A stretch of DNA of 41,644 nt. Source: Halorussus amylolyticus (GTDB taxonomy: Archaea; Halobacteriota; Halobacteria; Halobacteriales; Haladaptataceae). The stretch covers positions 1 to 41,644 of the forward strand of contig NZ_ML974140.1 of the NCBI RefSeq assembly GCF_004143485.2. Direction: 5' to 3'. A program made the translations under genes and the position numbers. Of the stretch, positions 1 to 41,644 are shown in pieces. The notes beneath the pieces were generated by a model. The model was not told where the DNA came from and made no database searches. It saw only the letters and a program-made list of their open reading frames with translations. The first letter of the stretch is position 1. Every line of letters starts with the position of its first letter.

Positions 1-25
1 AGGTGCGACTCTGCGAGTCGCACCT
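1..25. terminator. Hairpin at window edge, possible terminator
   Basis: A perfect 10-bp inverted repeat (1-10 against 16-25) with a 5-base loop. It overlaps by two bases the stop codon of the minus-strand gene that ends at 24, so it could act as a terminator-like hairpin for that transcript. Because it sits exactly at the window edge, it could also be the end of a larger repeat. Confidence 0.4.
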
Positions 26-263
26 ACTCGTGGGCCGCGTCCCACTCGGTCGGCTTTCGGATGTTGCCACAGACGTTGCACTCGATGCGGCCCATCGAGT
101 CCATCGCGTTGTCGATTCGCTCGCAGTTGTCGCAGAAGTAGCCGTAGCGATTCTCGCGGTCCTCGCCGCCGTAGACGACGAAAAAGGCACCTTTCGAACC
201 ACGCTCGGCCTCCTCGCGGGCGACGTACACCGTCCGGCCGTCTCCCGTCGTGGTCGTGTTCAT
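24..263 (-). CDS. Small zinc-ribbon protein
   Basis: A 79-residue acidic protein with two CxxC pairs, CDNC near residue 44 and CNVC near residue 63, spaced as in a single zinc ribbon. The N-terminal half (TVYVAREEAERGSKGAFFVV) looks like a short beta-rich segment, and the tail KPTEWDAAHE follows the second knuckle. I recognise it only as a small haloarchaeal zinc-finger family resembling DUF5816. The function is unknown. A nucleic-acid or protein-binding role is the usual guess for such ribbons, but nothing here proves it. It is separated from the oxidoreductase gene by about 75 bases. Confidence 0.7.
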   Translation of the reverse strand: MNTTTTGDGRTVYVAREEAERGSKGAFFVVYGGEDRENRYGYFCDNCERIDNAMDSMGRIECNVCGNIRKPTEWDAAHE

Positions 264-338
264 CGTTCGGTCGTAGTCGGGCGCGGGATTTAGGCGTACT
301 GCTCGGTCGGCGTCAAATACGGTCTCGGTCGGAGAAAG

Positions 339-1412
339 TCAGTCGAGTCGAATCGCGCGGTCCTCGTCGTTCGACCGGTAGATGGCGTCGATGACGCGCT
401 GGACTTCGAGCGCCTGCTCGACCGTGTTTCGCTCGGGCGGCGACCCGCGCCGGACCGCGTCGAAGAACGCGCGCTGTTCGGCCTTGTGAGGGTCCTCGTG
501 GCGCGTCTTGATTTCGGAGTCCGAGAAGTGGTCGGTGCCCTGCTGGCCCGTCTCGTACACCGTGAGCGAGTCGTCGGCCTTGTCGAAGGTCGCACCCGCT
601 TCGGTCCCGCGGATGATGAACTCCTCGTCTGGAGAACGGTTGGCGGCCCACGCGACTTCGAGCGCGATGGTCTTGCCGCCCTCGCATCGCAGGAACGCGC
701 TCACGGAGTCGTCAACCGAGAAGTCGCCCGACTGGGTGTCGTCGCCCCACATTTCGAGGTAGGCGTAATCCTCGCGAGTGCCGAACTGCGACCGAATCGT
801 GCCCGAGACCTCCGTCACCTTCGGGAAGTCCTGGAAGTGGAGCGCGAGGTCGATGGCGTGAACGCCGATGTCGATGAGCGCGCCGCCGCCCGCGATGTCG
901 CGGTTCGTGAACCACGACCCCCGGCCGGGAATCCCGCGGCGTCGGATGAAGTTGGCCTCGACGTGGCGGGTGTCGCCGAACCGACCCTCGTCCTGATACC
1001 CCTTGAGGACCTCGACGGGGTTGCGATAGCGGTTGTGGAAGCCGACCATGCAGAATCCCGAGGAGTTGTAGTCGGCCTCCGCGATGCGCTCGGCGCTTTC
1101 GAGCGAGTGGGCCAGCGGCTTCTCCAAGAGCACGTCGAGACCCGACTCGAGCGCCGCAATCGCGTACTCCTCGTGGAACTTGTTCGGCGTCGTGACGATG
1201 ACCGCGTCCACGTCGGCTTCGTAGAGGTCCTCGTAGCTCTCGAACGACTCGACTCCGTACTTTTCGGCGAACCGGGCGCGCGCGTCGGGGTTGATATCGA
1301 CACCGCCGACGATATCGACGCCGGGGATGTCCACGATTCTATCGGCGTGGTGGTGGCCGATGTTACCCAACCCGACGAACCCGACTCGAACCGTCTCATT
1401 CGAACTAGACAT
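339..1412 (-). CDS. Gfo/Idh/MocA family NAD(P)-dependent oxidoreductase
   Basis: A 357-residue cytosolic dehydrogenase of the glucose-fructose oxidoreductase / inositol dehydrogenase family. The N-terminal Rossmann fold shows GFVGLGNIG at residues 11-19. The EKP motif is at 97-99 (its Lys is catalytic in the family). The C-terminal alpha/beta domain has GGGALIDIGVHAIDL at about 176-189, where His185 matches the usual active-site histidine. The family oxidises or reduces sugars, inositols and their derivatives with NAD(P). It lies downstream of a carbohydrate ABC transporter on the same strand, which suggests that it acts on the imported substrate. A gap of about 120 bases precedes it, so it may have its own promoter. 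The substrate cannot be told from sequence. Confidence 0.9.
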   Translation of the reverse strand: MSSSNETVRVGFVGLGNIGHHHADRIVDIPGVDIVGGVDINPDARARFAEKYGVESFESYEDLYEADVDAVIVTTPNKFHEEYAIAALESGLDVLLEKPLAHSLESAERIAEADYNSSGFCMVGFHNRYRNPVEVLKGYQDEGRFGDTRHVEANFIRRRGIPGRGSWFTNRDIAGGGALIDIGVHAIDLALHFQDFPKVTEVSGTIRSQFGTREDYAYLEMWGDDTQSGDFSVDDSVSAFLRCEGGKTIALEVAWAANRSPDEEFIIRGTEAGATFDKADDSLTVYETGQQGTDHFSDSEIKTRHEDPHKAEQRAFFDAVRRGSPPERNTVEQALEVQRVIDAIYRSNDEDRAIRLD

Positions 1413-1534
1413 AGGTGCTATTGATAGCCAACCATGAGATGTTGTTAGGTTTTTCCCTTCTGCGTTCGTTCATCGCGCTGTCGCCTTTCTTTCCCGCGAA
1501 AATTGACTGAATAACGACGGAAGACGGCGTCGTC

Positions 1535-1738
1535 TCAGTACAACTGTCGCTCGGTCTCCTCGCGTTCGCTCTCGCGTTCGGCCTCCTTCTTGCGCTCCCT
1601 GCGAGCCGCAATCATCGCTCGAATGGCGGGGATGTACTTGTTCTTCACGTCGAGGACGAACGAGACGATACCGTACGCCCAGAAGAAAAACAGCACCGTC
1701 CCGCCGACCAGATACAGCCATCCGAGCGTCGTCACCAT
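1535..1738 (-). CDS. Small single-pass membrane protein of the transporter operon
   Basis: A 67-residue protein with one clear transmembrane segment (about residues 5-30, rich in Phe, Leu and Val) followed by a highly charged helix of Arg, Glu and Lys (about 40-65) that could form a coiled coil on the cytoplasmic side. Its ATG overlaps the TGA of the ATPase gene by one base (TGATG), so the two are probably translationally coupled. I know no named family. The position suggests an accessory part of the sugar transporter, which is inference from context alone. Confidence 0.75.
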   Translation of the reverse strand: MVTTLGWLYLVGGTVLFFFWAYGIVSFVLDVKNKYIPAIRAMIAARRERKKEAERESEREETERQLY

Positions 1739-2925
1739 CAGTCGTCACCCTCCGCTTCGGTCCCGGCGGGTCCGGGTTCGACCGCGGCGAACTCCAGACT
1801 GTGACTGATGGCGTCGCCCGTCTCGGTGTCGAACAGGTGGGCGCGCTCGCGGTCGAGGACGACCTCCACGTCGGTGTCCTCGGAGATGTCCGAGGAGGGG
1901 TCCACGCTCATCAGGAGCTGATTCTGCGGCATCGCGTCGTCGGCCTCCATCGTCGGGTCGGCGTCGCCGGTCAGGAGGTAGACGAATATCTCGTCGCCCA
2001 TCGGCTCCAGCACGTCGGTCCGGGCCGCAATCGGCTGGGTCGGATTCGAGACGTTCTCGCTCTTCTCGCGGAGGTACACGTCCTCCGGTCGGACGCCGAG
2101 CGTCAGCGCGTCGCCCGGCGTGACGCCCGAGAGCTGTCCGGGGTCGAACTCCACGTCGAAGTCGGGGGTCGAGAGACCGCTCGCGGTGACTTCGCCTTCG
2201 ACGAAGTTCATCGACGGCGACCCGATGAATCCCGCGACGAACAGATTCTGGGGTTCGTTGTAGCAGACCAGCGGCGGGTCTATCTGCTGGAGTTCCCCGC
2301 CGTCGATGATGGCGATGCGGTCGGACATCGTCATCGCCTCGGCCTGGTCGTGGGTCACGTAGATGATGGTGGTGTCGAGTTCCTTGTGGAGTCGCTGGAG
2401 CTCGGTCCGCATGTGGACCCGGAGCTTCGCATCGAGGTTCGCCAGCGGCTCGTCCATCAGGAACACCTCGGGTTCGCGCACGATGGCGCGCGCGATGGCG
2501 ACCCGCTGGCGCTGCCCGCCCGACATCTCGTCGGGCATCCGTTCGAGCATGCCCTCCAACTGGACGATGTCCGAGGCGCGCTCGACCCGGCGGTCGATTT
2601 CCTCTTTCGGGTAGTCCCGAAGTCGCAGGCCGAAGCTGATGTTGTCGTACACGTCCATGTGCGGGAACAGCGCGATGTTCTGGAACACCATCGCGATGCC
2701 CCGGTCTTTCGGCGGGAGGTTCGTCACCTCCTTTTCCGCGATGGTGATGGTTCCCTCCGTGGGCTTGGTCAGCCCCGCGATGGTCTCCAGCGTGGTGGAC
2801 TTCCCGCACCCCGACGGGCCGACGAGCGTGACGAACTCGCCGTCCCTGATGTCGAGGTTCATGTCGTTCACTGCCGTTACGTCCGCGTAGCGTTTCGTGA
2901 CGCCGTCTAAGATTACTTTACCCAT
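1738..2925 (-). CDS. Carbohydrate ABC transporter ATP-binding protein (MalK/UgpC type)
   Basis: A 395-residue ATPase that powers sugar import at the inner face of the membrane. Visible motifs: Walker A GPSGCGKST at 36-44, Q-loop VFQN at about 80-83, ABC signature MSGGQ at 134-138, Walker B VFLMDEP at 154-160, and H-loop VTHDQAEAM soon after. Residues of about 235-380 form the extra C-terminal TOBE/OB-fold domain typical of MalK/UgpC, which in that family binds regulators or anions. It is preceded by two permease genes and a lipoprotein gene on the same strand, with only six bases between it and the nearest permease. The acidic C-terminal tail is normal for a halophile. Confidence 0.95.
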   Translation of the reverse strand: MGKVILDGVTKRYADVTAVNDMNLDIRDGEFVTLVGPSGCGKSTTLETIAGLTKPTEGTITIAEKEVTNLPPKDRGIAMVFQNIALFPHMDVYDNISFGLRLRDYPKEEIDRRVERASDIVQLEGMLERMPDEMSGGQRQRVAIARAIVREPEVFLMDEPLANLDAKLRVHMRTELQRLHKELDTTIIYVTHDQAEAMTMSDRIAIIDGGELQQIDPPLVCYNEPQNLFVAGFIGSPSMNFVEGEVTASGLSTPDFDVEFDPGQLSGVTPGDALTLGVRPEDVYLREKSENVSNPTQPIAARTDVLEPMGDEIFVYLLTGDADPTMEADDAMPQNQLLMSVDPSSDISEDTDVEVVLDRERAHLFDTETGDAISHSLEFAAVEPGPAGTEAEGDD

Positions 2926-2931
2926 TGTGAA

Positions 2932-3855
2932 TCACTCCTTGAGTGCTCCCGCGGTGAGTCCGCTCACGATTTTCTCCTGTGCGACCACGACGATGATGGC
3001 GACCGGGAGGACGCCGACGATGCTCGCCGCGGCCATGAGGTTGTACAGCTCGGAGTACTGGCCCTGATAGCTCAGGATACCCCAGACCAGCGGTGCCCAC
3101 TGGTCGGCCTCCCCGGTCGTCATGATGAACGAGAAGAAGAACTCGTTGTACACCGAAATAAAGGTTAGTACGCCCGCGGTGGCGACGCCGGGTGCCGACA
3201 GCGGCACGATGACCCGGAACAGCGCGCCGAGCCGCGTCGTCCCCTCGATTCTCGCGGCGTCCTCCAGGCCGTCCGGAATCTGGCCGTAGAACGTCGAGAG
3301 GATGAAGATGGACAGCGGCATGAACAGCGCGCTGAACGGGAGTATCATCGCGAACGGCGTGTTGAACAGTTCAGGTGGAGCGACCCCGAACAGCGTTACG
3401 TTCCCGGTGAACAGTCGGAACAGCGGGATGACGAACGCGGCTGGCGGGAAGTACGACACCGCGAGGATGAGCAACATCAGCGGCGCTTTCCCGGGGAAGT
3501 CGAGCCTGCCGAACACGTAGCCCGCGAGGCTCGCCAGCACCAACACGACCGCGGTCGTGACGATGCCGAGCACGAAGCTGTTGAACACGTAGAGGTGGAA
3601 CGGCACCTGTTGGAACACCTCGATGAACGCGCCGGGGTTGAAGCCGTTCGGCACCGGCGGGAAGCCGAAGTTGGCGATGGCGTCGTTCGGCGTGAGCGCC
3701 AGCACCAGCAGCCAGTAGAACGGGAACAGCGTCGTGAACAGGAAGAAGATGGTGGCGACGTAGAACATCGCTCGGTACACCTTCTCGGGGTTCTGGATTG
3801 ACGAGTCGACCCACCGCGAGAGCGGTCCTTGCTCGGTTTCTGATTCTGTAGCCAT
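2932..3855 (-). CDS. Carbohydrate ABC transporter permease (MalG type)
   Basis: A 307-residue inner-membrane permease with about six transmembrane helices. It carries the EAA loop for docking to the ATPase (GLEDAARIEGTTRLGALFRV followed by PLSAPG), typical of CUT1 MalG-like subunits. I chose the ATG at 3855, giving MATESETEQGP, although the frame stays open further upstream: the upstream part would overlap the other permease gene, is Arg-rich and has no family resemblance. The chosen start lies two bases after the stop of the preceding permease gene, as expected in an operon. Confidence 0.93.
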   Translation of the reverse strand: MATESETEQGPLSRWVDSSIQNPEKVYRAMFYVATIFFLFTTLFPFYWLLVLALTPNDAIANFGFPPVPNGFNPGAFIEVFQQVPFHLYVFNSFVLGIVTTAVVLVLASLAGYVFGRLDFPGKAPLMLLILAVSYFPPAAFVIPLFRLFTGNVTLFGVAPPELFNTPFAMILPFSALFMPLSIFILSTFYGQIPDGLEDAARIEGTTRLGALFRVIVPLSAPGVATAGVLTFISVYNEFFFSFIMTTGEADQWAPLVWGILSYQGQYSELYNLMAAASIVGVLPVAIIVVVAQEKIVSGLTAGALKE

Positions 3856-3857
3856 GG

Positions 3858-4847
3858 TTATCCGGAAGCCTCCTCGGTATCCGCGTATTTCACGATGTAC
3901 ACCGAGACGACGACGCCGATGAGCGCCGCGGTGATGAACGCGATTGCCGCCGACGTGCCGTACATCCGCGAACCGCGGAACGTCGAGACGACGAGACACG
4001 ACAGCGACGGCACCGTGTTACAGCCCGAAACCGTCTCGATGATGCCGTACACCCGCATCGCGCCGATGGTTCGGAACAGCATCGCGACCAGCACCGACGG
4101 CAACACCAACGGCAGGGTTATCATCTTGAACTGCTGGAACTTCGACGCGCCCGCGACCCTCCCGACGTCGTAGAGGCTCCTATCGACGCTCTGGAGCCCC
4201 GCGAGGATGATGAGCGCCATGAACGCCGACGTCTTCCACACGTCGGCGACCACGAGGATGATGACCGAGTCAACCGAGTTGGTCAGCGGCGTCGCGGTGA
4301 ATACGCCCCAGTTCTGGAGCGGTTCGACGAGGAAGCCGATGTTGGGCTGGAACAGCAGGAAGAAAATCATCCCCTGAATCACGATGGGCACCGCCCACGG
4401 GAGGATGATTGCGACCCGAACCCACCGCCGACCGCGGAACTCCTGGTCGAGGACGAGCGCCTGTCCGAATCCGACGATGGTCTCGAAGAAGACGCTCACC
4501 GCGGTGAAGATGAGTGTCACGGTCAGCGCGCTTCGGAACGGGGCGTTCAGGTCGAGGAACGGCCGGACCAGCACCACGTCGCGCTGGCCGGTCAGCAGCT
4601 CGACGTAGTTCTGCAGGCCGACGAACTCCCCGAGCGCGCTCGCCCCGACGAGGCTGTCGGCGTACAGCGACATCCGAAACGTGCTCAACAGCGGCCAGAA
4701 CGCGATGAGCGCGAGCAACAGCAGGACCGGCGTCAACAGCAGGTACGCGAACTGCGTGTCGCTCAGGTTCTCCATCCAGCGAACGACGGCGACGTACGGT
4801 CCCGAGCGTCGAGTGTCCCGGACGTCGTCTTCGGTCGAAGTGGACAT
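3858..4847 (-). CDS. Carbohydrate ABC transporter permease (MalF type)
   Basis: A 329-residue membrane permease, the second half of the translocation pore. A cytosolic acidic N-terminus (MSTSTEDDVRDT) precedes the first transmembrane helix (FAYLLLTPVLLLLALIAF). The ABC docking loop is seen as SLYDVGRVAGASKFQQFKMI followed by TLPLVLPS. The stretch between helices 1 and 2 is long, as is common in MalF-type subunits. It sits between the lipoprotein gene (32 bases upstream) and the MalG-type gene (2 bases downstream). Confidence 0.93.
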   Translation of the reverse strand: MSTSTEDDVRDTRRSGPYVAVVRWMENLSDTQFAYLLLTPVLLLLALIAFWPLLSTFRMSLYADSLVGASALGEFVGLQNYVELLTGQRDVVLVRPFLDLNAPFRSALTVTLIFTAVSVFFETIVGFGQALVLDQEFRGRRWVRVAIILPWAVPIVIQGMIFFLLFQPNIGFLVEPLQNWGVFTATPLTNSVDSVIILVVADVWKTSAFMALIILAGLQSVDRSLYDVGRVAGASKFQQFKMITLPLVLPSVLVAMLFRTIGAMRVYGIIETVSGCNTVPSLSCLVVSTFRGSRMYGTSAAIAFITAALIGVVVSVYIVKYADTEEASG

Positions 4848-4879
4848 AAAAATCGTGTAAGATTTGAAGCGCCTTATGT

Positions 4880-6412
4880 TTATGCGCTCTGCTCGATTTC
4901 CTCGAGCTGTTGTTGGAGCGTGCTCATCGCCGAGACGGGGTCACCGCTCTCGGAGTAGGCGTCGTTGACCTGCTGGGCGATGCGTTGGGACTGGTTTGGC
5001 CATATTGGCGTGACGGGGCGCGGAATCGCGTTCTCGCCAGCCACCTTGAGCTGCGGGAGGAACTGACCCATGATGGGCACCTCGCCGGCTCGGTCGGTGT
5101 CGAGCAGGTCGGGCTCCGGCGGTAGGAAGCCGAGTTCTTCGAACAGCGCGAGCTTGAACTCCTCGCTCATCATCGCGGTGAGCACTTCGAGCGCGGCCTC
5201 CTTGTTCTCGGAGTTCGGATTGATGGCGTTGTGCCACCCGCCGAGCGCCGCGACGGGACCGCCCGTTCCGGGGTACTCGGCCTCGTCTTCGGTCACGGCG
5301 TACGGAATCGGCATCACTCCGAGGTCGTCGCCGAGGTTGTCTTCGGAGGCGCTCGTGTTGATTGCGTACGGCCAGTTGCGGTGCATCACCGCGTTTCCGT
5401 TCGTGAACGGCTTTCGCGACGGCTCCTCGGTCCACTGGAGGACCGCGTCGGGCGAGATGTCGCCCGCGTAGTCGTCGAGGGTTTCCTCGGCGTCCGAGCC
5501 GTGGATGAACGTCCGAATCATCCGAACCGAGTCCACGACCTGGTCCTCGCCGACGGTGACCGGTCGGTCGCCAATCGGGCCGAAGAGGTTCTCCTCGGGG
5601 TTGCCGAAGTACGCGCCGCCCCAGCTCGTCATGAACTCGTTGAAGTCACAGCACGCCAGTCCCTCGTAGGAGTCGGCCTGGAACGTGAATCCGTAGTCCA
5701 CGTCGTCGTTGGCGTCGAGCGCCTCGCTGGTGACGTTCGAGAACTCCTGCCACGTCATCGACTCCTCGGCCCACGTCTCGAAGTCGTCTTCGCCGTACCC
5801 GGCCTCCGAGACGTACGACTTGTTGTACTGCATCGTGGGGAAGTCCGGGAACAGCGGAATCGCGAACAGGTCGCCGTCCGGCCCTCTCGCGGTCGAGACG
5901 CTCGCCTGGAAGTAGTCGTCTTCGAGTTGGGAAATCCGGTCGCTCCCGAGCATCCCGCTCAGATTCTGAAGTTGGTCGCGCATGATGAACGGAATCGTCC
6001 ACCCGCTGTCCACGTAGAGGATGTCGGGCTTGCTCCGACCCGCCGAGAGCCACTGCTGGTACTGGGCCTGCCGGTCGTCGGTCACGCTCGACCCCGCGAG
6101 AATCTCCACTTCGATGTCGTTCGACAGGCCGTTCTCGTGGAGCACGTCCTGAAGCGTGTCCCAGACGTCCTCGAAGTCGGGGTCGGTGGCCCACTGGAGG
6201 GTGGTGGTGCCGCCGTCGTTGTCCACGCTTCCCGTCGTCGTGCCCGAATCGTCGCTCCCGCCCTCGGTGGTCGTGTCCTGACTCCCGCCACCGTCGCCCG
6301 TACAGCCCGCGAGACCGACCGCCGCGCCGGACGCGCCGACCGCTCTCACGAAGTTCCGGCGAGAGACGGAACCCGTTCGTCCATCCGAGTCGTGCGAATT
6401 ATTATCTACCAT
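4880..6412 (-). CDS. TAT-exported sugar-binding lipoprotein (ABC transporter, family 1)
   Basis: A 510-residue extracellular solute-binding protein. The N-terminus has a twin-arginine signal (SRRNF at 17-21) followed by a short hydrophobic stretch and the lipobox LAGC ending at Cys37, so it should be lipid-anchored outside the cell. A low-complexity Gly/Asp/Thr linker follows, then a family-1 sugar-binding fold. The first gene of the operon, it would capture the substrate for the two permeases downstream. A GTG lies in frame 15 bases upstream, but the TATA-like box at 6438-6446 is 26-34 bases before the ATG at 6412, which fits a leaderless mRNA starting there. The sugar cannot be deduced. Confidence 0.93.
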   Translation of the reverse strand: MVDNNSHDSDGRTGSVSRRNFVRAVGASGAAVGLAGCTGDGGGSQDTTTEGGSDDSGTTTGSVDNDGGTTTLQWATDPDFEDVWDTLQDVLHENGLSNDIEVEILAGSSVTDDRQAQYQQWLSAGRSKPDILYVDSGWTIPFIMRDQLQNLSGMLGSDRISQLEDDYFQASVSTARGPDGDLFAIPLFPDFPTMQYNKSYVSEAGYGEDDFETWAEESMTWQEFSNVTSEALDANDDVDYGFTFQADSYEGLACCDFNEFMTSWGGAYFGNPEENLFGPIGDRPVTVGEDQVVDSVRMIRTFIHGSDAEETLDDYAGDISPDAVLQWTEEPSRKPFTNGNAVMHRNWPYAINTSASEDNLGDDLGVMPIPYAVTEDEAEYPGTGGPVAALGGWHNAINPNSENKEAALEVLTAMMSEEFKLALFEELGFLPPEPDLLDTDRAGEVPIMGQFLPQLKVAGENAIPRPVTPIWPNQSQRIAQQVNDAYSESGDPVSAMSTLQQQLEEIEQSA

Positions 6413-6437
6413 TTCAGTTAGTATCACGGTGTTTGCC

Positions 6438-6446
6438 CATTTATAT
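6438..6446 (-). promoter_or_regulatory. TATA-like box of the sugar ABC operon
   Basis: On the minus strand the bases read GATATAAAT, 26-34 bases before the ATG at 6412. This is the distance expected for an archaeal TATA box driving a leaderless transcript, and it supports that start codon over the upstream GTG. Confidence 0.65.
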
Positions 6447-6455
6447 CTTAGTGTT

Positions 6456-6465
6456 AGTAACTACT
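6456..6465. promoter_or_regulatory. Palindrome upstream of the sugar operon TATA box
   Basis: AGTA-AC-TACT, a 10-base dyad placed just upstream of the TATA box. TrmB of Halobacterium is known to bind a TACT...GAGTA type motif. This site resembles that only loosely, but a TrmB-like gene is at 9351-10400. A second dyad, ACTCTA and TAGAGT with a 19-base spacer, lies at 6545-6575. Confidence 0.35.
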
Positions 6466-6604
6466 GCAGTTGTTGTAACTTTTTAGACGTTATTGAGCGC
6501 GTTACGCCTGAAAACACCAGTACGGTGCGGCGATAATTCGAACTACTCTAGCTATCAACTAATCCGAAGTAGAGTGTTATTTTCCTGTCAAAAGTCGCGG
6601 GCGG

Positions 6605-7591
6605 CTACAGGTTGGCGATGGCGCGCGCCCAGACCGGGTCCTTCGGCGCTTCGAGGCGGGCCACCTCGTCGTCCGAGAGCGTCACGTCGAGCGCGCCGAC
6701 GTTCTCTTCGAGGTGGTCGATAGTCCGCGGGCCGATGATGGGGGCGTCCACCACCTCCTTGTGGAGGAGCCACGCGAGGCTGACCTGCGCTGGGGAAGCG
6801 CCCTTCTCGTCGGCGAGGGTTCGAACCTCGTCGAGTACGGCCCAGTTCTCGTCGGTGAACCGTTCGCGAGTGTGCTCGTCGGTGGCGGCCCGCCCCTCGT
6901 CGGGGTCCTCGTCGCGGTCGTACTTCCCGGTCAGAAAGCCACCCGCGAGCGGACTCCACGGAACGACGCCGATTCCCTGGTCGGCACAGACCGGTAGGAC
7001 GTTCTCCTCCTCGTGGCGGTCCACGAGGTTGTACTCGGGTTGCATGCACGCGAAGCGCCGATAGTCGTTCACGTCGCTCTCGTAGAGCGCCTTCGTGAAC
7101 TGCCACGCCGCCATCGTGGAGGCTCCGAGATACCGGACTTTGCCGGTCTCCACGAGATGGTCGAGCGCGTCGAGGGTCTCCTCGACGGGCGTGGTCTCGT
7201 CCCACCGGTGAATCTGATAGAGGTCGATGTAGTCGGTACCGAGTCGCTCCAGACTCGCTTCGGCTTGGTCCAAGATGTGCTTGCGCGAGAGGCCCTGCGA
7301 GTTCGGACCGTCGCCCATCGACCCGTACACCTTCGTCGCGACGACGAGTTCGTCGCGGTCGTACTCCTCGATGGCTTTCCCGACGATTCGCTCGCTCTCG
7401 CCGCGCGAGTAGACGTTCGCGGTATCGAGGAAATTGATACCGAGGTCGATTGCGCGGTCGATGAGTTCGACGCTCGCCTCCTCGTCGTTCATCATCCACT
7501 CCGTATCGCTCCCGAAGTTCATGCACCCCAAACAGAGTCGCGAGACTTCGAGACCTGTGTCGCCGAGTTTCGTGTAGTCCATCTCCGTCAT
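6605..7591 (-). CDS. Aldo/keto reductase
   Basis: A 328-residue NADPH-dependent oxidoreductase with the (beta/alpha)8 fold of the AKR superfamily. The catalytic tetrad is visible: Asp56 and Tyr61 (FLDTANVYSRGESE), Lys87 (VVATKVYG) and His128 (LYQIHRWDE). The C-terminal cofactor region has APIIGPRTIDHLEEN. It probably reduces aldehydes or ketoses in the cytosol; the substrate is unknown. I took the ATG at 7591; an ATG three codons in (7582, giving MDYTKLGDTG) is equally possible and has GGAG just before it. It is upstream of the sugar operon on the same strand, 192 bases away, which may indicate a link to sugar metabolism. Confidence 0.92.
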   Translation of the reverse strand: MTEMDYTKLGDTGLEVSRLCLGCMNFGSDTEWMMNDEEASVELIDRAIDLGINFLDTANVYSRGESERIVGKAIEEYDRDELVVATKVYGSMGDGPNSQGLSRKHILDQAEASLERLGTDYIDLYQIHRWDETTPVEETLDALDHLVETGKVRYLGASTMAAWQFTKALYESDVNDYRRFACMQPEYNLVDRHEEENVLPVCADQGIGVVPWSPLAGGFLTGKYDRDEDPDEGRAATDEHTRERFTDENWAVLDEVRTLADEKGASPAQVSLAWLLHKEVVDAPIIGPRTIDHLEENVGALDVTLSDDEVARLEAPKDPVWARAIANL

Positions 7592-7722
7592 GCACCGAAG
7601 TACGGAGCGCCGCGACAAAACGGTAGGGGACCGAACCGGGCGAACCCGGAAATCGGGACGTGACTCGCAAAACCGGACGAGACCTGCAAAGGCTGAAGGC
7701 CCGCCTCTCCGTTTGGGGACGT

Positions 7723-8688
7723 ATGCCTTCGCTACTCGACCGGCTTCGAAACCCGGCATACACCGGCGAGGGGCGGTGTTGGCCGTGTACCGTCGCGAAC
7801 GCGATATTCCTGCTTCTCGCGTGCGCAGGCATCTCGCGGCGGCGCTCGCGCGCGAGCGCCGCCGCGCTCGGACTCGTCGGTGCGGCGGTCATCACGCTCC
7901 GGGGGTACCTCGTCCCGTACACCCCGCGGTTCGCGCCGCGCCTCGCGGCGCGGCTTCCGGGCGACCCGTTCGAAGTCGCACACTCGAAACCGACGCCGCC
8001 GACAGCGACGCTCGCGCCCGCGACGCCGCCGACAACTGACGGTGGGGAGTCGTCGAGAGCTGACGACACGGACGACGATGACACGGGCTACGACGCCACC
8101 GACGATTCCACCGGCGATGCCGACGCGACCCCGACGCCCGAGGCGTCGGGGTCGCTCGTGGACGACGAGGAGACCGGCGAGCGCGTGCTGACCGCGCTCC
8201 TCGAACGCGGCGTGGTGGTCGCCGACGACGAGACGCTCTCGCTCGACGGGGAGTTCCGCGAGGCGTGGCGCGCGCAGGTCCGCGACCTGCGCGAGCGCGA
8301 CGACTCGTACCTCGCGGCGACGCTCGAAGCCGCCGCGCCCGAGGGACTCGTCGCCGAAGTGGTCGAACCCCGAGACGAGGTCTGGGTCGTCGTCTCCGAC
8401 GGGAGCGACGACCCGGCCAACGAGCGATGGCTGGCCCGCCCCGTCGCGGTCGCGGACGCGGCCGCGGCGCGGGCGCTCGCCGACCGGACCGACCTCGCGC
8501 CCGACGTGCGCGCTCGCGTCGTCGGGCCGCTCCGGACGTTCCTCGAATCGTGTCCCGCGTGCGACGGCCCGGTCGAGGAGACGACCACCATGAACTGCTG
8601 TGGCGGGCCGAGCGGCGCGCGCGTCGATGCGCCCGACGACGTGCTGGCGTGCGCCGACTGCGGCGCGCGCCTCTACACGTTCGAGTAG
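7723..8688 (+). CDS. Haloarchaeal membrane protein with C-terminal zinc ribbon
   Basis: A 321-residue protein of a conserved haloarchaeal type I do not know by function. The N-terminus has the motif NPAYTGEGRCWPCTVAN followed by a hydrophobic segment (AIFLLLACAG) and a second one (AAALGLVGAAVITLRGYLV), so the N-terminus is probably membrane-inserted. A long acidic, low-complexity Thr/Asp/Pro linker follows (about residues 95-145), then a soluble domain. The C-terminal 40 residues hold CPAC, NCCGG and CADC, a probable zinc ribbon. I start at the ATG at 7723 because the conserved motif begins a few residues later; an upstream in-frame start at 7660 would only add an unconvincing basic stretch. 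It is divergent from the aldo/keto reductase gene. Confidence 0.85.
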   Translation: MPSLLDRLRNPAYTGEGRCWPCTVANAIFLLLACAGISRRRSRASAAALGLVGAAVITLRGYLVPYTPRFAPRLAARLPGDPFEVAHSKPTPPTATLAPATPPTTDGGESSRADDTDDDDTGYDATDDSTGDADATPTPEASGSLVDDEETGERVLTALLERGVVVADDETLSLDGEFREAWRAQVRDLRERDDSYLAATLEAAAPEGLVAEVVEPRDEVWVVVSDGSDDPANERWLARPVAVADAAAARALADRTDLAPDVRARVVGPLRTFLESCPACDGPVEETTTMNCCGGPSGARVDAPDDVLACADCGARLYTFE

Positions 8689-8841
8689 TTCGACGGCGAT
8701 TCTCCGAAAAGGCGGCCTTGTCGAAATTCACAGTCGTTGCTGAGAACGGCGTACCGAATACCGCGGATACGTTCTGCACGGGGTGAACACGTGGCACCGA
8801 AAGTCGGTGGAACTTTCGTCGGCGCGGAGCACTGGCACGTT

Positions 8842-9264
8842 GTGTCAGATTGTGTATTCTGCTCGATTGTCGCCGAGGATTCGCCCGCATATCGGTTGTA
8901 TGAAGACGAGCACTCGCTCGCCTTCCTCGATATCGAACCTGCGACTCGGGGCCACGCGCTCGTCGTTCCGAAGGCACACTACGAAACGGTAACCGACATG
9001 CCGAACGCGCTCGCCGGAGCAGTGTTCCAGACGGTACACCGCGTTGCAGGTGCGCTCGAATCGGTCTACCGACTCGATGGCTTCAACGTCCTTCAGGCGA
9101 ACGGCGTCGCCGCAGGACAAGAAGTCTTCCACGCTCACGTTCACGTCATTCCTCGATACCGAGACGATACCGTAGACCTGGGGTGGAGTGGCAAGCCTGC
9201 CGATGAAACGATACAACAGGAGGTTGCCGCGACGGTTCGAGACGAATTAGCTTCCCGGTCGTGA
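8842..9264 (+). CDS. HIT family hydrolase
   Basis: A 140-residue histidine-triad protein, a small cytosolic nucleotide hydrolase or transferase of the Hint branch. The signature HAHVHVIPRY near residue 97 supplies the catalytic histidines. An N-terminal CVFC pair matches the zinc-binding cysteines of many Hint proteins. The start is set at GTG 8842, giving (M)SDCVFCSIV, because this matches the usual family N-terminus and length. The frame remains open upstream to an ATG at 8737, but that extension does not look like the family. Family members act on AMP-linked substrates; the physiological substrate here is unknown. Confidence 0.92.
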   Translation: MSDCVFCSIVAEDSPAYRLYEDEHSLAFLDIEPATRGHALVVPKAHYETVTDMPNALAGAVFQTVHRVAGALESVYRLDGFNVLQANGVAAGQEVFHAHVHVIPRYRDDTVDLGWSGKPADETIQQEVAATVRDELASRS

Positions 9265-9350
9265 CCAACACGCGCTCCGATTCAGCACGACTGTAGAAAC
9301 TCAACATCGAGCGAGGAGTTCAACGGAGCCCAAAAAGCAACTTCGCCGAC

Positions 9351-10400
9351 TCAGGGCGGCGTGATGCGCGCGACCTGAATCTCGTGGGCTTCGATGTCTT
9401 CGAGCGCGGCGACCTGCCCGCCGACCGTGACCTCACCGTCGTCGGTCTCGATAGTCATCCCGGCTACGCGCTCGCCGCCCTCGAACGAGAAGCCGACGAC
9501 CGTTCCCTCGACCACGCGGGACGCCCCGGTCTCGATGTCGCGGCCCTCGATGGTGGCGCGGAACTCGCCGTCGAGTTCCTGTAACTCTTTGACGCACCGA
9601 CGGATGGAGGCGTAGCGTCGGGGGAACGGCCGGTCCTCGCCGTCGGTCGAGAGGGTGCGCTCGGCGGTGGTCCACAGCACCGTGCCGAAGAAGCCCGAGA
9701 CGAGGAAGCCGAGCGCCGACCGATTGAAGATGACGCCGTATCGGTCCTCGTCGTCCCGGAGCGCGTCTTGGGTCGCGTACATGGAGTACTCGCCGTCGGC
9801 GACGGCGACGACCGGCGTGGTGATGCCCCGGCGGGCGCGCACGGTGGTCGCGACGCGCTCGTAGTCGTACTCGTCGGGACCGGGGACCTCGGAGGCGGGC
9901 GTGATGAGGAGTTCGATGCTCACGCCCGAGTCGATGGCGCTGGCGAGTTCGTCCTCGAACCGCCCGAGCAGGTCGGGCGTCAGCGAGAGCGCGAGTTCGA
10001 ACTCCGCGGTCTCGATAACGTCTTCGAGATAGCGCAGGATAGTCGAGCGCGATTTGACGAGCGAGACGGCCTCCGTCTCGCGGGCGGGGGCGGTGTATCG
10101 GGCCTCCAACTCCGAGACCATCTCCATCAGCGACGACTGAATCCCCGAGAACGCCTCGTCGGGGTCTACCGCGATGACCTTCATCGGACGCGACTCCCGG
10201 AGTTCCACGAGTCCGCGGTCGCTGAGGCTTCGAACCGTGTCGTACACCCGCGGTTGGGGGATGTCGGTCCGGTCAGCGATTTCGCTCGCGGTCAGATTTC
10301 CGTGTTCGAGCACCGTGAGATAGGCGTCGATTTCGTACTCGCCGAGGTCGAATCGGTCGCCGACCCGTTCCATGCTCGCGCGCAAGTCGTCGGAGGTCAT
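9351..10400 (-). CDS. TrmB family sugar-sensing transcriptional regulator
   Basis: A 349-residue regulator. Residues of about 15-90 form a winged helix ([20 protein letters not shown]), which is the TrmB-type HTH. Residues of about 105-235 resemble the phospholipase-D-like fold of TrmB ([20 protein letters not shown]), and the C-terminal 110 residues match the TrmB sugar-binding domain. In Thermococcus and Halobacterium these proteins control sugar transport and glycolysis/gluconeogenesis genes in response to sugars. Here the nearest plausible target is the carbohydrate ABC operon 3 kb away, and possibly the aldo/keto reductase. A TATA-like box lies at 10431-10438, so the mRNA leader should be very short. 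Confidence 0.92.
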
Positions 10401-10430
10401 ATGCGTGGAGTGTGTCCCGCGGGGTAAATG

Positions 10431-10438
10431 ATTTATCC
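10431..10438 (-). promoter_or_regulatory. TATA-like box of the trmB-like gene
   Basis: Minus strand reads GGATAAAT, 31-38 bases before the ATG at 10400, compatible with a leader of fewer than ten bases. Confidence 0.5.
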
Positions 10439-10602
10439 GGTTTCGAGTAGCACGGAGTTCCGAAAACGGGTTTTATTATTCTCGTACAAGAGTCGAACCA
10501 ACGCAAGACCCCGGTGAGGCCCGCGAAATCGGTCGCGTGTCGTGACAAGTATCGGCCAAAGCAATTATTGAGAAACTGTCCTAACCGTTCCCCGGGGGGA
10601 AT

Positions 10603-11280
10603 ATGACAGCAAATCAATCCCGACGTACAGTACTGAAAGCCCTCGGTGTCGCGGGTTCGGCCGCACTCGTGGGGGGAAGCGCGACCGGGTCGGTCGTAGC
10701 GGCAGACAAACAAGCCTACGTTCGTGTTGCACACGCGTCACCCGACGCACCGGCCGTTGACGTGTTCGTCAACGGAAACGCGGTCCTAGAGGGCGTCGAA
10801 TTCGGCACGATTAGCGACTACCTTGAACTCGACCCCGGCGAGTACACGTTCGAAGTGGCTCCCGCGGGCGAGGGCCGAGACGCCGCCGTGCTTCAGGCGA
10901 GCGCGTCCGTGAACGCGGGGACGTTCTACACCGTCGCGGCAATCGGAACGCTCGACCAGATAGACGCCGCGGTCTTGACCGACAACACGACCAGACTCCG
11001 CGCGGTTCACTTCGCGCCCGACGCACCGGCGGTGGACGTGGCGGTCGTGGACGGGCCGACGCTGTTCGAAGGCCTCGAGTTCGGCGACGCGAGCGGCTAC
11101 CGAGAGGTGAACGCCGGAACGTACGACCTCGCGGTGCAGGTGTCCGAGAGCGGCGACACGGTGGCGACGTTCGAAGGCGTCACGCTCGCGCCGAGCACGA
11201 CGTACTCGGCGTTCGCGCTGGGGACGGTCGCGGACGACGACGCACCGTTCACGGTGGAACTGGTGTGCGACGAGGCGTAG
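10603..11280 (+). CDS. TAT-exported DUF4397 protein
   Basis: A 225-residue secreted protein. A twin-arginine signal (SRRTVLKALGVAGSAALVGG at 6-25) is followed by a cleavage region near VVAADKQ. The mature part is two tandem DUF4397 repeats, each starting with a V-H-x-(S/P)-DAPAVDV motif: HASPDAPAVDVFVNG near residue 44 and HFAPDAPAVDVAVVDG near residue 136. Such repeats are beta-rich and found in cell-surface proteins. No lipobox is seen, so it is probably released or loosely attached. A paralogue with a Sec-type signal is encoded at 28080-29003. The function of the domain is unknown. Confidence 0.88.
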   Translation: MTANQSRRTVLKALGVAGSAALVGGSATGSVVAADKQAYVRVAHASPDAPAVDVFVNGNAVLEGVEFGTISDYLELDPGEYTFEVAPAGEGRDAAVLQASASVNAGTFYTVAAIGTLDQIDAAVLTDNTTRLRAVHFAPDAPAVDVAVVDGPTLFEGLEFGDASGYREVNAGTYDLAVQVSESGDTVATFEGVTLAPSTTYSAFALGTVADDDAPFTVELVCDEA

Positions 11281-11363
11281 GAGCGATTCGGGGCGGCGGC
11301 CGCTGAACGACGCGGCGAACGGGACCGTCGTTCCATTTTTGCGGCGGTGTCAGCGTTCGAGAG

Positions 11364-12113
11364 CTACATGTACATCCGGTCTTCGGGCATCTCGGCGTCC
11401 GCACGCTCGGAGAGCCGATTCGAGAGTTCCTCGTAGTACTCGCGGACTTCCTCGGCGAACGACTCCAGCGGCTCGGTGTCGATGTCGAGGTCGTAGGTGC
11501 GCTCGACCGCGTCGAGCAGTCGAATCGCGGCGTCCACGTCGGGGGCCTGCGCATGGACGGGCGTGACGAACACCGCGGTTCGGAGGCTCGATTCCAGCCC
11601 TCGGGCCACGAGTTCGGCGTTCACGCCGTCGAGAAACCCCTTCCCCATCGGCGGGATGTCGGTGTCGGTGAGGCGGTGGTCGTGGTAGTCGTCGGTAGCG
11701 ACGTAGAACGTCTGGTGCTCTTCGGGCGCGTGGGGAATCGTGACCCCGTTGAGGACCGCGACCTCCTCGACCCCGTTGGTCTCGGTCCAGTCCAGAACCG
11801 CGTCACTGAACGGCTTGGCCGCCCATATCGGGACGAACAGTTCGCCGACCAGCACGGTCAAATCTCGGCCCTCGTGGGAGAACAGCCGCGTGTGGTGACG
11901 TGGACGACCCTCTTCGAACGGCGTTATCGCGGGCAACTGCTCGGCGGTGATGTGACCCACCTCCTCGAAGTCGAGGTGGTCCACGAGGTAATCGACCGCC
12001 GTGAGTCCCGCGAGACCGAACTGCGAGAACCCTGCGAGCAGGGTTTCGTCCGGACTCTCGGCGGTGATTTCGAACGAGGCACTCGTCTGTTTCGACGGTT
12101 GCGCTCCCGGCAT
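11364..12113 (-). CDS. PAC2 family protein
   Basis: A 249-residue cytosolic protein of the PAC2 (proteasome assembly chaperone 2) family. Typical features are the early GFSQFGLAGLTAVDYLVDHL segment, the HITAEQLPAITPFEEGRPR stretch, and the central GVTIPHAPEE and MGKGFLDGVNAEL segments. Archaeal PAC2 proteins are often encoded near proteasome or ribosome-related genes; here the neighbours are an MscS channel and a secreted protein, so context gives no help. The start ATG at 12113 gives MPGAQPSKQTSASFEI; the open frame upstream is the shadow of the divergent channel gene. The exact role is unproven. Confidence 0.9.
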   Translation of the reverse strand: MPGAQPSKQTSASFEITAESPDETLLAGFSQFGLAGLTAVDYLVDHLDFEEVGHITAEQLPAITPFEEGRPRHHTRLFSHEGRDLTVLVGELFVPIWAAKPFSDAVLDWTETNGVEEVAVLNGVTIPHAPEEHQTFYVATDDYHDHRLTDTDIPPMGKGFLDGVNAELVARGLESSLRTAVFVTPVHAQAPDVDAAIRLLDAVERTYDLDIDTEPLESFAEEVREYYEELSNRLSERADAEMPEDRMYM

Positions 12114-12230
12114 ACGACCGGGTACGGCGAACGCTGGCTTAGGTCTTTGTGGCGAGCAGCGTGCAGAGGCGGGTCGGCGGCCGATTCGACAACCCCTAGC
12201 GTTTTGCCAGCGCCGAGAGAGGGTGGACGC

Positions 12231-13190
12231 ATGGCGAGCGCAGAGGCCGTGGTCCGGCGGGTGGTGAACGAGATACTCGCATCGCAGGCCGCGGACTGGT
12301 TCACGGCGATACTCCTGCTGTTCTTGGGGTGGTACGCCGGGCGAGTCGTCGTCAGACTCGTAGGTCGGTCGGTTGCCCGCCGATTCCAGCGCCCGAGCCT
12401 GACGAAGACGGTCCTCGGAGGAATCCGCGCGGGGGTGTTCATGCTCGGCGTGTTCGCGGCCGCCAGCACGCTCGACTTTCAGGCGACCGACATCCTGCTG
12501 TCGGTGACGGTGTTCTCCGCCGTGTTGGGTCTCGTGCTCGCGCCCATCATCGGGAGCGTTATCAACGGCCTGTTCGTCCTGGCCGACCAGCCGTACGAAA
12601 TCGGCGACATGATAGAAATCGTGGACCTCGATACTCGGGGGTACATCGAGGACATCACCATCCGGTACACCAAGGTGTTCACGCTCGAAAACACCTTCCT
12701 CGTGATTCCGAACGCCAACATGCGCGACCGCGACATCATCAACTTCTCCGCGGAGGACACCCGCTCGCGCCTCTCGCTCGAAGTCCTCGTGACCTACGAG
12801 GGCGATGTGGAGGAGGCCCGCGCGATTATGGAACGGGCCGCCCGCGAGACTCCCGACGTGGTCGAGGGCGGTCCCGACATCCGAGTCGGCGGCGCGCGCT
12901 ACCCCTCCGCCCCGGTGTCGTACATCAAGGAGTTCGCCGACCACGGCGTCCTGCTCGACCTGCGCTACTGGGTGAAAGAGCCGTACTACATGCCTCGAAT
13001 ACGGTCGAAAATTCAGGAGAAGGTGTGGGACCAACTCGACGACGCCGACGTGGAAATCGCGTACCCCCACCAGCACCACGTGTTCGACGAGAACAGCGGC
13101 GTCGCGCGCGTGGATGTCGGCCGCGAGCGCGGACCCGAGACTCGACCCAAAGACCGAGGCTCGCCCGAGGAGTTCGAGTCGTCGGACTGA
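12231..13190 (+). CDS. MscS-family mechanosensitive ion channel
   Basis: A 319-residue membrane channel that would open under membrane tension to release solutes on osmotic downshock. There are about three N-terminal transmembrane helices (WFTAILLLFLGWYAG; GVFMLGVFAAAS; ILLSVTVFSAVLGLVLAPII). The third leads into the MscS signature region GLFVLADQPYEIGDMIEI, followed by the beta domain (GYIEDITIRYTKVFTLENTF and IPNANM) and the mixed C-terminal domain. The tail is charged and probably disordered. A GGTGG stretch lies about five bases before the ATG, a possible ribosome-binding site. It is divergent from the PAC2 gene, about 117 bases apart. Confidence 0.93.
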   Translation: MASAEAVVRRVVNEILASQAADWFTAILLLFLGWYAGRVVVRLVGRSVARRFQRPSLTKTVLGGIRAGVFMLGVFAAASTLDFQATDILLSVTVFSAVLGLVLAPIIGSVINGLFVLADQPYEIGDMIEIVDLDTRGYIEDITIRYTKVFTLENTFLVIPNANMRDRDIINFSAEDTRSRLSLEVLVTYEGDVEEARAIMERAARETPDVVEGGPDIRVGGARYPSAPVSYIKEFADHGVLLDLRYWVKEPYYMPRIRSKIQEKVWDQLDDADVEIAYPHQHHVFDENSGVARVDVGRERGPETRPKDRGSPEEFESSD

Positions 13191-13200
13191 GACTCGGCGG

Positions 13201-13617
13201 CTACTCCGCCCGCGACGGCCCGCCGACCGTGATGACTTCGGCGTCCAATTTCCCGCGGAGGTACGTCTCTACGTCGGGGTCCTTGGTCAGCTTTCGGAGC
13301 ATGCGCCGCCAGCGACCCGCCTGCTTGTGGCCGATGACGACCACTTCGGCCCCCTCGGCCGCGACCTCTTCGAGGATGGTCTCCTCGACCAGAAAGCCGT
13401 CTCGAACGACGTATCTGGACCGCGGGATGCGACCGAACTCGGATTCGACCGCGCGCTTGAGTTGGGCGCGGGTCACGTCGTGTCCCTGTTGATAGAGATT
13501 CACGTGGAGGATGGTCAGCCCCGACTCGCGCTCCTCGGCCACGCGGATGGCCTCCTCCACGGTCCGCCTGGAGTGAGCGGTCAGCGGGTACCTGACCGGA
13601 ACGATGATGCGTGCCAT
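13201..13617 (-). CDS. Universal stress protein (UspA) domain protein
   Basis: A 138-residue single-domain UspA-like protein, cytosolic. It opens with MARIIVPVRYPL and contains a central VVVIGHKQAGRW segment where ATP-binding family members carry a glycine-rich loop. The usual G-x2-G-x9-G-S/T pattern is not evident, so ATP binding is doubtful. The C-terminus ends in DAEVITVGG, the expected final beta strand. It converges with the MscS gene, with 10 bases between the stops, and a 28-base gap separates its start from the phosphohydrolase stop upstream. Confidence 0.85.
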   Translation of the reverse strand: MARIIVPVRYPLTAHSRRTVEEAIRVAEERESGLTILHVNLYQQGHDVTRAQLKRAVESEFGRIPRSRYVVRDGFLVEETILEEVAAEGAEVVVIGHKQAGRWRRMLRKLTKDPDVETYLRGKLDAEVITVGGPSRAE

Positions 13618-13645
13618 TGTCGAAACTCACGCCGCCCGGGCCTTT

Positions 13646-14992
13646 CTACCTCTCGATTACTCGCCCGTCTGCCACGACGTCGATACCGACCTCGCGGGCG
13701 TACTCGACCAGCACCTCGTACTGGATGCCGTGGCGCTCGACCCGGAGGTCGGGGCCGAGCGACGGAAATTCGTCGTCGGTGTGGAGGATGTAGTCCGAGA
13801 GCGCGACCGTGTACTCCCGGTCGGGGTCGAGGGCTTCGCCCCCGGCTCGCACGGACTCGACGGTGCAGGCGTCGGGGTCCCACGCGATTTCGACCCCGCT
13901 GACCTGTGCGTGCCACCAGTCGGGTTCCGCGAAACCGAGGTCGGGTCCGGCGGCCCACTCGAACGCCGCCCGGAGGGCCGCGCCCGGAACGGCCGCGACG
14001 ACCACGCGCTCCTCGAACGGCGTGACGCTCACGATGTCGGCCGCCGAAACCTCGCCCGCGAGGGCGTCTCCGGTCCGGACTCCGCCGCTGTTCTGAAGCC
14101 CCACCTCCGCGCCGGTCGCCCACCGGTAGGCGTCGGCGACGAAGTTTCCGAGGCGACTCTCGCCGCCGAACAGCGTGGTCTCCGCGCGGTCGATGGGGTC
14201 CGAAACGGTGGCGACGACCTCGGAGAGTCCGGTGTCTGCCATCCGGGCGCGCATCGCGTCGGCGACCGACTCGTCCACGGGAAACTCCGCGACCTCGTGG
14301 CGCGCGACCGCGCCCGTTCCGAGGTCGATTTCGAGGACGACCGAGCCGCCGTCGCCAGGACGAGTCAGCAGCGTGCCGTCGATTCGGTCGCGGCGCTCGG
14401 TCGGGACGTGCCCCCCGAGGATGGCGTCGGCTTCGACTTCGCGCGCCAGCTCCTCGTCGCCTCTACCGAGGTGCGAGAGGACGACCGAGTAGTCGGCGTC
14501 GAGGTCCGAGAGCGCCTCGCGTGCGGCCGCCACCGGGTCGGTGAATTCGAGGTCGATGGCGAAAGGATTGAGCGAGGCGGTCCGCGGGGTCGTGACGCCG
14601 ACGAAGCCGACGCGCTCGCCGCCAGCCTCTACGACCGTCGCGGGCGCGACTCCGGCGTCGGCGGCGAATCGGTCGCCGTCACCCTCGAAGACGTTCGCGC
14701 TGACCCACGTCTGAGGCGAGTCAGCCACGAGTCGCCGGAGCGCGGCCGAACCGTGGTCGAACTCGTGGTTGCCGAACGTCTCCACGTCGGGCCGGACCGC
14801 GTCGTAGAAGTCGAGCGCCTGCGCGCCGTCGGTGACGAGCGCCAGCACGCCCGGCGAGGTGTTGTCGCCCGACCCCGCGAGGATAGCGTCGTCGCCGTCG
14901 AGTTCGCCGAGCAGTCCGGCGAGTCGGCCGACGCGCTCGGGCGAGTCGTAGACGTTCTCGATGTCGGAGTAGTGGAGGAGACGGGGAGTCAT
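13646..14992 (-). CDS. 5'-nucleotidase/UshA-like metallophosphohydrolase
   Basis: A 448-residue two-domain phosphoesterase. The metallophosphatase half shows GSGDNTSPG near 40, GNHEFDHG near 74 and GGHVP near 168. The second half carries the substrate-binding domain with NSGGVRTGDAL and SVTPFEERVV. Family members dephosphorylate nucleotides or related compounds. Two things are odd. There is no signal peptide, so the protein should stay in the cytosol although most UshA relatives are exported. The first metal motif reads HYSDIEN rather than the common D-x-H, with Glu in place of the usual His. The substrate is unknown. Confidence 0.9.
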   Translation of the reverse strand: MTPRLLHYSDIENVYDSPERVGRLAGLLGELDGDDAILAGSGDNTSPGVLALVTDGAQALDFYDAVRPDVETFGNHEFDHGSAALRRLVADSPQTWVSANVFEGDGDRFAADAGVAPATVVEAGGERVGFVGVTTPRTASLNPFAIDLEFTDPVAAAREALSDLDADYSVVLSHLGRGDEELAREVEADAILGGHVPTERRDRIDGTLLTRPGDGGSVVLEIDLGTGAVARHEVAEFPVDESVADAMRARMADTGLSEVVATVSDPIDRAETTLFGGESRLGNFVADAYRWATGAEVGLQNSGGVRTGDALAGEVSAADIVSVTPFEERVVVAAVPGAALRAAFEWAAGPDLGFAEPDWWHAQVSGVEIAWDPDACTVESVRAGGEALDPDREYTVALSDYILHTDDEFPSLGPDLRVERHGIQYEVLVEYAREVGIDVVADGRVIER

Positions 14993-15100
14993 TACTCTGG
15001 GTTGTCACAGCGGGGGTTTGGTTCCTTCGAGACGCCCCGACTGCGGAGTACAGCGACTGCTCGGCAGTTACTTTTTGCCCGAGCGCACGGTTGGTCTCGT

Positions 15101-15301
15101 ATGAACTGGTGGAAGCCACTCGCCGCGCTCTCGGTCGCGCTACTCGTGTTCGTCGCGGTCGGCAGTCTCCTCAGACTCGTCCGGGCGGCGACCGCGAGCG
15201 CCGCGGCACTCGCGGTCGCCGGGTTGCTCGTCATCGCCGTGCTGGCCGTGATTCGGTGGGGTTCGCGGCCGCCGCGGTTGCTCTCGACGCCGTACTGGTA
15301 G
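15101..15301 (+). CDS. Small two-helix membrane protein
   Basis: A 66-residue protein with two hydrophobic helices (about 5-27 and 32-52) joined by a short basic turn (RLVRAAT) and ending in a basic tail. No family is recognised. It is divergent from the phosphohydrolase gene (109 bases between the starts), and a pyrimidine-rich, T-run stretch at 15071-15077 lies upstream. Codon use and hydrophobicity pattern look genuine. Confidence 0.65.
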   Translation: MNWWKPLAALSVALLVFVAVGSLLRLVRAATASAAALAVAGLLVIAVLAVIRWGSRPPRLLSTPYW

Positions 15302-15423
15302 CGAGAGTGGCACGGTTTCTTATTTCGAAGTTTGAAGTGAAACGGCGGTCGAATATAGAGGTCTAACAGTCCGCACAGCTGGGTGACACTACTCTTTTGT
15401 TATTCCTCCTTATAGAGTAAGAT

Positions 15424-15612
15424 GTGTCGAGAAGAGACGCAACGGAAAACGGACTCCGCAAAAGAGAGACGGTGCTGTCTCTCGTCGCTATCGGGTACGT
15501 TCTCGTCCTTGCAGGCTTATCTTATAGTATTGTCTCTCAATCGTGGAACGCATTCTCCGGACTACTACTTCTCGGGGTTCTCCTCACAATCCCGTTTATG
15601 CTACTGACGTGA
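15424..15612 (+). CDS. Small two-helix membrane protein, GTG start
   Basis: A 62-residue protein with a polar N-terminus and two hydrophobic helices (about 18-36 and 43-61). The start is a GTG that overlaps an out-of-frame ATG (ATGTG at 15422-15426). The ATG frame gives a Ser/Cys-rich sequence that does not look real, whereas the GTG frame gives two clean membrane helices. An AT-rich stretch (TTTTGTTATT at 15395-15404) is 20-29 bases before it. Base composition is lower in GC than its neighbours. No homologue is recognised. Confidence 0.5.
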   Translation: MSRRDATENGLRKRETVLSLVAIGYVLVLAGLSYSIVSQSWNAFSGLLLLGVLLTIPFMLLT

Positions 15613-15713
15613 CTGGTCAGTTCGCGTCATGTACTTATCGAATCACTCGACCGAGCTTCGAACTCCTCCCTGAACAACGAACTCACATCACTAACAGTCA
15701 ATAATCGAACGCC

Positions 15714-16346
15714 TCACCGCCCGCGCCGACCCTTCGTCTGGCGGTAGTCCCGACCCATCAGCCCCTCGAAGTGGTCGAGAAACGCCGCCTTCTGGTCGTC
15801 GGTCAAAGTCTTGGGGTCGGCCATCGGCACGATTTCGAATCCTCGGCCGCGAATCGTGGTCGCGTGAGCGTCCGGGAGTTCGAACTCATCTGCTGGCGTC
15901 GTGGTGTACTCCGTCGCAATTTCGGCGAGCGCGCGCTCGCCCACCGGCACGAGGATTTCGGGGTTTATCATCCGAATCTCGGCGTTGAGGTAGGGTTCGC
16001 ACGTCCCGACTTCCTCGTCGGTCGGCGGCCGTTCGGGGTGGCGACACCGCGCGAGGTACGTCACGAACGCGTTTTTGAGTTCGGGGTCGTCGGCGCTCGG
16101 CAGGGAGTCGTTGAGTCCGAGTCGGCCCAAGATGTCCTGCAGTCGCTCGCCGCGCTCGTCGCCCGTGAACGGCACGCCGGTCCGGTCGGCACCCTCGCCC
16201 GGCGTCTCGCCGACGAACAGGAAGTCCGCGCCCACGTCGCCGTAGCCGTGGACGACCCGCTCGCGGGTCGTACAGAGCGCCGGGCAGTTCTCGCAGTCGG
16301 CGTCCATGCCGAAGGGGTTCGAGCGGGTCTGCTGGTTCGCGTCCAT
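15714..16346 (-). CDS. Family-4-like uracil-DNA glycosylase with altered active-site motif
   Basis: A 210-residue DNA repair-like protein. The cysteines fit the iron-sulfur cluster of family 4 UDGs: Cys18 and Cys21 (CENC), then Cys101 and Cys116 with 14 residues between. Motif 1 reads GETPGEGADRTGVPFTG at 46-62, as in the family. The C-terminal motif, normally HP(S/A), reads PMADPKT at about 174-180, so the catalytic histidine appears to be missing. It could be a relative with changed or lost glycosylase activity. The ATG at 16346 is placed 24 bases after a TATA-like box. It follows the HalOD1/DUF7504 pair on the same strand with 78 bases between. Confidence 0.85.
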   Translation of the reverse strand: MDANQQTRSNPFGMDADCENCPALCTTRERVVHGYGDVGADFLFVGETPGEGADRTGVPFTGDERGERLQDILGRLGLNDSLPSADDPELKNAFVTYLARCRHPERPPTDEEVGTCEPYLNAEIRMINPEILVPVGERALAEIATEYTTTPADEFELPDAHATTIRGRGFEIVPMADPKTLTDDQKAAFLDHFEGLMGRDYRQTKGRRGR

Positions 16347-16369
16347 CGTTGGTACCGTGGGACTCGTGA

Positions 16370-16378
16370 GATAAAAAC
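16370..16378 (-). promoter_or_regulatory. TATA-like box of the UDG-like gene
   Basis: Minus strand reads GTTTTTATC, 24-32 bases before the ATG at 16346, the spacing of a leaderless archaeal promoter. It shows that this gene need not depend on the operon upstream. Confidence 0.6.
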
Positions 16379-16424
16379 GGGTCGGAGCTATCGGGCCGAA
16401 TCGAACGCACGTCACCGCTCCGAA

Positions 16425-17123
16425 CTACTCGCTCTCGTCCGACTCCCCGACGCACTCGATGACGGTGTCGAACGCCGACGTGACCGCGCGGACGCTCGTC
16501 GGGTCGTGGACCGAGCGTGTCAGACAGAAGTAGCCCACCGCGTTCTGCTCGGTTAGCGTCCGGCGAAAGTCCGCGAGAAAGCCGACGGCCGCGGCCGGGT
16601 CGAGTCGGTCGAGGAGCGTCCCGAGAGAATCGATGTACGCGACCGTTTCGCCGTGGTCGGGCCACACGTCGAGATAGCCCGCGGCGGCGTCGTGTATCGC
16701 GACGGTGTCGGCCGGGTCAGCGACGCCTCGGACGACGTTCCGGCCGGGCGAGTCACGGCCGGGCGAAGCGCGTTCGGACGAACGCGCTTCGCCCGGCTTC
16801 CGACCCGGTGGACCACCGGCATTCGATGGCGTCTCGGCGGTCGCCGACCGCATCCGGTTGCCGACGCCGACCACGCCGACGTTTCGGGGTGCGGTCCCGA
16901 CTCGGTCGCGCCACGAGTCGAGGAACGCACCGGGACTGTCGTCGGTCACCGCGAGTACGTCGTCGGCGTCGTCGCCCGAGAGCGACCCGAACGGGATGGG
17001 TTCGTCGAGCGTCTCCCGGACGACGAGCGCGTGGGAGTCGCCGCCGACGCGCGTTCGCACCAGTTTCGTATCGCGGTTCGCGGCGCGGTTCGTGTCGTCG
17101 TCGTTCGCGTCGTGGTCGCTCAT
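16425..17123 (-). CDS. DUF7504-like haloarchaeal protein
   Basis: A 232-residue cytosolic protein. I recognise it as resembling DUF7504, which often follows HalOD1 genes in haloarchaea. The visible pattern is a compact alpha/beta domain with VLAVTDDSPGAFLDSWRD, GVVGVGNRMRS, then TVAYIDSLGTLLDRLDP and NAVGYFCLTRSVHD, which looks like a P-loop/RecA- or KaiC-like fold that has lost its Walker A motif. Residues of about 99-132 are a Pro/Gly/Arg/Ser-rich insertion encoded by a perfect palindrome (16758-16797), interrupting the domain. It starts four bases after the HalOD1 stop, so the two form an operon. The function is unknown; a signalling role is inference. Confidence 0.7.
   Translation of the reverse strand: MSDHDANDDDTNRAANRDTKLVRTRVGGDSHALVVRETLDEPIPFGSLSGDDADDVLAVTDDSPGAFLDSWRDRVGTAPRNVGVVGVGNRMRSATAETPSNAGGPPGRKPGEARSSERASPGRDSPGRNVVRGVADPADTVAIHDAAAGYLDVWPDHGETVAYIDSLGTLLDRLDPAAAVGFLADFRRTLTEQNAVGYFCLTRSVHDPTSVRAVTSAFDTVIECVGESDESE
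16758..16797. repeat. Perfect 19-bp palindrome inside the DUF7504-like gene
   Basis: Left arm GCCGGGCGAAGCGCGTTCG at 16758-16776, two-base loop GA, and an exactly complementary right arm at 16779-16797. An 11-base direct repeat CGGCCGGGCGA (16741-16751 and 16756-16766) adjoins it. It encodes a low-complexity insertion and keeps the reading frame open, which suggests insertion of a small palindromic element. Confidence 0.85.
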
Positions 17124-17127
17124 CGTC

Positions 17128-17460
17128 TCACTCGTCGGCTACCGATTCGTTGGCGATTCGAATCCGGCCGTCGCTCCGGACGAGGACCCGGAGGCCACAC
17201 ACCCGAAACGTCACGCGGGCCAGACCCTCGTCGCTCGCGAACAGCGCGTCGAGCGCGTCGGCATCGACGCGCTCGCCGATGGGGACGACGGTGTTCGTCG
17301 GGTCGATGTCGGCGACTTCGGCGATTGAGTTGATAACCGTCTCGCTGACGGTCCGCGGACCGTCCGGGTCGTGACGCGCGCGATACACGCCCGCCGTTTC
17401 GCCCGGTTCGGTCAGTCCCGAATCGTCGTTCGCCTCGCCGCTTTGATAGCTCTTTGACAT
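17128..17460 (-). CDS. HalOD1 output-domain protein
   Basis: A 110-residue protein whose C-terminal 75 residues match the haloarchaeal output domain HalOD1: TVSETVINSIAEVADIDPTN, then ERVDADALDALFAS and a final beta-rich FRVCGLRVLVRSDGRIRI. HalOD1 is often fused to response-regulator receivers and other sensors; here it stands alone behind a short polar N-terminus. It is the first gene of a pair with the DUF7504-like gene and is transcribed away from the membrane peptide and CHAT region. AT-rich elements at 17476-17483 and 17496-17505 are candidate TATA boxes. Its partner is unknown. Confidence 0.82.
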   Translation of the reverse strand: MSKSYQSGEANDDSGLTEPGETAGVYRARHDPDGPRTVSETVINSIAEVADIDPTNTVVPIGERVDADALDALFASDEGLARVTFRVCGLRVLVRSDGRIRIANESVADE

Positions 17461-17475
17461 CTTCCCTTCCTCACG

Positions 17476-17505
17476 TAATATACACTCTCCATCAGTAATA
17501 AATTT
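17476..17505 (-). promoter_or_regulatory. Candidate promoter of the HalOD1 operon
   Basis: Two AT-rich candidates lie on the minus strand: GTATATTA at 17476-17483 (16-23 bases before the start) and AAATTTATTA at 17496-17505 (36-45 bases). The second would give a short leader that contains GAGGAAGGG before the ATG. Which one is used cannot be decided here. Confidence 0.4.
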
Positions 17506-17722
17506 GTGCCTAACTCAAGAGGTATGTTCGGAACCGCGAGGTTCCGGGGCGCGACTCGCGAGTCAAGCGTTTCGCCGACGCGTCCGTCTGAAATCGGTGT
17601 GTATCGGAATATAGCCCGCGCGTACCCGTCGGCAACCGGCGTTTGTTCCGGAGTAGGTGGCGTATATCGAAATGGGTCGGCACCGTCGTTCGCGTACGGC
17701 GGTCGGACCGCCGGATGCAACC

Positions 17723-17854
17723 ATGTCGGATACACTTCGCTCGAAACTCGCGGACGAACCGCGACTCGTCGGCGCTCTGTTCGCACTGCTCGCACTGCTC
17801 GCGAACGCGGGGGGAGCCGCCGCGGTCGGAATCATGGCGACTCACGGCCCCTAA
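17723..17854 (+). CDS. 43-residue membrane peptide (DUF7503-like)
   Basis: A very short protein: a polar N-terminus (MSDTLRSKLADEPRLVG), one transmembrane helix (ALFALLALLANAGGAAAVG) and a five-residue tail. It resembles the tiny haloarchaeal DUF7503 proteins, which I remember as neighbours of DUF7504/HalOD1 genes. The ATG at 17723 is chosen over an upstream one (17657) that would only add a basic stretch. Its last four bases overlap the end of the convergent CHAT gene (17851-17854). The helix ending in small residues could be a membrane anchor, a toxin-like peptide or a cleavable substrate; none of these is proven. Confidence 0.65.
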   Translation: MSDTLRSKLADEPRLVGALFALLALLANAGGAAAVGIMATHGP

Positions 17855-19944
17855 AGGCCGAGGTCGTCGGCGTTCCAGTACAGCTCGCCCTCTTTTTTGA
17901 CGGGGTAGCGGTGGCGGTCGAGGTACTCCCGAAGCCCATCGGCAGACAGCCGAAACGGGCCGAGCGGCCCGGGCGCGAGGTAGTGGTGGTCGTCGTCGTT
18001 TACCGTCGGCCGCGCGAGCGTCCCCATGCCGCCCTCTCGGGGCGGGTACGCGTAAATCGTGAGCGCGTGGTCGGTCGCGCCGTCCGTTTCGTTCGCGCCG
18101 TTCGCTTCGTCCGGGGTTCCCTCGACCCCACAGAGCATCGAGAGGCCGCCCTCCTCCTGGACGACCGCGGCGCGTCCGTCGCCGACGACGGTGTAGTGGC
18201 CGCCCACGATGCTCTCGCCGCGCGCGACTTCGAGGCTCGCTCTGAGCGGGAAGCCGAGGTTCAGCAGGCGGGCCATCGTCCGGCCCACCCGGAGCGCGCC
18301 GCTGTCGATGACGTCGCTGAGCGTGACCACGCCGCCGACGCTTCCGGCCTCCACGAGCGCCAGACCCTGGTCGTACGACCGGCAGGCGTTGAGCAGGAAC
18401 GCGCCCACGTCCACCGAGTCGAGCGTCGCGGCGTCGAGGAAGCCGTCGGCGCACTCGAATCCCGCGTCGTCCACGTGGCCGACGTAGTGGAGGAAATCGA
18501 CGCCCGACGCCAGCAGGTCCCGAAGGTCCGCTGTCGTCGTCTCCCGGTGAACCGTCACGTCGAACGGGAGGTCGTCGCGCGCGCCGTATGCCGCGCGCGC
18601 CGCGTCGTTCTCCGCACCCATTGCCGAGTCGTTGGTGACGACCGCGATGTCGATGTCGCCAGCGTCGGGCCTGCGCGAGAGCTTGTTTCGGAACGCGGTC
18701 GGGGTCGCCTTGGTCGCGCCGACCGGGACGCCGTCGCCGAACCACGCCACCTCGACTGCGTCTCTCGGCGGCGGTCGGACCAGACGCGGGCGGTCGGAAC
18801 CGGCGTCGGTGTCGCGGTCCGCCGAATCCTCCGTCCGCGTGCGCTCGCCGAGGAAGCCGTCGAGGACCGCCGACCGGAGTTCAGACGCGGAAACTGTCTC
18901 GCCGACCGCGGGCCGAACGACGGCGAGGTCGCCGACCACGAACGGGAGCGCCTCGATTCCGTCGGGGTCGGGCGAGACGTACGCCGCGAGGTTCCACCGG
19001 GGAAGCGCGTCGGCGACAGTCTCGAAATCGGCCGAGAGGTACGCTTCGAGTCGGTCGTCCAGCGACTGGTCGTAGAGCGCGGCGAACTCGAGGTCCACGA
19101 GCGACTCGACCGCCTCGCGCTCGTGGAGTTCGACCGGGTACAGTCCCTCGGTTCGGGTCACGCAATCGAGGAGGAACGACTGCTTGAGCGCGCGCTCGAC
19201 CCCCGTCTCGAAGTCGGGGTTTCGGAGTCCGAACTCGAAGCCGTCGGTCACGATTCGCGGGTCGTCGCCCGCGACGAGGTCCGCGCCGAGGTAGAACGCG
19301 AGCGGTGCGACCACCGCGGCCGCCCGGTGGGTCGGCGGCACGACGATTTCGACGCCGGTGTCGGGCGGGGACACCGCATCGGGAATCTCGAACGACTCGC
19401 CGACTTCGATGGTCGGCGGATGGCCCCGGAGCGTGGGGTACGACCGCTCGGGCGAGGTCGTCTTGAGCGCCGACCCGAGCGCCGACACCGCGCGGAGGGC
19501 GTCCTCGGGGTCTGAAGTGACCGTAATCGTCGCCGCGGGCCGCTGGTGGTACGACCGCGCGCCCACCAGCACCTCGCCCGCGTCGAACGAAAATTGCATC
19601 CGGTCGTCGCCCACCGTCGCGGCGAGCGCGCCCGCGCCCCGGAGGTAGCACTTCACCGGGGCGTTGATTTCGACCTCGTAGCCGTCGGCCGGGAGTTCGG
19701 CGTCGAATCCGGGGCCGAGGTCGGCGACCATCGACCCGTCCGCGCGCCGGACGTACGCGTCCACGACCCGCTCGACGGTTATCTCGGCCGCATCGACGGC
19801 GACCGCGGCGTCCACCGGAAATCGGAATCGGTCGGGGTCGACGAGTGCGGGTTCGATTGGCGAGTCGAAGTCGAGGCGGTAGCGCCGCCGCTCGATGGGG
19901 TCCGCGATTGCGAGACCGCGTCCGTCTGTGTCGAACGAAACCAC
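17851..19944 (-). CDS. CHAT-domain (caspase-like) protease
   Basis: A 697-residue protein, the largest in this region. Its C-terminal third (about 410-650) is a CHAT peptidase domain: GVDFLHYVGH places the catalytic His at 490, and GAFLLNACRSYDQG places the nucleophilic Cys at 521, the expected dyad of caspase-like CHAT proteases. It is followed by GSVGGVVTLSDVIDSGA. The N-terminal 400 residues form a beta-rich, probably ligand-sensing region with no family I can name. No signal peptide or membrane segment is seen, so it is cytosolic. The start is GTG with GGTGGAAGG just upstream. CHAT proteases in bacteria act in regulated cleavage and immunity; the target here is unknown. Confidence 0.85.
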   Translation of the reverse strand: MVSFDTDGRGLAIADPIERRRYRLDFDSPIEPALVDPDRFRFPVDAAVAVDAAEITVERVVDAYVRRADGSMVADLGPGFDAELPADGYEVEINAPVKCYLRGAGALAATVGDDRMQFSFDAGEVLVGARSYHQRPAATITVTSDPEDALRAVSALGSALKTTSPERSYPTLRGHPPTIEVGESFEIPDAVSPPDTGVEIVVPPTHRAAAVVAPLAFYLGADLVAGDDPRIVTDGFEFGLRNPDFETGVERALKQSFLLDCVTRTEGLYPVELHEREAVESLVDLEFAALYDQSLDDRLEAYLSADFETVADALPRWNLAAYVSPDPDGIEALPFVVGDLAVVRPAVGETVSASELRSAVLDGFLGERTRTEDSADRDTDAGSDRPRLVRPPPRDAVEVAWFGDGVPVGATKATPTAFRNKLSRRPDAGDIDIAVVTNDSAMGAENDAARAAYGARDDLPFDVTVHRETTTADLRDLLASGVDFLHYVGHVDDAGFECADGFLDAATLDSVDVGAFLLNACRSYDQGLALVEAGSVGGVVTLSDVIDSGALRVGRTMARLLNLGFPLRASLEVARGESIVGGHYTVVGDGRAAVVQEEGGLSMLCGVEGTPDEANGANETDGATDHALTIYAYPPREGGMGTLARPTVNDDDHHYLAPGPLGPFRLSADGLREYLDRHRYPVKKEGELYWNADDLGL

Positions 19945-20098
19945 CCTTCCACCTTCGAGACACCGCAGTAGTGCGATGCTTGTCTGAAGATGGTTCCGGA
20001 CTGGTAAAAAACTACCCGGTGGCCGGAGTTCGGCCGTGTAACGACGGATACGCTGGCGAAACGAACCGTTACTCCGTTCGGAATTCGGAACGAAAGGG

Positions 20099-20108
20099 CT
20101 ATTTTAAC
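20099..20108 (+). promoter_or_regulatory. TATA-like box of the cupredoxin gene
   Basis: CTATTTTAAC, 33-42 bases before the ATG at 20141, which would leave a leader of roughly ten bases. Confidence 0.5.
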
Positions 20109-20140
20109 CCCCTCGGGACGGTCTGTCTTCCGGGGGTTTC

Positions 20141-20746
20141 ATGACACGAAAGACATCCCGCCGCCGCTTTCTGAAAGCGACGGCGGCAGTTGGCGCAGCA
20201 GCGGGCCTGAACGTCGCGGTACTCGCACAGGACGGCGGGGACGAGAACACCATCCTGCTCGGCGGCCTGACCGAAGGCTGGCAACCGTACCGACTGCCGG
20301 GCGAGGACGCGGGCGAGGCCGACCAGAATCCCACGCTGACCCTCGAAGCAGGAGCGACCTACACGCTCGCGTGGAAGAACGTCGATGGTCAACCGCACAA
20401 CGTCGCGTTTCAGGACTCCGAGGGCGAGAATCTCCAAGTCCTCGAAGTCATCGAACTCGATTCGGAGGGGTTCGAGGAACTGAATCAGACCGACGCCGAC
20501 GGGACGGCGACACCCGAGAACGAGACCGACGGAAACGAGACCGACGGCGAGACGACCGTCGGCGGCGAGGACCTCGTGGACGTGACCGAGAACGTCAGCG
20601 AGGAGGGCGCGATTCAGGCGGTGCGATTCACCGCGACCGAGGAGATGACGACTTACATCTGCACCGTCCACCCGACCACGATGGTCGGCGACGTCGAAAT
20701 CGAGGGCGGCGACGGCGAAGACGGCGGCGAGAACGAGTCCGGATAG
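20141..20746 (+). CDS. TAT-exported blue-copper (plastocyanin-like) protein
   Basis: A 201-residue secreted cupredoxin. The twin-arginine signal has SRRRFLKATAAVGAAAG at 6-22. The four type-1 copper ligands can be placed: His86 (GQPHNVAF), then Cys174, His177 and Met181 (YICTVHPTTM). Between them is an acidic insertion (about 115-145) with the sequons NQT, NET and NET, likely surface-exposed and possibly N-glycosylated. It should carry electrons at the outer face of the membrane, like halocyanin, but lacks a lipobox. The acidic Gly/Glu/Asp tail is normal for haloarchaea. It converges with aroC, with 28 bases between the stops. Confidence 0.9.
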   Translation: MTRKTSRRRFLKATAAVGAAAGLNVAVLAQDGGDENTILLGGLTEGWQPYRLPGEDAGEADQNPTLTLEAGATYTLAWKNVDGQPHNVAFQDSEGENLQVLEVIELDSEGFEELNQTDADGTATPENETDGNETDGETTVGGEDLVDVTENVSEEGAIQAVRFTATEEMTTYICTVHPTTMVGDVEIEGGDGEDGGENESG

Positions 20747-20774
20747 CGACTCGCGCGACTACTCGCTTCGCGGA

Positions 20775-21926
20775 TTACTCGTTTCGCGGACTGCTCGGAT
20801 GGTAGTCGGTGTCGTACTCGCCGACCTGCCCGTCCGCGCGGTCGGGGTTGACCCGACCCGACAGGAGCATGAAATCCACGAGCGTGAGCGCCAGCATCGC
20901 CTCCACGACCGGGACCCCGCGGGGCGGAAGCACGGGGTCGTGGCGGCCGATGACCTTCTCCTCTTTCTCCTCGCCGGTCTCCCAGTCCACCGTGGTCTGG
21001 GTCTTCGGAATCGAGGTGGGCGCGTGGAGCGTGACCTCGCCGTAAATCGGCTCGCCCGTAGTGATGCCGCCCTGAAGCCCGCCGTGGTCATTTTCGGTGG
21101 GAACTGGGTCGCCATCCGAATCGAACTCCCACTCGTCGTTTCGGTCCTTGCCGGTGTACTCGCGCGCTTCGCGGCCGAGTCCGAACTCGAACGCGGTCGA
21201 GGCGGGCACGCTCATCATGGCCTGGCCGAGGCGCGATTCGACGCCGTCGAATCGCGGCGCACCCAAGCCACGCGGGACCCCGCGGGCCTCGAAGTAGATG
21301 GACCCGCCGATGGAGTCGCCCTCCTGTTGGTACTCGTCGATTCGCTCGCGCATCTGCTCGGCGGTCTCGGGGTGGGCACACCGGACTTCGTTCTCCTCGC
21401 TGTGTTCGAGCATCTCCTCGAACGAGACCTCGGGCGCTTCGATGTCGCCGATTTGGTTGACGTGCGCCTTGAGTTCGATTCCCTCGCGCGCGAGAATCTT
21501 CTTGGCGATGGCTCCCGCCGCGACCCAGTTCACGGTCTCGCGCGCCGACGACCGCCCGCCGCCGCCCCAGTTGCGCGTACCGAACTTCGCCGAGTAGGTG
21601 AAGTCGCCGTGGGACGGACGGGGCGCGGTGATAAACGGCTCGTACTTCTCCGAGCGAGCGTCCTTGTTCTCGATGACCATCCCGATGGGCGTTCCCGTGG
21701 TATAGCCGTCCTGTACGCCGGACTTGATGGATACTGCGTCTGGTTCGCCCCGACTCGTGGTTATCATCGACTGGCCGGGCTTTCGTCGGTCCAAATCGGC
21801 CTGTACGTCCTCCTCGGAGAGTTCGAGACCCGCCGGGCATCCGGACACCGTGACGCCCATCGCCTCGCCGTGGCTCTCGCCGAACGTGGCGATTTGGAAC
21901 AGGCGTCCGAAGCTGTTTCCGTTCAT
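20775..21926 (-). CDS. aroC: Chorismate synthase
   Basis: A 383-residue enzyme that converts 5-enolpyruvylshikimate 3-phosphate to chorismate, the last step of the shikimate pathway, using reduced FMN. Signatures are GESHG at 16-20, RPSHGDFTYSAKFG near 107 and GGGRSSARET near 127, plus DPVLPPRGVPVVEAM near the C-terminus. The length is close to the usual one. The ATG at 21926 begins MNGNSFGRLFQIATFGESHG, which matches the family N-terminus, and a TATA-like box lies 25 bases upstream. Shikimate kinase and chorismate mutase are encoded 8 kb away. Confidence 0.97.
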   Translation of the reverse strand: MNGNSFGRLFQIATFGESHGEAMGVTVSGCPAGLELSEEDVQADLDRRKPGQSMITTSRGEPDAVSIKSGVQDGYTTGTPIGMVIENKDARSEKYEPFITAPRPSHGDFTYSAKFGTRNWGGGGRSSARETVNWVAAGAIAKKILAREGIELKAHVNQIGDIEAPEVSFEEMLEHSEENEVRCAHPETAEQMRERIDEYQQEGDSIGGSIYFEARGVPRGLGAPRFDGVESRLGQAMMSVPASTAFEFGLGREAREYTGKDRNDEWEFDSDGDPVPTENDHGGLQGGITTGEPIYGEVTLHAPTSIPKTQTTVDWETGEEKEEKVIGRHDPVLPPRGVPVVEAMLALTLVDFMLLSGRVNPDRADGQVGEYDTDYHPSSPRNE

Positions 21927-21950
21927 TATCCGTGGTTGGGCGGTCCGGAC

Positions 21951-21958
21951 ATATAGTG
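21951..21958 (-). promoter_or_regulatory. TATA-like box of aroC
   Basis: Minus strand reads CACTATAT, 25-32 bases before the aroC ATG, the position of a leaderless archaeal promoter. Confidence 0.6.
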
Positions 21959-22100
21959 TTTGCAAAAGCCGCAAGGTTGGGTGAGGGATGGATGGAGAAT
22001 CACAGTTGTTCGAGATGGCTGAGAATATACGACTAAGCAGTTCTGGAAAGCCTCCATCGACGCCTCGCACAACGGCGTCGAAGCTAAGAGCACCAAGCAG
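21959..22100. other. Non-coding upstream part of the aroC-purM spacer with partial element end
   Basis: No gene is supported here. A diverged copy of the element's left end reads AAGCAGTTCTGGAAAGCC at 22035-22052, and the same words recur as AAGCAGTTTCAGAAAGCC at 22095-22112 where the full element begins. Between them is an 8-bp hairpin (TCGACGCC at 22057-22064 against GGCGTCGA at 22074-22081). Confidence 0.6.
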
Positions 22101-22236
22101 TTTCAGAAAGCCCCCGCCCGGTCACGGTCGCTCCAGCGGATATTCGCGGCTCTCCGCACAGCCCGCCGCGAATAGGGCCGCCGGAACCGACCACACCCAT
22201 TCGGGCGCGACCGGGCGGCCCCTTTCAGTCCCACCC
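22101..22236. repeat. Structured repeat element, copy A
   Basis: A 136-bp element that recurs at 39408-39599. It starts TTTCAGAAAGCCC and ends CCCCTTTCAGTCCCACCC. GAAAG (22106-22110) pairs with CTTTC (22222-22226), then after a 4x4 internal loop CGCCCGGTC (22115-22123) pairs with GACCGGGCG (22209-22217). Inside, TATTCGCGGC (22141-22150) pairs with GCCGCGAATA (22165-22174) around a 14-base loop. The outer stem differs in sequence from copy B but stays paired, as in a structured RNA or a palindromic mobile element. The transcribed strand is unknown. Confidence 0.8.
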
Positions 22237-22455
22237 CACCCCGCACCGCAACCGCGACAGCCACACGCCTCCCCAACCGATTCGCTCACTCGCTCCCTTC
22301 GGTCGCGCGCTCACTCATCCCTCGCGCGCATGGGCGTGACGCCAAACCACGGCGTCACGCCAGCGCGCGCCGGGAAGATTGATTCACTCCTCGCCTGAGA
22401 CTTTATAACCAAAGCCGGGACCAACTCCCCTCGTGCCCACCCGAACCCCGAAAAC
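22237..22455. other. Spacer downstream of purM with long hairpin
   Basis: A CT-rich stretch (about 22237-22320) without a credible gene, followed by a strong hairpin: GGCGTGACGCC at 22333-22343 against GGCGTCACGCC at 22351-22361, with six further outer base pairs (22324-22329 with 22365-22370). It lies 86 bases beyond the purM stop on the purM strand and could be a terminator or a processing site. Confidence 0.55.
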
Positions 22456-23436
22456 TCAGTCAGCCAGCGTCAGTCCGCGAATCGCCACCTCGTCGCCCTC
22501 GCCGACCTTGCCGATGATTCGCCCGTCCGTCTCGTCTGCCAGCGATTCCGCGTCGGCCTCCGGAAGCGCGACCACGAAGCCCGTGCCCATGTTGAACGTC
22601 CGGTGCATCTCCTCGTCGCTCACGCTCCCCTCGTGCTGGACGAACTCGAAGACCGGCTGAGCCTCGAACGGGTCGGCGATTTCGTACCGGTTCGCGCCCA
22701 TCCGCGAGAGGTTCGTCCACCCGCCGCCCGTGACGTGGGCCGCGGCGTGGACCTCGCGCTCGCGAAGCGCGGGGAGGAGGTACGTGTAGATTCGCGTGGG
22801 TTCGAGCAGGACTTCGCCCACCGTCCGACCTTCGCCCGAGTCGAGCGGGAAGGGGTCGTCGTAGTCGTGATTCCGAGTCGCGGCCTCTCGCGCGAGGGTG
22901 AGACCGTTCGAGTGGATACCGCTCGACTCGAATCCGACGAGTACGTCGCCGACTTCGGCCTCGCCGGGGAAGATGGCGTCCTTCGGGGCGAGTCCCGCGC
23001 AGGCACCCGCGAGGTCGAGACCCCGAATCACGTCGGGCATCACCGCGGTCTCGCCGCCGACGAGCGCGATGCCCGCCTCCTCAGCGCCTTGCGAGAGGCC
23101 CTCGCCGACCTGCTCGGAGAACGTCTCGGTGGGTTCGTCCACTGCGAGGTAGTCCACGAACGCGACCGGTTCGACCCCGCTCGCGACGAGGTCGTTGACG
23201 TTCATCGCGATGCAGTCGATGCCGACCGTCGAGTAGTCGGAGAGTGCTTCGGCCACGAGCAGTTTCGTGCCCACGCCGTCGGTCGCCAAGGCGAGGTAGC
23301 GGTCGCCGATGTCGAGCAGTCCCGCGAACTCGGTCTCGTCGATGTCGCCCACCGCCCCGACCAGCGCGGCGGTCGCGGCCTCGCTGGCCTCGATGTCCAC
23401 CCCGGCGTCGGCGTAGGTGAGTTCGTCGTCGCTCAT
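22456..23436 (-). CDS. purM: Phosphoribosylformylglycinamidine cyclo-ligase (AIR synthetase)
   Basis: A 326-residue enzyme of purine biosynthesis that closes the imidazole ring of FGAM with ATP to give AIR. Conserved segments are YADAGVDIE at 8-16, ATDGVGTK at 51-58, CIAMNVNDLVASGVEP at 75-90, GGETAVMPD near 152 and FESSGIHSNG near 190, followed by HVTGGGWTNLSRM. It is cytosolic and acts as a dimer in the family. A TATA-like box lies at 23459-23467. No other purine gene is in the window. Confidence 0.97.
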   Translation of the reverse strand: MSDDELTYADAGVDIEASEAATAALVGAVGDIDETEFAGLLDIGDRYLALATDGVGTKLLVAEALSDYSTVGIDCIAMNVNDLVASGVEPVAFVDYLAVDEPTETFSEQVGEGLSQGAEEAGIALVGGETAVMPDVIRGLDLAGACAGLAPKDAIFPGEAEVGDVLVGFESSGIHSNGLTLAREAATRNHDYDDPFPLDSGEGRTVGEVLLEPTRIYTYLLPALREREVHAAAHVTGGGWTNLSRMGANRYEIADPFEAQPVFEFVQHEGSVSDEEMHRTFNMGTGFVVALPEADAESLADETDGRIIGKVGEGDEVAIRGLTLAD

Positions 23437-23458
23437 GTGAGAAGGCGCGCGCGCGGCG

Positions 23459-23467
23459 AGTAAAGTT
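23459..23467 (-). promoter_or_regulatory. TATA-like box of purM
   Basis: Minus strand reads AACTTTACT, 23-31 bases before the purM ATG, as in a leaderless promoter. Confidence 0.5.
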
Positions 23468-23546
23468 CCGTCGTTTGCGGGCGCGACCCGCCTCGTGTCA
23501 GCGCGCGCCCACAGCGCACTTGCCTCGTCGGGTCGCCACTCGCCTC

Positions 23547-23786
23547 ATGGACGAAACCCTGACCCAAGACGACGAAGGTAAGCGAGTCGTCGGTTCCGAG
23601 GGCGAGATGCTCGGAACGGTGGACAAAGTGGACCACGGCATCGCCCACGTCGAACCCGACGCGGGCGACTACAAGAGCGTGAAGCGGTATCTGAACTGGG
23701 AGGACTCGGCGGACGACTACACCTTTCAGGAGAGCGCAATCGAGCGGCGGACCGGCGACGAAATCGTCCTGCGCGCCGAGGAGTGA
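23547..23786 (+). CDS. Small PRC-barrel-like protein
   Basis: A 79-residue acidic protein that opens MDETLTQDDEGKRVVGSEGE. The pattern VVGSEGEMLGTVDKVDHG followed by AHVEPDAG resembles the first strands of a PRC-barrel, a fold that binds partners such as ribosome-maturation or division proteins. The length fits single-domain haloarchaeal members. The ATG at 23547 is chosen because upstream in-frame residues are basic and Pro-rich and look non-coding. Its function is unknown. Confidence 0.75.
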   Translation: MDETLTQDDEGKRVVGSEGEMLGTVDKVDHGIAHVEPDAGDYKSVKRYLNWEDSADDYTFQESAIERRTGDEIVLRAEE

Positions 23787-23932
23787 ACGCGCGAGCGTTC
23801 GCGACTCACGACGAAGTCGAGACCGGACGACGTGACTCCGATTCGAGACCCGAAATTCCGCTTTCACAAACATATTGAGTGCCGACGCCCGACTCGGAGT
23901 ATGAGACGCCAGCGCGTGGTGAGCGACGGATA

Positions 23933-25225
23933 ATGTCGAACAGATTGGGTGTGGACCCGCAAGTGGTCACGCTGGCGCTGGCACGCATGACCGAGTCCGT
24001 CGGAAATTCGTTTCTCATCGTCGTCCTCCCGCTGTTCATCGGGAGCGAGGTCATCTCCGGAACCACGTTCGGACTGACTGAGGTCGCTGTCACGGGCGTC
24101 GTTCTCTCGCTGTTCGGATTCGTCAACAGCCCGCTACAGCCGTTTACGGGCCGACTCTCGGACAGAACGGGTCGGCGAAAGATATTCGTGCTCGCTGGCT
24201 TGGTGCTCATCGGCGCGGCGAGTTTTCTGTACTCGCTGGCGTCGAACTACTGGCACCTTCTCGGACTCCGCACGCTTCAGGGGGTCGCTGGCGCGCTGAT
24301 AATTCCCACCACGGTCGCGCTCGTCAACGACCTCGCCACCTCGTCGAACCGTGGCGGAAACATGGGGACGTACAACACCTTCAGACTCGTCGGATTCGGC
24401 GTCGGTCCAATTGCGGCGGGGGCCGTGGTGTCGGCGGGTCCCTACGCGGTCGATTTGGGCGGGCTACAGGTTTCGTTCAGCGGCTTCGACGCCGCGTTCT
24501 ACTTCGCCACGCTGACCGCCACGGTCAGCTTCTTCCTCATCCTATTTCTGATTCGGGACCCCGACGCGTCCGAAATCGACGCCGACGACGAGGGCGAGGG
24601 CTTCGGCGGGGTCGCGGTTCTCGACCGGTCGGGGACGGGCGTGCTCGACCCGGTGTTCACGCTCGGCGTCGTCTCGTTTTTCATGGCGGTCGGAATCGCG
24701 CTGTTCGCCACGCTTGGCGACATCATCAACGCTCGACTCGACCAGGGACCGACGCTGTTCGGTCTCCAATTCGCGGCGTTCGTGCTGGCTCAGATACTGC
24801 TACAGGTGCCAATCGGCCGGGCCACCGACTTCTACGGCCGGAAAATCTTCATCGTCGTCGGGACGGTGCTGTTGGTCCCCACGACGTTGGTGCAGGGGCT
24901 TCTGTACGACCCGTGGCTGATGTTTTCGGCGCGCTTCGTGCAAGGGGTCGCGGGAGCGATGGTGTTCGCGCCGGCGCTCGCGCTGGCGGGCGACCTCGCG
25001 CCCGAGGGACGCTCCGGTTCCACGCTCTCGGTGCTGACGATGGCGTTCGGCTTCGGTGTGGCGTTCGGGCCGCTCGTCTCCGGGTTTCTGGTCGCGTTCG
25101 GGTTCGCGGTCCCGTTCGCGTTCGGTGCGGTCCTCGCCGCATTCGGCGCGGTGCTCGTCTGGACGCAGGTCGAGGAGCCGAACCCGCCGCGTCGGTCGCT
25201 CTCGGCGCTCTTTTCGTCGGACTGA
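23933..25225 (+). CDS. MFS transporter
   Basis: A 430-residue membrane transporter of the major facilitator superfamily with about twelve helices. The loop between helices 2 and 3 reads GRLSDRTGRRKIFVLAG, matching the MFS motif G-x-L-x-D-R-x-G-R-R, and the second half has the equivalent GRATDFYGRKIFIVVG. An acidic loop (about residues 213-225) joins the two halves. Such proteins move small solutes or drugs; the substrate is unknown. The ATG at 23933 gives MSNRLGVDPQVV. An in-frame GTG at 23879, just after an AT-rich CATATT, is an alternative start. Three 30-bp repeats and a palindrome follow the stop. Confidence 0.93.
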   Translation: MSNRLGVDPQVVTLALARMTESVGNSFLIVVLPLFIGSEVISGTTFGLTEVAVTGVVLSLFGFVNSPLQPFTGRLSDRTGRRKIFVLAGLVLIGAASFLYSLASNYWHLLGLRTLQGVAGALIIPTTVALVNDLATSSNRGGNMGTYNTFRLVGFGVGPIAAGAVVSAGPYAVDLGGLQVSFSGFDAAFYFATLTATVSFFLILFLIRDPDASEIDADDEGEGFGGVAVLDRSGTGVLDPVFTLGVVSFFMAVGIALFATLGDIINARLDQGPTLFGLQFAAFVLAQILLQVPIGRATDFYGRKIFIVVGTVLLVPTTLVQGLLYDPWLMFSARFVQGVAGAMVFAPALALAGDLAPEGRSGSTLSVLTMAFGFGVAFGPLVSGFLVAFGFAVPFAFGAVLAAFGAVLVWTQVEEPNPPRRSLSALFSSD

Positions 25226-25246
25226 CCGAAAGCGAGGCGGACCCGG

Positions 25247-25336
25247 TTGACCGACCGGAATCGCGACAAGCGCGACTTGACCGACCGGAATCGCGACAAG
25301 CGCGACTTGACCGACCGGAATCGCGACGAGCGCGGC
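25247..25336 (+). repeat. Three tandem 30-bp repeats
   Basis: Units at 25247-25276 and 25277-25306 are identical; each begins TTGACCGACCGGAATCGCGA. A third at 25307-25336 diverges at its end and runs into the palindrome at 25325-25354. They lie between the convergent MFS and M50 genes, just after the MFS stop. There are no spacers, so this is not a CRISPR array. Confidence 0.9.
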
Positions 25337-25354
25337 GCAAGCGCCGCGCTCGTC
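25325..25354. terminator. 14-bp perfect palindrome between convergent genes
   Basis: GACGAGCGCGGCGC (25325-25338), loop AA, and its exact complement (25341-25354). It overlaps the stop codon of the M50 gene (25353-25355) by two bases and follows the MFS gene, so it could end transcription from both sides. No T-run follows, so termination is inferred only from position. Confidence 0.55.
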
Positions 25355-25976
25355 AGAACGAGAACAGCGCCCACACCGCGAGTCCGAAACAGGGGAGTCC
25401 TGCCCCGAGGAACGCCGCGAAACTCCAGTCTTTGACCGTCTTCCCGTCGAGCGGCCCGAACGGAATCATGTTGAACCCCGCGAGCAGGAAGTTGATGACG
25501 ACTCCGAGGTGGCCGACTTCGCCGAGGAGCGACGGCCCGAACAGGTAGAGCGGGAAGAAGGCGACTCCGAGCGCGACGTTCGTCGCTGGTCCGGCGAGCG
25601 CGATGAGACCGTGCTGGCGGAGGGTCGCTCGACCGCGGTGGTACACCGCCCCCGGCGCGGCGAACAGGAATCCCGCGAGGCCGCTCGCGACCGCGAGAAA
25701 CAGCATGCCGTAGTCGGCCCGGAACTCCGCGACCTGCCCGAACCGAATCGCGACCACCTTGTGGGCGAGTTCGTGGAGCAGGAAGCCGACGCCCGCGGTC
25801 ACGAGACTGAGGACGAACGCGACGGCGAACGCCGTCGCGTCGATGGTCCCCGGCGCTTGGAGCACTCGCGAGACCAGCGAGCGGTTCAGGAAGAACGTGA
25901 ACGCGAGGCCGAGCGCACCCCACGCGACGAGCAAGTCCCGTATCTCGCGCTGGCTGAACCGAATTGTCGCGCTCAT
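25353..25976 (-). CDS. M50-family membrane metalloprotease
   Basis: A 207-residue site-2-protease-like protein. HELAHK in the third hydrophobic segment (LLHELAHKVVAIRFG) gives the HExxH zinc site. The second motif FNMIPFGPLDGKTVKDW has the N-x-x-P-x-x-x-L-D-G pattern with the third zinc ligand. About five membrane helices are seen. I place the start at ATG 25976, preceded by GAGAGGT at a ribosome-binding distance. The ATG at 25994 (six residues longer) overlaps the TraB stop as ATGA and is also possible. Such proteases cut membrane-anchored regulators; the target is unknown. It is probably cotranscribed with the TraB gene. Confidence 0.9.
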   Translation of the reverse strand: MSATIRFSQREIRDLLVAWGALGLAFTFFLNRSLVSRVLQAPGTIDATAFAVAFVLSLVTAGVGFLLHELAHKVVAIRFGQVAEFRADYGMLFLAVASGLAGFLFAAPGAVYHRGRATLRQHGLIALAGPATNVALGVAFFPLYLFGPSLLGEVGHLGVVINFLLAGFNMIPFGPLDGKTVKDWSFAAFLGAGLPCFGLAVWALFSF

Positions 25977-25990
25977 CGGGACCTCTCGGC

Positions 25991-27292
25991 TCATGTGAGC
26001 GTGCCGACGATGAGGTCGGCGCTGTTTCGCGCGCCGTCCAGCATCAGTTGCGTAATCTCGTTCACGCCGCCGACTTCCGACCCGAGAAGCGGCAGGACGA
26101 CGAACGGGAACAGCAGGCTCGCAATCATGCTCCCGACGTTCGTCATCGCCACGATGGCGATGAGTCGGAACAGCGGCACGTCGAGCATCTGGCCGATAAG
26201 GTCGCGAATCGGCGTCTCCTCGTCGGACATGAGTTCGTTGAGCCTCGTGATGTCGCCGACGTTGACCGCGGTGTGCCGAAGTTCGACGTAGCCCGCGAAC
26301 CATCCCGGCGCGAGCAGGGGGTTGACGCTGGTGAGCCACGCGACCGCGCCGCCCACGCCCGCCGAACTCCAGCGCGCGCCCGCCAGCTTCGCGAGACCGA
26401 ACGCGAAGACGCCGTTGAACAGGAACCACGCCGCGAACACTTCGAGCAGGAAGCCCTGTCGGACTCCCGCCATCGCGAGCAGGACGAAGAACGCGAGGAA
26501 GCCGAGCGTGAAGACGTAGCCGAACAGTTTGAACAGCGAGAAGCGACTCCCCGATTCGGTGCCCACGAGGTCCTCCATCGGCGGGAGAGATTGGGGGTTC
26601 GAGAGGTACTCCTCGATTCCGGCCTGATGGCCCGCGCCGACGACTGCGACCACGCTGTGGCCCGCCTCCCGGAGCGCCACCAGTTTATGCGCGATGAAGG
26701 CGTCGCGCTCGTCGATGAGCGCCTCCGCGCCGCCGGGCGAGAACTGTCGGAACTCCTCCATCATCGCGGTCACCACGTCGCCGTCGGTGAGTTCCTCGAT
26801 GTCGAACTCCTCGTCTTCGGGTTCGCCGCCGACGCCGAACATCGCGAGACCGAGTTCCCACACCATCCGTAGCTTCTCGAAGAACGACATCCGGGCCCAG
26901 AACCGCTGGATAGTGGTCTGGATGTCGCGGTCCACGAGCGCCACGCCGCTCCCGACGCGCTCTGCGGTCTCGACCGCGGCCTGCATGTCCGCGCCGGGTT
27001 CGATGTCGAATCGGTCGCCCATCCGGGCCTGCACGTACGACAGCATCCAGTACGCGATGAACTGGAAGACGGTGTTTCCCTTGAGCAGGTCGGTGGGTTC
27101 GAGGTCGTCGGCGACCTCGCCCTGCATCTGGCGGTATCGTCCCTCGTCGAGTTCGACCGCGACCACGTCGGGGCGCTCGGTCTCGACGACCTCGCGGACC
27201 TCCTCGACGCTGTCGGCCGAGACGTGTGCGGTCCCGACGACCCGGACGCTCCCGTCACCGCCCCCGGCGTCCAGTTCGGCTGAATCGGTCAT
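25991..27292 (-). CDS. TraB family protein
   Basis: A 433-residue protein of the TraB/PrgY family. The N-terminal soluble domain has GTAHVSADSVEEV near residue 20 and RPDVVAVELDEGRY near 40, the conserved family motifs, and further on VVGAGHQAGIEEYL. The C-terminal 180 residues contain several membrane helices (TLGFLAFFVLLAMAG; VFAAWFLFNGVFAFGLA; VAWLTSVNPLLAPG). In enterococci TraB relatives shut down pheromone signalling, and a metalloprotease-like role (GTAH motif) has been proposed; the archaeal role is unknown. Its stop overlaps the upstream alternative start of the M50 gene, so the two membrane proteins are probably made together. Confidence 0.92.
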   Translation of the reverse strand: MTDSAELDAGGGDGSVRVVGTAHVSADSVEEVREVVETERPDVVAVELDEGRYRQMQGEVADDLEPTDLLKGNTVFQFIAYWMLSYVQARMGDRFDIEPGADMQAAVETAERVGSGVALVDRDIQTTIQRFWARMSFFEKLRMVWELGLAMFGVGGEPEDEEFDIEELTDGDVVTAMMEEFRQFSPGGAEALIDERDAFIAHKLVALREAGHSVVAVVGAGHQAGIEEYLSNPQSLPPMEDLVGTESGSRFSLFKLFGYVFTLGFLAFFVLLAMAGVRQGFLLEVFAAWFLFNGVFAFGLAKLAGARWSSAGVGGAVAWLTSVNPLLAPGWFAGYVELRHTAVNVGDITRLNELMSDEETPIRDLIGQMLDVPLFRLIAIVAMTNVGSMIASLLFPFVVLPLLGSEVGGVNEITQLMLDGARNSADLIVGTLT

Positions 27293-27312
27293 TGGTCGGG
27301 TTACACGCCGTC

Positions 27313-27322
27313 GCTTTTTACC
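27313..27322 (-). promoter_or_regulatory. TATA-like box of the TraB-M50 operon
   Basis: Minus strand reads GGTAAAAAGC, 21-30 bases before the ATG at 27292, compatible with a leaderless transcript. Confidence 0.5.
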
Positions 27323-27389
27323 GTTGTCGGTGCGAGGAGAATTACCTGCTCGCCGACAGCAGACGGTCGAACTGTCGAGAATCGTGATA

Positions 27390-27449
27390 TTACCTCGGGA
27401 ACCGAGAAATCACGTCGGGAATCGAGAAATTACCTCGGAGAAGGCTCGG
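27390..27449 (+). repeat. 20-bp tandem repeat, about 2.5 copies
   Basis: Units at 27390-27409 and 27410-27429 (each about CTCGGGAACCGAGAAA-like) and a partial third to 27449. The first unit contains CTCGG-GAA-CCGAG, a small hairpin. They lie between the divergent TraB and thioesterase genes. Confidence 0.75.
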
Positions 27450-27455
27450 AATACC

Positions 27456-27500
27456 GCACGCCGCGGGCCGATTCGCGCCGCGAATCGGACCGCGGCGTGC
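27456..27500. repeat. 20-bp near-perfect palindrome before the thioesterase gene
   Basis: Left arm 27456-27475 and right arm 27481-27500 pair at 19 of 20 positions (one G-A mismatch at 27467/27489), and the five-base loop can close once more. The outer core is GCACGCCGCGG against CCGCGGCGTGC. It ends 66 bases before the thioesterase ATG and may be an operator or a mobile palindrome. Confidence 0.85.
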
Positions 27501-27566
27501 CAAGAACCGGCTCGAGGCGTACCGAAGGCGAAAACGGCATTGTCCCGGGACGCGAGGGTCGAAGCG

Positions 27567-28058
27567 ATGCCAGACACCGCCACGCTGATGGACTCGTACA
27601 CCGAGATGACGGAGTTGCTCTTACCGAACGACACCAACAACCTCGGGCGGGCGCTCGGAGGCGCGGTTCTCCACTGGATGGACATCTGCGGGGCCATCTC
27701 GGCGATGCGGTTCTCGAACTATCAGTGCGTGACCGCGTCGATGGACCACGTTGATTTCATCTCGGCAATCGACCTCGGCGAGGTGGCCGTGGTCGAGGCG
27801 TACGTCTTCGACACCGGCCGGACCAGCATCGACGTGAAGGTGGACGTGCGCGCCGAAGACCCCCGGACGGGCGAGGAGCGCCAGACCACCACCTCGTTTT
27901 TCACGTTCGTCGCCCTCGACGACGACGGCAGGCCGACGCCAGTGCCCGACCTCGACTGTCCGACCGACAATCAGCAGGCGCTCCGCGACGCCGCGCGCGA
28001 ACAGCGCCGCGAGCAGTTGGCCGCGGTGTCCGAGCGCATCGAAGAAAACGGCGACTGA
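27567..28058 (+). CDS. Acyl-CoA thioesterase (hotdog fold)
   Basis: A 163-residue cytosolic hotdog-fold enzyme. The characteristic stretch is NLGRALGGAVLHWMDICGAISAM, where the residues around the long helix match acyl-CoA thioesterases of the YciA/BACH group, followed by VDFISAIDLGEVAVVEAYV and later TTTSFFTFVALDDDG. The enzyme would release free CoA from acyl-CoA; chain-length preference is unknown. The C-terminal 30 residues are Arg/Glu-rich. The ATG at 27567 is chosen because the family begins shortly afterwards; the open frame that runs upstream is a shadow of the TraB gene. Confidence 0.9.
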   Translation: MPDTATLMDSYTEMTELLLPNDTNNLGRALGGAVLHWMDICGAISAMRFSNYQCVTASMDHVDFISAIDLGEVAVVEAYVFDTGRTSIDVKVDVRAEDPRTGEERQTTTSFFTFVALDDDGRPTPVPDLDCPTDNQQALRDAAREQRREQLAAVSERIEENGD

Positions 28059-28079
28059 ACCGAAAATCGGTTCGTCAGC

Positions 28080-29003
28080 CTACGCTTCCGCAGTCGTCTC
28101 CTCGTCGTCTATCGTCGTGGTTTCGAGAGCGTCCGCGGTCTCGTCTTCGGTTTCTTCGGTCGTTTCGTCCTCGACTTCGGTTTCCTCATCCATGTCGGTC
28201 TCGTCGTCCGCAGGCGTTCCGACCAGGAGACCTTCAGGGTTGTTCGTCACATCGACGGCCGTGAACAGGTCGAGCGAGGTGTTCGCCGGGGCGTCCTCGG
28301 GCGCAGCGTAGCCAGCCGCGAACGCGGTGTAGCTGGTCTCGTTCACGAGGCTGACGTTGAACGACTCGACTATCGTCCCGTCGTTGTCCTCGGTGGCCTG
28401 CCGAACGTTGAGCGTGTAGACGCCCGAGGGGACGGTCACGTACTCGGTCTCGTTACCGAACGTCGCGTTGTCGAACAGCACGTCGCCGGTCTGATTGACG
28501 GTCACGTCCACCGGCCCGGCGTCGGGCGAGACGTGGACGAGTCGGACCGACGCGTCGTCACCCTCCGGGGGTTCGGTGGCGTCGGTCAGCGCGATGGGTT
28601 CGAACGCTTCGGTGCCGTTCTCCGAGACTTCGCCCGCGGCGGTCACGGTGTAGTTCGTTCCCGCTTCGAGCGTCAATTGACCGTCGAACACGGTCTGCTC
28701 GTCCTCGACGGACACGAGCGTGACTTGGTGGTCACCCGCTTCGACCGCGAGGTAGTCGCTCACGTCGCTGAAGCCGACGTTCTGGAGGACGGTCTCGTTG
28801 TCCACCTGCACGTCGACGTCCGGCGCGTCGGGCGACATGTGGGCGACCCGGACGTTCGCGTCCGCCTCAGTCGTCGTCTCCTGTTCGTCGTCTTCGTCTT
28901 GGGCCAGCGTCAGCGCGGACCCGCCCACGCCGACGAGGCCGACGACGACGAGCATCGCGACTGCGAGCGCGGCGATTCGCGTGACTCTGTTTCTTTCTAC
29001 CAT
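28080..29003 (-). CDS. Secreted DUF4397 protein with acidic tail
   Basis: A 307-residue paralogue of the protein at 10603-11280. A Sec-type signal (hydrophobic residues of about 10-33, ending SALTLAQ) replaces the twin-arginine one. Two DUF4397 repeats follow, starting at VAHMSPDAPDVDVQVD (about residue 51) and VHVSPDAGPVDVTVN (about 157), with several N-x-S/T sequons. The last 50 residues are almost only Glu, Asp and Thr (such as EETEVEDETTEETEDE), probably a cell-wall-spanning or surface linker. No C-terminal membrane helix is seen. The two paralogues may have been exported by different routes after duplication. The function is unknown. Confidence 0.85.
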   Translation of the reverse strand: MVERNRVTRIAALAVAMLVVVGLVGVGGSALTLAQDEDDEQETTTEADANVRVAHMSPDAPDVDVQVDNETVLQNVGFSDVSDYLAVEAGDHQVTLVSVEDEQTVFDGQLTLEAGTNYTVTAAGEVSENGTEAFEPIALTDATEPPEGDDASVRLVHVSPDAGPVDVTVNQTGDVLFDNATFGNETEYVTVPSGVYTLNVRQATEDNDGTIVESFNVSLVNETSYTAFAAGYAAPEDAPANTSLDLFTAVDVTNNPEGLLVGTPADDETDMDEETEVEDETTEETEDETADALETTTIDDEETTAEA

Positions 29004-29305
29004 GCGAACGCGAATGCGAGCGACTCGTCAATAAAGCGCGACGACCGTCCACCCGCGTAATCCGACGCGACGCCGACCTAACGACTCGATTCCCGACGGT
29101 ATCGACGGACGAGGCGTTCGAAACGTGGCTTACTACCGGGGTCGAACCCCGAACAGGAGGTGGTCCGAGACCTCAGCCTCCGGAAGGCTGTAGCTACCGT
29201 CCTCGCGCGAGTCGGACCGGTGGCTCGCGCGTCGCAGACGTCGAACCTATCGCCCGATTTGCAGCAACCACCAGCGTCAATACCCCCCGCGAGAGACGGG
29301 CAGAC
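29004..29305. other. Divergent spacer upstream of aroK with hairpins
   Basis: 302 bases without a supported gene. Small hairpins are visible: GGGG-TCGAA-CCCC at 29138-29150, AGCCT-CCGGA-AGGCT at 29176-29190, and GAGGT...ACCTC around 29157-29174. They could form a leader structure, but no known RNA family matches by eye and the T-loop-like hairpin is not a tRNA (see rejected list). Confidence 0.5.
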
Positions 29306-30196
29306 ATGGACGGCCGCGCGAGCGCACCAGCGGCGGGGACGGTACTCAACGCCTTAGCCTCCGGTAAAGGCTCGGCGTTCGCCATCGATGCCGAAACCGT
29401 CGCCGAAGTGTCGCTCGATGATTCGGGGACCGTCGTCGGAGAAGTTGAGGGCGCACCCGACGCCGACACCACGCTCGTCGAGCGATGCGTCGAACTCGCA
29501 GTCGCCGAGTACGCCGATAGCGAGGCGCTCGACCGACTCGGCGTGGACGACGCCGACGCCGCTGGCGGCCGCGTCCGGACCGAGAGCGAGGTGCCGATGG
29601 CCGCCGGACTCAAGAGTTCGAGCGCGGCCGCGAACGCCACCGTTCTCGCCGCGCTCGACGCGCTCGGGGTCGCCGACTCCGTCCCGCGAGAGGACGCCTG
29701 CCGACTCGGCGTACGGGCGGCCCGAGACGCCGGAGTCACGATTACCGGCGCGTTCGACGACGCGAGCGCGAGCATGCTCGGCGGCGTCACCGTCACCGAC
29801 AACACTTCCGACGAACTACTCGCCCGCGAGGAGGTCTCGTGGGACGTGGTGGTGTGGACCCCGCCCGAGACGGCTTACAGCGCCGACGCCGACGTAGAGC
29901 GGTGTAAGCGAATCGCGCCCATCGCGGAGTTGGTCGCCGACCTCGCGCTCGACGGCCGGTACGCCGACGCGATGACGGTCAACGGCTTCGCGTTCTGCGC
30001 GGCGCTCGGCTTCTCGGCCGACCCGATGGTCTCGGCGCTCCCCGACGCGGCGGGCGTCTCGCTGTCCGGGACGGGTCCGAGCTTCGTCGCGGTCGGCGAC
30101 CGAGACGCGCTCGAAGCGGTCGAACACCGGTGGAACGAACTTGAGGGTACGACATGGACGACCACGACACGCAACGACGGCGGCCGGACGAGATGA
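29306..30196 (+). CDS. aroK: Archaeal shikimate kinase (GHMP family)
   Basis: A 296-residue kinase that phosphorylates shikimate with ATP. It belongs to the GHMP kinase family, unrelated to the bacterial AroK, and is the archaeal type. The GHMP motif P-x-x-x-G-L-x-S-S-S reads VPMAAGLKSSSAAANA at 96-111, and the C-terminal GTGPSFVAVG matches motif 3. The ATG at 29306 (MDGRASAPAAGTVLNALASG) matches the known N-terminus. Its stop overlaps the chorismate mutase start as ATGA (30193-30196), so the two pathway enzymes are probably made from one mRNA. Confidence 0.96.
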   Translation: MDGRASAPAAGTVLNALASGKGSAFAIDAETVAEVSLDDSGTVVGEVEGAPDADTTLVERCVELAVAEYADSEALDRLGVDDADAAGGRVRTESEVPMAAGLKSSSAAANATVLAALDALGVADSVPREDACRLGVRAARDAGVTITGAFDDASASMLGGVTVTDNTSDELLAREEVSWDVVVWTPPETAYSADADVERCKRIAPIAELVADLALDGRYADAMTVNGFAFCAALGFSADPMVSALPDAAGVSLSGTGPSFVAVGDRDALEAVEHRWNELEGTTWTTTTRNDGGRTR

Positions 30197-30459
30197 ACCT
30201 CGCGGAGCTCCGCGACGAGATAGCCAGCATCGACCGAGAGATAGTCGAGCTCATCGCTCGGCGGACCTACGTGGCCGAGACGGTCGCGCAAGTCAAAGCC
30301 GAGCAGGACATGCCCACGACCGACGAGGGCCAAGAACAGCGCGTGATGGACCGCGCGGGCGAGAACGCCCAGAAGTTCGACGTTGACGACAATCTGGTGA
30401 AGGCGATATTTCGGTTGCTCATCGAACTGAACAAGGTCGAACAGCGCGAGAGTCGGTAA
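30193..30459 (+). CDS. Chorismate mutase
   Basis: An 88-residue AroQ-class enzyme (chorismate to prephenate). Three helices: LAELRDEIASIDREIVELIARR with the conserved Arg residues, then VAETVAQVKAEQDMPTTDEG, then the C-terminal IFRLLIELNKVEQRESR. I start at ATG 30193 because it overlaps the aroK stop as ATGA and begins at the usual helix. An in-frame ATG at 30154 would add 13 residues inside aroK and cannot be excluded. Fragments resembling its last 25 bases recur at 31258 and 31902. Confidence 0.94.
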   Translation: MNLAELRDEIASIDREIVELIARRTYVAETVAQVKAEQDMPTTDEGQEQRVMDRAGENAQKFDVDDNLVKAIFRLLIELNKVEQRESR

Positions 30460-30526
30460 TCAGGTGGACGACTGTTTTAGACACTCTACCGGAGAATAAC
30501 GCGTACGATACTCTCTCAATCCGAAG

Positions 30527-30913
30527 TCATTCTTGGTTGGTCGGTTCTAGTGGCACTCTCGCCACCTCGATGTCTTCGTAGTCTTTCTCGGAGGAGAGTA
30601 CGTCCATCCCTCGCGTCTCCGCAGTCGCCGCGTGGAACGCGTCGAACGGAGTCATTCCCTCGTCGTAGTAGTTGACGGCTTTCAGCACTACCTGTTTCTC
30701 TCCTTCGTCTCGCACGGGAACTAGTTCAAGCAGGTTCGCTGCCAGCGGAACATAGTCGAACTCGTAGCGTTCCCGGGCGAGCAGGAGTTCGAGATACGAG
30801 AACGGTGACGTTTCGACATCGTACTCGGTGAGGGCGTCCTCCGCGGACCCCTGCAACCAATCGGAGTCTTTGGCGAGCGCAAGCAGGAAATCCGTCTCGA
30901 CGTACACCGTCAT
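30527..30913 (-). CDS. vapC: VapC-like PIN-domain toxin
   Basis: A 128-residue PIN domain, an RNase fold typical of VapC toxins. Conserved acidic residues can be placed at Asp8 (VYVETDFLLA), Glu42 (SYLELLLARE), Asp91 (TPFDAFHAA) and Asp111 (SSEKDYED). Its ATG overlaps the stop of the AbrB-type antitoxin gene by four bases (ATGA, 30910-30913), the usual layout of a VapBC pair. Family members cleave RNA when freed from the antitoxin. The local GC content is lower than in neighbouring genes, which fits recent arrival. Confidence 0.9.
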   Translation of the reverse strand: MTVYVETDFLLALAKDSDWLQGSAEDALTEYDVETSPFSYLELLLARERYEFDYVPLAANLLELVPVRDEGEKQVVLKAVNYYDEGMTPFDAFHAATAETRGMDVLSSEKDYEDIEVARVPLEPTNQE

Positions 30914-31155
30914 CTGTCACCGTCGGTTTCTCCGGCTTCGTCTTTTGCCTCCGCTTCGATGTCGGCTCGGATGTCTTCGACCGACGCATCCCGGAGGTCG
31001 CCCGCTGCCTCGCGGACAGCGGTGAGGGGGTCGTCTGCAACCGGAATTAGCTCGATTTTCTCTTCGTACGTGACGATGTGATACTTTTGACCGTACTTCT
31101 CACGCAACTCTTTTGGGAGGTACAGCCGTCCCTGCCCATCGGTTTTCGCTGACAT
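30910..31155 (-). CDS. vapB: AbrB/MazE-type antitoxin
   Basis: An 81-residue protein. The N-terminal half is a SpoVT/AbrB swapped-hairpin DNA-binding domain (DGQGRLYLPKELREKYG). The C-terminal half (AAGDLRDASVEDIRADIEAE) is an acidic helix that would block the VapC active site. The ATG at 31155 is chosen over an upstream one (31194) because a TATA-like box at 31178-31185 lies 23-30 bases before it. Three TTACCAC-type sites nearby (31169-31175, 31188-31194, and the reverse at 31208-31213) are likely operators for autoregulation. Confidence 0.88.
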   Translation of the reverse strand: MSAKTDGQGRLYLPKELREKYGQKYHIVTYEEKIELIPVADDPLTAVREAAGDLRDASVEDIRADIEAEAKDEAGETDGDR

Positions 31156-31168
31156 GGAAGACAGTATG

Positions 31169-31213
31169 TTACCACGAATAAAGAATCTTACCACCAGAGA
31201 TCATATAGTGGTA
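31169..31213. promoter_or_regulatory. Promoter and candidate operators of vapBC
   Basis: A TATA-like box CTTTATTC (minus strand) at 31178-31185 sits between two copies of TTACCAC (31169-31175 and 31188-31194). A reverse copy GTGGTA at 31208-31213 makes an inverted repeat with the second copy. Such repeats around the promoter are typical of toxin-antitoxin autoregulation. Confidence 0.55.
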
Positions 31214-31257
31214 TTAAACTGAACGCCTCAGTAGGCCGTACGATGGACTTCAGGCAA

Positions 31258-31280
31258 CTGAACAAGGCCGAGAAGTGTGA
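31258..31280 (+). repeat. Degenerate copy of the chorismate mutase gene tail
   Basis: Begins with CTGAACAAGG as in the tail of the chorismate mutase gene (30427-30449) and matches it at about 18 of 23 positions. See 31902 for another copy. Confidence 0.6.
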
Positions 31281-31319
31281 AACGCACTACGCAGGAGCAG
31301 TATGCTCGCTCTCAGCTAC

Positions 31320-31775
31320 CTATCGGTTTCTTTTCTGGGGCGTCTTGACGAATTTCCGTCCGAGCACCCAAACGTATCGCCGAATTCGTCTTCCCGGAGT
31401 AGTGAAGACAAGTCCGGCCGCGAGTCCTACCGAGAGACTGCGAGATACAACTTCGTGCCACGGTGATAGTGGCCCCTCAGCGAGGAGAAACAGACTGGCA
31501 CCGAGAACCACCAGAAAGTGCAAGCCCATCTCAGCGATAAAGTATCCGCCACTGGCCGAGATTGGGGGACGGAACCCTGCTGTCCAGAGCAGGCTGACGA
31601 CTACAGTCCCGAAGAGCAATCCGGCTTCCATCGAAGAGAGAGGAATCGAGACGGGAACTACATCGGCTATGTCCCATCCGAGGCCGAAGAACGATGACCC
31701 GACGAGAAACCAGACGAGGAGTAAATGAAGCAACGAGGAGTCACTCCGCGAGGAGTTGGACGAGAACTGTTGCAT
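31320..31775 (-). CDS. Four-helix membrane protein, unknown
   Basis: A 151-residue protein with about four hydrophobic helices (HLLLVWFLVGSSFFGLGW; GLLFGTVVVSLLWTAG; GLHFLVVLGASLFLLA; SVGLAAGLVFT) and a basic tail (RRIRRYVWVLGRKFVKT) that should face the cytosol. No family is recognised. The GC content is lower than in the flanking housekeeping genes. A TATA-like box at 31797-31806 lies 22-31 bases before the ATG. It lies between degenerate copies of the chorismate mutase tail, so it may have entered with them. Confidence 0.75.
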   Translation of the reverse strand: MQQFSSNSSRSDSSLLHLLLVWFLVGSSFFGLGWDIADVVPVSIPLSSMEAGLLFGTVVVSLLWTAGFRPPISASGGYFIAEMGLHFLVVLGASLFLLAEGPLSPWHEVVSRSLSVGLAAGLVFTTPGRRIRRYVWVLGRKFVKTPQKRNR

Positions 31776-31796
31776 TATAACGTCCTCGTGAGGAGC

Positions 31797-31806
31797 ATTT
31801 TAAGAA
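31797..31806 (-). promoter_or_regulatory. TATA-like box of the 31320-31775 gene
   Basis: Minus strand reads TTCTTAAAAT, 22-31 bases before the ATG at 31775, as in a leaderless promoter. Confidence 0.55.
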
Positions 31807-31901
31807 TTTTTGGGTAGATAGTGTGTCCACTCTTCGGCCAAGCCATCTACCAGAATACAGAATCCGCAATTTGGACAGAATCTGTAACGCCAGTCCGAGA
31901 C

Positions 31902-31924
31902 CTGAACAAGGTGGAAAAGCGAGA
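31902..31924 (+). repeat. Second degenerate copy of the chorismate mutase gene tail
   Basis: Begins with CTGAACAAGG and matches the gene tail at 30427-30449 at 20 of 23 positions. Read in the gene's frame it would give LNKVEKRES, against LNKVEQRES in the enzyme. Confidence 0.7.
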
Positions 31925-31987
31925 ATCGCCGAAACAGCAGCAATTTACGCTGACGCATCAAACTTTCTCACTGACGCTCGTCCGCCT

Positions 31988-32710
31988 TCAGTGCAGCATA
32001 TCGAGGAGAAAGATGAGGAGAAAGCCGACGAAGAACAGCGTCGTAGACGTCGGCGTTTCCGGCACCTTTTGGGCCTTGACGAGGAGTTCCTCGGTCACGA
32101 GGTAGAGCAGGGCAGCAGAACCGAATGCGAGCACGAGCGCGATTGGCGCGCCCGTCACACCGCCGAACACGGATACGCCAGCGGTCACGCCACTCAGTAG
32201 TAGCACACCGAACGCACCGGGGACAGCGAGTTTCTTGAGCGTACTCGTTTTTTCGGGCAGTGCGATGACACCGGTCACGCCGAGAAAGAGGACCTCGATG
32301 GCGAGCGCGACGGCGATGAGAACTCCCGTGGCCGCTTCCGTCAAGAAGGTCACACCGATTAGGACGCCGTCTATCAACATGTCGATGCTCACGGTGATGA
32401 GCAGGCTGGCGGCACCGGCCATCTTCCCGCCGATTCCTCGCTTTTCGATGTACTTGCTGAATCGATGGATGGCGAGCATCGTGGCGACCCCGAGCGCAAA
32501 TCCGATGACGACCACCGCCGGAGCCCGAGTGTGAACGTCCGGGAGGAGTTCGGCCGCGACGGCCGCGAACACCACGCCTGCTGCGAAGTGCTGGACGTTG
32601 CTCTCCATCTGTGCCCCCGGCGTGCGATAGATTGCGATGAGTCCCCCGACGAGTGCGGCCACAACCGCCAACATCGTGTACGAAAGCGCCTGAACTAGGA
32701 TACCGGGCAT
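31988..32710 (-). CDS. ZIP-like metal transporter with altered metal ligands
   Basis: A 240-residue membrane protein of the ZIP family with about seven to eight helices. The second helix region HFAAGVVFAAVAAELLPD is typical. In the helix that should carry the H-N-x-x-E-G motif the sequence is SIDMLIDGVLIG, so His and Glu are both Asp. The next helix AIEVLFLGVTG keeps the Glu but not the preceding His. It may therefore carry a different cation or work differently. It would transport divalent metal across the cell membrane. The C-terminus converges with a short AT-rich spacer. Confidence 0.8.
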   Translation of the reverse strand: MPGILVQALSYTMLAVVAALVGGLIAIYRTPGAQMESNVQHFAAGVVFAAVAAELLPDVHTRAPAVVVIGFALGVATMLAIHRFSKYIEKRGIGGKMAGAASLLITVSIDMLIDGVLIGVTFLTEAATGVLIAVALAIEVLFLGVTGVIALPEKTSTLKKLAVPGAFGVLLLSGVTAGVSVFGGVTGAPIALVLAFGSAALLYLVTEELLVKAQKVPETPTSTTLFFVGFLLIFLLDMLH

Positions 32711-32877
32711 TCCAGTAGGGATTGTATCTCAAGTCGGGTGAATGTACTTGCCCTCGCGCTCGGCGACGAGAGGCACCGTCCTCGAACGGATGGATTTCTC
32801 GCCGACGCAGTCGAACTCGACTCCCGTTCGGTATCGCGACTCCGTTTCCGGGACGACTCACCCGACGCGACACTACG

Positions 32878-33558
32878 TCAGTACTCCCAGAGTCGCTCGA
32901 TTCGCGACTCGATTTCCGGATGTTCGTCCCGAAGCGTCTCGACGCTCGTCTCGCCGCCGACGTTGACGACGTGAATCTCTCCTCGACTGCCGGAATACAC
33001 GTCCTGAAAATCGTACACGACGCCGATGACGTCCACGTTCGGTGGAACGTCGTCGCTCTCTACGAGCGCATCGACCTGTCTATCGACGTTGTACTCCACG
33101 AGTCGATTGATGACCTCGTCGCGCGATAGGTCGGCGGGAAGCGCCTCGACGCCCGGTTCGAGTCCCGGTCCCAGTAAGTCGAGACAGTGCTCGATGCCAG
33201 CGGGTTCGGAGAGTCCGTCGGTCAGGTCGTCGTAGGTCGCCGTGACCGCGCCGCACCCGGTGTGGCCGACCACGACGGCGATTTCGGTCCCGGTGTGTTC
33301 GACCGGGTAGAGGACGTCGCCCGAGACCACGTCGCCGGTCTCGGTTCGCTGGACGACCCGGTTTCCGATATTGCTACACGTGAAGATGCGTCCGGGGTCG
33401 TCGTTGCCCCAGATATGGTCCTGCAGGACGCGCGAATCCGAGCAACACACCGTCACTGCGTCCGGGTGCTGGGAGTCTTGGACGGCGTCGAATCGGGACT
33501 GATACTCGCTGGCGTGGTCCGAATTTCGCTCCAACAGTTCGACGAATCGCGGATGCAT
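32878..33558 (-). CDS. Beta-class carbonic anhydrase
   Basis: A 226-residue zinc enzyme for reversible CO2 hydration, cytosolic. The zinc ligands and dyad are visible: Cys39, Asp41 and Arg43 in CCSDSR, and His99 and Cys102 in VVVGHTGCGAV. The central helix region and the C-terminal YDFQDVYSGSRGEIHVVNVG agree with the family. The ATG at 33558 gives MHPRFVELLERN, matching family N-termini. The palindromic AT box CGAATATATTCG at 33579-33590 is its likely promoter. It is divergent from the PH-domain genes. Confidence 0.95.
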   Translation of the reverse strand: MHPRFVELLERNSDHASEYQSRFDAVQDSQHPDAVTVCCSDSRVLQDHIWGNDDPGRIFTCSNIGNRVVQRTETGDVVSGDVLYPVEHTGTEIAVVVGHTGCGAVTATYDDLTDGLSEPAGIEHCLDLLGPGLEPGVEALPADLSRDEVINRLVEYNVDRQVDALVESDDVPPNVDVIGVVYDFQDVYSGSRGEIHVVNVGGETSVETLRDEHPEIESRIERLWEY

Positions 33559-33578
33559 GGATGAGAGAGGTGCGCGTT

Positions 33579-33590
33579 CGAATATATTCG
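33579..33590 (-). promoter_or_regulatory. TATA-like palindrome of the carbonic anhydrase gene
   Basis: CGAATATATTCG, a perfect 12-base palindrome, lies 21-32 bases before the ATG at 33558. Confidence 0.55.
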
Positions 33591-33635
33591 TTGGGGACCA
33601 GACCGAGGTCGTCCGTCGTCTCGCCCACACCGTGG

Positions 33636-33644
33636 AAATTTATC
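33636..33644 (+). promoter_or_regulatory. TATA-like box of the bPH2 operon
   Basis: AAATTTATC, 25-33 bases before the ATG at 33669, as in a leaderless promoter. Confidence 0.6.
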
Positions 33645-33668
33645 AACGGCGAGCGAGTTCGTACGCGC

Positions 33669-34133
33669 ATGGAAGTTCTGAATCCGAGGGTGCGCTTCGT
33701 CTGGGTCGTCGGCGCGGCGGTCTTCGCGCTTGTGGTCGGCGGCGGCGCGTTCGTCGCCGACCGATTCGTGTTGGGCGTCGGCGTCTGGGTCGCGGCCGTC
33801 GCCGCCGCGCTCGCGCTCGTTCTCGGGGTGGTCCACGCCCTTCTCAAGTACCGAATCTGGCGGTTCGAGGTGCGCGGCGACGACCTCTATCTCGAACGCG
33901 GCGTGGTGACGCGGGTCAACACGGTCGTCCCGTTCGTCAGGGTCCAGCACGTCGATACCCAGCGCGGACCGGTCGAGCGCGCCGCGGGACTCGCGAGCGT
34001 GGTCGTCTACACCGCGGGGTCGCGCGGCGCGGACGTGACGATTCCGGGACTGACGCCCGACCGGGCCGACGCGCTCCAAGAACAACTGCGAAGCCTCGCA
34101 ATCGAGAGCGAAGGCGAATACGACGCCGTATGA
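33669..34133 (+). CDS. bPH2-domain membrane protein (YdbS-like)
   Basis: A 154-residue membrane protein. Two N-terminal helices (WVVGAAVFALVVGGGAFVA and VWVAAVAAALALVLGVVHA) precede a cytosolic bacterial PH domain (bPH2/DUF304): RIWRFEVRGDDLYLERGVV, then VVPFVRVQHVDTQRGPVER and ASVVVYTAGSR. It matches YdbS-like proteins, whose role is unclear. The ATG at 33669 follows a TATA-like box 25 bases upstream. The gene overlaps the next one as ATGA (34130-34133), so the pair is coupled as in Bacillus ydbST. Confidence 0.9.
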   Translation: MEVLNPRVRFVWVVGAAVFALVVGGGAFVADRFVLGVGVWVAAVAAALALVLGVVHALLKYRIWRFEVRGDDLYLERGVVTRVNTVVPFVRVQHVDTQRGPVERAAGLASVVVYTAGSRGADVTIPGLTPDRADALQEQLRSLAIESEGEYDAV

Positions 34134-35620
34134 AACTGCATCCGCTCTCGGTGCCGTATCGCGCGATTTCGCGGGGTCTCAGTCTCGGCACTACGCTGGT
34201 CTTTATCGGAATCACGCTCTCGGGAACCGGGACCATTCCCCGACTCGCGCTCCCGGCGCTCGTCGCAATCGCAATCTTCGGCGTGCTCGCGACCGCGGCG
34301 TGGCAGGTCGCGTACTACCGGCGCTTCGAGTACAAACTCAGCGACGAGGGTCTCGACATCGCTTCGGGCGTGATTTCGCGGCGAAACCGCGAAATCCCGC
34401 TTCGCCGGATTCAGAACGTCGATATCTCCCGGAACGTGGTCCAGCGCGCGCTCGGTCTCGCGGCGCTCGACCTCGAAACCGCGGGCGGCGGCGAGACCGA
34501 GGCGAGTCTCCGATTCGTGGGCTACGACGAGGCCAAGCGCCTCCAGCGCGAGATTCAGCGGCGCAAGCGCCGCGTCAACGGTCGAGCGGTCGCGGGCGAC
34601 GAGGCCGAGGAAGTCGAGGCGAGCGCGGTCGAACGCCCGCCCGAAACCGAGGAGCAACTGTTCGAACTCTCGGCGACGGAGTTAGCCATTCTGAGCGTGC
34701 TGTCGTTCGATTTGCGCTACTTCTCGCTGCTGGCGTTCGGGCCGGTCGCGTTTCCGTTCGTGCCCGGTATCACCGAACTCGCGTTCGTGGGCGGCGTGAT
34801 GCTCGCGGCGATGCTGGCCGTCGCCCTCTGGGCAATCGGCGCAGTGGTGACGTTCGGGCGCTACTACGGGTTCCGACTCTCGCGCGTCGGCGACGAACTC
34901 CGGTACGAGCGCGGCCTGCTCCAGCGATACGACGGGTCGATTCCGCTGGAGAAGGTCCAGACGCTCACGATTCGGGAGAACGTCCTGATGCGGCGGTTCG
35001 GCTACGCCGCGCTCGCGGTCGAAACCGCGGGGTACGCGCCGGGCCAGACTCCCTCTGGCGGGTCGGAGGCGGCGGTGCCGCTGGCGACCCGCGAGCGCGT
35101 CCTCGAACTCGCTCAGGAGGTCGAACCGTTCGACCCGCCCGAGTTCTCGCGCCCGCCGAAGCGCGCACGAAGGCGGTACGTCGCCCGGTACTCGCTCGCG
35201 CTCGCCGGACTCTCCGGCGTGCTGTTCGGTGCGCAGGCGGTGTTCGGATGGCCGGACCCGTGGTACCTTCCGCTCGCACTCGTACTCCTTACCCCCGTCG
35301 CTGCCCACCTGTCGTGGGCGAACCGCGGGTACGACGCCCGAGACCGCCACGTCGTGACGCGAAACGGCTTCTGGCGCAGGACGACCAAGGTCGTGGCCTA
35401 CGACCGAGTTCAGACCGTGATTCAGGCCCAATCGCCGTTCCAGCGACGCCGGAGGCTGGCGACCGTGGTCGTCGATACCGCGAGTTCGGCCGGATTCGCC
35501 GGCCGAGAGGCCCGTGCGGTGGATTTGGATACTGAGGACGCGGCGGCGCTCCGTGAACTGGTGGGCCGTCGATTGCAGGAGCGACTCGGCGAGCGACGGA
35601 GCAATCTCGACGCTCGGTGA
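34130..35620 (+). CDS. Multi-domain bPH2 membrane protein (YdbT-like)
   Basis: A 496-residue membrane protein with three bPH2 domains separated by membrane helices. The domain starts are seen at YRRFEYKLSDEGLDIASGVI (about residue 62), at YYGFRLSRVGDELRYERGLL (about 245) and at DARDRHVVTRNGFWRRTTKV (about 402), each followed by an I-P-L/Y-D-R-V-Q type strand. It is the usual partner of YdbS. A charged linker (about 140-180) lies between domains one and two. In Bacillus this pair is linked to resistance to antimicrobial peptides; that role is not shown here. Confidence 0.9.
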   Translation: MKLHPLSVPYRAISRGLSLGTTLVFIGITLSGTGTIPRLALPALVAIAIFGVLATAAWQVAYYRRFEYKLSDEGLDIASGVISRRNREIPLRRIQNVDISRNVVQRALGLAALDLETAGGGETEASLRFVGYDEAKRLQREIQRRKRRVNGRAVAGDEAEEVEASAVERPPETEEQLFELSATELAILSVLSFDLRYFSLLAFGPVAFPFVPGITELAFVGGVMLAAMLAVALWAIGAVVTFGRYYGFRLSRVGDELRYERGLLQRYDGSIPLEKVQTLTIRENVLMRRFGYAALAVETAGYAPGQTPSGGSEAAVPLATRERVLELAQEVEPFDPPEFSRPPKRARRRYVARYSLALAGLSGVLFGAQAVFGWPDPWYLPLALVLLTPVAAHLSWANRGYDARDRHVVTRNGFWRRTTKVVAYDRVQTVIQAQSPFQRRRRLATVVVDTASSAGFAGREARAVDLDTEDAAALRELVGRRLQERLGERRSNLDAR

Positions 35621-35642
35621 GTCTCGGTTCTCTCGGTGAATC

Positions 35643-36437
35643 TCAGACGTTTCGGCTCCCTTCGAGGTAGAGGTGTCCGACCGCGAGACCGAACAGCGGC
35701 ACCAGCACCGACGAGACGACCGCCCGGACACCGGCGTTCGGGAGGCTGTACGCCTCGCCGAAGGCTCCGCTGACGGCCCCGAGGGTTCCGACGAGAACGC
35801 CGTACACCAGCGTCGCGCCGAGTATCTTCCAGACGTTTCCGCGGGCGGCGTGCCAGCCTCCCCGGACGCTGGCGACCGGTCCGCGCCGGTCCACGACGCA
35901 CGCCGGATACGCCAGCGCGAGTCGGAAGAGGAGGTAGACGCCCGGAATCACGAGCGCGACGAGACCGACCGAGACGAGCGCCGAGAGCAACAGCGTGACC
36001 CCGGCCAGCGCCGGGAGTCGCTTCGCGGCGACGGCGACCCGGCCGCGAAACGACTGCTTGCGCTCGGCGACCGCGTTCGCCGCGGTCAGATAACAGACGC
36101 CCCACACCACCCCGAGTCCGAGGAGATAGGCGACCGACACCGGCCACACCCAGTCGGCGACTTCGGGGGAGGGAGGAGCCTCGACGGCGTCGGCGGCGTC
36201 GGCGGCTTCGGAGGGTTCGCCGACGGCGGAGATTTCGGGGGCTTCGACCGCAGACGACGAGGGTTGCGTGACGCCGGTCGCTCCGACGACTGCGAGGAGT
36301 TGGACGACGAAGGTGAGCGCCACCAGTTCGCGGTGGTCGGCTAGCACGCCCCACGCCCACCGGAAGGTGTCGGCCACGTCGAGGCGACGGACGTGGACTC
36401 GCTCGCTCGTCGCGACTCCTTCGGCTTCGACTTCCAT
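35643..36437 (-). CDS. Membrane protein of the YciC/DUF4013-like type
   Basis: A 264-residue protein with about six membrane helices. The N-terminal 40 residues are cytosolic, followed by LVALTFVVQLLAVVGATG. A low-complexity Ala/Glu/Asp/Pro stretch (about 60-90) lies in the first outer loop. The later pattern RLPALAGVTLLLSALVSVGL, VIPGVYLLFRLALAYPACVVD and VRGGWHAARGNVWKILG is typical of proteins related to YciC or glycerophosphodiesterase membrane domains. The function is unknown. The ATG at 36437 follows a clear TATA-like box. Confidence 0.78.
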   Translation of the reverse strand: MEVEAEGVATSERVHVRRLDVADTFRWAWGVLADHRELVALTFVVQLLAVVGATGVTQPSSSAVEAPEISAVGEPSEAADAADAVEAPPSPEVADWVWPVSVAYLLGLGVVWGVCYLTAANAVAERKQSFRGRVAVAAKRLPALAGVTLLLSALVSVGLVALVIPGVYLLFRLALAYPACVVDRRGPVASVRGGWHAARGNVWKILGATLVYGVLVGTLGAVSGAFGEAYSLPNAGVRAVVSSVLVPLFGLAVGHLYLEGSRNV

Positions 36438-36460
36438 GAACCGAGATTCACAGACGCCTG

Positions 36461-36469
36461 ATATAAAAT
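36461..36469 (-). promoter_or_regulatory. TATA-like box of the 35643-36437 gene
   Basis: Minus strand reads ATTTTATAT, 24-32 bases before the ATG, one of the clearest promoters here. Confidence 0.6.
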
Positions 36470-36509
36470 CCGGGGAGAGAAACGCGGTGTGGCCTCCGGT
36501 GTGAGAGAG

Positions 36510-36547
36510 GGGCGGGACGGTGCACACTCGTGCGCGCCGTCCCGCCC
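36510..36547. repeat. 11-bp stem palindrome in a divergent promoter region
   Basis: GGGCGGGACGG (36510-36520) pairs perfectly with CCGTCCCGCCC (36537-36547), with an inner GCAC/GTGC pair. It is followed by two copies of the palindrome TCCCGACGGGA (36559-36569 and 36583-36593). They lie between divergent membrane-protein genes and are candidates for regulator sites or a terminator. Confidence 0.7.
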
Positions 36548-36609
36548 GAACCGTGCTGGTCCCGACGGGACGAACCGTTCCGGTCCCGACGGGAGCGTGA
36601 GTCAACTCA

Positions 36610-36615
36610 TTTATA
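36610..36615 (+). promoter_or_regulatory. TATA-like box of the PAP2 gene
   Basis: TTTATA at 36610-36615, 27-32 bases before the ATG at 36642, consistent with a leaderless transcript. Confidence 0.55.
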
Positions 36616-36641
36616 CGACGAGGGTGTAGCTACCGGCGAGT

Positions 36642-37490
36642 ATGTTTCCCGTCGCCGAGCTGAGCGCGGCGTTCTCCTCGCTCCAGTTGGGGACTCAGTT
36701 CACGCTCCTCGTCGCGGTCCCGAGCATCGCGGTCATGCTCGTCGGAAAGCGGCTCTTTCTCCCCGACGAGCGATTTCGGACGCTGGTGGTCGAGTTCGTT
36801 CGAACCGACTGGAAGTACCTCGGCGTGGCGTGGGTGGTGACCCAAATCGTCAACACGCTCGCGATGCACTTCCACGCGCCCCGGACGTTCACGAGCGCGG
36901 TGTACGCGGTCGAAGGCCCGACCGTCGTGGCGTTTCAGGCGGTCACGTTCACGTCGCTAACGGTGTTCGCCACCGCCATCTACCTCGTCGGATTCCCGTT
37001 CGTGGTCCTCTTCACGTACTTCAAGCTGAAGGCCCACGACGAGGAGGAGGCCCATCGCTACGCGCTCGCCTACATCCTCGTGGTCGTCTCGGCGGTGCCC
37101 TTTTTCCTCCTGTTTCCGGTGAAGGTGTCGTCGCTCTACCTCTCGGACGTGGAGCCGCTAATGTACGAACTCAGCCCCGCGATTCAGTACGGCATCTTCT
37201 CGACCGACACGCTCGTAAAGGCGTTCCCGAGCCTCCACACCGGCCTGTCGGTGCTGGCGGCGGTGTACGCCCGGAAGGCCGGTGGCTGGTACGCCAACAC
37301 GGTGCTGGCGCTGACGGTCGGTATCGTCCTCTCAACGCTGTACCTCGGGATTCATTGGGTCGTGGATGCCGCCTTCGCGGTGCTCATCGTGTGGCTGGCG
37401 TACCGGCTCTCCCAGCGGGTCAGCGACCCCCGCTGGACGATGCTCTCGCGCGAGGTGGTGTCGGGCGTGCGTCGGTACACCTCGCCGTGA
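36642..37490 (+). CDS. PAP2-superfamily membrane phosphatase or transferase
   Basis: A 282-residue membrane protein with about six helices. The C-terminal half has FPSLHTGLSVLAAVYA and YLGIHWVVDAAFAVLIVW, the P-S-x-H and H-x-x-x-D motifs of PAP2 enzymes, which act on phospholipid or inositol-phosphate substrates at the membrane. The usual first motif (K-x6-R-P) is not evident, a pattern shared with AUR1/inositol-phosphotransferase-like members. The substrate is unknown. The start ATG follows a TATA-like box; the final residues (VRRYTSP) are cytosolic and basic. Confidence 0.85.
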   Translation: MFPVAELSAAFSSLQLGTQFTLLVAVPSIAVMLVGKRLFLPDERFRTLVVEFVRTDWKYLGVAWVVTQIVNTLAMHFHAPRTFTSAVYAVEGPTVVAFQAVTFTSLTVFATAIYLVGFPFVVLFTYFKLKAHDEEEAHRYALAYILVVVSAVPFFLLFPVKVSSLYLSDVEPLMYELSPAIQYGIFSTDTLVKAFPSLHTGLSVLAAVYARKAGGWYANTVLALTVGIVLSTLYLGIHWVVDAAFAVLIVWLAYRLSQRVSDPRWTMLSREVVSGVRRYTSP

Positions 37491-37579
37491 CAGTACACCT
37501 CGCTGTGACCGCGCCGCCTTCGTTCTCAAGCGTGAGAATCCGCATAAATCGTAAATGTACCCGGTGACTTCTGGCGGTT

Positions 37580-39073
37580 ATGAACGGTTCCGCGGGCGAG
37601 GCGAAGTTTGCGAGTCGTATCGACGGTGAATCGTTGCTGGCCGACCTCGACATCGACGACGACGAGATACGCTGGCGGAAGGACTTCACCGGGTTCGGCG
37701 ACGACGACGCCGAGCGACTCGACGGACTGTCCGACCTGTTCGAGTCCGTCGCCGACGAGGCCGTCGAGGAGTTCTACGACCACCTGACCGCGCGCGAGGA
37801 GACGATGGCGGTTCTCGACCGCTCGACCCGGACCGTCGAACAGCTCCAGCGGACCCAGAGCGAGTACCTCGTGTCGCTGGCCGACGGCGAGTACGACCGG
37901 TCGTACTTCGCCGACCGCGCCCGAATCGGCAAGATTCACGACATGCTGGAGATGCCGATGCACCACTATCTCGGGGCGTACATGCTGTATCTCAACATCC
38001 TCGTTCCGAAAATCCGCGACCGAACAATCGACCGGGCCACAGAGCGTCTCGGCGACGACGCCGCCGAGGTGGTCCGCGAGGAGTTCCACGACGGGATGGA
38101 GGACATCCTCTCGCTCTTCCGCGCGGTGAACCTCGACATGCAGGTGGTGACCGACACCTACATCGACTCGTACAACGACGAGATTCGCGAGTCGAAAGCC
38201 GAACTCGAAGCCCTCCAGCGGCGCATCTCCGAGGACGTGCGCCACGACCTCGACACGCTCTCGTCGTCCGCCGAGGACGTGGCCGAGAGCGCCGACGAGA
38301 TACACGAACTCACCCGCGAGCAGGCGACCGACGTGGACGAAATCGCGTCCGAGACCGAGAACATGAGCGCGACGGTCGAGGAGGTGGCCGCCAGCGCCGA
38401 GGAGGTCGAGCAGACGAGCCGTCAGGCCCAGCAGTTGGCCGAGGACGGCCAGCGCACCGCGGGCGAGGCGATGGACGCCATGGCCGACATCGACGAGGCT
38501 CGGAAGGGCGCGACCGATGACATGGCCGACCTACAGGAGACGGTCGCCGAAATCGACGAGGTGGTAGATGTCATCAACGACATCGCCGACCAGACGAATT
38601 TGCTCGCGCTCAACGCGTCCATCGAGGCCGCCCGCGCGGGTGACGCGGGCGACGGCTTCGCGGTGGTCGCCGAGGAGGTCAAGAGCCTCGCCGAGCAGTC
38701 GAAATCCCAGGCGAGCGAAATCGAGGAGATGGTGGGCGAGATACAGACCAACACCCACGACACGGTCGAGAGCCTCGAACGGACCGAGGACCGAATCCAA
38801 TACGGCTCCGAGAGCGTCGAGTCGTCGCTGGAAACGCTCCAGGACATCGTGACCGCGGTCGGCGAGACGGTCCACGGCATCGAGGAGGTCGCGCAAGCGA
38901 CCGACGAGCAGGCGGTGACCGCCGAGCAGGTGTCGGCGATGGTGGACGAGGTGTCGCGCCACGCGACCGAAATCGCCGAGGAAGCGTCGTCGGTCGCGGA
39001 GGCGACCGACGAGCAGGCCGAGAACGTCGAGCGAATCGAATCGGCGGTCGAGAAACTCAGTTCCGGAGACTGA
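37580..39073 (+). CDS. Soluble globin-coupled methyl-accepting transducer (HemAT-like)
   Basis: A 497-residue cytosolic signal transducer. Residues of about 25-190 form a globin-coupled sensor domain (FESVADEAVEEFYDHLTARE, then IGKIHDMLEMPMHHYLGAY, with candidate heme histidine at 120). There are no membrane helices. Residues of about 210-497 are a long coiled-coil MCP signalling domain with the hairpin tip IADQTNLLALNASIEAARAG and VAEEVKSLAEQSKSQASEIE. In Halobacterium HemAT mediates oxygen avoidance through CheA; the same is likely here. Che genes are not in the window. Confidence 0.95.
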   Translation: MNGSAGEAKFASRIDGESLLADLDIDDDEIRWRKDFTGFGDDDAERLDGLSDLFESVADEAVEEFYDHLTAREETMAVLDRSTRTVEQLQRTQSEYLVSLADGEYDRSYFADRARIGKIHDMLEMPMHHYLGAYMLYLNILVPKIRDRTIDRATERLGDDAAEVVREEFHDGMEDILSLFRAVNLDMQVVTDTYIDSYNDEIRESKAELEALQRRISEDVRHDLDTLSSSAEDVAESADEIHELTREQATDVDEIASETENMSATVEEVAASAEEVEQTSRQAQQLAEDGQRTAGEAMDAMADIDEARKGATDDMADLQETVAEIDEVVDVINDIADQTNLLALNASIEAARAGDAGDGFAVVAEEVKSLAEQSKSQASEIEEMVGEIQTNTHDTVESLERTEDRIQYGSESVESSLETLQDIVTAVGETVHGIEEVAQATDEQAVTAEQVSAMVDEVSRHATEIAEEASSVAEATDEQAENVERIESAVEKLSSGD

Positions 39074-39101
39074 TTGGGTTCGGGGAGCGAACGAATCACT
39101 T
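39074..39101. other. Short spacer after the transducer gene
   Basis: No feature seen. Confidence 0.5.
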
Positions 39102-39339
39102 TCAGCCTTCCACGCCGGCCGCGGTCTCCTCGCCCGAGAGTGCGGCGTGGCCGTAGTTGAGGAGCGCGACGAACACCGCGCCGAAACTCAGGGTCAACCC
39201 CGCCGACAGCCCGAGAGGAACAGTCCGGCGTCGGGTCGCGAGATTTCTATCATCGAGTTGTCTATCTCGCGCTGGAGGATGTTGCCGTACGAGAGCGTCG
39301 CGCCGGAGGTTCGGAGTCGTCGCCGTCGCTGGCGCTCAC
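39102..39339 (-). pseudogene. Remnant of a formate/nitrite transporter (FNT) family gene
   Basis: Three reading frames joined by indels give pieces of one protein: from GTG 39339 SASDGDDSEPPA, then (next frame) TLSYGNILQREIDNSMIEIS and RPDAGLFLSG, then (third frame) LSAGLTLSFGAVFVALLNYG with a TGA stop at 39102. The first pieces look like the N-terminus of haloarchaeal FNT proteins, and VFVALLNYGHAAL looks like their very end, so about 200 central codons appear deleted. It is a decayed gene. Copy B of the structured element lies just upstream. Confidence 0.55.
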
Positions 39340-39407
39340 GAACAACTCACCCGGATGGGATTTTCGGGTACGTGAGCCACGGTTCAGCGGATGAAACGAC
39401 AGAGTGG
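39340..39407. other. Spacer upstream of the FNT remnant
   Basis: No gene supported. GATTTTCGGG at 39359-39368 on the plus strand could be the old promoter of the remnant. Confidence 0.4.
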
Positions 39408-39599
39408 TTTCAGAAAGCCCTCGCCCGCTCGCGGTCGCTGACGCGGGATATTCGCGGCTCTCCACAACGCCCGCCGCGAATAGTTGCCCGCGCAGGCGAC
39501 CACGGGCCTGCGGCCCGCCGGAAGACAAACCGCGTCTTCCGAGGTCACACTCGCGTTGCTCGCGTGACCGCGAGCGGGCGACCCCTTTCAGTCCCACCC
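39408..39599. repeat. Structured repeat element, copy B
   Basis: The 192-bp counterpart of 22101-22236. GAAAG (39413-39417) pairs with CTTTC (39585-39589). After a 4x4 loop, CGCCCGCTCGCGGTC (39422-39436) pairs perfectly with a 15-base right arm (39566-39580). TATTCGCGGC (39449-39458) pairs with GCCGCGAATA (39473-39482) with the same 14-base loop length as copy A. The variable interior holds extra hairpins (CGGGCC...GGCCCG at 39503-39517; GGAAGAC...GTCTTCC at 39520-39540). The left and right ends are almost identical to copy A. Confidence 0.8.
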
Positions 39600-39658
39600 A
39601 CGGTGCCTTGCGTCCCCGAGAGATACAAATCGAACGCGCCCTGAGGCTATGAACTGAC

Positions 39659-41527
39659 TTACGCTCGCGCTTGAATCTCCTCGCGGAGAATCTCGCTCAC
39701 CGTGTCGCCGTCGGCCTTGCCGCCGAGCGCCCCCATGCACTCGCCCATCAGCCCGGAAAACGCCTGCATCCCCTCCTCGGCGACCTGTTGCTCGTTTCGC
39801 TCGACGACCTCGACGACCGCCTCCCGAACCTCCTCGTCGCCCGCGCTCCCGAGGCCCTCGCGCTCGACGGCCTCGGCGGCGGTGAGGTCGGGAGTCTCCG
39901 CGAGCGCGGTCAGTACGTCGCCGACGTTGCCCTTCGCGGTCTCCCCCTCGGCGACCAGTTCGAAGGTGCCGACGAAGTGGTCGTCGGCCAGATTCTCGAC
40001 CGGCACGCCGTCGCGCCGGAGTTCGGTCACGGTGCTTTCGATGGTGCCCGCCGCGAGCGTCGGGTCGGTGCCCATCTCGACCACGCGCTCGAACAGGGCC
40101 ATCCGCCTCCCGTAGGCGACCTGTTCTGCGAGTCCCGCATCGAGACCGTACTCGTCCTGATAGCGTTCGACCTTCTCGGTCAGGAGTTCGGGCGTCTCGA
40201 CCTCGGTGGGGTCGGGTTCGACCGGCGGCACGTCGGTCTCGGGATACATCCGGGCCGCGCCGGGCAGGGGTCGGAGGTAGCGAGTCGTCCCGTCGTCGTT
40301 CGCGCCACGGGTCTCCTCCGGAACGCCGTCGAGCGCGGTCCGGGCGCGCTCGGCGGCCGCCTCGATGGCGAGGTCGGCCGTTTCGGGGTCGGCGGCCACG
40401 ATAGCGACTGCATCGTCGTCGCCCGCGTTCACGGCATCGCGGAGCGCGGCCACTTCCTCGTCGGTCACGCCGTAGGCCGGGAGTTCGTCGGTGTGGAAGA
40501 TGCCGCCCGCGCCGTGGCGCTTGGCGTGGTCCGAGAGTTCGGTGCCGAGTCGTCGGTCCGGCTGGAGTTCCGCACCGACGAGTCCGTCGAAGCCGTAGAG
40601 AGGGACCGCCGTGACCTTTCCGCCGGAGTCTAAGGCTCCGCGAATCACTCCCGAATCGGTGTCGGCGAAGGTGTCGGTCACCTCCGTCACGTCGCCCACG
40701 CTCGCGTCGCGTTCGTGGAGTTCGTCGCGGACTTCGAGCAGGCGGACCTGCCGGTGAGCCTCGTTTCGCACGAGGTCGTCGATGTCGTCCAAACTCTGGA
40801 CGCCCTTCACCTCGACGCGCGCGCCCTCCGCGATGGAGATGTTAACGTCCTGACGGATTGTGCCGAGTCCGCGCTTGACCTGCCCGGTCGAGCGCAGGAG
40901 CATCCCGATGGTCTCGGCGGCCTCGCGGGCCTGCTCGGGCGAGCGGATGTCGGGCTTGGTGCCGATTTCCACGAGCGGGATGCCGAGGCGGTCGAGGCTG
41001 TAGAGGACGCCGTCCTCGCGCTCCTCGACGCGCTGGGCGCTTTCTTCTTCGAGCATCAGGTCCTCGACGCCCACCGGACCGTCGCTCGTCTCGATTTCGC
41101 CGTCGGTCGCCATCAGGGTCGAGCGCTGGAACCCCGAGGTGTTCGAGCCGTCCACGACGATTTTCCGCATGACGTGGGCCTGGTCTATCACGTCCATGTC
41201 GAGGAGCTGGGCGATTTCGAGGACGACTTCTTGGGCCTCGTCGTCCAGCCTGTGGGGCGGTTCGTCGTCCTCCTCGACCAGACACGTCGAGTCGTACGCC
41301 AAATACTCGAACTCGCGCTCGACTCGGCTCTCCTCGACGGCGGCGTCGTCGAGTTCGCCGAGTTCGCTCTTGGTCGGGTGGAGGAATCTGGTGAATCGCC
41401 GGTCGGACGCCTCGGGGTCGCGGAGGTCGGTCGGACAGTTGCAGAACAGCTTCGTCTCGGTGTCGAGCTGTTGGTGTATCTCCAACCCCGCGACGAGGCC
41501 GAGGTCCTCGTAGTCGTGTTCGGTCAT
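39659..41527 (-). CDS. gatE: Glu-tRNA(Gln) amidotransferase subunit E
   Basis: A 622-residue enzyme that, with GatD, converts Glu-tRNA(Gln) to Gln-tRNA(Gln); archaeal-specific. The GatB/E catalytic cradle begins LGLVAGLEIHQQLDTETKLF, contains CNCPTDLRD near 34 and LVEIGTKPDIRSPEQA near 185, then KRGLGTIRQDVNIS. An inserted GAD domain (about 275-400, with VTAVPLYGFDGLVG) distinguishes GatE from GatB, and the C-terminal 150 residues form the YqeY-like tRNA-binding tail (GLMGECMGALGGKADG). The ATG at 41527 gives MTEHDYEDLG. GatD is not in the window. Confidence 0.97.
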   Translation of the reverse strand: MTEHDYEDLGLVAGLEIHQQLDTETKLFCNCPTDLRDPEASDRRFTRFLHPTKSELGELDDAAVEESRVEREFEYLAYDSTCLVEEDDEPPHRLDDEAQEVVLEIAQLLDMDVIDQAHVMRKIVVDGSNTSGFQRSTLMATDGEIETSDGPVGVEDLMLEEESAQRVEEREDGVLYSLDRLGIPLVEIGTKPDIRSPEQAREAAETIGMLLRSTGQVKRGLGTIRQDVNISIAEGARVEVKGVQSLDDIDDLVRNEAHRQVRLLEVRDELHERDASVGDVTEVTDTFADTDSGVIRGALDSGGKVTAVPLYGFDGLVGAELQPDRRLGTELSDHAKRHGAGGIFHTDELPAYGVTDEEVAALRDAVNAGDDDAVAIVAADPETADLAIEAAAERARTALDGVPEETRGANDDGTTRYLRPLPGAARMYPETDVPPVEPDPTEVETPELLTEKVERYQDEYGLDAGLAEQVAYGRRMALFERVVEMGTDPTLAAGTIESTVTELRRDGVPVENLADDHFVGTFELVAEGETAKGNVGDVLTALAETPDLTAAEAVEREGLGSAGDEEVREAVVEVVERNEQQVAEEGMQAFSGLMGECMGALGGKADGDTVSEILREEIQARA

Positions 41528-41550
41528 TACTCGCCAGTGAGACACGGAGG

Positions 41551-41560
41551 GGTAAAAAAC
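41551..41560 (-). promoter_or_regulatory. TATA-like box of gatE
   Basis: Minus strand reads GTTTTTTACC, 24-33 bases before the ATG at 41527. Confidence 0.5.
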
Positions 41561-41575
41561 CGTTCAGTCTGGGGC

Positions 41576-41612
41576 GGGGGGGGGGGGGGGGCGCCGCCCC
41601 CCCCCCCCCCCC
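41576..41612. repeat. G16/C16 inverted repeat at the window end
   Basis: Sixteen G, then CGCCG, then sixteen C form a perfect 16-bp stem. Six more G follow. This lies close to the end of the window and may be a sequencing or assembly artefact, although a real homopolymer hairpin cannot be excluded. Confidence 0.85.
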
Positions 41613-41644
41613 GGGGGGTGTTTGAGTCGCCCGCCAACCCCCGG

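Follow-up and report, generated by a model that had tools for sequence, protein, structure and literature searches.

The two copies and their neighbours

The window described here, that is the whole stretch of DNA that was analysed, 41,644 nucleotides of Halorussus amylolyticus, carries two copies of a recurrent foldable sequence, one between aroC and a purM-like gene, the other between a transducer gene and gatE. Scores marked R1 in the following list come from a covariance model for which 28 other copies were used and both window copies left out.

20778..22070, minus strand: chorismate synthase gene aroC, 5' end toward copy 1 (TIGR00033, E 5.9e-117)
22046..22105, plus strand: degenerate upstream A unit (GGAAAGCCTCC...TTTCA), a repeated left-arm-like module which precedes many copies
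22106..22232, plus strand: copy 1, whole core, 127 nt (R1, built without copy 1, 107.8 bits, E 6.7e-22)
22106..22110, plus strand: left arm GAAAG of the copy 1 terminal stem, partner of 22222-22226 (paired in 99% of cells across the family)
22111..22113, plus strand: copy 1 conserved unpaired internal loop, CCC opposite CCC at 22219-22221 (invariant alignment columns)
22114..22123, plus strand: copy 1 closing stem, left arm CCGCCCGGTC, with right arm GACCGGGCGG at 22209-22218 (seen in the sequence)
22141..22174, plus strand: copy 1 inner 10-bp hairpin with 14-base loop (seen in the sequence; other copies vary with compensation)
22222..22226, plus strand: right arm CTTTC of the copy 1 terminal stem; conserved AGTCCC comes next, at 22227-22232
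22241..22378, plus strand: downstream P module, ACCGCGACAGCCAC..CCTCCCC..ATCCCTCGCGCGC..hairpin..GCGCGC (seen in the sequence)
22459..23436, minus strand: purM-like AIR synthase gene, 3' end toward copy 1 (TIGR00878, E 1.5e-93)
37580..39070, plus strand: protoglobin-domain methyl-accepting transducer gene, 3' end toward copy 2 (PF11563, PF00015)
39413..39595, plus strand: copy 2, entire core of 183 nt including the inserted module (R1, 73.3 bits, E 1.4e-13)
39449..39482, plus strand: inner hairpin of copy 2, 10 bp with a loop of 14 bases (seen in the sequence)
about 39518..39569, plus strand: copy 2 Q module in the 3' bulge, hairpins GGAAGAC-GTCTTCC and GGTCACACTCG-CGCGTGACC (module recurs in loops of other copies)
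39662..41545, minus strand: gatE, 3' end toward copy 2 (TIGR00134, E 4.6e-234)

Both copies are present as an earlier note on this DNA had described them: a GAAAG/CTTTC stem leads into an internal loop, which proves to be three C opposed to three C; the closing stems differ between the copies, each being matched by its own right arm; the inner hairpin is common to both; and the interior differs in length. The shared ends are also there, and define a family core which spans from GAAAG to CTTTCAGTCCC, but the TTTCA preceding GAAAG in both window copies lies outside the family, since CCA, CTC or TTC precedes most of the 102 copies compared. The transducer preceding copy 2 is of the protoglobin type, HemAT-like.

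Family size, spread and architecture

R1 matches 94 places in the 3.78 Mb genome of H. amylolyticus, both window copies included. Identical loci and flanks on contigs C7/C16 and C5/C10 suggest that these contigs are redundant in the assembly, so that this figure is slightly too high. With copy 1 as query, at least 42 matches were obtained in the same genome (best 40 of 147 candidates scored). Neither window copy is a chance resemblance, as a model built without them recovers both at the E values listed. The follow-up proposed in the earlier note, a covariance model run on haloarchaeal genomes, thus yielded many further copies, in which the stems stay paired.

Among congeners the copy number ranges from 0 to about 100, the latter in Halorussus salilacus (108 model matches). 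The right-end word CCCCTTTCANTCCC is found 79 times in H. amylolyticus, 85 times in H. salilacus and never in congener G009, while its reversed control has no occurrence in any of 40 genomes. At the level of the order, covariance model matches were detected in 151 of 293 genomes, belonging to 52 of 87 genera. A phage collection gave no match to the family; six pattern matches in viral contigs lack the left arm and were rejected as chance. The literature search found no paper describing the family, the one sequence match, in PMC5217627, being an unrelated bacterial CRISPR repeat. These foldable DNA hairpins of about 110-130 bases form a large, apparently undescribed family.

The copies are extragenic, and share one architecture: an imperfect palindrome, long and conserved at its ends, GAAAGCCC...CCCCTTTCA-N-TCC. 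Read 5' to 3', the GAAAG/CTTTC stem and the opposed CCC triplets are followed by a variable stem of 10-12 bp; then come a stem GGTCG-CT / AG-A-CGACC, featuring a bulged A, and a second variable stem; toward the apex lie a small asymmetric loop beside a conserved ATA/ATA pairing and a variable hairpin, whose loop is often of 14 bases. Beyond the core, conservation continues on the right side only, as A-N-TCCC-(A/G)CCC, the left neighbour being weakly conserved and often ending GAAC..CCA or ..CTC. Some cores combine the same ends with another interior (L298-L300), and others feature GGAAG/CTTCC ends (L295-L297). The latter, from Haloarcula genomes, make up a third class of hairpin, which ends in GGAAGCCCTC...CGCCCTTCCAGTCC and has long near-perfect stems.

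Accessory modules

Various short modules accompany the cores. A GAAAGCC[C/T] unit is found at most 140 nt upstream in 46 of 102 copies. Tandem A units of 54-66 nt, which start with the core left arm and vary in number, lie directly upstream of 46 of the 102 cores, as at 22046-22105 in the window and in the upstream flanks of L006, L010, L013 and L168. On the other side, B units of about 35 nt (GTGTCACCGG..CCGGTG) follow many cores; downstream of L010, L013, L017 and L024 we observed arrays of units of about 35 nt with a small hairpin (GTGTCACCGGCCGTTTCCGGTGG), often ended by GTGTCACCGAGCGC. The P module of the window, at 22241-22378, represents a second structured repeat, CCTCCCC[A/T]..CCGATT..ATCCCTCGCGCG..hairpin..GCGCGC, which trails cores in several genera; its order is the same in L088, L090, L094 and L102, and cores of other genomes are followed by it as well.

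Insertions into cores fall in loops. The Q module, about 50 nt with two small hairpins, is located within the predicted core loops of L179, L182, L186, L192 and L195, where it occupies the apical loop, and its insertion in a bulge accounts for the greater length of copy 2. Q-like sequence was also seen fused to the broken cores L198-L203.

Covariation and the nature of the folded strand

Pairing was evaluated over 40 base pairs in 90 distinct sequences, and is kept in 97.4% of cells. Both sides change in 25 of the 40 pairs, a figure reached by none of 500 shuffles, and sliding the arms out of register lowers pairing from 97% to 34-44%. In helix 2, which corresponds to the closing stem, double changes affect 8 of 12 pairs.

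Such very strong covariation, together with conserved loops, is what would be expected of a structured non-coding RNA or an mRNA leader, every copy being transcribed and the hairpin working as RNA, and a structured non-coding RNA was among the candidates of the earlier note. Localization also lends itself to this reading: of 92 copies, 70 have their left edge, and 42 their right edge, beside the start of a divergently transcribed gene (loci of H. amylolyticus and H. salilacus; Fisher p = 0.0005 for the former genome and 0.06 for the latter). The changes, however, are almost purely of the Watson-Crick type. RNA folded from either strand should produce an excess of G-U or of A-C, and neither is found, with 32 G-U cells, 16 of them at a single position, against 41 A-C cells among 3549. 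In contrast, 180 cells from the acceptor and T stems of 15 H. amylolyticus tRNAs include 7 G-U and no A-C (Fisher p = 0.005 for the comparison, the control being small). Rfam, at gathering score, has no match in the window and six further loci, no constant gene partner accompanies the chromosomal copies, and orthologous sites show lost, truncated or swapped copies. We therefore regard an RNA function as unlikely. The G-U test, an argument drawn from sequence, argues for a hairpin that would form at the DNA level.

Turnover and probable movement on chromosomes

Paralogues at different loci, 92-98% identical and the closest of them 97-98%, match over the core only, and their flanks differ (see L022/L075 and L004/L014). 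Comparison of H. amylolyticus with H. salilacus identified ten locus pairs with at least one common flank, six of them with both; the orthologous cores are 80-94% identical, against a median of 86% for random cores, and the best paralogue within the genome is usually closer than the orthologous core. At the L013 site both stems are wholly different in the two species, and both are paired.

Empty sites were found in six congeners (G009, G017, G005, G015, G007 and G002). At the L013, radB and L073 sites several congeners have short, element-free intergenic regions, and truncated remnants are present at the radB site in H. salilacus, G011 and G015. No exact insertion of a single element into otherwise identical sequence was detected, the empty sites differing by more than the core, and the flanks are too diverged for a base-exact junction to be obtained. 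Target-site duplications, a hallmark of classic MITEs with terminal inverted repeats, did not emerge among 92 copies, where left/right k-mers show no excess over shuffled pairs. Along the chromosome of H. salilacus, copies are not clustered by replication strand (p = 0.14 in a runs test); cores on a plasmid of this species show an apparent split in orientation.

Taken as a unit, the core seems to spread like a non-autonomous mobile element, in a REPIN-like fashion, although gene conversion among copies already in place could account for the turnover of cores just as well as transposition would. Of the candidates put forward in the earlier note, the palindromic mobile element fits best, in view of the core-only identity, the empty or decayed sites and the variable number of copies per congener; the target-site duplications that were to accompany it were not seen.

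Whole-core replacement at orthologous sites and covariation restricted to Watson-Crick pairs would also be produced by functionless, neutral palindromes, perfected by template switching or ectopic gene conversion. This origin appears very improbable: the C3 x C3 mismatch, the bulged A and the ATA/GATAG asymmetry are conserved and not corrected, which argues against self-correction of a neutral palindrome, and plasmid copies, described below, hold one position in many genera.

REPINs are REP doublets forming hairpins, associated with RAYT transposases (PMC3116915). The family resembles them in being extragenic and present in high copy, in forming a long single-stranded DNA hairpin with conserved ends and variable interior, in its lineage-dependent number and in its non-autonomous character (PMC3116915). 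That it should be a REPIN or PATE proper, namely an IS200/IS605-type element, non-autonomous and mobilised by a Y1 (RAYT-like) transposase, would also agree with the lack of target-site duplications. Nevertheless, the Y1 transposase domain PF01797 has no match in the H. amylolyticus genome, nor in those of the element-rich G001, G003, G010 and G016, nor in that of G002. With the transposase missing, membership of the REPIN/RAYT group fails, and we consider it unlikely. Stems are moreover far longer than in REPINs, a fixed plasmid locus is found in addition, and the ends are different: at the place of the GTAG/CGTC-type tetranucleotide of the REP foot there are mostly CCA, CTC or TTC on the left and TCA-N-TCCC on the right.

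The right ends and Omega RNAs of TnpB loci in haloarchaeal IS200/IS605 elements are likewise structured non-coding DNA of mobile elements (PMC12558985). The end motif, however, is absent from all four TnpB loci of the H. amylolyticus genome, and copies do not occupy a guide-adjacent position; the suggestion that they are guide-RNA remnants of a transposon finds no support.

A plasmid locus upstream of an OB-fold gene

Matches to the core of the type described so far (type I) and its flanks occur in 13 Haloarcula plasmid records, mostly once per plasmid. On pNG500, pHH126 and a H. halophila plasmid, a gene for an OB-fold (SOSS-B-like) protein follows the core at 494, 496 and 626 nt, respectively, and a gene with a T4SS DNA-binding domain comes a further 4-5 kb or so away. 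A core with a second interior (type II) and the ends of type I is carried by plasmids of Haloplanus, Haladaptatus, Halomarina, Halobacterium and Halorarius, where it stands some 469-544 nt ahead of an OB-fold DNA-binding gene; here the OB-fold assignment is based on weak Pfam matches and a phmmer match to solved OB-fold proteins. The core lies on the same strand as the downstream gene.

Type II cores match 105 plasmid records and the gene 199. Among the matches listed, 17 records have both core and gene; in 11 of these the gene follows the core on its own strand, at a distance of 446-618 nt, and the remaining ones contain several gene copies, and in two of them another copy sits beside the core, as judged by annotation or a second match. 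Many of these plasmids are typed MPF_T, and in some a gene for T4SS DNA binding or for conjugal transfer lies in the neighbourhood; the genus of the window is represented by H. vallis, where the plasmid locus is present with a conjugal transfer gene close to it. pNRC200 retains the OB-fold gene together with most of the spacer; a tnpB gene lies just upstream, and the core was not found there. Between core and OB-fold gene, a non-coding block of about 450-550 nt with several conserved palindromes was observed in L343-L350, L352 and L354.

A mere parasite would hardly be expected to keep a single position across many genera.

Comparison with known hairpin systems

Integron attC sites are recognised by structure as a folded single strand; they feature an extrahelical base, and their stems vary with pairing kept. 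The haloarchaeal cores share the extrahelical base and the varying but paired stems; in contrast, they are scattered singly, with other ends and no cassette array seen. ERIC and similar bacterial intergenic palindromes, imperfect, about 120-130 bp long and scattered between genes, are comparable in length and dispersal, but belong to another domain and are unrelated in sequence, and the haloarchaeal family is distinguished from them by its conserved mismatches and its plasmid locus. The nearest analogues, judged by resemblance, are REPINs for the mode of spread (PMC3116915) and Frpo for the place on plasmids (PMC11541004).

On bacterial plasmids the single-strand promoter Frpo precedes ssb, and SSB stimulates its transcription (PMC11541004). 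As with Frpo/ssi elements, a sequence able to fold as single-stranded DNA, occurring in several types, precedes a gene for a single-stranded DNA-binding protein on plasmids with transfer genes (PMC11541004); in haloarchaea, a predicted single-stranded DNA hairpin stands upstream of an SSB-type plasmid gene, on its strand. The family might be a plasmid leading-region hairpin similar to Frpo, or a transfer origin, which spread from there to chromosomes; fixed position and strand, the MPF_T type of many plasmids and the transfer genes near some of them are compatible with this, which we consider possible but doubtful. Against it, the long spacer contains further structured blocks, and chromosomal copies have no OB-fold gene. 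MOB-suite types the plasmids as non-mobilizable. The haloarchaeal element, a putative promoter, further differs from Frpo/ssi in its distance of 446-626 nt from the gene and its amplification on chromosomes, and no sigma-70 elements are expected in it.

A probable single-strand hairpin module

High copy number, covariation with Watson-Crick-only pairing, a core-sized unit of spread, turnover of orthologous cores, order-wide distribution and a fixed plasmid position are the observations to be reconciled. The explanation which accommodates them best, and which we consider probable, is that of a hairpin module formed by single-stranded DNA, which belongs to the biology of plasmids and also proliferates on chromosomes. 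The folded single strand would be the working form, arising when DNA becomes single-stranded, as in plasmid transfer, replication or excision. The common ends may be read, on chromosomes and plasmids alike, by a putative class of enzymes or proteins processing single-stranded DNA. On chromosomes, recognition of the ends would lead to copying or movement of the core as a non-autonomous, REPIN-like element; on plasmids, the core would be kept because it serves them, most likely when their single-stranded form is handled or expressed.

A more specific version, which we put forward only tentatively, makes the plasmid core the archaeal counterpart of Frpo or of a transfer origin, acting exclusively upon single-stranded entry of the plasmid, where it would switch on, or load, the plasmid's own single-stranded DNA-binding protein; chromosomal spread would then exploit the same single-strand machinery.

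A dominant repeat of haloarchaeal intergenic DNA, covered by no Rfam family, can now be named, and provides a clean case in which covariation does not mean RNA. Whatever its precise role, it offers a concrete cis-acting candidate for the handling of single-stranded DNA by large haloarchaeal plasmids.
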